A stretch of DNA of 46,388 nt, from positions 1-46,388 of IMG/VR virus record IMGVR_UViG_3300027976_002058; one strand, written 5' to 3'. Positions 1-46,388 of the stretch are shown here, piece after piece. The notes below the pieces were generated by a model. The model searched no databases. It saw nothing but the letters and a program-made list of their open reading frames with translations, and was not told the DNA's origin. Position numbers and translations under genes: made by a program. Each line of letters opens with the position of its first letter. Positions within the stretch are counted from its first letter, which is position 1. The stretch is from a virus.

Positions 1-60
1 GGGTCGTGCCTTTGCGAAAAGGGTCGTGCCTTTGCGAAAAGGGTCGTGCCTTTGCGAAAA
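1..60. repeat. Three tandem copies of a 20-bp unit
   Basis: The unit GGGTCGTGCCTTTGCGAAAA is repeated three times exactly at the left edge. It resembles a leader (TTTGCGA is the usual ribosome-site region in this arm), so it may be a leader expansion or an assembly-end artefact. Confidence 0.9.
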
Positions 61-92
61 GGTCGAACCAAATGAGAGTTTTGCTCTCTAGG
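61..92 (+). promoter_or_regulatory. GGTCGAACC leader motif, copy 1
   Basis: GGTCGAACCAAAT, eight variable bases, then CTCTCTAGG. The same layout recurs at 3375, 3648 and 7265, always in a leader upstream of a start codon. Here GAGAG and CTCTC can pair as a hairpin. It is followed by a 10-bp tandem repeat (AGGAAGATTC twice). Function unknown; operator or RNA-binding site are possible. Confidence 0.55.
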
Positions 93-128
93 AAGATTCA
101 GGAAGATTCAGGAATTGAGGGGGATGCA

Positions 129-350
129 ATGACACTGTCGCTGAAGATTGTCGTGGTGACTGATAGAAACGAGGGCGTGCAGGCGCTTTACTTGGATGGG
201 ACATTGATAATTTGCGAGGATCGCCTTTGTGCTCAGGATATCGTCCATGCAGCAGACGGCCAGTCTGCTGTGATGAGCCACGAGTTTTTCGACCTACCGG
301 AGAATGCACAATGGCCATTAACTTTAGACGAGTTGGAGACAAATGAATGA
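129..350 (+). CDS. Hypothetical protein, 73 aa, coupled to the RuvB-like gene
   Basis: Start chosen at the ATG behind GAGGGG; the frame is open further upstream but only through the 20-bp repeats. The product begins MTLSLKIVVVTDRNEG and is acidic toward the C-terminus. No family recognised. Its TGA overlaps the ATG of the next gene by 4 bases, so the two are probably translationally coupled and may act together. Confidence 0.65.
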   Translation: MTLSLKIVVVTDRNEGVQALYLDGTLIICEDRLCAQDIVHAADGQSAVMSHEFFDLPENAQWPLTLDELETNE

Positions 351-1444
351 TACAACAGAATCAGCGAATCTTCTTTGGTCCGAAAGATCAATGGGGTGGT
401 GTTGAGCCAACTGAAGAACAGCGTCGGACGATGGTGTCTCGTACCAGTCCTGATTCGCCATTTTCCAAGTTCATTGGTAATGACAAGGCTGTTCGCAAGT
501 TACAAACGGCTGCGTACAAGGCATTGGGTCAGTTCAACCACATGATGCGGGATTTGGCATTTTCCATATTCGGTCCATCATCGGCTGGGAAGACCACCAT
601 TGCCCGTTTATATGCTGAAGCGGTTAATCTTCCGTTTGTTGAGATCAGCCCGAAGGCGATCAAGACGGTTGATGACTTATTCAAGGAAGTCAGTCGGGTA
701 TTGGCTGAAGAGGGTCTGCCGTTGGTGGAAGTGCTTCGGCGTGGGCATTACATTTTGCCGCCTGTTGTGATCCTGATTGACGAAGTTCATGCTTTGTCGG
801 AAGGGGTTGTGCAGGGGTTGTTGAAGGCAACGGAATACAACGATGCAATGATGGCTACGGAATCGGGCAAGACGGTAAACACCCACAACGTAACGTGGAT
901 GATTGCCACGACTGACGAAGGGAAGTTATTTGATGCTTTCCGTACTCGGTTCAGCCCGGTGAATCTGAAGTATTTATCGAAGGCAGACGTGGCGAAGATC
1001 GTCAAGTTGGCGAACCCGGATTTGTCGGATGTAGTGTGCAGTTTGGTTGCCCACTACAACAGTCGTATTCCTCGCAAGGCATTAGAGTTCGCTCGATATA
1101 TGCGACTTGTGAAGGATATGTCTGGCGGGACGTGGGAAGAGGTTGCTGGTCAAGTGGCTGAGGATGAAGATATTGACGAGCATGGTATGCACGCCGTCCA
1201 TTTGAAGATTCTTCGTGCTTTGGGTCAGGGACCGATTGCCCGCAATCGTATTGCATTGATTGCAGGCAGCAAGGACGAAGAAGTGGAGAAGTTTATTTTG
1301 CCGTGGTTGTTGACTGAGACTGACGATCAGCAGGCTTTAGTTGGAGTTTCCAGCAAGGGCTATACAATTACTGAGGCAGGGTTGGCTGAGTTGGAACGTC
1401 GAGACATACACCACAAGGGGCACAAGGCTCTTGTGGTGTCGTAG
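347..1444 (+). CDS. RuvB-like AAA+ ATPase (Holliday-junction motor-like)
   Basis: 365 aa. Visible: Walker A GPSSAGKTT (about 77-85), Walker B VILIDEVHAL (141-150), a sensor-1-like WMIATTDEGKL (184-194) followed by an arginine-finger-like FRTRF, then a helical lid and a C-terminal winged-helix-like part, the domain order of RuvB. RuvB drives branch migration of Holliday junctions; in a phage it would act in recombination, replication restart or packaging. The length is close to bacterial RuvB (about 340). No ruvA or ruvC is seen nearby. It could instead be another clamp-loader-type AAA+ protein. Translation is probably coupled to the preceding gene. Confidence 0.75.
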   Translation: MIQQNQRIFFGPKDQWGGVEPTEEQRRTMVSRTSPDSPFSKFIGNDKAVRKLQTAAYKALGQFNHMMRDLAFSIFGPSSAGKTTIARLYAEAVNLPFVEISPKAIKTVDDLFKEVSRVLAEEGLPLVEVLRRGHYILPPVVILIDEVHALSEGVVQGLLKATEYNDAMMATESGKTVNTHNVTWMIATTDEGKLFDAFRTRFSPVNLKYLSKADVAKIVKLANPDLSDVVCSLVAHYNSRIPRKALEFARYMRLVKDMSGGTWEEVAGQVAEDEDIDEHGMHAVHLKILRALGQGPIARNRIALIAGSKDEEVEKFILPWLLTETDDQQALVGVSSKGYTITEAGLAELERRDIHHKGHKALVVS

Positions 1445-1449
1445 TGAAT

Positions 1450-1519
1450 GAGTCTGCCTCAATGGTGAGGTAGTACCTGGGGGACCAGCGAAAAATTGGG
1501 TTCAATACCCGACAGGCTC
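1450..1519 (+). tRNA. tRNA-like gene with a shrunken anticodon arm
   Basis: A 7-bp acceptor (GAGTCTG with CAGGCTC, G-T wobbles), a D-like arm CCTC/GAGG and a clear T arm TTGGG-TTCAATA-CCCGA are present in 70 nt. The anticodon region gives only CTGG-GGGA-CCAG, a 4-nt loop instead of 7, so no anticodon can be assigned. No encoded CCA. A T-run follows and leads into the 1524 element. It may be a decoy, a processing signal or a decayed tRNA. Confidence 0.5.
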
Positions 1520-1523
1520 TTTT

Positions 1524-1541
1524 TAGTGTCAGTGTACCCTA
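1524..1541 (+). promoter_or_regulatory. 18-bp intergenic element, CAG type
   Basis: TAGTGTCAGTGTACCCTA, the consensus sequence, directly after the tRNA-like gene and only 12 bases before the ATG at 1554. Probable transcription start or processing signal. Confidence 0.8.
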
Positions 1542-1553
1542 TTGGAAAAACAG

Positions 1554-1745
1554 ATGACAAATGTTCAGACGGTGTCCGGGGAAGTAATTCTCAATCCAAA
1601 CGAAGAAAGCAAAACTTTGCATGATCATGTTTGGGTTAAGTGGTGCAATAGCAAGATCGGTGACAATGGCGTTTGTCAAGAACATTTAACCGATATTACA
1701 CTTACTGGAAAAGTGTTTGTCGAGACACCCGCTTGTGGAGTGTAA
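1554..1745 (+). CDS. Hypothetical protein, 63 aa
   Basis: ATG chosen 12 bases after the element with a weak GGAAAAA site; an in-frame TTG at 1542 is less likely. The product contains HVWVKWCNSKIGDNGVCQEH with three cysteines and ends VFVETPACGV. No family recognised. Confidence 0.45.
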   Translation: MTNVQTVSGEVILNPNEESKTLHDHVWVKWCNSKIGDNGVCQEHLTDITLTGKVFVETPACGV

Positions 1746-1783
1746 GACAACTCAACCGAAAGACTGTTACAAAAGGAAGTAAA

Positions 1784-2038
1784 ATGGTGTTCATTTTTAA
1801 TGTCATGGAAGTGTCAAAGATCTGTAAAGTTGCCCCGAATACTGTAACCAAATGGTTCGATTCCGGACGACTGAAAGGCTATCGCATTCCGGGTGCCAGC
1901 CAACCGATTCGCATCCCTCGTCAACATCTGATCACATTCCTCAAAGAACACGGAATGCCGCTCGGCGAGCTGGAAGAAACCCCAAAGCCTATCATCGAAC
2001 AATGTGACGAGAGTTTTCCTTTGGAGTCGGATCTGTAA
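1784..2038 (+). CDS. BldC/MerR-like helix-turn-helix DNA-binding protein
   Basis: 84 aa with a good AGGAAG site. Residues 7-34 (VMEVSKICKVAPNTVTKWFD) form a helix-turn-helix of the HTH_17/BldC kind, followed by GRLKGYRIPG and RIPRQHLITFLKEHGMP, the wing and helix typical of excisionase-like and BldC proteins. Such proteins bind DNA as regulators or recombination directionality factors. The version with KICKVAP...GRL.GYRIPG resembles proteins I associate with Planctomycetota (from memory). The acidic tail after residue 60 is unassigned. It has no element directly in front and probably shares the upstream transcript. Confidence 0.8.
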   Translation: MVFIFNVMEVSKICKVAPNTVTKWFDSGRLKGYRIPGASQPIRIPRQHLITFLKEHGMPLGELEETPKPIIEQCDESFPLESDL

Positions 2039-2127
2039 CAATTATTGACCGTATTGTCTGTCAGGTTGAGTTTGTTTCTACTCAGTTGATTTGTTCTGTT
2101 GTTGAAGATGATCTGTGTGTAATCTTT

Positions 2128-2145
2128 TAGTGTCAGTGTACCCTA
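2128..2145 (+). promoter_or_regulatory. 18-bp intergenic element, CAG type
   Basis: Consensus copy ending an 89-base gap that holds no gene I can support. The next start is 2165, with a GGAGG site between. Confidence 0.8.
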
Positions 2146-2164
2146 TTGGTCGGAGGAACGAAAA

Positions 2165-2653
2165 ATGAACACACGACAAGAGAAGTTGATTGCGAAGATT
2201 GGTGCGGTCAACCGGGCGAATGCTGAGGCGACACGGCTGCATCAGATTTTTCACGATATTTTTGCTCCATTTGTTGGGCAGAAGATTCTGAAGGCAGACG
2301 GGACGTTGTTGGCGAAGGTGGCTGCACTGGTGCCGGAGTTTGCTTTTGGCAACACTTTGCAAGTGAGAACCCTTCAACCGCACGTTTACCGGGACAGCAG
2401 CAACTATTCGTTGATATACACTGTGAAGGCTTGTGAAACGATGCCGCCGCATTCTTGTGCATACCACGATACGGCAATGTATATTGGCGTCTTTGCTGGT
2501 GCGATGTTGGAGAAGCTATCCCCGGTTCAGACGTATCGGTCTGACTATGTTGTTGAGGAAATTGAGGGCAAGCGTCAGGCTTACGAGTCAGCGAAGCGTG
2601 TTGCTGAGGAACTTCGGAGTGCTTTGTATCCATTTGGGGAACACGACAATTAG
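2165..2653 (+). CDS. Hypothetical protein, 162 aa
   Basis: Strong GGAGGAACG site. Soluble, helical at both ends (1-30 and 135-162) with a mixed middle; contains ETMPPHSCAYHDTAMYIGV. No family recognised. Its TAG stop lies in a degenerate copy of the intergenic element. Confidence 0.7.
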   Translation: MNTRQEKLIAKIGAVNRANAEATRLHQIFHDIFAPFVGQKILKADGTLLAKVAALVPEFAFGNTLQVRTLQPHVYRDSSNYSLIYTVKACETMPPHSCAYHDTAMYIGVFAGAMLEKLSPVQTYRSDYVVEEIEGKRQAYESAKRVAEELRSALYPFGEHDN

Positions 2654-2667
2654 TGTCGTGTAAAGTC
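2651..2667 (+). promoter_or_regulatory. Degenerate intergenic element
   Basis: TAGTGTCGTGTAAAGTC keeps the TAGTGT start but has lost TACCCTA. The preceding ACACGACAATTAGTGT is repeated at 2970-2984, where a full element follows, so this looks like a decayed or recombined copy. Confidence 0.45.
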
Positions 2668-2673
2668 GATAAC

Positions 2674-2847
2674 ATGCCGAGTCCATACAAATTATGCCGA
2701 GAGCCATGGTCCAAGTGGATTCAGCATCTACCCAGTGTCAAGGCAAAAACTAAAAAAGCTAAAAGGAAGTTTCGTCGTATGGAGCGTGAAGCGTTACGTC
2801 GAGGCGAAGAACCTCCCAAGTCAATTTCAGCGGGTGATCGATATTAG
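2674..2847 (+). CDS. Hypothetical basic protein, 57 aa
   Basis: MPSPYKLCREPWSKW followed by a lysine/arginine-rich helix (KAKTKKAKRKFRRMERE). No convincing ribosome site; a GTG at 2653 in frame is possible. May be a small nucleic-acid-binding protein. Uncertain. Confidence 0.4.
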   Translation: MPSPYKLCREPWSKWIQHLPSVKAKTKKAKRKFRRMEREALRRGEEPPKSISAGDRY

Positions 2848-2854
2848 GAAAGTG

Positions 2855-2958
2855 GATATGAGTTTAACCAAATCACAAAATGCGACATTAAGGGGTCTCT
2901 TTCTCGTAAACGTGCTCGCCTGACAGCCGAAGGTGAGACTGTTGTTGCGTGGTTGTAA
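2855..2958 (+). pseudogene. Startless gene remnant, about 34 codons
   Basis: After a TAG at about 2847, the frame reads GYEFNQITKCDIKGSLS..RARLTAEGETVVAWL to TAA at 2958, which looks like natural protein, but no start codon exists in frame. Likely the tail of a gene whose 5' part was lost by recombination. Confidence 0.35.
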
Positions 2959-2978
2959 CCTTTTTAGAACACGACAAT

Positions 2979-2996
2979 TAGTGTAATTGTACCCTA
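2979..2996 (+). promoter_or_regulatory. 18-bp intergenic element, AAT type
   Basis: TAGTGTAATTGTACCCTA. Preceded by CTTTTTAGAAC but no clear stem. Drives the gene at 3016 (GGAGG site between). Confidence 0.8.
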
Positions 2997-3015
2997 GACG
3001 GCAGGAGGACGAAAA

Positions 3016-3249
3016 ATGATTCGACAAGCCAAGTGTATTGGTGTTGAGGGTGATGAAGACGGCGAGTTCAGCGACTTGGTTGGCGCTGAAGGCAAGTTAC
3101 GAATTGATCCCAAGGTTACGGACAGTGCCGTGAATTGGTTCAATGGTGGCGGCTCGGTCAACTTCACTCGGAAGCGTGTGGTTGAGAAGGACGGTATTGT
3201 CAAGGTGTTTACCCTGTTGGGCAATACGTTCAGGTTCAGGTTGGTGTAG
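3016..3249 (+). CDS. Hypothetical protein, 77 aa
   Basis: Strong GCAGGAGG site. Small beta-rich protein (GSVNFTRKRVVEKDGIVKVF) ending TLLGNTFRFRLV. Its last 14 codons begin inside the 14-bp sequence that served as the crossover point of the downstream 273-bp duplication. Family unknown. Confidence 0.65.
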   Translation: MIRQAKCIGVEGDEDGEFSDLVGAEGKLRIDPKVTDSAVNWFNGGGSVNFTRKRVVEKDGIVKVFTLLGNTFRFRLV

Positions 3250-3254
3250 GATTT

Positions 3255-3326
3255 GGCCCATTCGTCTAGTGGCTAGGACGGCTGTTTTTCAGACAGCAGA
3301 AGACGGATCGAAACCGTCATGGGTTA
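3255..3326 (+). tRNA. tRNA-Glu (TTC), copy 1
   Basis: Cloverleaf with acceptor GGCCCAT/ATGGGTT (two G-T pairs), D arm GTCTAGTGGCTAGGAC, anticodon arm GCTGT-TTTTCAG-ACAGC giving anticodon TTC, and T arm GACGG-ATCGAAA-CCGTC. CCA is not encoded, so a CCA-adding enzyme is needed. This is the only fully normal anticodon loop in the window. Confidence 0.88.
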
Positions 3327-3330
3327 TTGT

Positions 3331-3348
3331 TAGTGTCAGTGTACCCTA
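3331..3348 (+). promoter_or_regulatory. 18-bp intergenic element, CAG type
   Basis: Consensus copy a few bases after the tRNA-Glu, first duplication unit. Followed by a leader of about 80 nt with the GGTCGAACC motif. Confidence 0.8.
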
Positions 3349-3374
3349 CGGGGTGTCCGAAAGAAAAAGAGATA

Positions 3375-3406
3375 GGTCGAACCAAATTCGAGGTTCACTC
3401 TCTAGG
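3375..3406 (+). promoter_or_regulatory. GGTCGAACC leader motif, copy 2
   Basis: GGTCGAACCAAAT, eight variable bases, CTCTCTAGG, within the leader of the chimeric reading frame at 3430. Confidence 0.55.
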
Positions 3407-3429
3407 TTGTCACACACAGGAGAAGAAAC

Positions 3430-3522
3430 ATGACTGCGTTCTTGATGATTCAAAACCCCGGCGTTGCTCCCGAAGAAGCATTTACCCTGTTGGGCAATAC
3501 GTTCAGGTTCAGGTTGGTGTAG
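3430..3522 (+). CDS. Chimeric 30-aa reading frame made by the duplication
   Basis: It begins with the first 22 residues of the 527-aa protein (MTAFLMIQNPGVAPEEAFTL...) and switches at TTTACCCTGTTGGG to the last residues of the 77-aa protein (NTFRFRLV). It keeps the full leader and ribosome site, so it is probably translated, but is most likely a by-product. Confidence 0.5.
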   Translation: MTAFLMIQNPGVAPEEAFTLLGNTFRFRLV

Positions 3523-3527
3523 GATTT

Positions 3528-3599
3528 GGCCCATTCGTCTAGTGGCTAGGACGGCTGTTTTTCAGACAGCAGAAGACGGATCGAAACCGTCATGGGTTA
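3528..3599 (+). tRNA. tRNA-Glu (TTC), copy 2
   Basis: Identical to the copy at 3255-3326, shifted by 273 bases. Doubles the dosage of tRNA-Glu(TTC). Confidence 0.88.
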
Positions 3600-3603
3600 T
3601 TGT

Positions 3604-3621
3604 TAGTGTCAGTGTACCCTA
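3604..3621 (+). promoter_or_regulatory. 18-bp intergenic element, CAG type
   Basis: Consensus copy in the second duplication unit; start codon at 3703, giving a long leader. Confidence 0.8.
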
Positions 3622-3647
3622 CGGGGTGTCCGAAAGAAAAAGAGATA

Positions 3648-3679
3648 GGTCGAACCAAATTCGAGGTTCACTCTCTAGG
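3648..3679 (+). promoter_or_regulatory. GGTCGAACC leader motif, copy 3
   Basis: Same as copy 2, in the leader of the 527-aa gene. Confidence 0.55.
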
Positions 3680-3702
3680 TTGTCACACACAGGAGAAGAA
3701 AC

Positions 3703-5286
3703 ATGACTGCGTTCTTGATGATTCAAAACCCCGGCGTTGCTCCCGAAGAAGCATTTACCCTGTTGGGTGCTTCAACGAAGCGAGACAGTGACAATGGTGC
3801 GACGATTGGGAAGTTTGGTACGGGCAACAAGCATGGCGTGGCTGTGTTGCTACGAAATCAGTTGCTTCCGGTGGTGTTCGCCGGGAACTTGAAGTTGGAG
3901 TTTAGGACTCGCCAACAGCCGGTGAATGATGGCATCAAGGATACCGTGTTCAACCGTGTTGTGGTGAAGTTTGGCGGCAAGGACCGGGCGGGGGTATCAC
4001 GTTCGGCGACGGAAGACCTTGGTTTCGTTCTGGAGCATGGTTCGGCAGACTGGCTGTCCGTCGATTTGGCCCTTCGTGAGTTCGTATCCAACTCTCTGGA
4101 CCGGGCTGTCGAGGAAGGGGAAGTCCTGTTCGTCACCAATTACCTTAACGCCCGGTCCTCGGAGTTCAAGCAGGCTGCTGCCAACAAGGGTTCATGGGAA
4201 CACAACGAAGTTCGGGAAGCACTGTCGGTGTACCGTACTACTGCAACTGACTACAAGAACGTGGTCGTTGAAGTTGTGAACGATGGTCAGGTTCGTGCCA
4301 AGGCTGGTCATACTCGCATCTTCATTCCGTTGACTCAGGACGTGTTGGTGTTCTTTAATGATTTGGGGAAGTGGTTCCTTCATTTCAGCGAACCGGAATT
4401 GTTAAACAAGACGATTCTGCCGAAGTCGAATCGCAACATTGGGGATCGTCAGTCGGCGGTGATTTATCGTCGTGGTGTTCGGGTTCGTGAGTTTGAGTCG
4501 TCGGACGTGCCGAGTCTGTTCGACTACAACTTGGAGGATTTGAAGCTGGACGAATCCCGTCGTGTTGACGACTGGTATGTCCAGTACGAAGCTGCTCAGG
4601 CTTTCTCTGGTGGCGAAGTGGAAACTATTGCCCGGTTGTGGCAGTCGTTTCTGGATGGTCAGAAGTTTTGGGAGCATAGCTTCCAGTCGTATGGTTTGGA
4701 AAGTGGTGTCCACAAGCCGCAGGAGAAGGCGAACTGGAATGCTGCATTCGAGCAAGTGGCTGGTCAGTTTGCTGTGATTGCCACTGAGGAAGGAGGTCAG
4801 CAGGCTGCTCGCAAGGGTTTCAAGGTTGTGACGGCACCGCAGGCAATTGTTCAAGCTGCCGAGAAGCATGGGGTTCGGACTCCTGCCAATGTGTTGTCGG
4901 ACGATGAGAAGGCGGGTCGGACGATCTTCGATGCAACGCCAGATGCCACTGCTGCTGTCGAGTTTGCATGGGCGCTGGTGACGAAGTATGGGATCACGAA
5001 CGGCAAGTCGATGCCGGTTGTGAAGACGTTCCGTAAGATCATGGATGCCGGGGGTCAAACCTTGGGGTTCTATAAGGACGGGGTGGTGTATATCAACCAA
5101 GATATTGCAGCGGCAGGTTCGCTGACTCTTGGGTGGCATTCGCTGACTCAGCAATTGCTGGTGACGGCAATTGAGGAAGTTAGTCATCATGTTACCGGGG
5201 CGACGGACAACAGCCGGGACTTCCAAGACTTCACTTTGAACCTAGTGGTTTACATGGCGAAGGAATTGTCGGGCGTCATGTTCTAA
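3703..5286 (+). CDS. GHKL-like ATP-binding protein with a HExxH-like tail
   Basis: 527 aa, the largest product of the left arm, with an AGGAGAAG site. Residues 35-52 (IGKFGTGNKHGVAVLL) look like the glycine-rich ATP lid of GHKL ATPases (Hsp90, MutL, gyrase B), and 126-133 (EFVSNSLD) like the N-box that binds magnesium-ATP. The N-box normally comes first, so the order appears permuted. Near the C-terminus, 490-507 (EEVSHHVTGATDNSRDF) resembles a metallopeptidase-like active site. Role unknown; an ATP-dependent chaperone or counter-defence protein is conceivable. A strong terminator follows. Confidence 0.55.
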   Translation: MTAFLMIQNPGVAPEEAFTLLGASTKRDSDNGATIGKFGTGNKHGVAVLLRNQLLPVVFAGNLKLEFRTRQQPVNDGIKDTVFNRVVVKFGGKDRAGVSRSATEDLGFVLEHGSADWLSVDLALREFVSNSLDRAVEEGEVLFVTNYLNARSSEFKQAAANKGSWEHNEVREALSVYRTTATDYKNVVVEVVNDGQVRAKAGHTRIFIPLTQDVLVFFNDLGKWFLHFSEPELLNKTILPKSNRNIGDRQSAVIYRRGVRVREFESSDVPSLFDYNLEDLKLDESRRVDDWYVQYEAAQAFSGGEVETIARLWQSFLDGQKFWEHSFQSYGLESGVHKPQEKANWNAAFEQVAGQFAVIATEEGGQQAARKGFKVVTAPQAIVQAAEKHGVRTPANVLSDDEKAGRTIFDATPDATAAVEFAWALVTKYGITNGKSMPVVKTFRKIMDAGGQTLGFYKDGVVYINQDIAAAGSLTLGWHSLTQQLLVTAIEEVSHHVTGATDNSRDFQDFTLNLVVYMAKELSGVMF

Positions 5287-5301
5287 AATGTGTCTGTGTG
5301 T

Positions 5302-5337
5302 AAACGGACGGGGGACTTCCACCCCGTCCGTTTTTTT
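5302..5337 (+). terminator. Rho-independent terminator
   Basis: AAACGGACGGGG pairs with CCCCGTCCGTTT around an 8-nt loop and is followed by a T-run. Ends the 527-aa gene transcript. Confidence 0.9.
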
Positions 5338-5350
5338 GTTTTTGTTTTCG

Positions 5351-5368
5351 TAGTGTAATTGTACCCTA
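5351..5368 (+). promoter_or_regulatory. 18-bp intergenic element, AAT type after a terminator
   Basis: TAGTGTAATTGTACCCTA placed 14 bases after a terminator: transcription must restart here if the downstream genes are to be expressed. Next start 5375. Confidence 0.85.
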
Positions 5369-5374
5369 GAGGGC

Positions 5375-5515
5375 ATGAAGACAAACGCATTGAGGCGATC
5401 CAACATTGAACTGGCTTATTTACTACTGAATCAATACGGGTATTTCCAAACAGATCGTCCAACTGCCCGTCTCATTCAGGACATTGCTTTTCGGAGGTTG
5501 TGGTGGAAAAAATGA
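5375..5515 (+). CDS. Hypothetical small protein, 46 aa
   Basis: MKTNALRRSNIELAYLLLNQ to RRLWWKK. The start sits 6 bases after the element, whose GAGGG could serve as ribosome site. The TGA overlaps the next ATG by 4 bases (ATGA), supporting a coupled pair. Family unknown. Confidence 0.55.
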   Translation: MKTNALRRSNIELAYLLLNQYGYFQTDRPTARLIQDIAFRRLWWKK

Positions 5516-5688
5516 GGAAACGATTTGTATTGAATGGTCGTAACAAACACGACGGTTCTTACTTTGTTTCGTTCTTCCGCAGCAAGCGGTATGTCTTCAA
5601 CCGGGCTGGTGTTTGCATTTCGCATTTACCGGGCAAGCGGTACAAGTATCATGTCGTGAATGCTTCATTGGTGGAAAGTCACAGTTAG
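5512..5688 (+). CDS. Hypothetical basic protein, 58 aa
   Basis: ATG chosen over an in-frame GTG at 5500 because it overlaps the previous stop and has CGGAGG about 14 bases upstream. Product rich in Arg, Tyr and Phe (FVSFFRSKRYVFNRAG). Its stop is the TAG of the next element. Confidence 0.6.
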   Translation: MRKRFVLNGRNKHDGSYFVSFFRSKRYVFNRAGVCISHLPGKRYKYHVVNASLVESHS

Positions 5689-5703
5689 CGTCAGTGTACC
5701 CTA
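5686..5703 (+). promoter_or_regulatory. 18-bp intergenic element, TAGCGTCAG variant
   Basis: TAGCGTCAGTGTACCCTA; its TAG stops the 58-aa gene. Followed by GAGGG and an 18-codon frame. Confidence 0.75.
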
Positions 5704-5718
5704 GAGGGCAACAGAAAG

Positions 5719-5775
5719 ATGATTGGAATGTCTAAAGAGTTGCCGGAAGTGAGTGATTTGGTTGAACCTTGGTAA
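5719..5775 (+). CDS. Micropeptide MIGMS-1, 18 aa
   Basis: MIGMSKELPEVSDLVEPW. The stretch AAGATGAT(T/C)GGAATGTC around the start is almost repeated at 17546, where another short peptide begins MIGMS, so the start region may be meaningful. Too short to classify. Confidence 0.35.
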   Translation: MIGMSKELPEVSDLVEPW

Positions 5776-5794
5776 ATTACGAGGTTCTCTGAAA

Positions 5795-5887
5795 ATGGCA
5801 TTGGCTGAGGTTGAAGAGTTATGGAAACGAGAGTTATGGAAACGGGCGGAGGGCAGGCTATCGTCTGGACGAACCGGCGATCCATAG
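5795..5887 (+). CDS. Small protein, 30 aa, with a duplicated ELWKR
   Basis: MALAEVEELWKRELWKRAEG... ends exactly at the TAG of the next element, as real genes here do. A 15-bp tandem repeat encodes ELWKR twice. Weak ribosome site. Confidence 0.45.
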   Translation: MALAEVEELWKRELWKRAEGRLSSGRTGDP

Positions 5888-5900
5888 TAATTGTACCCTA
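5885..5900 (+). promoter_or_regulatory. Intergenic element, 16-bp shortened AAT variant
   Basis: TAGTAATTGTACCCTA lacks two bases of the TAGTGTAATTG half. If the element is a promoter, this tests spacing tolerance. The start at 5910 uses the GAGGG that follows the element. Confidence 0.7.
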
Positions 5901-5909
5901 GAGGGCATC

Positions 5910-6233
5910 ATGCAAGAAATAATTGATCGAATTCAAGCGAGACTTGAAGAACAGAAGGTTTTGCTTCGCACACTTGCGATGTGGGGCAAGGTCAAAGAGC
6001 AGGGCATCAACCCGGATGATGTGAAGTCATTTGGGTTCGATCCTGAGTTGATGACTGTTGCCGAGAGGAACGAAGCACGTCGAAAGAATGGCTCGAACTA
6101 CAACACGGTCAATCCATATTGCTGGCCGATCAGTCGGGATGAGGAAGGGAAGATGATCGGACAGAAGCACAATTTCGTCCGGTTGCATTCGGGGGAGAAG
6201 GTTCGATTGTCTCCGATGGTAGACCGACCTTAG
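5910..6233 (+). CDS. Hypothetical protein, 107 aa
   Basis: Start lies 10 bases after the element; GAGGG from the element's 3' flank acts as ribosome site, so the leader is nearly absent. N-terminal helix (QEIIDRIQARLEEQKVLLR), then RRKNGSNYNTVNPYCWPISR. No family recognised. Confidence 0.65.
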   Translation: MQEIIDRIQARLEEQKVLLRTLAMWGKVKEQGINPDDVKSFGFDPELMTVAERNEARRKNGSNYNTVNPYCWPISRDEEGKMIGQKHNFVRLHSGEKVRLSPMVDRP

Positions 6234-6248
6234 TATCAGTGTACCCTA
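6231..6248 (+). promoter_or_regulatory. 18-bp intergenic element, TAGTATCAG variant
   Basis: TAGTATCAGTGTACCCTA; TAG stops the 107-aa gene; next start 6283. Confidence 0.75.
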
Positions 6249-6282
6249 GTGGGCGTTACTTCAACAATACACGGAGAATGCG

Positions 6283-6873
6283 ATGATTGGCAATACGGTC
6301 AAGGTGTTATCTCGGAAGTCAATGAATGGCAAGAACGACATTTGGAGTCGTGGGGTGGTGATTGATGTAATCGCCAATCGCTTCAAGATCGGTTTCGGTG
6401 ATTTTTCTTCTTACGAAGAGAGGGAATTCGAGCGAAACGAAATCAAGTCGTATCTTGAGCAATCTGATGCTGACTTCAATGCCGACTTCAAGCGGGACTT
6501 GCCGATTGGTCTTGCTTTGGCGAACGAAGCATTGGCTGAGTTGTTGCCGGGCGAAGTGGTGGTGTTCAAGGATGCTGACAATGAGTTGTCAGCATATCAT
6601 GGTGCCGTGACTATTGGTCCGGTTCAATATGATGCTCCGAAGATTGGCGGACTTATCGAGATGACGGGTTACCAAGTAACGGTTTGGTGCCATGTTCCTT
6701 CGACTCGGTGGGTTCCCGAAGAGTATATTGATGCACCTGTTGGAACATTCCCAACGATTCAGGGAGCGGTTTTGGAAATGGTTCGGACGATCTTCAATTT
6801 GAAGAATCAGGACTATTGGAACAGAAAGGCAGACGAAGCTCAAGCTGTGGCATGGGAAGCTGCCGAGATGTAG
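6283..6873 (+). CDS. Hypothetical protein, 196 aa
   Basis: CGGAGAA site. The N-terminus (MIGNTVKVLSRKSMNGKNDIW) resembles a small beta-barrel such as KOW/SH3 proteins, but this is weak. The middle holds VVVFKDADNELSAYHGAVTI; the C-terminus is helical and acidic. Function unknown. Confidence 0.65.
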   Translation: MIGNTVKVLSRKSMNGKNDIWSRGVVIDVIANRFKIGFGDFSSYEEREFERNEIKSYLEQSDADFNADFKRDLPIGLALANEALAELLPGEVVVFKDADNELSAYHGAVTIGPVQYDAPKIGGLIEMTGYQVTVWCHVPSTRWVPEEYIDAPVGTFPTIQGAVLEMVRTIFNLKNQDYWNRKADEAQAVAWEAAEM

Positions 6874-6888
6874 CATCAGTGTACCCTA
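6871..6888 (+). promoter_or_regulatory. 18-bp intergenic element, TAGCATCAG variant
   Basis: TAGCATCAGTGTACCCTA; TAG stops the 196-aa gene; next start 6928. Confidence 0.75.
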
Positions 6889-6927
6889 GTGGGTGTTCCA
6901 ACAACGAAACTTTCGGGAGATGTGAAG

Positions 6928-7254
6928 ATGGCAGACAAGTTTGTTTCAGTGGTTCGTGGTGATGGCGAGCCTGGGCCTTTGTATGGTCCTTACGATTACA
7001 ACGAGGCCGAGCAGGTGTTGATTGCGGTATTGCAAAGCAATCGCACGGACAATGGCCCGGTGGAGATCACGGACAAAGTGAAGGAAGTCATCGAGTCGGA
7101 AGGCTCGTATTCCTTCTGGGGTGGTGGTGGCGTTTACATTGTCGAAGCCGAAGAATTCGTCAGTGACGAAGAAGAAGCTGAGGCCAAAGCTGAGGAACAG
7201 CGACGTGACGAGAAGAACGGACTCTATGGTGGCGCAGAAGATATTGCGAATTAG
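6928..7254 (+). CDS. Hypothetical acidic protein, 108 aa
   Basis: Starts MADKFVSVVRGDGEPGPLYG behind GGGAGATGTGAAG. Very acidic C-terminal helix (DEEEAEAKAEEQRRDEK). No family recognised. No element follows it; instead the GGTCGAACC motif leads to the next gene. Confidence 0.65.
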   Translation: MADKFVSVVRGDGEPGPLYGPYDYNEAEQVLIAVLQSNRTDNGPVEITDKVKEVIESEGSYSFWGGGGVYIVEAEEFVSDEEEAEAKAEEQRRDEKNGLYGGAEDIAN

Positions 7255-7264
7255 TTTGTGATTA

Positions 7265-7296
7265 GGTCGAACCAAATCGCTAATTCGCTCTCTTGG
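7265..7296 (+). promoter_or_regulatory. GGTCGAACC leader motif, copy 4
   Basis: GGTCGAACCAAAT, eight variable bases, CTCTCTTGG. CCAA and TTGG can pair around it. It stands in a leader that lacks the usual 18-bp element. Confidence 0.55.
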
Positions 7297-7335
7297 TATT
7301 TGTGAAACCTTCCTTCCTTGTTTGGAGAATGAATC

Positions 7336-7512
7336 ATGTGGGACTTGGGAACAATTGTTCGGATCAATCAGAAGGCTGCGGCGCAGGCTCGAAAGGGTTT
7401 GCCGGAGCGGGACGCTTTGTCCTTGGCGATTGCCAGCAAGTCGGACTTGAAGGACGAAGGTGAGATCATCACCTTGCCGCCTGCCGACTGTGCATGTTGT
7501 CGAGTGGCTTAA
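7336..7512 (+). CDS. Hypothetical protein, 58 aa, Cys-rich C-terminus
   Basis: MWDLGTIVRINQKAAAQARK ... ADCACCRVA, with a TTTGGAGAATG site. The three Cys near the end could bind metal or form a disulfide. Family unknown. Two strong hairpins follow. Confidence 0.55.
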   Translation: MWDLGTIVRINQKAAAQARKGLPERDALSLAIASKSDLKDEGEIITLPPADCACCRVA

Positions 7513-7523
7513 TACTTCTCCCC

Positions 7524-7578
7524 GTGGGCGTGGCACGATCTGTGCCACGCCCACCCCCTGCGATGTATTTAACAGGGG
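7524..7578 (+). other. Two adjacent strong hairpins
   Basis: GTGGGCGTGGCAC pairs perfectly with GTGCCACGCCCAC (13 bp, loop GATCT); immediately after, CCCCTG pairs with CAGGGG around 7561-7572. No T-run, so more likely an mRNA-stabilising or processing structure than a terminator. They replace the usual element before the next gene. Confidence 0.7.
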
Positions 7579-7589
7579 AGAGGAACAAC

Positions 7590-7982
7590 ATGAGAAATCA
7601 AGAATTGGGCAAGTTGTCTGTTGATGCTGGAGACGTTGTTTGTTTCAGCATGGACAGCGTGATGCGTTTGGCTGAGAAGCTGGGCGTGTCTGAGGATACG
7701 TTAATCCAGCGATATGATGGCGTCGAATGCGGGTTTGCTGCCGATGGAAACTACGGTGTGGACTCGCTGACGGCGGTTGATGTCGATGGGAGAACGTATT
7801 CTGTTGTGTTGATCGGTGGCGACCCGGAGAAATTCAAACGCTTTCTTAGCGAAGGCGATTCGACTTTCCATGAATTTTATACGGGTCATGCCCGTTATTC
7901 GGAAGTCGGGAAGGGCGAACAGTTCAATCGTAATTTGTTTGATGCCATTGCAGCGGAGTATCGGACGAAATTGATTAGTTAG
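7590..7982 (+). CDS. Hypothetical protein, 130 aa
   Basis: Start MRNQELGKLSVDAGDVV behind GGGGAGAGG. Residues 24-41 (VMRLAEKLGVSEDTLIQRY) look like a short helix-turn-helix-like segment; the rest is mixed. Function unknown. Stop is the TAG of the next element. Confidence 0.65.
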   Translation: MRNQELGKLSVDAGDVVCFSMDSVMRLAEKLGVSEDTLIQRYDGVECGFAADGNYGVDSLTAVDVDGRTYSVVLIGGDPEKFKRFLSEGDSTFHEFYTGHARYSEVGKGEQFNRNLFDAIAAEYRTKLIS

Positions 7983-7997
7983 TGTCAGTGTACCCTG
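7980..7997 (+). promoter_or_regulatory. 18-bp intergenic element, CAG type
   Basis: TAGTGTCAGTGTACCCTG. The leader GGTGT...ACACC forms a small hairpin before the AGGAA site of 8042. Confidence 0.8.
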
Positions 7998-8041
7998 GAG
8001 GGTGTGAAGACACTAACACCTTTTTAACAGGAAACAATGAC

Positions 8042-8404
8042 ATGAGTGGTTTGCCAAGCATCAGCAGCTATGGGCAGTACAGTTCCAACAACTATGGTGC
8101 GCACACCTTGAAAGTCGAGATTGGTCCGGTAACGGTGTGGTTCAGTTACACGACCCCTGTTGCCTTCCGTGCGCCTGGGACGCCGAAGATTGTTCGTGAG
8201 AACGACTGGGGTCCGACTACGAACAAGCATTTGAAGTGGATTGACGGGTTCACTTCAAAGGACAAGACCAGTGGTCGGGTGACTGGTGAGAAGTTCGAGC
8301 AACTCTGGGCAACGCACGTCAAGCCCTACTTCGACAAACCGGAGCCAACGGTTGAGCCGGGTATCTTCTCTGGCCTTGGCAACTTGCTGGACAGCAACAG
8401 CTAG
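8042..8404 (+). CDS. DUF8033-like conserved protein, 120 aa
   Basis: Contains SYGQYSSNNYGAHTLKVEIG, VWFSYTTPVAF and WGPTTNKHLKWIDG, a pattern I recall as a domain of unknown function (DUF8033-type) spread among phages, plasmids and planctomycetes; this is memory, not a search. No catalytic residues obvious. Followed by a terminator. Confidence 0.65.
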   Translation: MSGLPSISSYGQYSSNNYGAHTLKVEIGPVTVWFSYTTPVAFRAPGTPKIVRENDWGPTTNKHLKWIDGFTSKDKTSGRVTGEKFEQLWATHVKPYFDKPEPTVEPGIFSGLGNLLDSNS

Positions 8405-8417
8405 TGAGGGTCAATAA

Positions 8418-8446
8418 GGGGCAGCACTTGCTGCCCCTTTCTTTTT
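8418..8446 (+). terminator. Rho-independent terminator
   Basis: GGGGCAG-CACTTG-CTGCCCC followed by TTTCTTTTT. Confidence 0.85.
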
Positions 8447-8463
8447 AGTGTCAGTGTACCCTA
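8446..8463 (+). promoter_or_regulatory. 18-bp intergenic element, CAG type after a terminator
   Basis: Consensus copy; an exception to the rule that post-terminator copies carry AAT or ATT. Confidence 0.8.
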
Positions 8464-8501
8464 GTGGTTGTGAAACGAATCGACCCTTTGCGAGAACAAT
8501 C

Positions 8502-8963
8502 ATGGCAGAATATTATTTGCGGTTTTTGGCCAACGAAGACGAAGCTCAGATGACGGGCTACAAGTTTTCGTTTGACTTAGACACAAAGCCCGGTCCATTC
8601 AAATGGGATGTGGTTGTTACTCAGACTTTTCATCATGCTGAATATGAAGAAGCTCAACAGCCTAAAAACTTGAGTGTCGAAGAAGCCCGCAAGCTGTGGA
8701 AGATGCTGATTAACAGTGGCGACTTCGAGGAAGTTGTCGATAGTTTGGCTACGGTTTTGAACCGAGCCAAGTCAAATCATGGCTTTCTGACCATGCAAGA
8801 CATTAAGGTCATTGCCAAGGAAGATCGGCTGAAACAAATTCTGGTTCGTTGTGGCAACTGTCGGTTTCTTGCAGCGGCACAAGATGTTAAGCATTTGATT
8901 GATATTATTGAGCGTGACGGCAAGGACCACGTTCGGGACGTATCATTGCCAGCGACCAAGTAG
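8502..8963 (+). CDS. Hypothetical protein, 153 aa
   Basis: MAEYYLRFLANEDE..., with GCGAGAAC site. Contains DTKPGPFKWDV; a similar HTKPGPFRWGC occurs in the 143-aa product at 11578, suggesting a distant paralogue or shared motif. A CGNC pair (RCGNCRFL) may bind metal. Function unknown. Confidence 0.65.
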   Translation: MAEYYLRFLANEDEAQMTGYKFSFDLDTKPGPFKWDVVVTQTFHHAEYEEAQQPKNLSVEEARKLWKMLINSGDFEEVVDSLATVLNRAKSNHGFLTMQDIKVIAKEDRLKQILVRCGNCRFLAAAQDVKHLIDIIERDGKDHVRDVSLPATK

Positions 8964-8978
8964 TGTCAGTGTACCCTA
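8961..8978 (+). promoter_or_regulatory. 18-bp intergenic element, CAG type
   Basis: Consensus; TAG stops the 153-aa gene. The flank GTGGG pairs with CCCAC 8 nt later, giving a leader hairpin. Confidence 0.8.
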
Positions 8979-9015
8979 GTGGGTGTAACAGCCCACTTCT
9001 TTTGCGGAGAGTAAA

Positions 9016-9540
9016 ATGACGAAGGAATACAGAGAACGCTACGGTACGCATTGGGACATTCGCACCCCGCTTGAAGTGATTGCGGTGCTGGAAACAGCCC
9101 GGTCGAATCGCACGAGGCTGCACATCAGCCTTGGGCATACGAACAACGACGAAGGCAAGCTGGGGCTTGATTGGCTCGAAGAGCACATGCACCACGGCTA
9201 CATTGGACGAAGCACTGGAACTGTGAAGATACCCCTGCTAGTCAACAATGCCCGGAGCATGGGTGGGCCAGGATTGCTTGACCATTGTATTGTCCGCATT
9301 CGCACCAGTGCTGGCATACGAACAGTGCTGTGGCAACATCCGAATTATCATCACGGCAAGGTGACGATTCATCGCAAGCCGATCCCTCTGGAATATCCGG
9401 GTGGCGTATTGACGGTGGAAGTTCGCCGGGATGGGCAGGAACAGGCAGCGTTCAAAGATATGGCTTCAGCCCGCCGCTATGTCAACAAGTTGGGGTTACA
9501 GGCTGAAATTGTCAACTCACTAGAGGCGGCATTGGCTTAG
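9016..9540 (+). CDS. Hypothetical protein, 174 aa
   Basis: TTTGCGGAGAG site. Product MTKEYRERYGTHWDIRTPLE...; many His residues (EEHMHHGYIG, QHPNYHHGKV). No family recognised. Stop is the TAG of the next element. Confidence 0.65.
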   Translation: MTKEYRERYGTHWDIRTPLEVIAVLETARSNRTRLHISLGHTNNDEGKLGLDWLEEHMHHGYIGRSTGTVKIPLLVNNARSMGGPGLLDHCIVRIRTSAGIRTVLWQHPNYHHGKVTIHRKPIPLEYPGGVLTVEVRRDGQEQAAFKDMASARRYVNKLGLQAEIVNSLEAALA

Positions 9541-9555
9541 TGTCAGTGTACCCTA
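9538..9555 (+). promoter_or_regulatory. 18-bp intergenic element, CAG type
   Basis: Consensus; TAG stops the 174-aa gene; next start 9590 with ACAGGAGAA. Confidence 0.8.
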
Positions 9556-9589
9556 GTGGGTGTCAGTACAAAACACAGGAGAATCAAAG

Positions 9590-9796
9590 ATGGATGCGGA
9601 CTTCATTGTGAACACGGCTGGTGGCAGTGTTTGGACGTTCGAGCCGGTCACTGAGACTGCGAAGAACTTCACTGGCACCGACCTTGACGTTCAGGACTGG
9701 CAGTGGTTGGGCAAAGCCTTCGGCGTGGATGCTCGCATTGCCAACGAATTGGTGAGTTCCCTTGAAGATGAAGGATTCGTTTTGGAAATTCGCTAA
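9590..9796 (+). CDS. Hypothetical protein, 68 aa
   Basis: MDADFIVNTAGGSVWTFEPV..., then DVQDWQWLGKAFGVDARIA. No family recognised. A short hairpin AAGGG/CCCTT follows the stop. Confidence 0.6.
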   Translation: MDADFIVNTAGGSVWTFEPVTETAKNFTGTDLDVQDWQWLGKAFGVDARIANELVSSLEDEGFVLEIR

Positions 9797-9821
9797 GGGT
9801 TAGCTGCCCTTGGCGAGACAC

Positions 9822-9875
9822 GGCGGTAGTTTAATTGGTCAGAATGTTGCTCCCAGCAAGGTTCGAGTCCTTCTG
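9822..9875 (+). pseudogene. tRNA-Gly-like remnant
   Basis: GCGGTAGTTTAATTGGTCAG matches the start and D arm of tRNA-Gly genes, TTGC-TCCCA-GCAA could be a collapsed anticodon arm with CCC, and AAGG-TTCGAGT-CCTT is a T arm, but the variable region is gone and the acceptor does not pair. Degenerate tRNA or tRNA-like processing signal. Confidence 0.4.
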
Positions 9876-9910
9876 AGGAAAAGTGGTTGTTATTAGCTAC
9901 AACAATTAAC

Positions 9911-9965
9911 TCCCCTTTGCATGGTGTAACGGGCGACGGTGTGGGTTCGATTCCCATTCGCTGTG
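9911..9965 (+). pseudogene. tRNA-like remnant lacking the anticodon arm
   Basis: CCCCTTTGCATGGTGTAACGG resembles a D-arm side and GTGGG-TTCGATT-CCCAT is a perfect T arm, but only a few bases lie between them, so the anticodon arm is missing. No pairing acceptor found. Confidence 0.4.
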
Positions 9966-9967
9966 TT

Positions 9968-9985
9968 TAGTGTCAGTGTACCCTA
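9968..9985 (+). promoter_or_regulatory. 18-bp intergenic element, CAG type
   Basis: Consensus copy right after the tRNA-like remnant; next start 10026. Confidence 0.8.
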
Positions 9986-10025
9986 TGGGGCGTGTCGAGA
10001 AACATCCTCTTTTGGAGAACGCAGT

Positions 10026-10523
10026 ATGTTGAAGTCGGAATGTCGGATTGGAACCAAGGTTTACTTTGGTCGTGAGAACGGTGAGCGGACGTTGGGTGAG
10101 ATTGTGAAGCTGAACCCAACCAAGGCCAAAGTGAAGGCTTTGGAACAGCGGAGCAACGGTCGTGGATCGACTGCTGGTGCGGTATGGGGTGTTCCTTATT
10201 CTATGTTGACGCTTGCTGTCGTCGGCGTGGGTTCGGCACCGTTTCCTGCTCCCAAGGAAAAGGTTGAACTGGTCTACAAACCGTTCGATCATATCGAGAA
10301 TTTGATTCTTGAAGCCATCCTGTCTGTTTACATCGCACTGTCGCCGGAGAACTTGAGCGCAGATGGCGAGCTACCGTTTTCTGTTGTCGTGCCGAAAAGG
10401 AACGCACTGAATCGTCAGCTTCGGGGACTCAATTCGGCTTTTGGTCGGGAAGTGGACGAAGCCGAGGTTTACGGCTGGCGGGGCAGCAAGACTGCATACG
10501 AGAATACCCGCAAAAAGGCATAG
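10026..10523 (+). CDS. Hypothetical protein, 165 aa
   Basis: MLKSECRIGTKVYFGRENGE at the N-terminus suggests a small SH3/KOW-like barrel; then AVWGVPYSML and a helical C-terminus with KRNALNRQLRGLNSAFGREVD. Function unknown. A terminator follows. Confidence 0.6.
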   Translation: MLKSECRIGTKVYFGRENGERTLGEIVKLNPTKAKVKALEQRSNGRGSTAGAVWGVPYSMLTLAVVGVGSAPFPAPKEKVELVYKPFDHIENLILEAILSVYIALSPENLSADGELPFSVVVPKRNALNRQLRGLNSAFGREVDEAEVYGWRGSKTAYENTRKKA

Positions 10524-10530
10524 TCACCGA

Positions 10531-10559
10531 AAGGCAGGGGAATCACCCCTGCCTTTTTT
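10531..10559 (+). terminator. Rho-independent terminator
   Basis: AAGGCAGGGG-AATCA-CCCCTGCCTT with a T-run. Confidence 0.9.
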
Positions 10560-10573
10560 GTTGCGCAAATCGG

Positions 10574-10591
10574 TAGTGTAATTGTACCCTA
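10574..10591 (+). promoter_or_regulatory. 18-bp intergenic element, AAT type after a terminator
   Basis: TAGTGTAATTGTACCCTA; drives the structured non-coding stretch that follows rather than an obvious gene. Confidence 0.85.
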
Positions 10592-10696
10592 GTGGTCGGT
10601 GATGCAGCGGACTCCGCTGGGCAGCTTGCAAGTCAGTGCGGTGAGAAACCGAGAAACGCTGGGCGAATAGCATACCGCAGCATCACTACTGCGAAT
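10592..10696 (+). ncRNA. Candidate structured RNA, about 95 nt
   Basis: No convincing reading frame. GTGATGC (10599-10605) pairs with GCATCAC (10680-10686); inside, AGCGG-ACT-CCGCT is a hairpin and TGCGGT (10637) pairs with ACCGCA (10674), stacking on the outer stem. The 7-bp closing stem and branched fold recall a tRNA-sized cloverleaf, but there is no T-loop signature. Family unknown. Confidence 0.5.
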
Positions 10697-10714
10697 TAGT
10701 GTCAGTGTACCCTA
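10697..10714 (+). promoter_or_regulatory. 18-bp intergenic element, CAG type
   Basis: Consensus copy between the structured RNA and the 50-aa gene; TGTGGAGAA follows at once. Confidence 0.8.
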
Positions 10715-10727
10715 TGTGGAGAAGCCG

Positions 10728-10880
10728 ATGTGGTTTGTGATTCAAGATGATGACGGACCATTTCTGACAAATGAAACCCCTTCGGAAACAGACGTTATTC
10801 TGTTTCAAGGCAACATTGTTGAAGCAGAGATTGCTTTGCAACGAGCCTGCAAAGATTGGGAAAGCGAACTAGACGAATAA
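10728..10880 (+). CDS. Hypothetical acidic protein, 50 aa
   Basis: MWFVIQDDDGPFLTNETPSE ... KDWESELDE, with GGAGAAGCCG as ribosome site. The pattern of a strand followed by one helix is typical of tiny phage proteins. Family unknown. Confidence 0.6.
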   Translation: MWFVIQDDDGPFLTNETPSETDVILFQGNIVEAEIALQRACKDWESELDE

Positions 10881-10897
10881 ATGAACGGGAGTTTCCA

Positions 10898-11329
10898 ATG
10901 AGCGATGCGTTTGTCAGTATAACAAAGCACGAAGGGGAAGCGGTTATTGAAGTTGACTTCAATAACCGCCAACAAGGATCGTCGTTTTTCCCTTTGACGA
11001 AAAGAGGGTGCATTGAGGCCGGAAAATGGTTACATCGTCTTGGGGTAGGAAGCTGGCTTAACAGTTCCAGCGTGGATTCCCCAAGAGAAGTCAAGAAGAG
11101 TTTCCGGCACAACGTCAGCGACTTGATGGATGAGGGCTACCGCCAATTGGTTTTGCCGGAAGTTGTGAAGGCTGAACGGGTTGGGGAATACGAGATTCGT
11201 GGCAATCAGCATATTGCCATTGCAATCAACGTGAACGATCCGAAGGATGCCCATTACTTCACAATTGATCCAGAAGTGAACAACGACGCTTTCATTCGTG
11301 CTTGTGGCTGGGCATATCCCGGCATTTAG
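10898..11329 (+). CDS. Hypothetical protein, 143 aa
   Basis: MSDAFVSITKHEGEAVIEVD..., with a GGGAGTTTCC site and only 17 bases after the 50-aa gene, so co-transcribed. Contains FFPLTKRGCIEAGKWLHRLG. Function unknown. Confidence 0.65.
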   Translation: MSDAFVSITKHEGEAVIEVDFNNRQQGSSFFPLTKRGCIEAGKWLHRLGVGSWLNSSSVDSPREVKKSFRHNVSDLMDEGYRQLVLPEVVKAERVGEYEIRGNQHIAIAINVNDPKDAHYFTIDPEVNNDAFIRACGWAYPGI

Positions 11330-11344
11330 TGTCAGTGTACCCTA
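11327..11344 (+). promoter_or_regulatory. 18-bp intergenic element, CAG type
   Basis: Consensus; TAG stops the 143-aa gene; next start 11362 uses GGGTAGGAG. Confidence 0.8.
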
Positions 11345-11361
11345 GAGGGTAGGAGAACAAC

Positions 11362-11559
11362 ATGCCAATGCCAAAAGACGGCACAGTGTTAAATGGAGCC
11401 TTTTGGCTAAACGGGGAATCATGGTTAATCATGGAACCCGGCTTGCCATTGAACCAATATCTTGCTGATTCACTGCAAGAGCAGCGGCAATACATTGAAC
11501 GGCTGACCAAGAGGGCCGACGATTTGGAGAAGTGGTTGGCTAGTGTCAGTGTACCCTAG
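11362..11559 (+). CDS. Hypothetical protein, 65 aa, ends inside the element
   Basis: MPMPKDGTVLNGAFWLNGES..., then a helix LQEQRQYIERLTKRADDLEKWL. Unlike most neighbours its frame misses the first TAG of the element and reads AGT GTC AGT GTA CCC TAG, so the last residues SVSVP are element-encoded. Confidence 0.6.
   Translation: MPMPKDGTVLNGAFWLNGESWLIMEPGLPLNQYLADSLQEQRQYIERLTKRADDLEKWLASVSVP
11541..11558 (+). promoter_or_regulatory. 18-bp intergenic element, CAG type
   Basis: Consensus; encodes SVSVP and the distal TAG stop of the 65-aa gene; next start 11578. Confidence 0.8.
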
Positions 11560-11577
11560 AGGGCAGGAGAACAAAAC

Positions 11578-12009
11578 ATGACAAGTCCTTGGAACGTGGT
11601 TGAATTGTTCGAGAAGCTAAAGGGCAACAGCAACATGAGTTTGGCAGAAGCCGACAAGTTGTTGCGAACTGCGGGATATTTGCGAGGGGATTGGGACTAT
11701 TTGAAGGACCACCACTTTGCGAAGTACGTTTATTTCGACATCAACACCTTGGAAGACGTAGAAGCCTTCCTTGTGAAGCTGGACAAGGACAACGTGGATC
11801 ACACGAAGCCCGGACCATTTCGATGGGGTTGCTCGAAAGCCAGGGGGATTCGGTCGTACTTGGAAAAAGACTTCTGGAAAGAAGATGCCGATCGGTTAAG
11901 GGCAGCAATTTCCCACAATCGTCGAATTTGCTGTTCCTGCCATGAAGTAGGGTCATTCAAGCGGCGGGACGAATTGCCCCCAAAACATGAGGAGCGATTC
12001 CGAGGTTAG
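11578..12009 (+). CDS. Hypothetical protein, 143 aa
   Basis: MTSPWNVVELFEKLKGNSNM...; shares a KPGPFRW motif with the 153-aa product at 8502. C-terminal RRICCSCHEVGS has a possible metal-binding Cys/His cluster. Family unknown. Confidence 0.65.
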   Translation: MTSPWNVVELFEKLKGNSNMSLAEADKLLRTAGYLRGDWDYLKDHHFAKYVYFDINTLEDVEAFLVKLDKDNVDHTKPGPFRWGCSKARGIRSYLEKDFWKEDADRLRAAISHNRRICCSCHEVGSFKRRDELPPKHEERFRG

Positions 12010-12024
12010 TGTCAGTGTACCCTA
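12007..12024 (+). promoter_or_regulatory. 18-bp intergenic element, CAG type
   Basis: Consensus; TAG stops the 143-aa gene; next start 12060. Confidence 0.8.
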
Positions 12025-12059
12025 TGGGTTGTGAACTCGAAACTAGAACGGAGAAAACA

Positions 12060-12773
12060 ATGAATGACCTTGAAGTTGCGTTGAACAATGAGTTGACCAA
12101 CGTGTTGGGAGCAAAGTACAACTGGTTGGGGGTGATTGCAGGCACGGTTGGTCGTCGGGCATCTTCCTTCGCTGCTCACAAGAACGGCTTGCTGGAAGAC
12201 GTGGTGACTGACGTGACTGGCGACATCATCATTCAGGCACGGGATGGCACGTTGTCCAAAGCGGTGATTCGGGCCAAAGAAGCATCGAAGACCGAGGCTG
12301 AATTGGTTGACAACCTACGAATCGTCGTGATGAAGGCAGCGTATTTTCGAGCCAGTGACGCCATGAAGTGGCGTTACCGAAGTTCGACTCAGTTCAGTCA
12401 AGTGGCTGGGGAAACTCGCTACGACAACTTCTCTGAGTTGATTCCAGCACGTTCAGAAGCCGAAAGTGAATTCGGTACGCCGGATTATGTGAAGCTGTTG
12501 ATCGACGAACTGGAATTGATGGCGCTCGCCGAAGAATGGGGTGGCAAAGGGCAGTTCAAACACAATGCCAAACGACTTCGGTTTGCCAAGGAAATTGTCA
12601 GGGATCGGGTGGCTGGGATGAGCATCAGACCGTTGTGTAAGAAGTACGGACTGAAAAGAGGGTCAACGGCGGCTGCGATTCTGCACGACATTGAACAGGC
12701 ACTTGTCCGGGTTGCCCGGAAGTCCAAAGACTCCACCTTGATTCGTGGAACTCGTGGAATGGTTGAGGTCTAG
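12060..12773 (+). CDS. Putative distant sigma-like DNA-binding protein, 237 aa
   Basis: Starts behind CGGAGAAAACA. Residues 45-60 (LEDVVTDVTGDIIIQA) and 84-107 (DNLRIVV..AAYFRASDAMKWRYR) are laid out like region 2 of an ECF-type sigma factor, and 184-211 (VAGMSIRPLCKKYGLK and following) like a C-terminal helix-turn-helix. If correct it could direct host RNA polymerase to phage promoters, perhaps the repeated element; this is inference. It could equally be a replication or regulatory protein with one HTH. Confidence 0.45.
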   Translation: MNDLEVALNNELTNVLGAKYNWLGVIAGTVGRRASSFAAHKNGLLEDVVTDVTGDIIIQARDGTLSKAVIRAKEASKTEAELVDNLRIVVMKAAYFRASDAMKWRYRSSTQFSQVAGETRYDNFSELIPARSEAESEFGTPDYVKLLIDELELMALAEEWGGKGQFKHNAKRLRFAKEIVRDRVAGMSIRPLCKKYGLKRGSTAAAILHDIEQALVRVARKSKDSTLIRGTRGMVEV

Positions 12774-12788
12774 TGTCAGTGTACCCTA
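12771..12788 (+). promoter_or_regulatory. 18-bp intergenic element, CAG type
   Basis: Consensus; TAG stops the sigma-like gene. The flank TAGTGGGT pairs with ACCCACTA 5 nt later: a strong leader hairpin. Confidence 0.82.
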
Positions 12789-12831
12789 GTGGGTGTAATA
12801 ACCCACTAGGCTTCTGGGAGATTAGTGTATT

Positions 12832-13116
12832 ATGGCTAAGCGAATAAGAAAGATTGAGACTGAAGTGTGCGACATGCAGTACCCGTTGCCGGGGGATGAA
12901 CAAGGTGACGACGATGAAGACAAGTTCGTCAACGAGACGGAAGAGGCAGTGGTCGGCTTGATCGTTGCGGGTTTGACAAAAGAGAGGTTCAAGAACTGGT
13001 TCAACGGCCAGGAATTTGAAGATTGGATTTCTGGTCATGCCGATGCGAAGTCCGATGCCGAGATCAATCAGAAGGTGATGGACTTGTTTCGAGTTCGTCA
13101 AATGTTGGGCGGTTAG
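12832..13116 (+). CDS. Hypothetical acidic protein, 94 aa
   Basis: MAKRIRKIETEVCDMQYPLP, then an acidic stretch (DEQGDDDEDKFVNETEEA) and helices. No clear ribosome site before the ATG except GGGAG 20 bases upstream. Family unknown. Confidence 0.6.
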   Translation: MAKRIRKIETEVCDMQYPLPGDEQGDDDEDKFVNETEEAVVGLIVAGLTKERFKNWFNGQEFEDWISGHADAKSDAEINQKVMDLFRVRQMLGG

Positions 13117-13131
13117 TGTCAGTGTACCCTA
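13114..13131 (+). promoter_or_regulatory. 18-bp intergenic element with a long leader
   Basis: Consensus; TAG stops the 94-aa gene. TAGTGGGT at its end can pair with ACCCACTA near 13233, closing a leader of about 110 nt. Confidence 0.8.
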
Positions 13132-13276
13132 GTGGGTGTGATGCGGGGCGAACCGGGTCAACGAAAGTTCCCGGACGTTCCCGATTCAAAGTAGCACCTG
13201 CAAGCCGATCCTGATGGGGAAAAGAGTAATTAACCCACTACCTGTTGGGGTCGGCGGCTTTTTCAAGGAAACGAAC

Positions 13277-13603
13277 ATGCGATTGCGTTACGACTATTCA
13301 ACAAAGATGTGCCAAGATCGGTTCGGAAGAATCGAAAAACTTGGCAAGATCAAGTTGGTGCGGGGTTATCGCTACTTTGGCCGGTACAACACGAGCCATG
13401 AAGCGGTGCTAGTTGTCGGAGAGAACGGCACCGCACGCTTCGGCGGGTTGTTGTGGGGTTATGGCGGCGAAGGCCCACGGGGATTGCGGGAATTGCTTCT
13501 GAAGCTGAATGTTCCAAAAGAACAAGCCGAGAGCATTGCCTTCAATACGCCTCGAAAAGATGAAGTTGGAGAAGACTGGCGGCTTGTGTTGCCTGTTGAG
13601 TGA
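13277..13603 (+). CDS. Hypothetical protein, 108 aa
   Basis: MRLRYDYSTKMCQDRFGRIE behind AAGGAAACG; Arg/Gly/Tyr-rich (VRGYRYFGRYNTS, FGGLLWGYGGEGPRG). The 145-nt leader may be regulatory. Function unknown. Confidence 0.6.
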   Translation: MRLRYDYSTKMCQDRFGRIEKLGKIKLVRGYRYFGRYNTSHEAVLVVGENGTARFGGLLWGYGGEGPRGLRELLLKLNVPKEQAESIAFNTPRKDEVGEDWRLVLPVE

Positions 13604-13624
13604 CCATGTTTTACCGAATGGGCG

Positions 13625-13642
13625 TCGTGTCAGTGTACCCTA
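13625..13642 (+). promoter_or_regulatory. 18-bp intergenic element, TCGTGTCAG variant
   Basis: TCGTGTCAGTGTACCCTA; lacks the TAG because the gene upstream stops earlier with TGA, which supports the TAG being selected for translation stop in other copies. Confidence 0.75.
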
Positions 13643-13688
13643 GTGGATGTGCTGAGTGATGTTTCAAAACCTTGAGTGGAGAGATCGA

Positions 13689-13958
13689 ATGAGCAAGTCG
13701 AACGAGGTAGTTGTTGTTGGTGGTCGTGGTCGTCCTGAGCAGTACGGTGCTGGTTTCATCCGGGCCTTCAAGTCCATCGTGCGAAAGCACGGTTTGCTGG
13801 CTGGTCGGGAAATCATCAACGCCAATGGCGTGACGGTCGGCGGTAAGCATCGGGACGTGAGCATCAGCTTGCCAACCCTGAGCAAGTACGTCAAACGTGC
13901 CGAAGTCGGTGGCAAGAGCGTCGAACTGAAGCGAGGTCGTCCGGTCAAAGCTGCCTAA
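13689..13958 (+). CDS. AT-hook-like small DNA-binding protein, 89 aa
   Basis: Start MSKSNEVVVVGG behind GTGGAGAGATCGA. GRGRP (12-16) and KRGRP (81-85) are AT-hook cores, which insert into the minor groove of A/T-rich DNA, flanking a middle that could be a helix-turn-helix (VSISLPTLSKYVKRAE). A role in genome organisation or regulation is plausible. Confidence 0.55.
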   Translation: MSKSNEVVVVGGRGRPEQYGAGFIRAFKSIVRKHGLLAGREIINANGVTVGGKHRDVSISLPTLSKYVKRAEVGGKSVELKRGRPVKAA

Positions 13959-13975
13959 ACCCTTCGGGGTCTGCG

Positions 13976-14065
13976 GGGCAGGGGAATGGTCCCCTGCCCT
14001 AAATAGGGCGCTTGGCCTAGCCGAGCAATAGCGATACCCAAAGTTAAATCTTCGGGCGGTTTTTT
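13976..14065 (+). terminator. Hairpin cluster ending in a terminator
   Basis: GGGCAGGGG-AATGGT-CCCCTGCCC (13976-13999), then CTTGGC-CTA-GCCGAG, then CCCAAAG-TTAAAT-CTTCGGG followed by CGGTTTTTT. The last is a plausible rho-independent terminator; the middle has faint tRNA-like traits that I could not fold into a cloverleaf. Confidence 0.65.
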
Positions 14066-14082
14066 AGTGTCAGTGTACCCTA
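14065..14082 (+). promoter_or_regulatory. 18-bp intergenic element, CAG type after a terminator
   Basis: Consensus copy, second exception to the AAT-after-terminator pattern. GGGTGTT pairs with AACATCC in the leader. Confidence 0.8.
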
Positions 14083-14123
14083 GAGGGTGTTGCGAAACAT
14101 CCTTGAATGCGAGAGGAACAAAA

Positions 14124-14957
14124 ATGAGTGGCTTTGCAGTTGGAACGTATGTCGGCCCGGCTGGTGTTCGTCGGCTGTCTTTTGAAGACGGGTTGGCGAA
14201 ACTGAAGGGCAAGGATCAGAAGAAGTTGGAACACAACACTTTTCTGGTGAAGGTCGATGACGAAACGCTGGGTGTGAAACTTCACAATACCATCGTTGTC
14301 TACATCTTCAAGAGTGGAATTTACCAACTCGATACGGGTGGTTGGCGCACCGTGACCACGAAGGACCGCATCAATCGCTATGGACCTGCATCGGTTCACC
14401 AGAGCAATAACATCTGGTACATCGGGGAAGGCATTTTCGAGGATGGTGTCCGGGTTGACAGTGAAGGCAAGGTGTTGACCCCGCAACGTGGCGTGAAGGA
14501 AACGGAGTCGAAGAAGCGTAAGCTGGACAAGATGGTACGCAAGTACATCAAGGGGTTCGGTGAGCATGTCATTGCCGTGGGGATGAAGACGGGAGCCAGC
14601 GTGCAATCGGAATGGAAAGTCGGAGCGTTAGCTGGGGTCCAGCCTATAGCTCCGGGGCCTGGAGACTGCTGGGCTTGCTACTTCTCTTATGGTAAGCCTG
14701 TTGAAGAGACTGCTGACCCCTTGCAAGAGCCGCTAGGCGTCCAGCACTTGCTGGAACACATGGTTGATGAAGCTGGTCCGTATTACGTTCCCAGCCTGCT
14801 TTGGAAGGCGATTGTGGTGAATCGTCACAACAACCCGCTGTTCATTTGGCAGTACATCGCCAATGAAGCGAAGCGTGGTGAATATGGGTTTCTTGATCGA
14901 ACTTTGACGGGATACTTCCGAAAGCGGAAGCCCGCCATGTTGGAACTGATGGAATAA
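14124..14957 (+). CDS. Conserved phage-type protein of unknown function, 277 aa
   Basis: GCGAGAGGAAC site. N-terminal half beta-rich (FLVKVDDETLGVKLHNTIVV); residues about 140-165 basic. C-terminal third has GDCWACYFSYG, HLLEHMVDE and YYVPSLLWKA. I recall similar GDCW/C..H..HM arrangements in large-phage hypothetical proteins (memory only). The Cys and His could bind metal. Function unknown. Confidence 0.6.
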   Translation: MSGFAVGTYVGPAGVRRLSFEDGLAKLKGKDQKKLEHNTFLVKVDDETLGVKLHNTIVVYIFKSGIYQLDTGGWRTVTTKDRINRYGPASVHQSNNIWYIGEGIFEDGVRVDSEGKVLTPQRGVKETESKKRKLDKMVRKYIKGFGEHVIAVGMKTGASVQSEWKVGALAGVQPIAPGPGDCWACYFSYGKPVEETADPLQEPLGVQHLLEHMVDEAGPYYVPSLLWKAIVVNRHNNPLFIWQYIANEAKRGEYGFLDRTLTGYFRKRKPAMLELME

Positions 14958-14958
14958 A

Positions 14959-15017
14959 AACCTGACCCTGATGACCGCTAGTGTCAGTGTACCCTAGTGA
15001 TCGTCAGGGTCTTTTGA
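14959..15017 (+). terminator. Terminator-like hairpin enclosing the element
   Basis: GACCCTGATGA (about 14963-14973) pairs with TCGTCAGGGTC (15000-15010, one G-T), followed by TTTTGATTT. The whole 18-bp element lies in the loop. RNA from upstream can form the hairpin, whereas RNA started at the element cannot. Confidence 0.7.
14979..14996 (+). promoter_or_regulatory. 18-bp intergenic element inside a hairpin loop
   Basis: Consensus copy carried in the loop of the 14959-15017 hairpin; next start 15046. Confidence 0.8.
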
Positions 15018-15045
15018 TTTACAACTTGTGAAAGGTCGGTGGACA

Positions 15046-15351
15046 ATGGGCGTGAATGCTGTTGGATTGAAAAACTTCAATCAAGAAGTGATTGAATCAG
15101 CGGAACCAGTTCTGGTGGACTTTTGGGCTGCATGGTGCGGTCCTTGCCGAGCCTTGAAACCAATTTTGGAACAAGTCTCAGCAACCGGGGCCAAGGTTGT
15201 GACGGTTAACGTTAGCGAGGAGCCTGAACTGGCTGGTCGCTATGGAATCACCTACATCCCAGCTTTGCTGGTGTTCAAGGACGGAAAACCGGGCGAGCGA
15301 ATCGTCGGGTTGAAGAAGAAGAACGAACTTCTCCAACTGATTGGTGCCTAA
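15046..15351 (+). CDS. Thioredoxin
   Basis: 101 aa with the active site WCGPC (30-34), preceded by VLVDFWAA, the cis-proline region YIPALLVFKDG (70-80) and the usual C-terminal helix. Thioredoxin reduces disulfides in the cytoplasm; phages carry it to feed ribonucleotide reduction or as polymerase processivity factor. No reductase or polymerase gene is seen here. ATG preferred; a GTG at 15028 is possible. Length matches the family (about 105). Confidence 0.93.
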   Translation: MGVNAVGLKNFNQEVIESAEPVLVDFWAAWCGPCRALKPILEQVSATGAKVVTVNVSEEPELAGRYGITYIPALLVFKDGKPGERIVGLKKKNELLQLIGA

Positions 15352-15355
15352 ACCG

Positions 15356-15398
15356 TGTGCCGCCTTCGGGCGGCTACACCTTGCGTCAGTGTACCCTA
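15356..15398 (+). promoter_or_regulatory. Hairpin plus intergenic element, TTGCGTCAG variant
   Basis: GTG(T)GCCGCC-TTCG-GGCGGC(T)AC hairpin, then TTGCGTCAGTGTACCCTA (15381-15398) without a TAG. The hairpin has no T-run, so may protect or process RNA. GGAGAAC precedes the next start. Confidence 0.7.
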
Positions 15399-15418
15399 CG
15401 GGGTAAGAAAAGGAGAAC

Positions 15419-16024
15419 ATGGTGAATGTGATTACCCGTCCCGGAAGTCTTGATCCCAGAACTCGTGTCCGTCATGGAAGAGAACGAGAGCGGCAAATTG
15501 CCGTTGCTTTGAAAGATCAGATCGGACTGCCGATTATTGATGCGACTGAGTTTGAGGACAAAGAACGTAAGGTTGACCGTTGGATTGCTTATCCAACTGG
15601 TCGAGTTGCGTTGCAAATCAAATACCGAGAAGTTGGCGAAGACCTGTTGTTTGAGGTCTACGACAAATTCTTCGATTGGGACGATCCCAAGAACAAGCTG
15701 GGTCGTGATATGTTTGGTGACGCCAAAGAGTACGCCGTGCTTCTGGCTGATCGACATACGGTTGTGATGGTGCCAACCCAACTGGCCAAGGATACCGTAG
15801 CCAAGATGACTCAGAATGCCCGGCGAGACGGGTTCTCAGTTGTTGGGGCGGTGAGTTCGACGCTTCGCTACTATGTCCACGGGCTGAAGCTGGAGTTGAA
15901 GATTCAGAAAGACCCCGGAGATGGTCGCCAGAAGATGGTTGCCTACATTCCAGCCAGCTACTTTATCGCCGAATCGCAAGCCAAGGTTTACCAAGTGGCA
16001 CTGCCGAAAAAATGGCAATCGTAG
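15419..16024 (+). CDS. PD-(D/E)XK-like nuclease domain protein, 201 aa
   Basis: Behind AGGAGAAC. A basic helix RHGRERERQIAVALKD (19-34) leads to KVDRWIAYPTGRVALQIKYRE (51-71): Asp53 and Gln66-x-Lys68 after a hydrophobic strand match the core of PD-(D/E)XK nucleases (D...QXK subtype), preceded by Glu49. Later DKFFDWDDP and an Ala/Val-rich strand. Could be a small endonuclease or Holliday resolvase-type enzyme, which would fit the RuvB-like motor at 347, but the two are far apart. Stop is the element's TAG. Confidence 0.55.
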   Translation: MVNVITRPGSLDPRTRVRHGRERERQIAVALKDQIGLPIIDATEFEDKERKVDRWIAYPTGRVALQIKYREVGEDLLFEVYDKFFDWDDPKNKLGRDMFGDAKEYAVLLADRHTVVMVPTQLAKDTVAKMTQNARRDGFSVVGAVSSTLRYYVHGLKLELKIQKDPGDGRQKMVAYIPASYFIAESQAKVYQVALPKKWQS

Positions 16025-16039
16025 TGTCAGTGTACCCTA
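16022..16039 (+). promoter_or_regulatory. 18-bp intergenic element, CAG type
   Basis: Consensus; TAG stops the nuclease-like gene. ACGGGG pairs with CCCCGT downstream in the leader. Confidence 0.8.
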
Positions 16040-16073
16040 CGGGGTGTGAAACGATTCATTCCCCGTAGGAGTC

Positions 16074-16298
16074 ATGATGAGTATTGATCGCCAACTTGTG
16101 AAGGGCGTAACAACCACCGACGTTGCGGAAGTTGTGAAGGTGGGTGAGGCCATTCGCTACATTGAATCCTGCGGGTGGCTGCTCAAACGACGTGCCAGGG
16201 GCAGCTACTACTTTCGGAATGAAAACGCCAATGAAGGTCAGCGTGACATGACTTTTTCGTTGGCAGAACTTCGGGAGGCTTACCACAATGGATGGTAA
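16074..16298 (+). CDS. YcfA/HicA-like small protein, 74 aa
   Basis: ATG ATG start behind GTAGGAG; either could be used. VGEAIRYIESCGWLLKRRAR...YYFRNE looks like the helix-strand-strand start of a HicA/YcfA-type RNA-binding fold (usual: helix then GW...R.KGSH..Y), but the catalytic His is not seen at the expected place (RGSYYFR). No HicB partner adjacent. Tentative. Confidence 0.5.
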   Translation: MMSIDRQLVKGVTTTDVAEVVKVGEAIRYIESCGWLLKRRARGSYYFRNENANEGQRDMTFSLAELREAYHNGW

Positions 16299-16339
16299 AG
16301 TCAGAATAAGTCATGGAATGACAAAAAGGTGTCTGGTAT

Positions 16340-16404
16340 TGCCCAATGCTGCCCAATGCTGCCCTTTATTGACTCCATATACCATACTCCTATGGTATAT
16401 GGAG
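16340..16404 (+). other. Tandem 11-mer and perfect 13-bp hairpin
   Basis: GCCCAATGCT is repeated directly (16341-16361). CTCCATATACCAT (16373-16385) pairs perfectly with ATGGTATATGGAG (16392-16404) around ACTCCT. No T-run, so possibly an RNase III-type site or operator. Confidence 0.65.
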
Positions 16405-16415
16405 AAGAGATTGTC

Positions 16416-16433
16416 TAGTGTAAGTGTACCCTG
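16416..16433 (+). promoter_or_regulatory. 18-bp intergenic element, TAAGTG variant
   Basis: TAGTGTAAGTGTACCCTG, intermediate between the AAT and CAG types; leads into a non-coding stretch. Confidence 0.8.
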
Positions 16434-16688
16434 GAGGGTGTAACCGAAAATTACAACACCCTGCACGGGTGGAACGCCGAGAGCCACAGGAGTAAGTACA
16501 GAACGTGTCCTGAAAGGATCGACCCGGAATAAGTCGATAGGACAGAGTGCGAAGGTAAGAGGGTAAGCCCCTCCCACAATATCGCTCTGAATCAGTGTGG
16601 CCACACTGAGTCCAATCGAACGAAGAAAGGGCAGTGCTGAAACGACTGGACGGGTGAAAGTCAGCCACTTGCTTTTGCATAGTGCATC
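16434..16688 (+). ncRNA. Candidate structured RNA, about 250 nt
   Basis: Own element in front, terminator behind and no gene. Several stems: GGGTGT/ACACCC at the 5' end, TCGAC-...-GTCGA (about 16518-16538), the palindrome CAGTGTGG/CCACACTG (16594-16609), GACT/AGTC near the end (GGGTGAAAGTC). I cannot match it to RNase P, tmRNA or a known phage RNA by eye. Confidence 0.5.
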
Positions 16689-16689
16689 A

Positions 16690-16724
16690 AAAAACCGAAG
16701 GGGACGCCCTTCGGTTTTTCTTTT
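16690..16724 (+). terminator. Rho-independent terminator
   Basis: AAAAACCGAAGGG-GACG-CCCTTCGGTTTTT, then CTTTTT. Confidence 0.9.
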
Positions 16725-16734
16725 TAATTTTGTG

Positions 16735-16752
16735 TAGTGTAATTGTACCCTA
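16735..16752 (+). promoter_or_regulatory. 18-bp intergenic element, AAT type after a terminator
   Basis: TAGTGTAATTGTACCCTA; downstream region to 16858 has only tiny frames. Confidence 0.85.
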
Positions 16753-16791
16753 ACTGACGAAGATGAATAATGCTTAGAAAAGGTGTGTGTC

Positions 16792-16854
16792 ATGGTTTTT
16801 TTGCGAGACGTTCGATTTCATGCCGAAGCCGCATTGCTGCGACGAGCGTTGTAG
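16792..16854 (+). CDS. Possible 20-aa peptide
   Basis: MVFLRDVRFHAEAALLRRAL with AAGG about 10 bases upstream. Only a short, basic amphipathic peptide; support is weak. Confidence 0.25.
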   Translation: MVFLRDVRFHAEAALLRRAL

Positions 16855-16857
16855 TTG

Positions 16858-16875
16858 TAGTGTCAGTGTACCCTA
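16858..16875 (+). promoter_or_regulatory. 18-bp intergenic element, CAG type
   Basis: Consensus copy 106 bases after the AAT copy at 16735; next start 16914 with GAAAGGAAAT. Confidence 0.8.
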
Positions 16876-16913
16876 GTGGTCGTTACGAACAAACCTCCTT
16901 GAAAGGAAATGCG

Positions 16914-17336
16914 ATGATAAACAATCTTCTGAAACTGGCAATTGCGAATTCTTTTGGCAAAGACACGAAGGAATTCAAGGCCACACCCGGCACTCACAAT
17001 GTCGATCAGGTCGTCACCTTGCGAATCAAAGGTCAGATCAAGAAGGCTTTAGATGGTGAATACACGCCAACCGTGGACATTCCACTCCTTCCGACGCTGG
17101 CCCTGTTGCTGGAAAAGTCGGGGTTCCAGCGGGAACTGTCCAAGAAGCTGTTGGTCGAAGCAATGACCGAAGCCCTGTCGTGGGGTGACAAGGCTTCGGA
17201 AGATATCGAATCCAAAACGAAGGACATTCAGGAGGCAATGGCGCATGTTCGGGAAATCACCAACAAGCTGCCAAAGAAGACCAAGAGCGGGGCAACCACG
17301 GTCAAGGTCAGCATCGAAGAAGTCAATGCGCCCTAG
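16914..17336 (+). CDS. Conserved phage-type hypothetical protein, 140 aa
   Basis: MINNLLKLAIANSFGKDTK...; middle VTLRIKGQIKKALDGEYTPT followed by VDIPLLPTLALLLEKSG, then a long helix. I recall similar short proteins in large phages but no function. Followed by a terminator. Confidence 0.6.
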   Translation: MINNLLKLAIANSFGKDTKEFKATPGTHNVDQVVTLRIKGQIKKALDGEYTPTVDIPLLPTLALLLEKSGFQRELSKKLLVEAMTEALSWGDKASEDIESKTKDIQEAMAHVREITNKLPKKTKSGATTVKVSIEEVNAP

Positions 17337-17371
17337 GCGGTTGCCGTGGTCGAACAGATCTAGTCGGGAGG

Positions 17372-17400
17372 ACGGGCAGCAATGCCCGTTCTTTTTCTTT
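17372..17400 (+). terminator. Rho-independent terminator
   Basis: ACGGGCA-GCAA-TGCCCGT then TCTTTTTCTTT. The same stem-loop reappears at 22858. Confidence 0.85.
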
Positions 17401-17408
17401 GTTTTGTT

Positions 17409-17426
17409 TAGTGTAATTGTACCCCA
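17409..17426 (+). promoter_or_regulatory. 18-bp intergenic element, AAT type, CCCCA end
   Basis: TAGTGTAATTGTACCCCA after a terminator. The 86 bases to the next element have only tiny frames and a repeated CTATCTGAGGAT. Confidence 0.8.
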
Positions 17427-17512
17427 AGGGTTACGAACACGATGAAGCGATCTTGATTCTATCTGAGGATATGGCAAGATCACCATACTATCTGAGGATG
17501 TGAGGCATTCAT

Positions 17513-17530
17513 TAGTGTCGGTGTACCCTA
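17513..17530 (+). promoter_or_regulatory. 18-bp intergenic element, TCGGTG variant
   Basis: TAGTGTCGGTGTACCCTA, the only copy with CGG in the centre; leads to the micropeptide at 17546. Confidence 0.75.
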
Positions 17531-17545
17531 GTGGTCGCAGACAAG

Positions 17546-17629
17546 ATGATCGGAATGTCACGGTTACGCTGTACTTGTCCTGGCAAGGAACCGCATACGC
17601 CGAGTGACCAGGACATAAGCGTTACCTAA
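17546..17629 (+). CDS. Micropeptide MIGMS-2, 27 aa
   Basis: MIGMSRLRCTCPGKEPHTPS.... Shares start context and MIGMS with the 18-aa frame at 5719. Two Cys in CTCPG. Too short to classify; stops 12 bases before the next gene's ATG. Confidence 0.4.
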   Translation: MIGMSRLRCTCPGKEPHTPSDQDISVT

Positions 17630-17641
17630 CAGGAGAAGACA

Positions 17642-17917
17642 ATGACCGTAGCAATTCAGGACATTCGAAAGTTGGCAGCGCTCGACATCGCAATCCAAAT
17701 CGATGAATCGGGGGACGTGTCAACGCCGGATGGTGGCTGGGATTCCTGGCTAATAAACGGGATCGGGTCGGACGACGTGTGCAAAATGTTCGGCGAGCCA
17801 GTCGAGGAAAATCAAGACGGCTGGTCAGAAGCAATGAAGGCAAAACTCATTGCCTATAACGAAGCAGGGCTTGCGGCTTCTCGTGGGATTGCGGCTTCTC
17901 ATCTACTTGAAGAATGA
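17642..17917 (+). CDS. Hypothetical protein, 91 aa
   Basis: MTVAIQDIRKLAALDIAIQI... behind ACAGGAGAAG; contains GWDSWLINGIGSDDVCKMFG. A direct repeat GCGGCTTCTCGTGGGATT/GCGGCTTCTCAT codes the AASRGIAASH tail. Function unknown. Confidence 0.6.
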   Translation: MTVAIQDIRKLAALDIAIQIDESGDVSTPDGGWDSWLINGIGSDDVCKMFGEPVEENQDGWSEAMKAKLIAYNEAGLAASRGIAASHLLEE

Positions 17918-17957
17918 TAATCGAGGACAAAGTTCGAGGAAGGTCGCCGTTGGCTTT

Positions 17958-17975
17958 AAGTGTCATTGTACCCTA
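17958..17975 (+). promoter_or_regulatory. Intergenic element, TCATTG variant
   Basis: AAGTGTCATTGTACCCTA; lacks TAG because no gene stops here. Only tiny frames to 18060. Confidence 0.65.
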
Positions 17976-18060
17976 CTGTTTGACTACGAGGATGCGGGCA
18001 ATGTGTTCCGAGAGTCTTTGCAATCAAGTCCCTGCTTGATGCAGAGAAACAAGAAAAAGC

Positions 18061-18078
18061 TAGTGTCAGTGTACCCTA
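18061..18078 (+). promoter_or_regulatory. 18-bp intergenic element, CAG type
   Basis: Consensus; GTGGGT-GTGA-AACCCAC makes a clear leader hairpin before the 18115 start. Confidence 0.82.
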
Positions 18079-18114
18079 GTGGGTGTGAAACCCACTTCGA
18101 CAAAAGAGAACACA

Positions 18115-18468
18115 ATGAAAACTGCGAAAGTGCCTCAGCGAAACCAACGACTCTACCGATGTTGGAACGGCGAACTGGAAACAGTGCTGTTCCGAGAACA
18201 AAGCATTGCCGCACACTACTGGCAACCAGGTGCGTATGCTGAATCGTGGACAGTGTTCGACCCTAAGAACTCACGACGTATCTCGTGCAGCATCGGCAGC
18301 TACTTCACCACGATAACGGAAGCATGGAAGGCTGAACTCAAGAGCTACCAAGACGGCCTGAAGGCCCAACGGTTGGTTCTGAAGAAAGCCCGGCAAGAGA
18401 TTGTCGAAACCAAAGCGATGATTGTTCGACTGAAGGAACTGGTTGCCAGTAGTGTCAGTGTACCCTAA
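18115..18468 (+). CDS. Hypothetical protein, 117 aa, ends inside the element
   Basis: MKTAKVPQRNQRLYRCWNGE..., then a long C-terminal helix. Its frame misses the first TAG of the element and stops at CCC TAA (18466-18468), so it ends SSVSVP from element sequence. Function unknown. Confidence 0.65.
   Translation: MKTAKVPQRNQRLYRCWNGELETVLFREQSIAAHYWQPGAYAESWTVFDPKNSRRISCSIGSYFTTITEAWKAELKSYQDGLKAQRLVLKKARQEIVETKAMIVRLKELVASSVSVP
18450..18467 (+). promoter_or_regulatory. 18-bp intergenic element, CAG type
   Basis: Consensus; supplies the TAA stop of the 117-aa gene and starts the structured leader that follows. Confidence 0.8.
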
Positions 18469-18600
18469 AGGGTGCAGTCAACCCGGCAACGCTCGAAAAA
18501 TTCTAGGCAAGTACAGCGTAACCGTGACATTCCGATCATCCTGTCTACCACCCATCGGGTCAAAGGGGATAGAGAGTCGGGTTGATTGCACTTTTTATCT
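18469..18600 (+). ncRNA. Candidate structured leader or small RNA, about 125 nt
   Basis: GTGCAGTCAACCCG (18472-18485) pairs over 14 bases with CGGGTTGATTGCAC (18578-18591, one G-T), followed by TTTTTATC. The 5' end made at the element would thus pair with a terminator-like 3' end, enclosing about 90 nt. Either a free small RNA or an attenuator in front of the 77-aa gene. Confidence 0.5.
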
Positions 18601-18620
18601 TCCACTGCGAAAGGGTTGCC

Positions 18621-18854
18621 ATGATTCAGTCCGTCACTTTATACGAAACCAAAGGACAGCAGTTTCGCACCTTCCAGAAGGCTGTTGACCATCGTGAGAA
18701 CTTGATTGAGAAGTTCCTACGAACCCGGCCCGGCTTCGAGAACATGCCCAACCGGGATCGAATCAAGTTCATTCAGTCAATCCTTGACAACCGCAACGAA
18801 TTGATCGACCTGTTGAGTTATGACGACATAGCACCAGAAAATGACGACGATTAG
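18621..18854 (+). CDS. Hypothetical protein, 77 aa
   Basis: MIQSVTLYETKGQQFRTFQK..., helical with acidic end (APENDDD). GCGAAAGGGTTGCC upstream. Stop is the element's TAG. Family unknown. Confidence 0.6.
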   Translation: MIQSVTLYETKGQQFRTFQKAVDHRENLIEKFLRTRPGFENMPNRDRIKFIQSILDNRNELIDLLSYDDIAPENDDD

Positions 18855-18869
18855 TGTCAGTGTACCCTA
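18852..18869 (+). promoter_or_regulatory. 18-bp intergenic element, CAG type
   Basis: Consensus; TAG stops the 77-aa gene; next frame starts 18889 with AAAGGAACC. Confidence 0.8.
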
Positions 18870-18888
18870 GTGCGTGAAAGGAACCAAC

Positions 18889-18960
18889 ATGCAGATCAGC
18901 ATTTACAGTAGCAACACTACTGGCGAAAAAGACGACGTTGCATTCGTCATCGACGAATGA
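18889..18960 (+). CDS. Small protein, 23 aa
   Basis: MQISIYSSNTTGEKDDVAFV to IDE, with a good AAAGG site at proper distance. Probably a truncated or genuinely tiny product. After it, GGGCTGGA pairs with TCCAGCCC. Confidence 0.4.
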   Translation: MQISIYSSNTTGEKDDVAFVIDE

Positions 18961-19058
18961 AGGAAGGTAAGGGCCAGCGAGGGGCTGGACATCAACAGCA
19001 GAGGGTTCCAGCCCAACGCCATTGATGCCCCACGGTGGCACCTGCCAAAAAAAACAAA

Positions 19059-19076
19059 CAGGGTACAAATACACTT
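19059..19076 (-). promoter_or_regulatory. Inverted intergenic element, ATT type
   Basis: Read on the minus strand: AAGTGTATTTGTACCCTG. It lies back to back with the plus copy at 19076, so the pair would fire divergently. A run of T follows it on the minus strand and no minus gene is evident. Confidence 0.7.
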
Positions 19077-19093
19077 AGTCTAATTGTACCCTA
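19076..19093 (+). promoter_or_regulatory. 18-bp intergenic element, AAT type
   Basis: TAGTCTAATTGTACCCTA; next start 19129. Confidence 0.8.
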
Positions 19094-19128
19094 TGGGGTG
19101 TAAAGCAAACCTTCTACGAGAGAACAAG

Positions 19129-19329
19129 ATGGCACGCAAGACAAAAGAAGAAAAGCGAATTGAAACCGCCGCCGAAGCCGCCTTCAACAAGGTCGGCAAT
19201 CGTCGCCAGTTCAACATCATGGACTTGGGCAAGATTCACGCTGCGGGAATTGCTGCGGGCAAGGCCGGGCAGGACATTGAAGTCGCCGTGAGTGCTGCCT
19301 GTGACCAATTCGAGATCAAAGACGCCTAG
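19129..19329 (+). CDS. Hypothetical small protein, 66 aa
   Basis: MARKTKEEKRIETAAEAAFN..., Ala/Lys-rich helices (FNIMDLGKIHAAGIAAGKAG). ACGAGAGAAC site. Could be a small nucleoid-type protein; unproven. Confidence 0.6.
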   Translation: MARKTKEEKRIETAAEAAFNKVGNRRQFNIMDLGKIHAAGIAAGKAGQDIEVAVSAACDQFEIKDA

Positions 19330-19344
19330 CGTCAGTGTACCCTA
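19327..19344 (+). promoter_or_regulatory. 18-bp intergenic element, TAGCGTCAG variant
   Basis: TAGCGTCAGTGTACCCTA; with the preceding bases it forms the small palindrome GACGC-CTA-GCGTC. TAG stops the 66-aa gene. Confidence 0.78.
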
Positions 19345-19382
19345 TGGGGTGTGAAGAACATTTAACCCTGCGAGAAACAAAC

Positions 19383-19769
19383 ATGCCGATTCAACTAAAC
19401 GAACTTGCTCATTTTACAGGAAGCGAAAGATGGTTTCGCCACTGGTTTGGCGGGGCGCTTCATTACACCGAAGGTGTGCATTACCTTGCTGAAAATGGTG
19501 CTGCGTGGCTGGTTGATGCCATTGCATCACATCAGCTTGATCCAAAGCTCAAAAAGGGTGATCTGCGTGACTTTCAGCTTTGGACGCTGGAAGTCACAGG
19601 TTCCAAAGGCGTGTTGACAGTCAGAGCCGACACCGACGTGCCGCCTGCAATCACTCAGGAAATCGAATACACGGACTTTCCCGAAGGAAAGCTCCAGTTA
19701 TATGCTGAACTTGGCAGCATCGACGGAGTGAATACACATCGAGTTCTCATGCTGACCAGCGAACGATAG
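19383..19769 (+). CDS. DUF6876-like protein, 128 aa
   Basis: LNELAHFTGSERWFRHWFGG, YTEGVHYLAENGAAWLVDAI and YTDFPEGKLQLYAELG follow a pattern I recognise as DUF6876, a family of unknown function on plasmids, phages and genomes including planctomycetes and cyanobacteria. The invariant aromatic/His residues suggest a conserved pocket. GCGAGAAAC site; stop is the element's TAG. Confidence 0.72.
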   Translation: MPIQLNELAHFTGSERWFRHWFGGALHYTEGVHYLAENGAAWLVDAIASHQLDPKLKKGDLRDFQLWTLEVTGSKGVLTVRADTDVPPAITQEIEYTDFPEGKLQLYAELGSIDGVNTHRVLMLTSER

Positions 19770-19784
19770 TGTCAGTGTACCCTA
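19767..19784 (+). promoter_or_regulatory. 18-bp intergenic element, CAG type
   Basis: Consensus; TAG stops the DUF6876-like gene; a 254-base gene-poor stretch follows. Confidence 0.8.
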
Positions 19785-20038
19785 CAAAACATGCGACGAG
19801 GCCGCTCAAGTGGTATTGCAGTATTGCCTGAGCCTAACCATGAGGAGAGAAAAACCAATGAATGGCTAATTCCCCGAAGATGACAAATGGGTGATGCACC
19901 AAGCCCTTGCCTAGTGAATCACACTGCAATGTGATTGATGCGGAACAGGAAACCATTGCAAAGCCTTGCTGTTTAGGGGCGACCATTCGGAATGTCGCAA
20001 AACTTATCCGTGCCGAACTGGTAAATAAAGGGGGAAAC
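19785..20038 (+). other. Gene-poor stretch with a three-residue minigene
   Basis: The only good ribosome site (AGGAGAGAAAAACC) precedes ATG AAT GGC TAA at 19858-19869 (Met-Asn-Gly). The same ribosome-site string precedes another three-residue frame at 21256. AATCACA-CTGCAA-TGTGATT forms a hairpin near 19917. Otherwise I see no gene here. Confidence 0.45.
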
Positions 20039-20221
20039 ATGAATCAGAGAGAATTAGAAAACAGGCTGGAAAGAGTCGTCGATGACTTCAGTGATTGGAA
20101 AAAAATCTATGGTGAAACCGTACCGGCTTGGCATGAAGAACCAAAAGATCGTCAAGAAGCACGCCAAAAGTTCACCGAACAAATTGCAAGACTGCGAAAG
20201 CAGATTGCTGAACTGGTCTAG
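20039..20221 (+). CDS. Hypothetical helical protein, 60 aa
   Basis: MNQRELENRLERVVDDFSDW ... LRKQIAELV: two charged helices, probably a coiled-coil dimer. AAAGGGGGAAAC site. Stop overlaps the next element. Confidence 0.6.
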   Translation: MNQRELENRLERVVDDFSDWKKIYGETVPAWHEEPKDRQEARQKFTEQIARLRKQIAELV

Positions 20222-20236
20222 TGTCAGTGTACCCTA
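20219..20236 (+). promoter_or_regulatory. 18-bp intergenic element, CAG type
   Basis: Consensus; TAG stops the 60-aa gene; next start 20275. Confidence 0.8.
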
Positions 20237-20274
20237 TGGGGTGTGAAGAACATCAAACCCTTGCGAGAATGAAC

Positions 20275-20646
20275 ATGACGAATGCCGACCTGAACGCCAA
20301 GATCGAAGAGTTTGTGAAGGCCGCTGACGAAGTGTCGGCAGCGCATTGGGCACGTCAAGGCTTCACCTTTGCCAAGTCGCCCCTGCATCGTGCTGACTAT
20401 ATCAGCAGCAAATGGGTGCGTGTGGTGACGCTGGACGTGCCACACGAAGGCGAACCGGAGGTGTCATCGGTTTACGCCTTCATCGCTTTACAAGACGGTC
20501 ACACGAAGACGCTGGGAACGCTCAAGGCTGGCGACATTCACAAGCCAGCCGGGTTCAAAGCTCCCGCCAAGCACGCACGGGGCAACGTCTTCAACGATGA
20601 CTTCCGCAAGACAATCATGCCGAACGGCATCGTTTATCTGAAGTAG
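20275..20646 (+). CDS. Hypothetical protein, 123 aa
   Basis: MTNADLNAKIEEFVKAADEV... then WVRVVTLDVPHEGEPEVSSV and FKAPAKHARGNVFND. The second ATG is chosen for its distance from GCGAG. Resembles remembered phage hypothetical proteins; function unknown. Confidence 0.62.
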   Translation: MTNADLNAKIEEFVKAADEVSAAHWARQGFTFAKSPLHRADYISSKWVRVVTLDVPHEGEPEVSSVYAFIALQDGHTKTLGTLKAGDIHKPAGFKAPAKHARGNVFNDDFRKTIMPNGIVYLK

Positions 20647-20672
20647 TGTCAGTTTATCTGAAGTAGTGTCAG
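20633..20672 (+). repeat. 20-bp tandem duplication including a partial element
   Basis: GTTTATCTGAAGTAGTGTCA occurs twice in a row, so a truncated element (TAGTGTCAG, 20644-20652) precedes the full one. Its TAG stops the 123-aa gene. A recent slip or recombination at the element. Confidence 0.85.
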
Positions 20673-20681
20673 TGTACCCTA
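20664..20681 (+). promoter_or_regulatory. 18-bp intergenic element, CAG type
   Basis: Full consensus copy behind the partial one; next start 20700 with AAGGAGAAC. Confidence 0.8.
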
Positions 20682-20699
20682 TGGGGTAAGGAGAACACA

Positions 20700-20891
20700 A
20701 TGCAAAAAAATACCCACAACGGCTTCGTCTTGCGTTATGACGGAACCATCTTCGCCGTAAGTCGTTCAAATGCCGTCACTTATGAGTGCTTTTGCCTCAA
20801 GGGTGGGCTGTCGAACTGGCGAATGCAGAAAATTGAACACCACAACGGCAGTCATTCGTATTTCACTTACCATGATTGCAGCACCCGATAG
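20700..20891 (+). CDS. Hypothetical protein, 63 aa
   Basis: MQKNTHNGFVLRYDGTIFAV..., small beta-rich protein with several His, Cys and Tyr. Strong ribosome site. Function unknown. Confidence 0.6.
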   Translation: MQKNTHNGFVLRYDGTIFAVSRSNAVTYECFCLKGGLSNWRMQKIEHHNGSHSYFTYHDCSTR

Positions 20892-20906
20892 TGTCAGTGT
20901 ACCCTA
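20889..20906 (+). promoter_or_regulatory. 18-bp intergenic element, CAG type
   Basis: Consensus; TAG stops the 63-aa gene; next start 20946. Confidence 0.8.
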
Positions 20907-20945
20907 ATGGGTGTGAAACGAATCCTTCAACCACGGAGAACTGCG

Positions 20946-21173
20946 ATGGCCCTGACCCTGACCCCTTCCTACGATCGTGACTACAAAAACGGCAAAGAAG
21001 TCCAAGCGGACTGGGACGCTGGCAAGGACTTCACGATCAACTCGTTTGGCCACCCCGACGACGGGCGGCAAATCAACAAACAGGACGCCGAACGTGAGGG
21101 TGGCACCTTCAACATCCGGTACAAGAAACTGACGCAGATCAAGGTCATCAAGGCCGTCAAAAAAGCGGCCTAG
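20946..21173 (+). CDS. Conserved phage-type small protein, 75 aa
   Basis: MALTLTPSYDRDYKNGKEVQ, DWDAGKDFTINSFGHPDDGR, then NKQDAE and a basic end (KLTQIKVIKAVKKAA). I recall a similar LTPAYGRDYKS...DWNAGKDF family in phages, function unknown. ACGGAGAAC site. Confidence 0.65.
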   Translation: MALTLTPSYDRDYKNGKEVQADWDAGKDFTINSFGHPDDGRQINKQDAEREGGTFNIRYKKLTQIKVIKAVKKAA

Positions 21174-21188
21174 TGTCAGTGTACCCTA
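21171..21188 (+). promoter_or_regulatory. 18-bp intergenic element, CAG type
   Basis: Consensus; TAG stops the 75-aa gene; leads into a non-coding stretch ending in a terminator. Confidence 0.8.
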
Positions 21189-21404
21189 CAGCGTAACGCC
21201 TCCCAAACATCGGCCTTGGCAAGCCTCAGTCTTCAACATAAGGAGAGAAAAACCAATGGGCCACTAAAATCCGCTAACTCCCCGGCGTAGTCATCCACGT
21301 TAGAGCGGGGCAGGATCAGCAAAGTGATGGCCTCACGTCAGCAATGGGCAGCATCGTGCTGACTGACGTGTGAAATGAAAGCGGGTTAACAACCAGCAAG
21401 ACGG
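21189..21404 (+). ncRNA. Candidate structured RNA with a minigene
   Basis: No gene except ATG GGC CAC TAA (21256-21267, Met-Gly-His) behind AGGAGAGAAAAACC, the same string as at 19858. Downstream, CACGTCAGCA and TGCTGACTGACGTG (about 21336-21370) form a long bulged hairpin. With its own element and terminator this is probably a separate RNA. Confidence 0.45.
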
Positions 21405-21430
21405 GGCAGGCCCAACCTGCCTTTTTTTTG
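21405..21430 (+). terminator. Rho-independent terminator
   Basis: GGCAGG-CCCAA-CCTGCC followed by eight T. Confidence 0.88.
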
Positions 21431-21442
21431 TTTTTATTTGCG

Positions 21443-21460
21443 TAGTGTAATTGTACCCTA
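21443..21460 (+). promoter_or_regulatory. 18-bp intergenic element, AAT type after a terminator
   Basis: TAGTGTAATTGTACCCTA, upstream of the tRNA-like gene at 21485. Confidence 0.85.
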
Positions 21461-21484
21461 ATGGGTGTAGCAAGCAAACAATAC

Positions 21485-21621
21485 GGGAGCGTAGCTCAAC
21501 TGGCTAGAGCATTCATCAATATTGTAGCGATTGATCGGGGTTCCACGGTCAATGCGGTCAACGTGTGTACAGCGTTGGTTTAAGAAGATGAAGAGATGGG
21601 GGTTCGATGCCCTCCGCACCC
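21485..21621 (+). tRNA. tRNA-like gene with a ~69-nt insert in the anticodon arm
   Basis: Acceptor GGGAGCG/CGCACCC (one A-A mismatch), perfect D arm GCTC-AACTGGCTA-GAGC, and T arm GGGGG-TTCGATG-CCCTC are all present. The anticodon stem TTCATC (21512) finds its partner GATGAA only at 21587, with 69 nt between instead of about 5. The insert folds into ATCAAT/ATTGAT and CAACG/CGTTG hairpins. It is too short for a group I intron. It could be an intron needing dedicated splicing, or a non-decoding tRNA-like RNA. Confidence 0.55.
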
Positions 21622-21703
21622 TGCTTACACTGTAGGCAATAAAATGCCGAACAACGAGGCGTCAGAACACGCCTACAACCCCGCAAGGGGAGAGAGTGTA
21701 AGG

Positions 21704-21721
21704 TAGTGTCAGTGTACCCTA
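21704..21721 (+). promoter_or_regulatory. 18-bp intergenic element, CAG type
   Basis: Consensus; the start at 21734 follows after 12 bases and uses GAGGG from the element flank. Confidence 0.8.
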
Positions 21722-21733
21722 GAGGGTGTAACG

Positions 21734-22153
21734 ATGAGATGGAAAACACAAGACCAATACTTGGAGACAAGAGCCGTGTACGATTTTGACATTGGCGATC
21801 AACGCAACACCCGGTCAATGGACATGCGGCCCGAATCACCTGCGGAATATTCCCAATTGGACGAACTGCAAGACGGCAAGGCAATGACGTTGCTGCCAGT
21901 CTTCAGCGGTGAAGCCTTCCAGAAAGCCGTGGTTTTCCCGGTCATCGTCGAAGCATGGGACAAGAAATCGGCAGGAAAACACAAACGACGCTGGGAAGCC
22001 ACGTTTACCCCTGCTGAACGCAAGAAGATTGCCATCTATTACGGGCGGTTTTACAAGTGGTATTTGGTCAGCGGTGTGCCAAGGAAAGTCAGCGTGAGAC
22101 TCAACACCCTGACGCTGTTGCAAAAGGCAGTCAACTTCTTCGCCGAATGTTAG
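21734..22153 (+). CDS. Hypothetical protein, 139 aa
   Basis: MRWKTQDQYLETRAVYDFDI...; basic aromatic C-terminal half (KKSAGKHKRRWEATFTPAER). Almost leaderless. Function unknown. Confidence 0.6.
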   Translation: MRWKTQDQYLETRAVYDFDIGDQRNTRSMDMRPESPAEYSQLDELQDGKAMTLLPVFSGEAFQKAVVFPVIVEAWDKKSAGKHKRRWEATFTPAERKKIAIYYGRFYKWYLVSGVPRKVSVRLNTLTLLQKAVNFFAEC

Positions 22154-22168
22154 TGTCAGTGTACCCTA
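22151..22168 (+). promoter_or_regulatory. 18-bp intergenic element, CAG type
   Basis: Consensus; TAG stops the 139-aa gene; next start 22207. Confidence 0.8.
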
Positions 22169-22206
22169 TGGGGTGTAACGATCAATCAACCCTGCGGAGA
22201 ACGACA

Positions 22207-22461
22207 ATGGTTCAATTGAAAGTCGTGGCTGTGTCAAGCAACCACAATAGTTTCGGACTGAGAAACATGATCCTGATCGGTGACAATGGGCAGGGCTGGC
22301 AAGCTGCGGCCAATGACCTGAACGTCAAGCCGAAAGACACAATCCTGCGAATCCCCGAAGGGCAGGATATTCCCACGTTCCTGATCCTGCAATCGTTCGA
22401 GATTCCTTCTCAATTGCGACCTGACCCTCCCGCCAAAATGATGAAAGAAGTTTGGGGCTAG
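22207..22461 (+). CDS. Hypothetical protein, 84 aa
   Basis: MVQLKVVAVSSNHNSFGLRN..., with GQGWQAAANDLNVKPKDTIL. CTGCGGAGAACG site. Small soluble protein, function unknown. Confidence 0.6.
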   Translation: MVQLKVVAVSSNHNSFGLRNMILIGDNGQGWQAAANDLNVKPKDTILRIPEGQDIPTFLILQSFEIPSQLRPDPPAKMMKEVWG

Positions 22462-22476
22462 TGTCAGTGTACCCTA
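22459..22476 (+). promoter_or_regulatory. 18-bp intergenic element, CAG type
   Basis: Consensus; TAG stops the 84-aa gene; next start 22517. Confidence 0.8.
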
Positions 22477-22516
22477 TTGGGTGCAAGGAACACTTCACTT
22501 CTGCGAAAGGCGACCG

Positions 22517-22852
22517 ATGTTGAGCCACAAAATTGCAATTTACATTCCTTCCACAATCAACGGCAACGTGCCAGCACCGGCTGACCAAATTGCCAAGTGG
22601 TTGCGAGCCAGCAAAATCAAGCTGGCTGGCTTGTTCGGTGGGTTTACGACCTACAACGGGCAAGGAGGATGGCATTCACCCGAACACGGGTTGATTGAAG
22701 AGAACGTGACAATCGTTCAAGCCTTCACCGACGAAGAGGGGCTGACCAAACTAGACAAAGTGATTGAACTGGCAAAGGAGATTGCCAGCGACATGAGTCA
22801 GGAAATGGTGTCGGTCGAAGTCGATGGAACTCTGAACTTCATCACAGCATAA
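22517..22852 (+). CDS. Conserved hypothetical protein, 111 aa
   Basis: Opens with IAIYIPSTINGN, then GLFGGFTTYNGQGGWHSPEH and GLIEENVTIVQAF, finishing SQEMVSVEVDGTLNFI. This FGG.TT..G.GGW...GL..E.V pattern is one I associate with widespread small hypothetical proteins on phages and plasmids. No function known. Confidence 0.65.
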   Translation: MLSHKIAIYIPSTINGNVPAPADQIAKWLRASKIKLAGLFGGFTTYNGQGGWHSPEHGLIEENVTIVQAFTDEEGLTKLDKVIELAKEIASDMSQEMVSVEVDGTLNFITA

Positions 22853-22857
22853 GGCAG

Positions 22858-22886
22858 GGACGGGCAGCAATGCCCGTCCTTTTTTG
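22858..22886 (+). terminator. Rho-independent terminator
   Basis: GGACGGGCA-GCAA-TGCCCGTCC followed by a T-run; nearly the same stem-loop as at 17372 and 23864. Confidence 0.9.
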
Positions 22887-22896
22887 TTTATTTTTG

Positions 22897-22914
22897 TAGT
22901 GTATTTGTACCCTA
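22897..22914 (+). promoter_or_regulatory. 18-bp intergenic element, ATT type after a terminator
   Basis: TAGTGTATTTGTACCCTA; followed after 47 bases by a CAG copy, with CTCCTCAGTG-type repeats between. Confidence 0.85.
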
Positions 22915-22961
22915 TGGGGTAGTGGAAAACAAACTGCTCCTCAGTGATCCTCAGTGCTCCT

Positions 22962-22979
22962 CAGTGTCAGTGTACCCTA
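22962..22979 (+). promoter_or_regulatory. 18-bp intergenic element, CAG type
   Basis: CAGTGTCAGTGTACCCTA; preceded by three CCTCAGTG repeats that look like slippage products of the element's start. Confidence 0.78.
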
Positions 22980-23022
22980 GTGGGTGTGGCCGATCACTTC
23001 ACAATGCGAAGGAATTTGAACA

Positions 23023-23856
23023 ATGCGTTTGACCAATGCGTACAAGAATGCTGGTATCACGATCATCAGCAACCTGCGGAATGCAAATGGCTCTTATCAA
23101 GTCACGCTCGATCTCGAAACCATCGACCGTAAGGAGAATGGCACGAATTTTCGCAAGTTCAGCAAGGCTCACAAGAACGAAATTGCTGCGACGTTCAACA
23201 AGAACGCAGTCCGCAATCCGATCTTGTTGTGGAACAAAAAAACTCGTCTGCTGCAAAGCATTGACGGACGACACACAATTGCTGTGTTGTTGGATCAAGG
23301 CTACAAGAAGTGGACGGCTGACGTTTTCTTCACTCTGAACGAGCAAGAGGCTGGCGCTGTGTTCTATGAACTTACGCAAAACTCGAAGCGAATGGCCCCG
23401 TGGGATGCCTTCGCTGCGGCCTTCCAAAGCGAATACAAGTTCGCTTTGGACATTGATGCGGCCTTGTCACGAGTCGGCTTCAGCACACCGAACGAAGATG
23501 GCTACAACAGCAACACAGCGGACCTCAACGGCTTCACACCGTTGTTTGACGCTTGGGAACTTGGTGCTAACTTTCTGCACACCTTCCTGACCGTTCTCGC
23601 CGTCTGGAAGCACAACGGAAGCAGATTGCATAAGGACGCTCGAAAAAGCCCCTTCCAACGTGGTTTGTTTGACTTCCTGAAGGAGTATATCTCGCAATAC
23701 TCGGCCCGTGATCTTGCCGCTTTCCTCGGCAAGCGAAACCCGGCAGAAATCGTTGAACGTGCCATCGACTTGGGTGGCGACCGTGTTGAGCGTGGACACT
23801 ACAAGTTGGCGTTCGAGAGTGTGCTGCAAATCGGAGCGAAACGACGGGCAGCATAA
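23023..23856 (+). CDS. ParB/Srx-like domain protein (DUF6551-like), 277 aa
   Basis: NPILLWNKKTRLLQSIDGRH (66-84) is the ParB-type core: a hydrophobic strand, then the DGRHT loop (81-85), followed by AVLLDQGYKKWTADVFFTLN and helices that start with a EAGAVFYELTQNSKRM stretch. ParB folds bind CTP or act as nucleases; phage members of this kind are of uncertain role. A segment of helices fills the rest. Strong terminator behind. Confidence 0.72.
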   Translation: MRLTNAYKNAGITIISNLRNANGSYQVTLDLETIDRKENGTNFRKFSKAHKNEIAATFNKNAVRNPILLWNKKTRLLQSIDGRHTIAVLLDQGYKKWTADVFFTLNEQEAGAVFYELTQNSKRMAPWDAFAAAFQSEYKFALDIDAALSRVGFSTPNEDGYNSNTADLNGFTPLFDAWELGANFLHTFLTVLAVWKHNGSRLHKDARKSPFQRGLFDFLKEYISQYSARDLAAFLGKRNPAEIVERAIDLGGDRVERGHYKLAFESVLQIGAKRRAA

Positions 23857-23863
23857 GGCAGAC

Positions 23864-23891
23864 GAAGGACGGGCATTGCTGCCCGTCCTTC
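23864..23891 (+). terminator. Rho-independent terminator
   Basis: GAAGGACGGGCA-TTGC-TGCCCGTCCTTC, then TTTTC. Confidence 0.88.
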
Positions 23892-23908
23892 TTTTCTTCA
23901 TTGTCAAA

Positions 23909-23926
23909 TAGTGTATTTGTACCCTA
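23909..23926 (+). promoter_or_regulatory. 18-bp intergenic element, ATT type after a terminator
   Basis: TAGTGTATTTGTACCCTA; next start 23965. Confidence 0.85.
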
Positions 23927-23964
23927 TGGGGTGTAACAACCTGCGTTCACTCAAGGAGATTCAA

Positions 23965-24126
23965 TTGAGCAAAACTCGTGTCACAGTTCAGCTTATCCGT
24001 GTCAATGGACGGATCACAAGCTCTTTGACTTTGGAAGTCGCATCGTCCGACGTGCCGTTTCTGCTGGATTCATATCCGGGCTGGACGATCAACGTGGAAC
24101 CCGACGACCATCTGCCAGAACGATAG
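23965..24126 (+). CDS. Hypothetical protein, 53 aa, TTG start
   Basis: No ATG in frame; TTG lies correctly behind CAAGGAGATTCAA. Product LSKTRVTVQLIRVNGRITSS... ends DDHLPER. Stop is the element's TAG, as expected of a real gene here. Function unknown. Confidence 0.5.
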   Translation: MSKTRVTVQLIRVNGRITSSLTLEVASSDVPFLLDSYPGWTINVEPDDHLPER

Positions 24127-24141
24127 TGTCAGTGTACCCTA
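24124..24141 (+). promoter_or_regulatory. 18-bp intergenic element, CAG type
   Basis: Consensus; TAG stops the 53-aa gene; leads to a structured RNA region. Confidence 0.8.
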
Positions 24142-24177
24142 TGGGGTGTAACAAACCCTCAAGTTGAGAGACACACG

Positions 24178-24210
24178 ATGCCGAAGACAATAGCTCTGAT
24201 TATGGAGTAG
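24178..24210 (+). CDS. Possible 10-aa leader peptide
   Basis: MPKTIALIME; its last codons overlap the 5' strand of the long stem at 24196, so translation would unfold that stem. Layout resembles an attenuation leader; weak evidence. Confidence 0.25.
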   Translation: MPKTIALIME

Positions 24211-24352
24211 ACAATTCATATCGATCTATGAAATTGAGACTCATGGGTCGATCACACCTCAAAAGTGGAGTCTGTGCTGTCAGAGGGGTAGGGAACTCTC
24301 TATTCTAAACGGGCACTAGACGCTAATGAATTGTCTGCTCCATAATCAGCTA
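24192..24352 (+). ncRNA. Candidate structured RNA closed by a 24-bp stem
   Basis: CTGATTATGGAGTAGACAAT at 24196 onward (24 bases to 24219) pairs with 24326-24349 with one wobble. Inside, AGACTC pairs with GAGTCT and other short stems are possible. About 155 nt; rod-like overall, which recalls 6S-type RNAs only in outline. Alternatively a recently inserted inverted-repeat element. Confidence 0.55.
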
Positions 24353-24412
24353 TAAGAAAGATTAAAATGCAGGACCAAACTTGAAATTACTTTGGATTGG
24401 GAGGATAAGACA

Positions 24413-24586
24413 ATGAAGCTGGCAATCGTAGCGGTCGCATTCCTGCTGTTCATGGGATGCGCCGCACCACGGGGCTATTACCCTCAACCCCAACACTATC
24501 ACAAGGAGTTCAGCGTTGAAGTGAGAGAAAACGACCTCGGCAACCCGAAACCCCAAATTGTGGCAACATTCAAAATCTTCAATTAG
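24413..24586 (+). CDS. Small lipoprotein, 57 aa
   Basis: MKLAIVAVAFLLFMGC is a lipoprotein signal with lipobox LFMG-Cys16; the mature part begins AAPRGYYPQPQHYH and ends in a short strand-rich domain. GGGAGGATAAG site. It would be anchored in a membrane leaflet; roles could be lysis (spanin-like), superinfection exclusion or surface modification. Confidence 0.75.
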   Translation: MKLAIVAVAFLLFMGCAAPRGYYPQPQHYHKEFSVEVRENDLGNPKPQIVATFKIFN

Positions 24587-24601
24587 TGTCAGTGTACCCT
24601 A
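24584..24601 (+). promoter_or_regulatory. 18-bp intergenic element, CAG type
   Basis: Consensus; TAG stops the lipoprotein gene. GGTGT-GAAAG-ACACC leader hairpin. Confidence 0.8.
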
Positions 24602-24639
24602 TGGGGTGTGAAAGACACCAACAACCAAAGGAACATGCA

Positions 24640-24822
24640 ATGCACACTACAACCGAACGAAAGGACAACCGGAAAACGACAATCGTTCTCCCGCCCCTGA
24701 ACCCGTGGCAAGTGTCGAAGGGGCATCACCAACACCGTGGCGGTGCTGGAACCCACGCCGACCGCCGCACTAACCGTCAGCGGACCAGAGCAACCCAGCA
24801 ACGGGCTGCTCTGACCGATTGA
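24640..24822 (+). pseudogene. Small reading frame, possibly frameshifted
   Basis: As read: MHTTTERKDNRKTTIVLPPL followed by an unnatural His/Arg/Thr-rich tail. The other two frames give natural-looking pieces (APEPVASVEG, then ITNTVAVLEPTPTAALTVSG ending SNGLL), joined across CCCGCCCC and GAAGGGG runs. This suggests frameshift mutations or sequencing errors in a gene for a structural-type protein. Confidence 0.45.
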
Positions 24823-24840
24823 AAGACTTCGCAGAAGCCT

Positions 24841-24858
24841 TAGTGTCAGTGTACCCTA
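24841..24858 (+). promoter_or_regulatory. 18-bp intergenic element, CAG type
   Basis: Consensus; next start 24877 behind TAAGGAGAAC. Confidence 0.8.
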
Positions 24859-24876
24859 GTGAGTAAGGAGAACGAA

Positions 24877-25386
24877 ATGAAAACTGACACACTGCGAAAA
24901 TTGGCTGAAGCCAATGATGATTTGATTGAACTCATCAATCAAGGACTCGAACAAGCCGCTCGACCTGATGCGGCAACCATCTGTCGGCTAGGTGATGGGG
25001 CAATTGCTCAATTGCTCAATACCAAGCAACCAGTGCAGCAATTCCTGCACTGGTTGGACAGGTTCCCTAATGTCATTGTACCCGTTGAAAAAGGTACATT
25101 TACCATTTATGTTGATATCGTCACCGATGACGATGCGCAAATCACCTTTGAAGGAAAGAATTACTGCTTTTATGGCGATGATCTGAGGATTCAACGCACC
25201 TTCAGAACTGTGCAGGAGTGCTATGACTTTGTGAAGACGGCAATAGTCATCAAACCCGGCTTCAAAGTCAGCAAAGCCTTGACAGAATGGATTGACGACT
25301 TCATTGAAACCCACAAACGGGGCGAAGATTGGTTCGGCATTCACGGGAACCAGACGGTCGAAATTGAAATTATAGAAAACGTCTAG
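24877..25386 (+). CDS. Hypothetical protein, 169 aa
   Basis: MKTDTLRKLAEANDDLIELI..., helical start, beta-rich middle (TFTIYVDIVTDDDAQITFEG) and helical end. Possibly a small adaptor; family unknown. Stop is the element's TAG. Confidence 0.65.
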   Translation: MKTDTLRKLAEANDDLIELINQGLEQAARPDAATICRLGDGAIAQLLNTKQPVQQFLHWLDRFPNVIVPVEKGTFTIYVDIVTDDDAQITFEGKNYCFYGDDLRIQRTFRTVQECYDFVKTAIVIKPGFKVSKALTEWIDDFIETHKRGEDWFGIHGNQTVEIEIIENV

Positions 25387-25401
25387 TGTCAGTGTACCCT
25401 A
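25384..25401 (+). promoter_or_regulatory. 18-bp intergenic element, CAG type
   Basis: Consensus; TAG stops the 169-aa gene; next start 25440. Confidence 0.8.
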
Positions 25402-25439
25402 ATGGGTGAAGGAACCGAAACCTCAACGGAGAATATGCG

Positions 25440-25616
25440 ATGGCTGATGGCTGGCACGAAGATTTTGAAGATGAAACCACTCCCCCTGAACTCTTCGAGC
25501 GGGAAGAGGGCTGGGACGAAGAGGAGGAATTCGGGACAGTTCCCCATCCTCGAATTCTTATCCTCGAACGTCAGGAACCCTTCGAGGACCGATACGACTA
25601 CGAAGATCACTTCTAA
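25440..25616 (+). CDS. Hypothetical very acidic protein, 58 aa
   Basis: MADGWHEDFEDETTPPELFE ... EDRYDYEDHF, about 40% Asp/Glu. ACGGAGAATATGCG site. A longer frame overlapping it in another phase has a less natural composition. The product could mimic DNA or bind basic proteins, as several phage counter-defence proteins do, but that is speculation. Confidence 0.6.
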   Translation: MADGWHEDFEDETTPPELFEREEGWDEEEEFGTVPHPRILILERQEPFEDRYDYEDHF

Positions 25617-25623
25617 AGTCAAG

Positions 25624-25658
25624 AAAGGGCAGCTAATACCGCTGCCCTTTCTGTTTTT
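25624..25658 (+). terminator. Rho-independent terminator
   Basis: AAAGGGCAGC-TAATACC-GCTGCCCTTT then CTGTTTTTT. Confidence 0.88.
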
Positions 25659-25667
25659 TATTTTGTG

Positions 25668-25685
25668 TAGTGTAATTGTACCCTA
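25668..25685 (+). promoter_or_regulatory. 18-bp intergenic element, AAT type after a terminator
   Basis: TAGTGTAATTGTACCCTA; directly in front of a tRNA-like gene. Confidence 0.85.
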
Positions 25686-25691
25686 ATGGAT

Positions 25692-25763
25692 ACCATCAGT
25701 GGTGTAATGGTAGCACTCACCGATTCAGTTCGGTGTGGTTCCTGTTCAACTCAGGACGATGGC
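25692..25763 (+). tRNA. tRNA-like gene with a 6- or 8-nt anticodon loop
   Basis: D arm GGTG-TAATGGTAG-CACT, T arm TCCTG-TTCAACT-CAGGA and a five-pair acceptor (CCATC/GATGG) are clear. The anticodon arm folds as ACCGA-TTCAGT-TCGGT (6-nt loop) or CACCG-ATTCAGTT-CGGTG (8-nt), never 7. Possible anticodons CAG or TCA cannot be decided. No CCA encoded. Confidence 0.6.
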
Positions 25764-25769
25764 AATGCT

Positions 25770-25787
25770 TAGTGTCAGTGTACCGTC
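25770..25787 (+). promoter_or_regulatory. Degenerate intergenic element
   Basis: TAGTGTCAGTGTACCGTC: the CCCTA end is replaced, consistent with a recombination that also removed the start of the next reading frame. Confidence 0.6.
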
Positions 25788-25935
25788 AGTGGGCTGATAA
25801 TTTTCATCAGCAACCTGAGCGCCGGGGTTGCTTGGGAAGTTGCCCTATTCGGGGCCGCTATTGCCAAGATCGGCACGACAATCGCCTACTTCTTCTACGA
25901 AGTCAGCTTCGAGAAGGCAAGCGTCGTTCCTTGAC
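25788..25935 (+). pseudogene. DUF2061-like membrane-protein remnant
   Basis: An open frame GLIIFISNLSAGVAWEVALF, GAAIAKIGTTIAYFFYEVSF, EKASVVP ends at TGA 25933-25935, with no ATG, GTG or TTG start in frame; it runs back into the degenerate element. The hydrophobic stretch followed by K...TIAYFFYE..FEK is reminiscent of DUF2061 small membrane proteins. Probably a gene that lost its start. Confidence 0.45.
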
Positions 25936-25966
25936 GCTAGACCGGAAACCGCTCCGGCTTAGCGTC
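25932..25966 (+). other. Hairpin overlapping the next element
   Basis: GACGCTA pairs with TAGCGTC, the first bases of the next element, with an inner CCGG/CCGG stem. RNA arriving from upstream folds the element's 5' half into the stem. Confidence 0.7.
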
Positions 25967-25977
25967 AGTGTACCCTA
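25960..25977 (+). promoter_or_regulatory. 18-bp intergenic element, TAGCGTCAG variant
   Basis: TAGCGTCAGTGTACCCTA; next start 26023. Confidence 0.78.
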
Positions 25978-26022
25978 ATGGGTGAAGGAACGGATCGCCA
26001 AACCCCTCTGCGAGATACGAAC

Positions 26023-26430
26023 ATGGCCGCTGTTGAAATCAAGTTAGTTTCTGAAATCATCGATGCTCAACCCGGCGTCACCCGTGCGTTACATGTCTTC
26101 ACCCCTGCCCTTCAGTATCGGCTTGAGAACAACGCCAGCACGCTGCCAGTGATGGCCCTGCGGTCTTCGATCCACAACTACGGCAAGATGAAACTGTTCG
26201 CTCGCATCGAATGCCTTGGCCCGTCAAGCCTTGACCCACTGTTTGACAAGCCACTGCCCGGTACGGGTGGCCGTGGCGTGGCAATTATGTTCACCGCCTT
26301 CGCCTTGCGGGTTTGGTATCCCGAAGGACAGAAGCCGCCCGCCGTTGACACGCCGGACGGACGCAACCCGAAGGAAATACTTGAAGAAGTCAAACTCAAG
26401 TACGAACTCGCCTTCCATGACGAGTTCTAA
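26023..26430 (+). CDS. Hypothetical protein, 135 aa
   Basis: MAAVEIKLVSEIIDAQPGVT..., with LFDKPLPGTGGRGVAIMFTA and VWYPEGQKPPAVDTPDGRNP; compact alpha/beta protein. CTGCGAGATACG site; terminator behind. Function unknown. Confidence 0.62.
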   Translation: MAAVEIKLVSEIIDAQPGVTRALHVFTPALQYRLENNASTLPVMALRSSIHNYGKMKLFARIECLGPSSLDPLFDKPLPGTGGRGVAIMFTAFALRVWYPEGQKPPAVDTPDGRNPKEILEEVKLKYELAFHDEF

Positions 26431-26438
26431 CCGTCACG

Positions 26439-26470
26439 AAAGGGCAGCAAAATGCTGCCCTTTTTGTTTT
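26439..26470 (+). terminator. Rho-independent terminator
   Basis: AAAGGGCAGCA-AAA-TGCTGCCCTTT with a T-run; close to the 25624 terminator in sequence. Confidence 0.9.
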
Positions 26471-26487
26471 TTGTTTTTCATTTTGTG

Positions 26488-26505
26488 TAGTGTAATTGTA
26501 CCCTA
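26488..26505 (+). promoter_or_regulatory. 18-bp intergenic element, AAT type after a terminator
   Basis: TAGTGTAATTGTACCCTA; followed by a startless fragment rather than a gene. Confidence 0.85.
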
Positions 26506-26510
26506 GTGGG

Positions 26511-26584
26511 TCATCAACTTCCTGTTCCCTGCGAACGGAACGCCGACGATCACGCCGACGAACTACTTCGGCCCCTGCCCGTAG
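26511..26584 (+). pseudogene. Startless gene tail, about 24 codons
   Basis: VINFLFPANGTPTITPTNYF then GPCP and the TAG of the next element. Stop placement is typical of real genes here, but there is no start codon; likely the 3' end of a deleted gene. Confidence 0.4.
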
Positions 26585-26599
26585 TGTCAGTGTACCCTA
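26582..26599 (+). promoter_or_regulatory. 18-bp intergenic element with a long leader hairpin
   Basis: Consensus. The leader AGTGAGTGCGGGC pairs perfectly with GCCCGCACTCAC around AACGTA: a 12-bp hairpin starting at the element's last bases. Confidence 0.85.
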
Positions 26600-26656
26600 G
26601 TGAGTGCGGGCAACGTAGCCCGCACTCACCTTCTCAACCCTGCGAGAGTAACGAAC

Positions 26657-26863
26657 ATGAACGAGTACGAAGTCCGATTGCACGACGGCAAGCGAATCAG
26701 CGTCTACGCTTACAGCCGGGCTGACCTGCCCACGGCACTCGAAGCCGAAGGCTTCCTGCGAAGCGATGTCGCTGGCGTGCGGCTGATTGAAGAGGTGGCA
26801 CTGCAACCATTTGGCGAACCCTTCGTAACCAGCGAAGCCTATGGCTACGCCGACGCCGCCTAG
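26657..26863 (+). CDS. Hypothetical protein, 68 aa
   Basis: MNEYEVRLHDGKRISVYAYS..., a small alpha/beta protein with GCGAGAGTAACG site. Stop is the element's TAG. Function unknown. Confidence 0.62.
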   Translation: MNEYEVRLHDGKRISVYAYSRADLPTALEAEGFLRSDVAGVRLIEEVALQPFGEPFVTSEAYGYADAA

Positions 26864-26878
26864 TGTCAGTGTACCCTA
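26861..26878 (+). promoter_or_regulatory. 18-bp intergenic element with a long leader hairpin
   Basis: Consensus. AGTGAGTGCGAGCA pairs with TGCTCGCCTCACT (one bulge) around ATGC: the same hairpin shape as at 26582 with different bases. Confidence 0.85.
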
Positions 26879-26923
26879 GTGAGTGCGAGCAATGCTGCTC
26901 GCCTCACTCTTAGGGTTTTCCAA

Positions 26924-27067
26924 ATGAAACAGAAGCATCGCAACGACAAGAACCACGGGCGCAATGGCTGGGTCGGTGGCAACCCACGCTATGCGGGCAA
27001 GGGATACAAGAAGGGCGACCGGGCCAAAGCCAAGGCCGCAACACGAGCTAGTGTCAGTGTACCCTAG
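26924..27067 (+). CDS. Hypothetical very basic protein, 47 aa
   Basis: MKQKHRNDKNHGRNGWVGGN, then RYAGKGYKKGDRAKAKAATR; likely binds nucleic acid. Its frame passes the first TAG of the next element and stops at the distal CCC TAG, ending SVSVP. Confidence 0.55.
   Translation: MKQKHRNDKNHGRNGWVGGNPRYAGKGYKKGDRAKAKAATRASVSVP
27049..27066 (+). promoter_or_regulatory. 18-bp intergenic element, CAG type
   Basis: Consensus; supplies the distal TAG stop of the basic protein; next start 27105. Confidence 0.8.
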
Positions 27068-27104
27068 TGAGTGTGAAGACAGCCCCTACCCTGCGGAGTG
27101 TGCA

Positions 27105-27260
27105 ATGGATACGAGCTTGGAGCTATGGGCTGAGTGGTGCGAGTGGTGCGAGTGGATCACGATGGGCTGGTACTCATGCGAGCAGCACGCCCAGCTAGAG
27201 CAGAGGGAGACAGAGCTAACAGCGATGGGCTACAAGCTCAGGCGTATGCAATACAAGTAG
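27105..27260 (+). CDS. Hypothetical protein, 51 aa, Trp/Cys repeats
   Basis: MDTSLELWAEWCEWCEWITM...; a 9-bp tandem repeat encodes WCEWCEW. CTGCGGAGTG site. Last gene of the element-bearing array. Confidence 0.55.
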   Translation: MDTSLELWAEWCEWCEWITMGWYSCEQHAQLEQRETELTAMGYKLRRMQYK

Positions 27261-27275
27261 TGTCAGTGTACCCAA
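27258..27275 (+). promoter_or_regulatory. 18-bp intergenic element, CCCAA end, last plus copy
   Basis: TAGTGTCAGTGTACCCAA; TAG stops the 51-aa gene. A hairpin follows immediately and no gene lies downstream. Confidence 0.75.
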
Positions 27276-27277
27276 TA

Positions 27278-27302
27278 GGCTCGTGTCATCACGAGCCTTC
27301 GT
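27278..27302 (+). terminator. Hairpin ending the left arm
   Basis: GGCTCGTG-TCAT-CACGAGCC then TTCGTTC; a modest terminator. Confidence 0.6.
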
Positions 27303-27315
27303 TCAATAGGCAGGC

Positions 27316-27333
27316 ACGGGTACAATTACAATG
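27316..27333 (-). promoter_or_regulatory. Inverted intergenic element, AAT type, degenerate
   Basis: On the minus strand, CATTGTAATTGTACCCGT; points left into the array, toward no recognised minus gene. Confidence 0.6.
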
Positions 27334-27371
27334 TTGCATAAATAAAAATGAAACAATTATTCGAGAAAACA

Positions 27372-27389
27372 TCGGGTACAATTACACTA
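27372..27389 (-). promoter_or_regulatory. Inverted intergenic element, AAT type
   Basis: On the minus strand, TAGTGTAATTGTACCCGA. With the copy at 27316 it could start antisense RNA through the end of the array. Next to it is a run of C (27390-27404). Confidence 0.7.
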
Positions 27390-27531
27390 CGCCCCCCCGC
27401 CCCCACGCAATGACTGTGTTTTCTTTTTAATGTACAAAAACAAAAATCCTGGCTGGGCAAAACAAAAATCGCAAATCGGCAATTTTGAGTGTGTCCTGGG
27501 AAGATTTAGAAAATCGTGATATAGCCATTCC
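27390..27531. other. Gene-poor boundary stretch
   Basis: Contains a C-run and an A/T-rich stretch with repeated ACAAAAATC/ACAAAAACAAAAATCC. I see no gene. It separates the element-bearing array from the right arm. Confidence 0.5.
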
Positions 27532-27566
27532 CAAAAAAATGCCGGTCATTTTTTTTTGACCGGCAT
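27532..27566 (-). terminator. Terminator of the 384-aa minus-strand gene
   Basis: ATGCCGGTCA/TGACCGGCAT with an A/T loop, followed on the minus strand by a run of seven T. Confidence 0.88.
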
Positions 27567-27594
27567 CAGGGAATCATGCAGAAGTCTGCAAGGG

Positions 27595-28749
27595 TCAGAA
27601 TCCAAGCAACTTGTACAGCTTGACCAGCTTGACCTTCTGTTGGGCGTTGGACCCATTCAAGAGATTCTTAGTGTCATCGCTGAGGATCATCATCTTGTTG
27701 ATGACACGATTCGCCAAGACCTTGGGAGTCGTAATGCGGGGCGTGTCCGACAGCTTGTCGAACAAGAAGAAGAAAAAGAACGTGGCATTGTGTGTGATTT
27801 TGTCAATCTGCTTGGCAACACCCGGCACCGACTTATGGTAACATTCCACGAATTCCATGAATTCTTCGATAACGGCTGCGAGCTTCGCCACGTCTGTATC
27901 CAAGCAGTCAAATGCACTTGAGGCGGGCCGACCTTGCCAAGTTACGCTTACGCTCCGGCATCCGTAAACGCTGGTGAATTCCCATTGAGCGGCATCGCTG
28001 GCGTCCAGGTGTCCCAATGCGTACAAACAAGTGCTAATTGGCGTCAGGAAGGCACGAGTGTTGCGAACCGTAGTTTCGGACTTCTCCGACAAAATCGGGT
28101 AAAGCTGATTCTCCAGAATCGCACCGAAACACAAATCCCGGTTCTCGATTCGCTCTCTGGCTCCACTTGGGGAGCAACTTCCGAGATCAGAATAGGTCTG
28201 AATGTGATCCTGCACGACTCGTAGACTGATCTTCTCGTTCAACTCAGCTTCGGTGGCCCGTCCATCGAAGTACCGCTTCAGGAGGGCTTGCGCCCGGTTA
28301 TGGAAGTCACACATGACCGGCGATCTTGCACCATCTCCAGGATAGATGGTGATTTCACCGATAGAATCAATACGGAAGTTGTCAGCGATTCGGTTGTATT
28401 TCTTGGGATCGACTTTGGGACAGCCAATTCCAAATCCACCACGGTTGTTGGTGTATGGAATCAACTTGTTCGTCATCAGTGCCAGAATCACGTCTCGAAT
28501 CAAGACATGATGCAATCCTGAATCTTTCGGGAGGCTCTTGCCCTTTGGGGGTTGGGTTTGCGTGGAGTTTGCAGACGGTGCGGCAGAGAAGAAACTGGAA
28601 GATGCAACCTTAACTTTGCTGGTGACTCGCTGCTGTTTAGCCACGAGGGGTTGTGGAAGGGGCGGAAGGGGCGGAAGGTGCGTCGAGTTCTGCAACACCT
28701 TTCGCACCTTGTTGGTAATCGCAGTGGAAGACATCTGTTTCTTAGGCAT
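27595..28749 (-). CDS. Hypothetical protein, 384 aa
   Basis: Ser/Pro/Thr-rich N-terminal 80 residues (LPPLPPLPQP), then a folded region (VLIRDVILALMTNKLIPYTN, GFGIGCPKVDPKKYNRIADN, FHNRAQALLKRYFDG) and a C-terminal helical part with HNATFFFFFLFDKL. FHNRAQ..LK recalls the DGxHR loop of ParB-like domains, weakly. Located alone at the start of the right arm. Function unknown. Confidence 0.7.
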   Translation of the reverse strand: MPKKQMSSTAITNKVRKVLQNSTHLPPLPPLPQPLVAKQQRVTSKVKVASSSFFSAAPSANSTQTQPPKGKSLPKDSGLHHVLIRDVILALMTNKLIPYTNNRGGFGIGCPKVDPKKYNRIADNFRIDSIGEITIYPGDGARSPVMCDFHNRAQALLKRYFDGRATEAELNEKISLRVVQDHIQTYSDLGSCSPSGARERIENRDLCFGAILENQLYPILSEKSETTVRNTRAFLTPISTCLYALGHLDASDAAQWEFTSVYGCRSVSVTWQGRPASSAFDCLDTDVAKLAAVIEEFMEFVECYHKSVPGVAKQIDKITHNATFFFFFLFDKLSDTPRITTPKVLANRVINKMMILSDDTKNLLNGSNAQQKVKLVKLYKLLGF

Positions 28750-28901
28750 GGAAGCATCTCTCGAAAAGGATCGAAAATCATGAACTCCGAAGAATGTACC
28801 ATGATTGCTTGCGGTTGTAAAGCGATTTCCTACCTTGTCCGTGCATCATTTTGTTTCAAGAGGTTTCGTGTTGCTTCATGTCGTTCCAAGGGTAGAGCAA
28901 T

Positions 28902-28923
28902 GGCTGGGGAGAATTCCCCAGCC
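28902..28923 (-). terminator. Possible terminator hairpin
   Basis: GGCTGGGG-AGAATT-CCCCAGCC downstream of the 210-aa minus gene; no T-run, so termination is uncertain. Confidence 0.45.
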
Positions 28924-28946
28924 CTGCTATGCGAAAGCATTGGCGA

Positions 28947-29579
28947 TTACGCCAACAAACTGGCAATGTCACTCGCAGACACCACATTGACGATTTGAGC
29001 GGTTTGTTCCAGGTTCAATGCTTCAGGCAATTCCAGGGAATCATGATAAGCTCGATGAGCAGCATTCGCAGCGAACACAGCCGGATCGTCCAACATCACT
29101 GAAGCTAATACAGCATGGCAACAATCTGTATATTCGTGTTCTCTGGGAACAGAAGTCCCAAGTTGGGCAATTAGCTTCTCATTAACAGCATGGGCAGATT
29201 CTTTGGTGCAATCTTCACCCCGTAAATACTTTAAGGCCCACGCTCGAAACAAGGGATTCAACACCAAGTTCATGGCACACAGAATTCCGAAGGTTATTCG
29301 TTGGTCGTTGGTGGGGAGCGTGATGGGAAACTCATTGACGATGGTGAGTTTGGCAAATTTGCTTCTGAAGCCGTCATCACGAGTGAGATGTTCCCCAGCC
29401 GCCGTCCAAAGTTTCGGATTCTTGGTTCCCTCGTAACAGGGATACATATAGCAAGCAGTTTGGGGGCTATTGTAAACGACAAAGTGATAATTGTCGTTTT
29501 CCTCTTCGTGGGTGACGTTTGCACCCCACTGAATATCCCGCCAAGTCTTGTTGTCTTGATCTGTAATCAGGTAAAACAT
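28947..29579 (-). CDS. Conserved hypothetical protein, 210 aa
   Basis: Start MFYLITDQDNKTWRDIQWGA chosen because AGGTAG precedes it; the frame is open further upstream. KTWRDIQWG..VTHE, YHFVVYNSPQTACYMYP and KLWTA.GEHLTRDDGFRS resemble a family I remember from planctomycete genomes. The rest is helical and Ala-rich. Divergent from the peptidase gene at 29578, with overlapping start codons. Confidence 0.65.
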   Translation of the reverse strand: MFYLITDQDNKTWRDIQWGANVTHEEENDNYHFVVYNSPQTACYMYPCYEGTKNPKLWTAAGEHLTRDDGFRSKFAKLTIVNEFPITLPTNDQRITFGILCAMNLVLNPLFRAWALKYLRGEDCTKESAHAVNEKLIAQLGTSVPREHEYTDCCHAVLASVMLDDPAVFAANAAHRAYHDSLELPEALNLEQTAQIVNVVSASDIASLLA

Positions 29580-30222
29580 GAAACTACCTATTCTCGATAG
29601 AAAAGATTGGACGATATTATCCATCCTCTTTTCAGGCATCTTTATTGTGTATCTTTGTGGGGTTGAAGAACGTACCCATCCCGATGAATACGTTATCGAA
29701 TTCAATTCGCCCCTAAAACAACCGGATCATATTACTTGTGGCCCGACATCTGCCGCTATGATTTTATGTCACTACGGTAAGAGAGTATCCCCGGACGAAG
29801 TAAAAAGGTTAACTAAAACAGTTTGGTTTACCCAGGACGGAAAAGATTTCGGCATGACCAGCCCGGATTATCTTCCTATTGCTATGAATTTCCTGGGTGT
29901 TCCTGCCGCCCTGCGATACGGCGATCTCGATGTCTTAAAGCACTATGTTGCCGAGAATAAACTGTGTATCGTATTGGTGCGAAGCGGCGAAATGCTCTGG
30001 CACTATATTATTGTTTATGGATTCACCCTGGATAAACTCAAAATCGCCGATCCAGGGAGCGGGACTTTATATAAAATGAATGAAAAGACATTCATGGGGT
30101 GTTGGTCCTGGCGTACTGACATGGGCGGCAAACCGTGTGGGAAAGAGTACATTTGCACTCTATTATGGATAATGGAGGTTTATCCATATACTTTCATTTG
30201 CCCGGACAAGTCGCCAAACTAA
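29578..30222 (+). CDS. Membrane-anchored C39-like cysteine peptidase, 214 aa
   Basis: An N-terminal membrane segment (WTILSILFSGIFIVYLCGV, 11-29) precedes a papain-like C39 domain: HITCGPTSAAMILCHYG with Cys54 in the CGP motif, then LWHYIIVYGF (His142) and KIADPGSG (Asp158), a plausible catalytic triad. C39 peptidases cleave double-glycine leaders or other substrates; here the enzyme would act outside the membrane. The next gene encodes a second anchored peptidase, suggesting a pair for entry, lysis or processing. Confidence 0.75.
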   Translation: MKLPILDRKDWTILSILFSGIFIVYLCGVEERTHPDEYVIEFNSPLKQPDHITCGPTSAAMILCHYGKRVSPDEVKRLTKTVWFTQDGKDFGMTSPDYLPIAMNFLGVPAALRYGDLDVLKHYVAENKLCIVLVRSGEMLWHYIIVYGFTLDKLKIADPGSGTLYKMNEKTFMGCWSWRTDMGGKPCGKEYICTLLWIMEVYPYTFICPDKSPN

Positions 30223-30233
30223 AGGAAACAAAC

Positions 30234-31208
30234 ATGGGTGACAACCGAATTAAGCTCCTGATTCTTGTCATTATTCTAATGCTGGGAATTGGCTATGCGT
30301 ATAAACTCAAGAAAGAAACGCCAGTTATTCAGGATCAACCGCTTCCACAAGTAGAATCAATGCCCGAAACTCCCCCGGAAAAGACTCCAGAAGCTCCTCC
30401 GCAGGCGAACCCCATAGAACCTAAGTTTGATTCCTGGCCCAAAGTGCGAAATGTACAGAATCAAGCCCTGGGGAAAATTCTCCAGGATATTGATTCACAT
30501 ATGCCTGCCGGACATCAATACTCTGCCAACAACAAAGTCACATGGGCGCACGAAACCACCCACGGCATCAATAGCAATATCCGCAATAAACACCAAGACG
30601 CTTCCAAGGTGAACGGCTTCTATTGTTTGGAAAACCGGGCCTGTGTGATCTACGAACCCAAGACGACCATAAAGGCGATTGCTCCCAAGGTTCCCCAAGC
30701 TCTGAGAGGTCCAAGTTATCAACTGTATCTGGTTCAGCAACAAGGTGATTGGAATGACCGGCCCTTATACCTGTTCGATGAATGGATTGCCTACACCAAT
30801 GGTTGCGAAACCGGACGAGAACTAAATCACCAGGGTTGGCATTACGAATTGCTCCAGGCACATAACTTCAATGTTTATTGCATATATCTGGCAATGACCG
30901 TTAAGAAGACTTGCCCGGATTATGATGATACTCAAATGAAGGCATTCATGATGTGGAACATCGAACGTACTTTCCGTCTTGCCGAACCGTTCGAGAAAAG
31001 AGCCATTATGATTTCCGAACCCGAAGAAGTCGGACATATGCTCAAGCATCATCATAATATTCCACATGGCGGGGACGACAGTGATCCGGTCGCCAGTGCA
31101 ATGGAATATGTTCATAAAGTAAGAACAATCCCCGAAGCTGATGAACTCAGGAAGTTCGCCAGGGACTATTTCGGTACAGACTGGTGTAATAAGGTTTATG
31201 AATTCTAA
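30234..31208 (+). CDS. Membrane-anchored HExxH metallopeptidase, 324 aa
   Basis: AAAGGAAACAAAC site. Membrane anchor at about 7-23, then a Pro/Glu-rich spacer (30-65), then the domain with TWAHETTHGINSN (HETTH at 106-110, two zinc ligands and the catalytic Glu) and FDEWIAYTNG (182-190), a likely third ligand as in gluzincins. Follows the C39-like gene by 11 bases, so co-transcribed. Substrate unknown. Confidence 0.75.
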   Translation: MGDNRIKLLILVIILMLGIGYAYKLKKETPVIQDQPLPQVESMPETPPEKTPEAPPQANPIEPKFDSWPKVRNVQNQALGKILQDIDSHMPAGHQYSANNKVTWAHETTHGINSNIRNKHQDASKVNGFYCLENRACVIYEPKTTIKAIAPKVPQALRGPSYQLYLVQQQGDWNDRPLYLFDEWIAYTNGCETGRELNHQGWHYELLQAHNFNVYCIYLAMTVKKTCPDYDDTQMKAFMMWNIERTFRLAEPFEKRAIMISEPEEVGHMLKHHHNIPHGGDDSDPVASAMEYVHKVRTIPEADELRKFARDYFGTDWCNKVYEF

Positions 31209-31249
31209 CCAGATGACTAGATATTGTTGTCTTAATTAGGAAGCCATAA

Positions 31250-32128
31250 ATGTCAAAATTAACCATAAAACAAAGTGAAGAGATTGCCAAGTGTGCCGTA
31301 GACTTTCCCTATTTCTGTGAGAACTACGTCAAAATACACACGCCAAGGGTTTCTGGGACGGAGATGCCGTTTAAGCTACATCCTTATCAGGTGCGTTTGT
31401 ATGAGCATGTTGAGGATAATCCCTTAACCATATTCAGTAAGTTCCGGCAGGGCGGCTTTACGACGGAGTTAGCGATTTATGGACTCTGGAAGTGCTTATT
31501 CCGATTGGATCAGAGGGTATTGTGGTTAACGAACAACAATCGGACATCACAGGATGTTTGTGATCGGATTGTAAAGCGAGCTATTGAGCAATTGCCGAAA
31601 TGGATGACAGGCAATGTCATGAAGATGACCAATCACAATCAGAAGTCTTTTCCAGATACAGACAGTGCGATGCAGTTTTATACACCGGAATCAACGTGCG
31701 GTAAATCTGTCAATTTATTGATTGTAGACGAGGCTAGTTTCATCAAGGATATGGACAAGCACTGGAAATCCATATGGCCGTGTATTAGCACGGGTGGAAG
31801 CTGTATCGTATACAGCACCGTCAATTGTGATGATGATTGGTTTTGGCTCGCCAAAGAGGATGCAGAGTTAAAGCTGAATAAATTTTCCATTTATCGTGCT
31901 GATTATTGGGAGAGACCAGAACATTGTGATCCCAAGTGGGAGATGGACGCCAAGAGCAATTTGGGTCAGCAGGGTTGGGAGATGGAGTATGAGCAGAAGC
32001 CAATGAAGCACTCTATGAAGCACTCTATGAAGCACTCTAAGAAGCAATGGCGGTCTATTTGGGACGAATGGGATAGTTCGTCGGGATTAGATCAAGGGGG
32101 CAATGAGAGAGCGAATGAGAGCGAATGA
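31250..32128 (+). CDS. terL: Terminase large subunit, ATPase part only (truncated)
   Basis: 292 aa. SKFRQGGFTTELA (63-75) is the degenerate Walker A of T4-type packaging motors, NLLIVDEASF (155-164) the Walker B with catalytic Glu, and GGSCIVYSTVN (182-192) the coupling motif. TerL (usually 500-600 aa) pumps DNA into the capsid and cuts it with a C-terminal RNase H-like nuclease. That nuclease is missing: the frame runs into three MKHS repeats and a 12-bp tandem array with a stop in each unit. Either a decayed copy or an assembly collapse at repeats. Confidence 0.82.
   Translation: MSKLTIKQSEEIAKCAVDFPYFCENYVKIHTPRVSGTEMPFKLHPYQVRLYEHVEDNPLTIFSKFRQGGFTTELAIYGLWKCLFRLDQRVLWLTNNNRTSQDVCDRIVKRAIEQLPKWMTGNVMKMTNHNQKSFPDTDSAMQFYTPESTCGKSVNLLIVDEASFIKDMDKHWKSIWPCISTGGSCIVYSTVNCDDDWFWLAKEDAELKLNKFSIYRADYWERPEHCDPKWEMDAKSNLGQQGWEMEYEQKPMKHSMKHSMKHSKKQWRSIWDEWDSSSGLDQGGNERANESE
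32009..32040 (+). repeat. 12-bp tandem repeat coding MKHS
   Basis: ATGAAGCACTCT repeated about three times within the end of the terminase frame. Confidence 0.85.
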
Positions 32129-32204
32129 GAGAGCGAATGAGAGAGCGAATGAGAGAGCGAATGAGAGAGCGAATGAGAGAGCGAATGAGAGAGCGAATGA
32201 GAGT
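32101..32204 (+). repeat. Tandem GAGAGCGAATGA array
   Basis: About nine units of a 12-bp sequence, each with an in-frame TGA for the terminase frame. It ends the gene and may be unstable. Confidence 0.9.
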
Positions 32205-32247
32205 TCCTTCATGTAAAGGACAGCATTAAGTTGGTGATCGAATCGGG

Positions 32248-32400
32248 GAAGAATCCGAAGTCGATGAATTTGCCAGCTTGAAGACCTTTTTGGTGAACGG
32301 GTCCAGGGTTATAGAAGGGGTATCAGCGGGGCGTTACACGGCGATGGTGAAATCTATTGTGAACGATCATACAACCGATGGGGACGTAATCTGGCATTAG
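32248..32400 (+). pseudogene. Startless fragment downstream of terL
   Basis: Open frame VGDRIGEESEVDEFASLKTF, then LVNGSRVIEGVSAGRYTAMV and KSIVNDHTTDGDVIWH to TAG at 32400, no start codon. Could be left over from the lost terminase C-terminus or a neighbouring gene. From here to 32484 I see nothing. Confidence 0.35.
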
Positions 32401-32484
32401 TTTGTATACAATGGGTAAAAATAGTTAATACGTCCACCCCGATGGGACACCCTTGATTTAATAGGGCACCCCTTAATGGTTATA

Positions 32485-32748
32485 TCAAGCCTGAAAATCA
32501 ACTGATTTTACATATCCGCCTTGTTCTTCTACTTCAAAGTTATAGTCGAATGGGTCATTGCCATCTGTGAAAAACTTCAACTGATCTGGTTGTGCTTTGA
32601 AGTATTTGACAACAACTTTGCGCATCGCAGTGAACAAATCATCAATAGGATTTAATTTGTGACCGACGAATTTCTTTAACATTCCATTGATTGTACGGGT
32701 AGCAAGCCTCTTGCCTCTACGATTTGTCCAATAATTGATTGCTGGCAT
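32485..32748 (-). CDS. Hypothetical protein, 87 aa
   Basis: Start MPAINYWTNRRGKRLATRTI behind GGAGTAAT. Basic N-terminus, then KVVVKYFKAQPDQLKFFTDG. Last gene of the minus-strand block. Function unknown. Confidence 0.6.
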   Translation of the reverse strand: MPAINYWTNRRGKRLATRTINGMLKKFVGHKLNPIDDLFTAMRKVVVKYFKAQPDQLKFFTDGNDPFDYNFEVEEQGGYVKSVDFQA

Positions 32749-32764
32749 ATTACTCCAAAAAGAA

Positions 32765-32802
32765 AAAGGCTCTATGAGGTATTTAAGCCTCATAGAGCCT
32801 TT
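32765..32802 (-). terminator. Rho-independent terminator
   Basis: AAAGGCTCTATGAGG/CCTCATAGAGCCTTT, 15 bp, T-rich on the minus strand side; ends the block upstream. Confidence 0.85.
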
Positions 32803-32832
32803 GTTCTTTTTGGAATGTTGCCAGACGACTGT

Positions 32833-33141
32833 TTAGAACTTCCGGTTGGCGAATTCTTGTGCTTCGACGAATCGTTCTTTGAAGATGTGTTTAGTGAACT
32901 TTTTCTTCTGCATCAGTTCATAAACAGCCTCCAATTGATCGAGCGAAACAGGCAAGGTGAAGTGAACTTTATCTTCACCCTCCAATTTGCCGATATAAGC
33001 TAACACTTGTCCCGTTTGAGGGTCGGTCAATTTGACCACGTTGTCACCAAAGCCTGAAATGTCATTGCGAGTGGTGGCAGTTTCGTTCAGCCACTTCCTG
33101 TTCAGAGTGGTGGCAGTTTCGTTCACAGATTTCTTCAGCAT
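32833..33141 (-). CDS. Hypothetical protein, 102 aa
   Basis: Start MLKKSVNETATTLNRKWLNE; a direct DNA repeat (about 20 bp) codes NETATT twice. The C-terminus is helical and ends QEFANRKF. GAGAGAATT site. Function unknown. Confidence 0.6.
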   Translation of the reverse strand: MLKKSVNETATTLNRKWLNETATTRNDISGFGDNVVKLTDPQTGQVLAYIGKLEGEDKVHFTLPVSLDQLEAVYELMQKKKFTKHIFKERFVEAQEFANRKF

Positions 33142-33155
33142 AATTCTCTCATAAA

Positions 33156-33362
33156 TCACCAAGGCGGCATCCAGTCATCGTCAATAGAACGATACTTTGG
33201 TTTTTTCTTAGTGTTTGGTTTGTTGTTAGTGTTTGGTTTGTTGTTGAGTTTTTTTATCTGGTCTTCAAGATTGTTGAAGACCATCTGAGCCGTCAATTTT
33301 ATTGGAATCGTCGGAATTGGCAAGAGCATCCATCTCGTTGGGGTCTTTTTCTTCTTGGACAT
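33156..33362 (-). CDS. Hypothetical Lys/Pro/Asn-rich protein, 68 aa
   Basis: MSKKKKTPTRWMLLPIPTIP..., with NNKPNT repeated and end SIDDDWMPPW. The ribosome site is supplied by the GGAAAAA repeats, which also lie in the overlapping upstream gene. Low complexity, moderate confidence. Confidence 0.45.
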   Translation of the reverse strand: MSKKKKTPTRWMLLPIPTIPIKLTAQMVFNNLEDQIKKLNNKPNTNNKPNTKKKPKYRSIDDDWMPPW

Positions 33363-33550
33363 GATGCTTTTTCCTTTTTCCTTTTTCCTTTTTCCATCTC
33401 TCCCATTCCATTAAAAGCAGAAGATTCCGCTGACCCATAATCAAATTCGCCAGGGTCAGCGGACAAATCCTTCAAAAAGCGGCGGCGTTTGCGATTGCCA
33501 GTCTTTTTGATGTCTTTCTTCAAATCTCTGTAGAAACGCTTGTCGTCCAT
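33299..33550 (-). CDS. Hypothetical basic protein, 83 aa, overlaps the next gene
   Basis: MDDKRFYRDLKKDIKKTGNR... looks natural up to about residue 55; then a (GGAAAAA)n run may have shifted frame, since the tail (CPRRKRPQRDGCSCQFRRFQ) looks unnatural and overlaps the following gene by 64 bases. Confidence 0.45.
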   Translation of the reverse strand: MDDKRFYRDLKKDIKKTGNRKRRRFLKDLSADPGEFDYGSAESSAFNGMGEMEKGKRKKEKASCPRRKRPQRDGCSCQFRRFQ

Positions 33551-33564
33551 GCCTTATTGTAGTC

Positions 33565-34311
33565 TTATCCCAGCTTGTTTTCGTCCTTCCAAGCGGAGTC
33601 GGAAGTTTTCTTGAGAATATTGGCCACCCCTTCGTAGATCATACGACCGATGCGACGAAGCGGGTCGTTGAGCAGAGTCCAAAACAAGGACGGGGGCCAA
33701 TACACAATCCAGGCGGTGATTCTGGCTTTGAACTTATCCGGGGTCGGCTTTTCAATGCTAATCTGGCGACCAAACCAATCAGAAAAATAGGCTTCCTTCT
33801 GGAAGTCCTTCCAATACGGAAGGAGGGCTTCGGTCATGGTGCCATTAGATTCAGTCCAAACAGCCAAATCCACTCTTGCCTTGTCAATGAGCGATTGAGG
33901 AAGTTGGGAGTCACGCTGAATACGTTCTGAATATCTTTGGATCGTTATTTTGAGAGAATCAATTGTCAGTTTCCAATCACCAAGCCAAGTTTGTTTAGTG
34001 TCACGGTTATGATCTCGAACATCACGAACGAACCACCACCATTTGCCGACATACGGCGAAATGACGTAGAGTGTACCAAAGAGGAAGTACCCTAATGCAC
34101 CAATTACAGTGTAAGTAGGGTTATGATAAACCCACCGGACAATATCACCCATGCCGGAGCCGCCTAAAATCAACAGGCCCAACACGAGCAATATGGTGAA
34201 GGGTGCCGCCATATACTTTTCACCTTCCAGAAGATAAATCAGGAATATGAATTCGGCTGCGATCAGCACCCAAAACCAAAACGTACCCACCACAAACAGT
34301 TCAAAGAGCAT
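33565..34311 (-). CDS. Membrane protein, 248 aa
   Basis: Three hydrophobic segments in the first 90 residues (about 5-28, 34-52 and 68-88), then a soluble helical part and a Trp-rich stretch (ITAWIVYWPPSLFWTLLNDP). Preceded by AAGGAAGAAGAAG. Role unknown; could be a holin-like or host-membrane remodelling protein. Confidence 0.7.
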   Translation of the reverse strand: MLFELFVVGTFWFWVLIAAEFIFLIYLLEGEKYMAAPFTILLVLGLLILGGSGMGDIVRWVYHNPTYTVIGALGYFLFGTLYVISPYVGKWWWFVRDVRDHNRDTKQTWLGDWKLTIDSLKITIQRYSERIQRDSQLPQSLIDKARVDLAVWTESNGTMTEALLPYWKDFQKEAYFSDWFGRQISIEKPTPDKFKARITAWIVYWPPSLFWTLLNDPLRRIGRMIYEGVANILKKTSDSAWKDENKLG

Positions 34312-34323
34312 TCTTCTTCTTCC

Positions 34324-34710
34324 TTACTTGACGACTTGGACAACTCCACGAAGCACTAACGGTTGAACCAATGGCGTCCAGTTGGTCAATTCATTACTAT
34401 GCTGCGATTTACCCCCGCCGTTCACATTGACGGCCACGGTGATATGTTTGATCTTATTGTTGCTAGGGACTGAAGATTCAACCGCTACAGCAATCACACG
34501 ATTGTCTTCGGCGAAGTTTTTCGCTACAACTTCAAATTGCTGACCCACAAGGTCAGCGGCAGGTCCACTCTCGGCGGGTCCGAGGTTAATGGTCATGTGA
34601 TGACAAATTATCTTCCAATCCAAAGGAACGACTGGATGAAACAGAAACAACTTCAATAGTTGTGCGTGAGAATCTTCATCGAGAACTAAGGCGGTGTATA
34701 CAAACGCCAT
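34324..34710 (-). CDS. 2H phosphoesterase (RNA end repair or cyclic-nucleotide cleavage)
   Basis: 128 aa with two H-x-T motifs, HHMTINLG (37-44) and KHITVAVN (88-95), about 50 residues apart, the signature of the 2H superfamily (LigT, CPDase, AKAP18, tRNA ligase CPD domain, anti-CBASS Acb1). These enzymes open 2',3'-cyclic phosphates on RNA ends or hydrolyse cyclic nucleotides. The ending NVNGGGKSQHSNELTNWTPL resembles the CPD-type branch linked to RNA ligases. Its ATG overlaps the stop of the zinc-ribbon gene (TAATG). Confidence 0.75.
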   Translation of the reverse strand: MAFVYTALVLDEDSHAQLLKLFLFHPVVPLDWKIICHHMTINLGPAESGPAADLVGQQFEVVAKNFAEDNRVIAVAVESSVPSNNKIKHITVAVNVNGGGKSQHSNELTNWTPLVQPLVLRGVVQVVK

Positions 34711-35027
34711 TATTCATCCTTTTTCTTAAAGATATGTTTCAATGCTTCTTCGATGGCACCGGGAACTGCGCCTTCAAACACGACTTTTTCCCCATGAGCT
34801 TTAGCTTTTTCTTCGATGGTATTCTTCTGAATGCAGGGAATGCAAATCAAATGAGCCTGGGGTTTTTCCTCGATGAATTTTTGACTAGATAGCGACAAGT
34901 GAATGTCGCTGCCACAAGTCCCGCATTGTTTGACAATACTTCCATCTGCAACCGCAGTGGGGTTCCACAACCCCATTTGAACGGTCATACAGCCGATGTA
35001 TATTTGGTTTTCTGGTTCTTTTGTCAT
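34710..35027 (-). CDS. Zinc-ribbon protein, 105 aa
   Basis: CGTC (35-38) and CIPC (62-65) form a four-Cys zinc site. Start MTKEPENQIYIGCM; coupled by overlap to the 2H phosphoesterase gene and directly after the 45-aa membrane protein. The C-terminal half is helical with KVVFEGAVPGAIEEALKHIF. Role unknown. Confidence 0.65.
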   Translation of the reverse strand: MTKEPENQIYIGCMTVQMGLWNPTAVADGSIVKQCGTCGSDIHLSLSSQKFIEEKPQAHLICIPCIQKNTIEEKAKAHGEKVVFEGAVPGAIEEALKHIFKKKDE

Positions 35028-35028
35028 T

Positions 35029-35166
35029 TTATCCACGAAAGAAGTAGTAGATTGCTGCCGCAACCATAAGCCAAAAGGGAATCGACGCCAGGATCATCAA
35101 TACGCAGCCTCTAGCTGCATCATTATCAGTGTGGAGGTTTTCGTGTTCGTCGCTTTCGCTTCTCAT
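35029..35166 (-). CDS. Small membrane protein, 45 aa, overlaps the upstream gene
   Basis: MRSESDEHENLHTDNDAARG followed by one membrane segment (VLMILASIPFWLMVAAAIYY) and FFRG. Begins inside the 65-aa gene in another frame with AAGG upstream and ends 1 base before the next ATG, a typical packed operon. Confidence 0.55.
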   Translation of the reverse strand: MRSESDEHENLHTDNDAARGCVLMILASIPFWLMVAAAIYYFFRG

Positions 35167-35323
35167 AGACCTTCATATTCTTAAACTGAAGAGTTTCGTT
35201 GCCATCACCATCTGTCTCACGTTCAATAAATACTTGCTTGGGAACTGGTTCGGGCGGTTCCCACATGGATACGCTCCAAGGTTCATCTATAGAGCGAGGT
35301 TTGTTTGCCCTACGTTTTTTCAT
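35126..35323 (-). CDS. Hypothetical basic protein, 65 aa
   Basis: MKKRRANKPRSIDEPWSVSM..., ending VYEKRKRRTRKPPH; charged, probably flexible. The end overlaps the 45-aa gene by 41 bases. Confidence 0.5.
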   Translation of the reverse strand: MKKRRANKPRSIDEPWSVSMWEPPEPVPKQVFIERETDGDGNETLQFKNMKVYEKRKRRTRKPPH

Positions 35324-35369
35324 CTTGACTCATTCTACCACGAAAAAAGCCATGTTGTAAAGCAGACCA

Positions 35370-35843
35370 TTACTTCTTACGGAATTCCCACGGTGGAATT
35401 GGATGCTTGTCGTTCCATAAGCCCAACTTATGACTCTTGGAGTAATCTTGGGCCGCAGCCATTTCCGAAGAATGGGAGTATTCTGTGTAGTGCCAAGCCC
35501 AGCCTTCTTCGATCATTTCCTTATTGATGTACCGGCCATGCAAATAGACTTTACCAATAACTCGTCCATAGCGATCTTTTTTGGACCATTCCACATTAAC
35601 GTGTTTGCCGAATATCTTGTCGCTGAGTGCTTCTTTGGCTTTGGTCCCGAAGGGTTGCTTTTTTTCAGGACAGTCGATTTCGGCCAGACGCACTTTTAAT
35701 TGCGTTTTATCTGGAGTCAATATAGTAATGGTGTCGCCATCCGATATTCCCACCACATTGCTTATGGTCGCAGTGCTAACGGTAAATGCCAGCACTGTAC
35801 TAATGATGGCAAGAATGAAGACTATTTTGAATAATTTCAGCAT
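35370..35843 (-). CDS. Secreted thermonuclease (SNase-like)
   Basis: 157 aa. A signal or anchor (about 4-23) precedes an SNase fold: GISDGDTITI (32-41), VRLAEIDCPE (51-60) and DRYGRVIGKV (90-99) carry the calcium-binding Asp, catalytic Arg and Glu and second Arg of staphylococcal nuclease. It cleaves DNA and RNA and would act outside the membrane, e.g. degrading host or competitor nucleic acid. Its ATG shares a base with the tyrS stop (TGATG). Confidence 0.88.
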   Translation of the reverse strand: MLKLFKIVFILAIISTVLAFTVSTATISNVVGISDGDTITILTPDKTQLKVRLAEIDCPEKKQPFGTKAKEALSDKIFGKHVNVEWSKKDRYGRVIGKVYLHGRYINKEMIEEGWAWHYTEYSHSSEMAAAQDYSKSHKLGLWNDKHPIPPWEFRKK

Positions 35844-36967
35844 CAGTTAATCCTAACAAAGTCACGTCGTCCGCACTGAACAACTTGTCCGGGCTTCAAC
35901 ATCAATTGTTCATCAAAGACCTTTACGCCATCGACTTTAACAGCACCGTCTTTAAGTCTTTGCCGGGCAGCAGTTTTTGAAATTGTACAGCAAGCAACAA
36001 CGGCATTTAACAGTGGCGTGGCAGGGATTGTAGGAATGTCCGATGGGAGTTCCTTATTCTGCACGGTCTTGAGGAAGTTTTCCTGAGCCGATTGAGCAAG
36101 TTGCAGGCCATGCAATTGGTTCACAATTTCCAAGGCAAGAATTTTTTTCTTGTTCATTGGATGAATATCATCGACCATAAAATCGACGAATAAAGGGAAC
36201 CATTCTTCCATGACGGCATCTGGGATGGACATAACCTTCCCGAATATATCATTGGGGTCTTCATCAAAGAAGACGCAGTTGCCCAGGCTTTTGCTCATTT
36301 TCCTGCCATCTGTGCCATTGATGATGGGCAGCATGATGCAGGCTTGAGGCTTTTGTCCATTGGCTTCTTGCAGATGTCGAGCAACTTGAAAGTTGAAGAG
36401 TTGGTCCTGACCGCCGATTTCAATTTCTGATTGTAGAGCGACACTATCCCAGCCTTGGCAAATAGGCACTAGGAGTTCGTGCATTCCAATAGATTGGTTA
36501 TTCGCAATGCGATCTTGAAAGGCGTTGCGGCTGGTCATGTGGGAAAGAGTGAACTTGGCTACCTGTTTCATGAAGGTAGGAAGTGTCATTTTATTGTGCA
36601 GCCAACCGTTTCTGCATATCACCCATTTGTGAGGCACTATTTCATCGAAATGGTCAGTGCCGAAGTTTTCTTTGCCAAGTATTTTCTTGATTTGTGAAAA
36701 TATTGAATCGGCATTGGCTTCAACATCGGATTCAGCCAATATTGGCCGGGTTGCATCACGACCAGAAGGGTCGCCAAGTTGGGCTGTGAAAGTTCCCAAT
36801 ACAATTGTGAGTTTATGCCCTTCCAGCATCATCTTTTTAGCAAGGCGTAGCGGAACAAGATGCCCTAAATGCAAACGAGGGAAGGTCGGGTCGATCCCAA
36901 ACTTCACCCGTTTGCATGGGGTCAAATCGGCATTTTCAGGAAATACTTGAAACACTTGAAACGCCAT
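35843..36967 (-). CDS. tyrS: Tyrosyl-tRNA synthetase
   Basis: 374 aa, class I. HLGH (33-36) is the HIGH motif, GRKMSKSLGN (221-230) the KMSKS loop, with IGGQDQLFNF typical of TyrRS, and the last 60 residues form an S4 RNA-binding domain (TAARQRLKDGAVKVDGVKVF). It charges tRNA-Tyr with tyrosine. The N-terminus lacks about 30 residues compared with bacterial TyrRS, as in phage-type enzymes. No tRNA-Tyr was found in the window. The start region has a repeat (FQVFQVF). Followed by the thermonuclease gene with a 1-base overlap. Confidence 0.92.
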   Translation of the reverse strand: MAFQVFQVFPENADLTPCKRVKFGIDPTFPRLHLGHLVPLRLAKKMMLEGHKLTIVLGTFTAQLGDPSGRDATRPILAESDVEANADSIFSQIKKILGKENFGTDHFDEIVPHKWVICRNGWLHNKMTLPTFMKQVAKFTLSHMTSRNAFQDRIANNQSIGMHELLVPICQGWDSVALQSEIEIGGQDQLFNFQVARHLQEANGQKPQACIMLPIINGTDGRKMSKSLGNCVFFDEDPNDIFGKVMSIPDAVMEEWFPLFVDFMVDDIHPMNKKKILALEIVNQLHGLQLAQSAQENFLKTVQNKELPSDIPTIPATPLLNAVVACCTISKTAARQRLKDGAVKVDGVKVFDEQLMLKPGQVVQCGRRDFVRIN

Positions 36968-36976
36968 GATTGTTGC

Positions 36977-37543
36977 TCACGCCAAATCTTCCAGGGACAA
37001 GCCAGCCGCTCTTGCTTTCCCAACAAAGGTCGAAACCTTTTCGGCATAAGCATCGTATGTCGCACTAAGTTCTTCAGGGATCACGTCGAAAATTTCATCG
37101 CAAGCGTGCTCTGCGTAATCCCTGATGGCATTGTTGAGTGACGCAACCTGATTCTTGTTCAGGTTGTGGTCTTTCGTCAGCTTGGCGGTGAACGAATGAC
37201 TAAAGAGATCATCTTCAGTAATCTCATTACCATGAGAAAACAGATTTGTGAATTCATTAACGCCGAGGCTTGGCCCCTCTGATGTAATGGTGAATCGAAT
37301 TGGCAACACCAGATCAAAGGTGGCTTTTCGACTCAGCCTTTTGCCTTCTTTGCCAAGAGCAGCAAATTCCTTCTTCAAAGCATCAAGTTCCCCGGATGCT
37401 TTGAAGGCTTTCAGTGTAGCCTTGGCTTCCTTTTCTTTTTGTTCGAGAGACTTAACTCTGGCCTCAATAATTAAGGCTTCGAGTTGCACAGCGGACAATT
37501 CGGCGAGGTTGATGCCGCTTGTCACAGGTTTTGTTTTCGCCAT
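36977..37543 (-). CDS. Hypothetical protein with an LAELS..QLEALI motif, 188 aa
   Basis: Start MAKTKPVTSGINLAELSAVQ. Residues 9-27 form a short motif common at the start of phage and H-NS-like proteins; then a coiled coil (34-65) and a folded C-terminal half. A diverged copy of the motif's DNA lies inverted at 46019-46083. Function unknown. Confidence 0.65.
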   Translation of the reverse strand: MAKTKPVTSGINLAELSAVQLEALIIEARVKSLEQKEKEAKATLKAFKASGELDALKKEFAALGKEGKRLSRKATFDLVLPIRFTITSEGPSLGVNEFTNLFSHGNEITEDDLFSHSFTAKLTKDHNLNKNQVASLNNAIRDYAEHACDEIFDVIPEELSATYDAYAEKVSTFVGKARAAGLSLEDLA

Positions 37544-37547
37544 TGGA

Positions 37548-37940
37548 CTAGGGTTCCTTTTGGAATAGAGAGACTTGCTTAGTCTTGACTCGATCCATCC
37601 AGAACATCTGGATGGGATTCACTTCAATTGAAAGCACCACTAAAACTTCGCCGACATTGGTTTCAATTCCATTGACGGTTGCAAACAACCGCATGTAGGA
37701 ATTGTCAGCAGCAAGTTCAAGTCTGAGTGATTTACCGTCAGAAATCGCTTTGTCGCCTTCGATCAACATTTCCAGACTACCATCTGGCTCGAATCCATTC
37801 CCATCCGGGTCGGTAATTTCAACTATTTTCCATTTGCCTTGAATATCCGTGATGGAAGAGATGTTCCTCACGGTGGGCTTTTCAGGTGCGCAGCCTGAGA
37901 CAGAAGCAAGGAATGCGACGACAAAAAGCAATTTCCACAT
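37548..37940 (-). CDS. Lipoprotein, 130 aa
   Basis: MWKLLFVVAFLASVSGC ends in a lipobox (SVSG-Cys17). The mature part is beta-rich (IQGKWKIVEITDPDGNGFEP), like lipocalin-type TIGR03067 proteins common in planctomycetes. Anchored at a membrane surface; role unknown. Confidence 0.75.
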   Translation of the reverse strand: MWKLLFVVAFLASVSGCAPEKPTVRNISSITDIQGKWKIVEITDPDGNGFEPDGSLEMLIEGDKAISDGKSLRLELAADNSYMRLFATVNGIETNVGEVLVVLSIEVNPIQMFWMDRVKTKQVSLFQKEP

Positions 37941-38003
37941 ACGTTTTCTCCAAATGAAGGAGAGCTAACATACCACATCACCCTTGGTTTTGTAAAGTCG
38001 ATT

Positions 38004-38300
38004 TCAATCCTGCTGGGGAGCGTTTGTTGTGTAATGCGGATACGGGCAGGTTTTTGTCTCGTGATATTCAATCAGTTTGTTTTTGGCGGCGACAAGCACA
38101 TCAAAAACCATCACATATGCTCGAAAGCTGGTTTCATCTACACAGTTGTTGTGAATGAATTCTTTGACGTAATCGCAAATAAGATACATCTCGACAATTT
38201 CGCTGATTCGATAAATTCCCGTTCTGGTGGCAATTTCGATACAGCCAGTTTTGTATTCGACATTCATGAGATGCCCTATCAATCCGAATGAGAAGGCCAT
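38004..38300 (-). CDS. Hypothetical protein, 98 aa
   Basis: MAFSFGLIGHLMNVEYKTGC..., helical with YLICDYVKEFIHNNC. Start uncertain (also 38312 or 38267). Divergent from the plus gene at 38311. Confidence 0.5.
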   Translation of the reverse strand: MAFSFGLIGHLMNVEYKTGCIEIATRTGIYRISEIVEMYLICDYVKEFIHNNCVDETSFRAYVMVFDVLVAAKNKLIEYHETKTCPYPHYTTNAPQQD

Positions 38301-38310
38301 ATATACCAGC

Positions 38311-38922
38311 ATGTGTGATGAGTTACAAGGCTTTAAGCAGTTCTTCGTTGAAAGTGAACTTGCCCCGGTGAGTCGGGATGCAGTCCATGCTGAACTATCA
38401 CGTCTGGAGCGAGGGCATTACTTCTTCATTCTGCCAACAGACCACAAACTTGCTGAATATTTCATGAAGGGACACCTGATGAAAGCCAGCTTCATGAATT
38501 GTACATCTGCTGATGAATCTGACATTGGCAAAGCGATCAAAAAATTGACGCCAGAAAAAGATACTTTATTGATTGTTTGTTTCCCAAAGCGATGGGAGAA
38601 GAAATTGGGACGTGGCAAGAACGTCAAAGAAGTCTTTGCAAATATGTTTGGCGAACACGGACAATCGGTTCAATATGTCTGGGGCGTATATTCTCATTGG
38701 AATCCACGGATCGAAGAACATGACGAGGGGCATTTTTTCCGAAACCCAAATTATCACGCCAGCGACAGCTTATTGGACAAATGGCTGGAGAAGCATCCGG
38801 CTGTCAAAGACAAGTTGGCGGTCCCACTGAATCGTCAGCCACGAGTTATGGGACATCATTTATTAGACCAAGGCCGACCTTCATATCACGGTTGGCGAGA
38901 GCCGGAATTACCGGGCAGCTAA
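38311..38922 (+). CDS. Hypothetical protein, 203 aa
   Basis: MCDELQGFKQFFVESELAPV...; alpha/beta with DTLLIVCFPKRWEKKLGRGK and a C-terminal stretch rich in His and Pro (DQGRPSYHGWREPELPGS). The only plus gene in a minus block. No good ribosome site; start could be 38263. Convergent 15-base overlap with the next gene. Function unknown. Confidence 0.6.
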   Translation: MCDELQGFKQFFVESELAPVSRDAVHAELSRLERGHYFFILPTDHKLAEYFMKGHLMKASFMNCTSADESDIGKAIKKLTPEKDTLLIVCFPKRWEKKLGRGKNVKEVFANMFGEHGQSVQYVWGVYSHWNPRIEEHDEGHFFRNPNYHASDSLLDKWLEKHPAVKDKLAVPLNRQPRVMGHHLLDQGRPSYHGWREPELPGS

Positions 38923-39765
38923 ACTTCTCTTCGCCAATTCAGAAATGAAATGGGCGCTTTCAGTCGGAGAGTTCTCAGCCAATATTTCAAATGGATCGCC
39001 GAAGGAAACAAAATCTGGTGCTGTATATTGAAACATTGTCTTATTGAAGACTGGCGGCAACCCGTGTTTATAATGAACGAATGGAGAATTGCTGCTATCC
39101 AGCATGGTCATAGTCAGGGTGTAATCTCCTCGCAACATTATTTGTCCCACAAAATCCGATAGATTCATTGCCCAGGCAAGAGTGGTTGTGTGTTCCCAAA
39201 TAGGTTGTTTTCTCAATAATTGATTGAGGGCCAATTTTTCAGCAAGCACAATGGCCCGTTCAAATAATTCTTCTGGTATTTTGTTAAAGATCATGATAGG
39301 TCCGAGTGGAACCCAAGATGTTTCATAATCGGCTTTCTTTTTATTCGTCACTTCCCAGAACGGACCAACTGCTTCTTCTGCTGATTCAAGCGTGAAGAAT
39401 GGAGACGGGGAAAAGACTATTTCGGAGAATTCAGATTGAAGTGGAATATTTAGTTTGTTTTTCAAAACAACATCTGTTGGGATATAAGTGAAAGGTTGAG
39501 TGATCCACTTGTTTTGCACCGCCCAGGAAAGATCATAAAGAGCGTTCAGTTCTTTATAGCCTCTTACTTTTCCGATGTTTTCGTGAGCTTGGATTCTTTC
39601 ATGGCTTGCGATATTACGCCAAAACAAAGAATGTATTGGCGTATCGGACTCGGCTAGGCAAACCAGCAGGTCTTTTTCGCAGTTGTGATATTTGAAACTC
39701 TCAATCAGGAGTTCAAGTTGCCACTGTTGATATGGCGTATTTTCGGCGCTTACTAAGTATTCCAT
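38908..39765 (-). CDS. Glycosyltransferase-like protein, 285 aa
   Basis: MEYLVSAENTPYQQWQLELL..., FTYIPTDVVLKNKLNIPLQS, SWVPLGPIMIFNK and WEHTTTLAWAMNLSDF. The layout (YQ.WQ..LL..S, a PTD core like a DxD site, a late W..E..AWA) recalls GT-A glycosyltransferases of the arabinosyl/galactosyl type. If right it may sugar-modify host or phage components. Moderate support only. Confidence 0.5.
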   Translation of the reverse strand: MEYLVSAENTPYQQWQLELLIESFKYHNCEKDLLVCLAESDTPIHSLFWRNIASHERIQAHENIGKVRGYKELNALYDLSWAVQNKWITQPFTYIPTDVVLKNKLNIPLQSEFSEIVFSPSPFFTLESAEEAVGPFWEVTNKKKADYETSWVPLGPIMIFNKIPEELFERAIVLAEKLALNQLLRKQPIWEHTTTLAWAMNLSDFVGQIMLRGDYTLTMTMLDSSNSPFVHYKHGLPPVFNKTMFQYTAPDFVSFGDPFEILAENSPTESAHFISELAKRSLAAR

Positions 39766-39777
39766 GATTTGAAAGAG

Positions 39778-40152
39778 TTATTTACCGCCGATTTTGTTGC
39801 ACTTAAAAGCAATTTGACTTACTGCTGGCAAATAACATTGTTCATAAACTCGATAGACTTCGCTGTAGGCAACGCCCCAAGAAGCATCATGAGATATTTT
39901 CTCAAATTCAATCCAGTCAAGAGAGTCATGCAAATGATTCCATGCTCGTGCATGCGCCCATTCGTGCAACAATGTGTCTATGGCCGAAGATTCAAAAATA
40001 TCACGATTGATGCGAATGAAGAATTTTTTCTTCCCCAAACTACAATCACCGTCTAAACCAGATAACTTTACCCGGCGAACACTTACTGGAAATGCCGCAG
40101 GGCATTTTTGTTTCAATATAGACACTAGCGTCTTATAGGCTCGATAATCCAT
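39778..40152 (-). CDS. HEWAH zinc metallopeptidase-like protein, 124 aa
   Basis: LLHEWAHARAW (61-71) is an HExxH zinc site, followed by ISHDASWGVAYSEVY (86-100) whose His/Asp could be the third ligand. This HEWAH...H+..WG pattern is a small SprT-like family of phages and bacteria. Substrate unknown. Confidence 0.75.
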   Translation of the reverse strand: MDYRAYKTLVSILKQKCPAAFPVSVRRVKLSGLDGDCSLGKKKFFIRINRDIFESSAIDTLLHEWAHARAWNHLHDSLDWIEFEKISHDASWGVAYSEVYRVYEQCYLPAVSQIAFKCNKIGGK

Positions 40153-40178
40153 TTTCGTCCCCCATTGCCAATAAAAAA

Positions 40179-40216
40179 ATACCCATGAGTAAACCGGGCG
40201 GCTCGCTCATGGGTAT
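40179..40216 (-). terminator. Rho-independent terminator
   Basis: ATACCCATGAG/CTCATGGGTAT with a GC-rich loop and, on the minus strand, a T-run after the stem; ends the HAD gene transcript. Confidence 0.82.
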
Positions 40217-40236
40217 ATACTGGCAGGGAGGGCTAA

Positions 40237-40836
40237 TTAAATGTCGTGTTTCTCACCCGTTAGGACATCGTGAATAACGATTCTCTCCAAATGAGTGAAT
40301 TTAGCCTTCCACTGCTTCGCCAAAGTGAAAAATGCACTGGTATGTTCTGGACGGTCTTCCCAAATCTCCAACACCGTAAGTCCTTGGTGCATAAGGTCTT
40401 CGGAGATAAAGTTCGACTTAATCTCCAGCGTATCCCGACCTTTTTGTCCGGGCTGACCCCTGAAATAGTGACTATGGAAAATCAGGTCGAAATGTTCACA
40501 GATTGCAATAACCCGTTTGCGATTCTTGAACGGACGACCCGTCATCAAGACGAGTTCGGCGTCTTCGTCTTTGGCATCTTCTCGATATGCGGCGATGGTA
40601 TCAGCAATCAGCCACTCTTCTCCTGGCTTTTCCGGGACAATAGGTGGCGATAGTGATTCCAACCGACCCCACCAGCCAAGGAACGGGAGCGTATTCCCGG
40701 TTGCTTCCAGGTACGCAAGTTCTCCAGCTTCCCGGTCGGGAGAGTTGAATAGGGTTCCATCGAAGTCGTATATCACCAACCGCTTTTTACGGTTGCGGGG
40801 CTTCGGGAGCCATTTTTCGAGGGTTTGTTTGCTCAT
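40237..40836 (-). CDS. Swiss-army-knife-type HAD protein (RNA repair-like)
   Basis: 199 aa. IYDFDGTLFNSP (22-33) holds the two catalytic Asp of HAD phosphatases, ELVLMTGRPFKNR (94-106) motif II, and LEIWEDRPEHTSAFF (156-170) the acidic motif IV. This W.EDR.EH ending is the HAD_SAK pattern found in Swiss Army Knife RNA repair proteins, which combine phosphatase with kinase/ligase-type activities. It likely removes phosphate from RNA ends. Lies next to a nucleotidyltransferase and near a 2H phosphoesterase. Confidence 0.75.
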   Translation of the reverse strand: MSKQTLEKWLPKPRNRKKRLVIYDFDGTLFNSPDREAGELAYLEATGNTLPFLGWWGRLESLSPPIVPEKPGEEWLIADTIAAYREDAKDEDAELVLMTGRPFKNRKRVIAICEHFDLIFHSHYFRGQPGQKGRDTLEIKSNFISEDLMHQGLTVLEIWEDRPEHTSAFFTLAKQWKAKFTHLERIVIHDVLTGEKHDI

Positions 40837-40902
40837 GATTCGGATATTCTACCGTAGAGCAGTCGGTTTGTAAAGCGATGTACTTTGAGCCATTCACTAA
40901 AA

Positions 40903-42519
40903 TTATTCATCGTCACCTTCAGTTGGACCTGCTGGACCTGCTGGTCCTTGGGCGACGGGCTTACCACCGCCAGACTTGAGTTTATTTAGACTGTCTTTCC
41001 AACGCTGAGTTGAAAGGTTCCGTTTGACAGAATCAAATTCACTGCCTTGAGGCGCACGTCCTAAGAACTTAATGTATTCTGGGTTTACAGTTTTTTTACC
41101 ATTGGCACCCTGCGAATATGGCGTTAGGTCTTTATCATCATGATTCAGGAAGTTATCGACTTCTGGCCCGCTGGCCTTGGCCATTTGCATCCATTCTCGA
41201 ATTTTGCTCTTGGTTAAACCTGTGTGAGCGGACTTCATGTCGTAGAAGTCTTTAGGGTCAAACTTATTCTTGGCTCCCCACTGATATAGTTTAACCAAAT
41301 AAGCAATATCCCCAGACTCTTGTTTGGACCAGCCGCCCCCTGACAGCATTTGTTTGATTTCTTCAGGATCGTTCTTACGAAGAACCCAAGCGGGGGCCAA
41401 CCAACGGTCGCCACGGAAATCTTCTGGCATTTCTTCTGGATCGAATTCAACACCTGGGAACACGCTGTTTAACAAGCCGGTATTCTGGAATGCCTTCATG
41501 TATTTACGAGGATCACTATCTGGGTGTTCCAGACCGCTAAGGAATTCCTTACGAACTGTGTCCTTGTCAACCCCAGCCATGTCTTTATGACGAGAAATGG
41601 ACTGTTGATCTTTATCGGTAATTTTGTCTGAGTTGCCGTATCGAGTGACCATCTTCATGTATCTCAAAGCCGTAGATGGGTCTTCGGACATACGAGCTTC
41701 AAGATTATCACCGACAGATTTAACTTCGCCATTCTTCAGGTGGTGAGCGCCACCATGAGGGTCGATTAGATCACTATTGTCACCGTCCGCAGTCGTCAGC
41801 GGGATGTATAGAGAGTTAATCGTAAAGTCACGATTGGCCGAATCTTCTTCAACTGAGGCGGCTGATTCGCCCTTATCAGGCTGAACTCGACGACTCTTAG
41901 AAGACTTGGAAAGAGTGGCAATAGAGAATTGTTCGCCGTTGATTTCAGCGGTCACTTCCAATTCTTTACCTTGCTTGTCCCAACGAGAGGCATGGAAAAT
42001 CTTGTTTTTAGTGCCTGGGGCTGGGAGTTTAGCATAGCGTTCGTCACTGGCGTAATCGCCTTCACGGGGCTTAGTTTCCGTAAATTGCGTCTCTGGCTGG
42101 GTCAGAATCATACGCATTTCACTTGGCGTAGCATCTGTAACCAGATCGTAATTTCTTGGAGTTTTGCCTTTTAGGTGGTCACGAACGGCACCGCCAGTGA
42201 GATACAACACCTTCTTTTTAAGATTTGGCTCAACTTCACCTTTAGATTTATCAATGGTTGTATACCCTACTCCGACGTTCTGGGAGTCGGCAAAAGCCTT
42301 AATGAGCACTCTAAGGTTAGGGTGTGTGGTTTTATTGATTGTGAAAGGAGCGAATTCCTTGGAACCCTCTTTCTTCTGCAATTTAATGCGAGAAGTGATG
42401 TTTCCTGACCCTGGAAGACCAGAGCCGGTATTACCACCTCCACCGCTGGCTTCGCCTTCACTTGGCTTGGCTCCGGTTTCTTCTCTTAACTGAAAGTAAT
42501 TTGCGAACAACTTTTTCAT
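40903..42519 (-). CDS. CCA-adding enzyme/poly(A) polymerase-like nucleotidyltransferase
   Basis: 538 aa. LTGGAVRDHLKGKTPRNYDL (107-126) is the class II nucleotidyltransferase head; NRDFTINSLYIPL (229-241) and EARMSEDPSTALRYMKM follow as in CCA enzymes and PcnB. It would mature the window's tRNAs, which lack CCA, or tail RNA. The first Asp of the DxD pair is Asn here (NYD, 123-125), which could weaken catalysis. A Gly/Ser-rich N-terminal extension (15-45) and C-terminal Gly/Pro tail are unusual. Confidence 0.82.
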   Translation of the reverse strand: MKKLFANYFQLREETGAKPSEGEASGGGGNTGSGLPGSGNITSRIKLQKKEGSKEFAPFTINKTTHPNLRVLIKAFADSQNVGVGYTTIDKSKGEVEPNLKKKVLYLTGGAVRDHLKGKTPRNYDLVTDATPSEMRMILTQPETQFTETKPREGDYASDERYAKLPAPGTKNKIFHASRWDKQGKELEVTAEINGEQFSIATLSKSSKSRRVQPDKGESAASVEEDSANRDFTINSLYIPLTTADGDNSDLIDPHGGAHHLKNGEVKSVGDNLEARMSEDPSTALRYMKMVTRYGNSDKITDKDQQSISRHKDMAGVDKDTVRKEFLSGLEHPDSDPRKYMKAFQNTGLLNSVFPGVEFDPEEMPEDFRGDRWLAPAWVLRKNDPEEIKQMLSGGGWSKQESGDIAYLVKLYQWGAKNKFDPKDFYDMKSAHTGLTKSKIREWMQMAKASGPEVDNFLNHDDKDLTPYSQGANGKKTVNPEYIKFLGRAPQGSEFDSVKRNLSTQRWKDSLNKLKSGGGKPVAQGPAGPAGPTEGDDE

Positions 42520-42594
42520 ATATCCTTCCCGATTGATAATGAGACGACTGGTTTATTTACTCTTGTGGAGTAAGATTTTTGCGTTTTATCAGAG

Positions 42595-43074
42595 TTAGTC
42601 TGGTGGTGCTTGTAATCCCAACTTGTACAAAATATAGCCTGCAATACACATTAGGGCTAATTTCCATATAAAATCGAATATTTGCGCCCATCTGTGGTCG
42701 TGATACCCGATCCTCATTTGGATGTTTTCAGCTTTAACTTCTAGGCTATGAACTTTGCTTCTTAGTTCAATCAACTCTTTTTGAGGATTGTCACTAGCAA
42801 TAATGGCAACCTTCTCGCTAAGGGAGTGTAGATTTTCCTGAACGCTATGGAAGTCTTTTGCTTCCAAAGCGGACAATCTATTTAATGCACCATGTTGTAA
42901 GCTCAAAAGTTTTTCAATCTGCTCGTCAATTTCCTTTTGTCGTTCAATAAGCATCTTGACACGTTCATCAATCCTAGAGGTCAAATCGAAGATCAATTGG
43001 ATTGATTCAGAAACCTGTCCGAAGAATTGTTCGGTTAAAGCAGCATCTTTGACAGTAGCCTTAGTTGTTGCCAT
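42595..43074 (-). CDS. Coiled-coil membrane-tail protein, 159 aa
   Basis: MATTKATVKDAALTEQFFGQ..., long heptad region about 25-110, then a C-terminal membrane anchor (FIWKLALMCIAGYILYKLGL). GGAG lies 11 bases before the ATG. Tail-anchored protein facing the cytoplasm; role unknown. Divergent from the gene at 43115. Confidence 0.65.
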   Translation of the reverse strand: MATTKATVKDAALTEQFFGQVSESIQLIFDLTSRIDERVKMLIERQKEIDEQIEKLLSLQHGALNRLSALEAKDFHSVQENLHSLSEKVAIIASDNPQKELIELRSKVHSLEVKAENIQMRIGYHDHRWAQIFDFIWKLALMCIAGYILYKLGLQAPPD

Positions 43075-43114
43075 ATTTTCCATTTCTCCAATACCAGCCC
43101 TATATATTTGCGTT

Positions 43115-43663
43115 ATGACGAATAAACTTAAAGTCGAAGAAAAACAGGAACAAACAGTAACTCTGGAAGAAATACCAGAGGTCGCTGACGACACTTCTTT
43201 GTGTGAACCGATTGACGACTTCTCTGAAGATGACCTCGATTTACCACAAATGAATGTTACCATGCCTGCTCAACAGGTGTCCGACGCTTCAGCCTTAATC
43301 ACCGACTCACAGTATCTAGGTGTATTAGATGAAATCATGAACAATATCCGGGAAGACCGGAAACAAGTTAGTGATTACATTGACAATATAGCTGATATGG
43401 TCATCAACGACGGTGATGCGACCACATCCAGCAAAGAAGCTCTAGTTAACTTTGTGAAGATCAAAACCGATCTTCAAGACAAGATGTTAAAAGCGGCAGA
43501 TTTGATGACAAGGTTGAAGCTGAAGAATACATACGCATACTCTGGTCCCCATTTGAATGCTATGCAGCAGAACAATTTCAATATTGGTGGTGCGGATTCC
43601 ACGGACTTTAGCCGTAAGGAATTGATCCGAGCTATCAATCATGCAAAGAAGAAAAAGGATTAA
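43115..43663 (+). CDS. Hypothetical acidic helical protein, 182 aa (small-terminase-like?)
   Basis: Acidic N-terminus (EEIPEVADDTSLCEPIDDFS), then helices (VLDEIMNNIREDRKQVSDYI and ALVNFVKIKTDLQDKMLKAA) and a basic end (RKELIRAINHAKKKKD). The helix pair resembles T4 gp16-type small terminase subunits in outline; unproven. Three bases before the next gene. Confidence 0.55.
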   Translation: MTNKLKVEEKQEQTVTLEEIPEVADDTSLCEPIDDFSEDDLDLPQMNVTMPAQQVSDASALITDSQYLGVLDEIMNNIREDRKQVSDYIDNIADMVINDGDATTSSKEALVNFVKIKTDLQDKMLKAADLMTRLKLKNTYAYSGPHLNAMQQNNFNIGGADSTDFSRKELIRAINHAKKKKD

Positions 43664-43666
43664 ACA

Positions 43667-44959
43667 ATGTCAAATCACGCACTAGAAGAATGGCTGATCG
43701 AAGATGCCGGAGATGTTGCTGGTGGTCCTCCAATGATGGGCGGCGGAAACCTTGGTGCCGCTCCTGGTGCGGATGCACCCAATGATCCTAGTGCATCCAA
43801 TCCTGCTCCTCCTGAAAGCGACCCAGAGCCAAAGCAGCAACAAAACTCAATGCCAGACATTACTCATGATCCTGCTACCCCGGATATGCCGGAGCAAATG
43901 GACGAGCAAGACTTTGAACAATGGAAAGACGCATTCTTCAAAGAAACAGTAAAAGGCGATGTCAATAAATTAGTTGACATGATAAGTCAGGTTCGAGACT
44001 TAGACTTAGATGCCTATCCCCGCAAATTCGTAGAAGACAACCTTCAAGTGTGTTTCCTTCGTCAACATGCGAATGTTGATAAGGCATCCAAAGAAATCAG
44101 AAGGCTAGTGAAAGACGATCTCGATCAGAACAATCCATCTGTATCTTTAGTCAATCACATCATCAATACAATGGGAACAATGCCTGAGCTAAACAATGTC
44201 TTCATTAAGTTGAAGGGATTACTTGGTATGAAAGGCGATCTTCACCGCAAGTTCATCACCGGCATTATTGGAGGCGTTCAAGTTGGCACGGGTGGCAATA
44301 ATGAAGATGTCGTTTATAACGAAAAGGACTACTCCATTCGTTTGTCCACTCGATATAACGACAAATGGGGAAAGGTCGATATTGGCAAGTGGAGTCTGAG
44401 AGAAGACGATCCAGAACGATATTTAACTGAGCCTGAACAGCGTCGATTAGAAGAAGGCAGTCCTGAAGAAAAAGATGTGCTTCGTCGTCGAGTGGTCTTG
44501 GAAAGCATTGCCGAAACATTCAAAAAGCGTGGGTTCTTGGTCAATGTCGTTGGACAAGATGGAACCATTTACACTTTAGGTTGGGACTTGGCAGGCAGCT
44601 TAAAGGGAGCCTACACAGACGGCAAACTGGTTGTCCGCACGATTCAAAGTGACAATAGTGAGGCCATGATTGACGACCAGGGTGCAATCATTCCTTATGT
44701 TGACATCAAGATCAAGTATGTGAAAGAAGCTGGTGGTGTTGACGAACAGGGTAAACCAGCCAAAGAAGAACATGATTTCATGGAACGCATTGATGGTATG
44801 CTGTTTTTAACGGCTCAGTTCAACATCATCCGTGAGGCATCCACATCCTTCCCTGGCATCGTCTTGAAGGAGACGCCGTATACTGGCAATCCTAGTGATC
44901 TAAGAGTGCTTCAGCGGTGCGTGCCTAATGCTCCAGAAATTTTAATGAGGCAATGCTAA
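43667..44959 (+). CDS. Hypothetical phage protein, 430 aa
   Basis: Low-complexity Gly/Pro/Asn N-terminus (about 15-75), then a helical domain (DVNKLVDMISQVRDLDLDAY) and a C-terminal domain that ends RVLQRCVPNAPEILMRQC. Its operon position and size suit a structural or assembly protein. Its stop overlaps the next start by one base. Confidence 0.6.
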   Translation: MSNHALEEWLIEDAGDVAGGPPMMGGGNLGAAPGADAPNDPSASNPAPPESDPEPKQQQNSMPDITHDPATPDMPEQMDEQDFEQWKDAFFKETVKGDVNKLVDMISQVRDLDLDAYPRKFVEDNLQVCFLRQHANVDKASKEIRRLVKDDLDQNNPSVSLVNHIINTMGTMPELNNVFIKLKGLLGMKGDLHRKFITGIIGGVQVGTGGNNEDVVYNEKDYSIRLSTRYNDKWGKVDIGKWSLREDDPERYLTEPEQRRLEEGSPEEKDVLRRRVVLESIAETFKKRGFLVNVVGQDGTIYTLGWDLAGSLKGAYTDGKLVVRTIQSDNSEAMIDDQGAIIPYVDIKIKYVKEAGGVDEQGKPAKEEHDFMERIDGMLFLTAQFNIIREASTSFPGIVLKETPYTGNPSDLRVLQRCVPNAPEILMRQC

Positions 44960-45441
44960 TGGCAATACAATTTCTTGAATTTGTAGATCGTAAACAGCGT
45001 GAGGGCAAAAAGCATCTCAAGTTGATTGAACGTCTTCTTCGGAAAGGCGGGATGCAAGTTTACGCTCATTTAGAAGACGAAGAACAGCCTTATATTTTTG
45101 TTAAGGCTCCTAATGAAAAGTTGAGTTTTGATGGAATTCGTATTTACGAAATCGGCGAAATGATTGCCTATCGTATTCAGAAAGAAGAAAAGACTCACCC
45201 CTTTGGCAAGGCTTATATGTTGGACATTGAAGATATGTTCAACGATTTCATGTCTGAAAACATGGAAGAAGAAGAGGCTGGACACAAGGTCATCGAGAGC
45301 GTGGTAGAAGAACTGAAGAAATTCTTTAGTAAGAGTAGCAAGGCCGAGCAAGAGATGCGAGATAGCGGCGCAGACGGCAGTGGATTGATTATCAAGACGG
45401 GCGGCAATGATTATGCCAGCACAGTCTTAAATCGAGCGTAA
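44959..45441 (+). CDS. Hypothetical protein, 160 aa
   Basis: MAIQFLEFVDRKQREGKKHL...; HLKLIERLLRKGGMQVYAHL then acidic helices (SENMEEEEAGHKVIESVVEE). TAATG coupling to the 430-aa gene suggests joint function. Family unknown. Confidence 0.62.
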   Translation: MAIQFLEFVDRKQREGKKHLKLIERLLRKGGMQVYAHLEDEEQPYIFVKAPNEKLSFDGIRIYEIGEMIAYRIQKEEKTHPFGKAYMLDIEDMFNDFMSENMEEEEAGHKVIESVVEELKKFFSKSSKAEQEMRDSGADGSGLIIKTGGNDYASTVLNRA

Positions 45442-45480
45442 TTGCATACATACATTGTCTCTTTACCACATGGAGGTTTT

Positions 45481-45684
45481 ATGGACGACAACGAAGTACA
45501 GAAACAAGACGTGCAAATTGATGAAACAAGTCTCATTGCCATCATCCTAGCTTTCTTTCTGCCGCCTTTAGGCGTTGCAATCAAAGATGGACTAGGAGTC
45601 AGCTTTATCATCAACTGCCTGCTGACCCTATTAGGGTTCGTCCCAGGCGTCATTCACGCTCTGTTTGTGATCTTGAGAAAGTAA
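45481..45684 (+). CDS. Pmp3/YqaE-type membrane proteolipid
   Basis: 67 aa with GGAGG site. Acidic start then two membrane helices: LIAIILAFFLPPLGVAIKDG and FIINCLLTLLGFVPGVIHAL, the exact Pmp3/YqaE signature (FLPP.GV, LT..G..PG.IHA). Family members stabilise membrane potential under salt or stress. In a phage it may protect the host membrane during infection. Terminator behind. Confidence 0.9.
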   Translation: MDDNEVQKQDVQIDETSLIAIILAFFLPPLGVAIKDGLGVSFIINCLLTLLGFVPGVIHALFVILRK

Positions 45685-45687
45685 ACG

Positions 45688-45717
45688 AAAAGGCCCCGAA
45701 TTTCTTCGGGGCCTTTT
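45688..45717 (+). terminator. Bidirectional rho-independent terminator
   Basis: AAAAGGCCCCGAA-TTTC-TTCGGGGCCTTTTT serves the Pmp3 gene and the minus gene ending at 45718. Confidence 0.92.
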
Positions 45718-46388
45718 TCATTGAAATGCAATTGATTTTTCAAGATTGGAAATAGCAGAATCGAATTTGTGCTTCGGGTAATTTCCCTCATTCTTTTTCA
45801 GAAAATCAACCATTTTACGTTTTTGTTTTGTCAGCATTGCTCCATGTGTTTTCAAATAGTCTCTATGATGAGCTACGTTAAGCCAATCTTTGGATTCCAT
45901 CAGTTGTTTTAAGTCGCCATCAATGAAAACATATTTATGAGCAATATTGAGTAGTCTCTGAATCCATTCTTCAGAAGGCTCAGAGTCAGGTTCTTCGTCA
46001 GAGTCAGGTTCTTCGTCAGTGGCAAGTGGTATCGACCTCGCCGGATTGTCCACTGCGCAACTCGAAGCCTTAATTGTTGGCTCAGGTTCATCCTCGATTT
46101 TGTTGTAAATCTTGAACATGGTGTCGTTTTTAACTTGATCCACCAAGAATTGAGGAAGCTCCAACAAAACTTGTGCTTCATTAAGCTGGGCTACACTCCA
46201 ACCCCTATCCACAATGAATTGCTTCAGGTGGTATTCACCAAGAAAACCACGAACGTATTCGACACTACGAAGAAAATGCTCCCGTTGATTTTTTGGGTAA
46301 TTAGCAAAGGGGTACGGTGATTCAGGAGCAGGTTTTTCTAAGACTTCTGATTCTGATTCTGATTCTGATTCTGATTCTGATTCTGATT
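45718..46388 (-). CDS. Partial hypothetical protein running off the right end
   Basis: At least 223 codons; the frame stays open to the window edge, where GAATCA repeats code (ES)n. Then EYVRGFLGEYHLKQFIVDRG, an acidic linker with tandem repeats (DEEPDSDEEPDSEPSEE) and a basic helical end. Within the linker, the DNA at 46019-46083 is an inverted relative of the start of the 188-aa gene at 37543. Function unknown. Confidence 0.65.
   Translation of the reverse strand, partial: SESESESESESESEVLEKPAPESPYPFANYPKNQREHFLRSVEYVRGFLGEYHLKQFIVDRGWSVAQLNEAQVLLELPQFLVDQVKNDTMFKIYNKIEDEPEPTIKASSCAVDNPARSIPLATDEEPDSDEEPDSEPSEEWIQRLLNIAHKYVFIDGDLKQLMESKDWLNVAHHRDYLKTHGAMLTKQKRKMVDFLKKNEGNYPKHKFDSAISNLEKSIAFQ
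46019..46083 (+). repeat. Inverted diverged copy of a segment from 37460-37525
   Basis: On the plus strand it reads ASGIDLAGLSTAQLEALIV, matching TSGINLAELSAVQLEALII of the 188-aa protein; about 8 mismatches in 60 bases by eye. Both genes are on the minus strand, so the copy is inverted relative to its host gene. Confidence 0.8.
46347..46388. repeat. TTCTGA hexamer repeat at the right edge
   Basis: Seven units of TTCTGA/TCTGAT type, coding Glu-Ser on the minus strand; may have stopped assembly here. Confidence 0.9.

What the first reader, a model, noticed from the sequence alone, without database searches (positions are those of the whole stretch)
21485..21621. tRNA-like gene interrupted by a 69-nt structured insert
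Acceptor, D arm and T arm are nearly perfect, and the anticodon stem halves TTCATC and GATGAA are separated by 69 nt with two internal hairpins. No known bacterial or phage intron class is that small; splicing would need an endonuclease plus end repair, for which the right arm encodes candidates.
Basis: partly seen in the sequence, partly recalled or inferred. Interest (0 to 1): 0.65.

Follow-up and report, generated by a model that had tools for sequence, protein, structure and literature searches.

The report
Conserved phage tRNA-like RNA with insert
A huge-phage genome carries a conserved RNA gene that looks like a transfer RNA whose anticodon loop holds a 69-letter folded insert; relatives carry a whole set of such interrupted or rearranged tRNA genes, so it is a real RNA of an undescribed sort, but whether the insert is cut out or kept is unknown.

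Summary
Window 21485-21621 holds a tRNA chassis (acceptor 6/7, D 4/4, anticodon stem 6/6, T 5/5 pairs) with 69 nt (21518-21586) in the anticodon loop; it scores 52, against a best of 39 in 500 dinucleotide shuffles on both strands. It is conserved in two related contigs (effectively one further lineage), with compensatory changes in the acceptor and anticodon stems. The insert differs at 6/69 sites, while 4-fold sites of flanking genes differ at 28-61%, so it is under selection. A second conserved folded domain (21624-21702) follows directly. The window has a second such gene (9819-9966). Relative G003 (340 kb) has about nine, some with no anticodon loop at all.

The spliced-intron reading is neither shown nor excluded. 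For it: one excision register restores a 7-nt U33/R37 loop in both lineages; several relatives behave likewise; relative LR756511 has a circularly permuted tRNA-Lys gene; end-repair enzymes are encoded. Against it: no EndA or RtcB in any relative; Leu-type anticodon on a short-variable-arm, U73 body; a very conserved insert; anticodon-less sisters. My best guess, held weakly, is a kept-in structured tRNA mimic (0.45), then a new small-intron type (0.33). No RNA evidence exists.

The parts
21443..21460 (+). TAGTGTAATTGTACCCTA, the 'AAT' form of an 18-bp element repeated 62 times; probable promoter of this unit
   Evidence: all 8 exact AAT copies follow a T5 run, against 1 of 38 CAG copies
21485..21491 (+). 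acceptor stem 5' strand GGGAGCG
   Evidence: one compensatory pair change against relatives
21494..21510 (+). D arm GCTC-AACTGGCTA-GAGC
   Evidence: invariant in three contigs
21512..21517 (+). anticodon stem 5' strand TTCATC
21518..21586 (+). 69-nt insert with two predicted hairpins (21527-21555, 21558-21578)
   Evidence: 6/69 differences from G002/G003
21587..21592 (+). anticodon stem 3' strand GATGAA
   Evidence: U-A to C-G change with partner
21598..21614 (+). T arm GGGGG-TTCGATG-CCCTC
   Evidence: invariant in three contigs
21615..21622 (+). acceptor 3' strand CGCACCC and discriminator T73; no encoded CCA
21624..21702 (+). second folded domain, a 4-way junction closed by CTTACACT/AGTGTAAG with three hairpins, one GNRA-capped
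   Evidence: z -5.25, 0 of 300 shuffles as stable; one compensatory pair
21704..21721 (+). TAGTGTCAGTGTACCCTA, the intercistronic 'CAG' form of the element
9819..9966 (+). second interrupted tRNA-like gene of the window (about 75-80 nt insert); homolog in G003 at 275356
   Evidence: Rfam 36.6 bits; ARAGORN intron mode; alignment A3
34324..34710 (-). small protein with two HxT motifs (2H phosphoesterase-like); possible RNA end repair
   Evidence: Pfam hit is below cut-off
40237..40836 (-). HAD phosphatase of the Swiss-Army-Knife RNA-repair type
   Evidence: PF10307 3.2e-9
40903..42519 (-). tRNA nucleotidyltransferase (CCA-adding)
   Evidence: PF01743 1e-20; PHROG 2244

Best explanation
The locus encodes a tRNA-derived noncoding RNA of a huge phage. 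A complete tRNA chassis (acceptor, D and T arms) carries an anticodon arm lengthened by a conserved two-hairpin module, followed by a second conserved folded domain. It starts at its own promoter-like element (inferred). The RNA is probably processed and perhaps CCA-tailed like a tRNA, and keeps its insert (inferred). With its decoding loop blocked it cannot work on the ribosome, but it could still engage proteins that read the acceptor/T half (EF-Tu, CCA enzyme, a synthetase) or tRNA-attacking host defences, as a mimic or a nuclease-proof decoy (inferred, untested). Shown: the predicted structure, its conservation, compensatory changes, and the existence of sister genes. Not shown: expression, fate of the insert, binding partner.
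For: Beyond chance. Conserved in G002 and G003, with 3 compensatory pairs and 98% of cells paired, against 39-50% in slid controls. The insert differs at 6/69 sites while 4-fold sites of four neighbouring genes differ at 28-61% (binomial 2e-5 at 30%). The adjoining 3' domain is conserved and strongly folded. G003 has a five-gene run of tRNA-likes, four of which have a GNRA-capped stem where the anticodon arm should be, plus long inserts, so tRNA-likes that cannot decode as encoded exist in this clade. The module of G003:106134 recurs near-identically in a paralog with different acceptor and T arms. U73 and a 5-6-nt variable region fit no Leu tRNA. Literature lead: phage tRNAs are thought to be selected to escape anticodon nucleases (PMC10264068).
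Against: No transcript evidence and no identified partner. The anticodon stem is kept, and one excision register restores a canonical loop in both lineages, which a pure mimic would not need. Related LR756511 has tRNA genes that seem to require RNA joining. Only two independent lineages are available, so the covariation is thin. Sister genes are gained and lost between relatives, as dispensable elements would be.
Confidence: 0.45

Rival explanations
1. The insert is a small intron of an undescribed type, sitting at the 5' side of the anticodon loop (31/32 or 32/33). It is cut out by an unknown nuclease or by the RNA itself and the ends are joined by phage repair enzymes, giving a tRNA with loop TTAAGAA (anticodon AAG; GAG in relatives).
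For: The only registers giving a 7-nt U33/R37 loop in both lineages agree and differ only at the wobble base of the anticodon. The same kind of register exists for G003:70325 (CTACTAA, read), LR756511 L131:339-430 (CTCATAA) and G009 L172:5509 (GTGAAGT). G009 and LR756511 have tRNAs with intact anticodon arms but inserts elsewhere. LR756511 has a circularly permuted tRNA-Lys (score 50, null maximum 29), which needs RNA joining to work. HAD_SAK, 2H-like and RNA ligase genes are present. G003 lacks intact Leu, Ser, Phe, Tyr and Cys tRNAs.
Against: No PF01974 or RtcB; no Rfam intron match; no bulge-helix-bulge found by hand at the junctions; U73 and a short variable arm do not fit the restored anticodon; the insert is at least as conserved as the tRNA arms; other sister genes lack any recoverable anticodon.
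Confidence: 0.33
2. The tRNA-like plus 3' domain is a cis-acting leader that controls the next gene (21734-22153) or marks a processing point in the transcript.
For: It lies directly upstream of that gene in all three contigs, with an intercistronic CAG element between in the window.
Against: The downstream protein diverges (69-74% aa) while the RNA stays at 88% DNA identity; tRNA-like chassis recur at unrelated places.
Confidence: 0.12
3. A decaying tRNA gene with a chance insertion.
For: One acceptor mismatch; tRNA-likes are lost in relatives, e.g. the 5' half of G003:80006 is missing in G009.
Against: Compensatory acceptor and anticodon-stem changes, and an insert far more conserved than 4-fold sites.
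Confidence: 0.07

Closest known systems
Phage-encoded tRNAs altered to escape anticodon nucleases (van den Berg et al. 2023, PMC10264068)
   Same: tRNA genes in phages whose anticodon loop has changed, proposed to resist tRNA-cleaving defence
   Different: Those have base changes in a 7-nt loop and still decode; here the loop is replaced or interrupted by a 69-nt folded module
Archaeal and eukaryotic tRNA introns (EndA/Sen-type endonuclease)
   Same: Small insert in the anticodon loop of a tRNA chassis
   Different: Insertion point appears to be 5' of the anticodon rather than 37/38; no bulge-helix-bulge seen; no EndA or RtcB gene in the phages
Bacterial group I introns in tRNA anticodon loops
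   Same: Interrupt the anticodon loop
   Different: Known ones are about 200 nt or more with a P3-P7 core (own knowledge); no Rfam match here. A 2014 review says all phage introns known then were in protein genes (PMC3984707)
tmRNA
   Same: tRNA-like ends with a long insert in place of the anticodon arm
   Different: Full D stem here, no G3.U70, ARAGORN and Rfam find no tmRNA in the window; the open frame across the insert shows no protein-level constraint
Circularly permuted tRNA genes of red algae and archaea
   Same: The permuted tRNA-Lys of related phage LR756511 has the same half-order
   Different: That gene is not in this window, and is flanked by an undescribed paired motif rather than a bulge-helix-bulge

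Membership tests
tRNA (Rfam RF00005) | acceptor, D, T arms with U8, GG in D loop, TTCRANY-type T loop | tested here: met
tRNA (Rfam RF00005) | 7-nt anticodon loop with U33 | tested here: not met
   loop is 69-71 nt as encoded
tRNA (Rfam RF00005) | covariance-model score above gathering cut-off | tested here: not met
   21485 is not listed even at E<=10; the sister 9820 is (36.6 bits)
Archaeal/eukaryotic tRNA intron | bulge-helix-bulge at the junctions | tested here: inconclusive
   none found by hand-reading the sequence; no dedicated search
Archaeal/eukaryotic tRNA intron | tRNA-splicing endonuclease and RtcB-type ligase available | tested here: not met
   PF01974 and PF01139 absent from the window and 9 related records, several of them fragments; host unknown
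Group I intron | conserved P3-P7 catalytic core | tested here: not met
   no Rfam hit at E<=10; only 69 nt
tmRNA | D-stem-less tRNA domain with G3.U70 and tag frame | tested here: not met
   D stem 4/4, pair 3-70 is G-C or C-G; no tmRNA match in the window; coding changes mostly non-synonymous
Spliced tRNA gene | joined RNA product | not testable with these tools
   needs RNA from infected cells

The most novel reading that the evidence does not exclude
Huge phages of this clade carry a new kind of small structured tRNA intron (17 to about 80 nt, often at the 5' side of the anticodon loop, elsewhere in the D arm), removed by a phage- or RNA-encoded cut-and-join process that also matures a circularly permuted phage tRNA.
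Probability: 0.3. Interest if true: 0.9.

Novelty: new variant of a known kind. Interest (0 to 1): 0.62.

Why it matters
Either reading is informative. If the insert is kept, phages make structured tRNA mimics that cannot decode, which would point to an unrecognised role in takeover or counter-defence. If it is removed, phages have a small tRNA splicing system with no known counterpart in bacteria. Standard tRNA annotation misses these genes: default ARAGORN did not report the two in this window, so they may be widespread and unseen.

Tried and rejected
tmRNA reading: rejected (full D stem, no G3.U70, no match in the window). Small protein: frame 0 gives a 40-codon frame from ATG 21461 to TAA, but changes between lineages are mostly non-synonymous, fit the RNA pairing, and the start codon is lost in G003. 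Archaeal BHB intron: none seen; EndA and RtcB absent. Window insert as the same module as G003:106134/80006: only a loose AGC-RA/UGC and hairpin similarity, not claimed. Window insert as the LR756511 TACAAAC motif: absent. Exact DNA patterns for the 18-bp element and the LR756511 motif found nothing in viral contigs; the insert pattern found nothing in bacterial/archaeal genomes. Plasmid collection: no match. I first took the GNRA stems of the G003 cluster for variable arms; rejected because, in the clearest members, D stem, GNRA arm, 5-nt variable region and T arm follow in type I order.

Full report
What is there. The window is a 46-kb viral contig. Its closest relatives are fragments or drafts of huge phages of 340-381 kb, and the 595-kb LR756511 is a distant relative. 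A custom split-tRNA scan (acceptor, U8, D arm, anticodon stem, T arm) scores it 52; 500 dinucleotide shuffles of the window, both strands, reach at most 39. ARAGORN with introns allowed reports it and a second one at 9819-9966. Default ARAGORN reports neither, and Rfam reports only the second.

Transcription context. An 18-bp element occurs 62 times in the window against 0.01 expected. The AAT form follows a T5 run in 8 of 8 exact copies, the CAG form in 1 of 38. The AAT form is therefore probably a promoter after a terminator, and the CAG form intercistronic. The tRNA-like unit starts with an AAT copy (21443) and ends at a CAG copy (21704), giving a unit of about 243 nt. Its 3' third (21624-21702) folds into a four-way junction more stably than all 300 shuffles (z -5.25).

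Conservation. Two contigs, G002 and G003, hold the whole unit at 88% identity. They differ from each other at 3 of 243 columns, so they count as one further lineage. Three pairs change on both sides: acceptor 3-70 (G-C to C-G), anticodon stem (U-A to C-G) and a hairpin of the 3' domain. Slid controls give 0 or 1 such pairs and 39-50% paired cells, against 98%. This is modest evidence because there are only two lineages. Differences from G003: insert 6/69, 5' core 4/33, 3' core 7/35, 3' domain 9/82 with its gap columns counted. Four-fold sites of four neighbouring genes differ by 28%, 32%, 33% and 61%. The insert is thus under constraint.

Sister genes. G003 has about 52 ordinary tRNAs by ARAGORN, none for Leu, Ser, Phe, Tyr or Cys. 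It also has interrupted tRNA-likes at 70325, 70493, 70622, 70804, 70916, about 80000, 101019, 106134, 275356 (homolog of window 9820) and 287491 (homolog of window 21485). Four members of the 70-71 kb run have a GCAA or GTAA tetraloop on a short stem where the anticodon arm should be, with the insert in the D-loop region in at least two; as encoded they cannot decode. The G003:106134 module recurs in its neighbour at about 80000 (82% over 77 nt), while acceptor and T arms differ, and in contig G009 with a perfect acceptor. In G009 the 5' half of the 80000 gene is missing, so these genes turn over.

Is it spliced? Enumerating excisions that leave a 7-nt loop, only registers 0 and 1 give U33 and R37 in the window lineage, and they also work in G003: TTAAGAA/ATAAGAA and TTGAGAG/ATGAGAG. 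Similar registers give CTACTAA at G003:70325 (read) and CTCATAA in an LR756511 gene. This suggests the modules were inserted beside, not inside, the anticodon. It does not show that they are removed. The Leu-type anticodon on a U73 body with a 5-6-nt variable region is odd for a working tRNA (established knowledge of tRNA-Leu). No EndA-type endonuclease or RtcB was found. An RNA ligase family occurs in G003, G006, G007, G008 and LR756511, a HAD_SAK phosphatase in the window, G001-G003, G008 and LR756511, and a 2H-like protein in the window. These fit tRNA repair after host attack as well as splicing. Al-Shayeb et al. 2020 mention phage genes for ligating cleaved tRNAs, and do not mention introns in the main text (PMC7162821).

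LR756511. On the minus strand around 288.0-291.6 kb it has 13-15 copies of an undescribed motif: ACTTGGAC-type 5' half, GTCCCC-type 3' half ending in TACAAAC, with P1 and b/b' helices that covary between copies. Some copies sit inside tRNA genes (Lys, Trp, Arg, Met by their intact anticodon arms). Others enclose tRNAs in permuted order. One encloses a circularly permuted tRNA-Lys(TTT): T arm and acceptor 3' strand first, then a GCAA linker, then acceptor 5' strand, D arm and anticodon arm (score 50; one hit of at most 29 in 300 shuffles). No Rfam family matched this region except tRNA. This is the strongest hint that RNA joining occurs in this wider group, but it is a distant relative and its motif is not in the window.

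Commitment. I put 0.45 on a kept-in structured tRNA mimic, 0.33 on a new small-intron type, 0.12 on a cis-acting leader, 0.07 on decay. The existence and conservation of the gene are well supported; the mechanism is inference. The nearest published idea is that phage tRNAs are shaped to escape anticodon nucleases (PMC10264068), which would fit a loop that has been rebuilt, but nothing here tests it.

Noticed in passing
LR756511.1 290734-290804 minus (L134:10734-10804): A circularly permuted tRNA-Lys(TTT) gene in a phage: 3' half (T arm + acceptor 3') upstream of the 5' half, joined by GCAA; score 50 against a shuffle maximum of 29.
   Followed up: partly
LR756511.1 about 288.0-291.6 kb minus (L134:7990-11440): 13-15 copies of an undescribed pseudoknot-like RNA motif (ACTTGGAC...GTCCCC...a'b'TACAAAC), inside tRNA genes or enclosing them in permuted order, with covarying helices and no Rfam match.
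   Followed up: partly
G003:C1:70325-71046 (L056:1326-2047): Five consecutive tRNA-like genes with 7-bp acceptors and T arms but inserts in D or anticodon arms; four have GNRA tetraloops instead of anticodon loops.
   Followed up: partly
window 25691-25765: tRNA-like gene with an 8-nt anticodon loop ATTCAGTT, which ARAGORN reads as a four-base anticodon tcag.
   Followed up: no
window 3208-3753: Perfect 273-nt tandem duplication carrying two identical tRNA-Glu(TTC) genes.
   Followed up: no
window 1524-27389 (62 sites): 18-bp element TAGTGTnAnTGTACCCTA between nearly all left-arm genes; its TAG closes a frame of 60 or more codons in at least 25 cases. The AAT form follows terminator-like T runs.
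   Followed up: partly
window 10592-10696 and 21189-21442: Two further probable structured noncoding units between elements; the second is 82% identical in G002/G003 and ends in a terminator-like T run.
   Followed up: no
G003 and LR756511: tRNAs with CTA anticodon (amber-reading; two in G003, one in LR756511) while many window genes appear to end in TAG.
   Followed up: no
G009 L172:6889-6985: tRNA-Ile(GAT)-like gene with intact anticodon arm GAAGC-CTGATTA-GCTTC and an insert of about 27 nt between D and anticodon arms; the G003 locus has a different tRNA 5' half.
   Followed up: no
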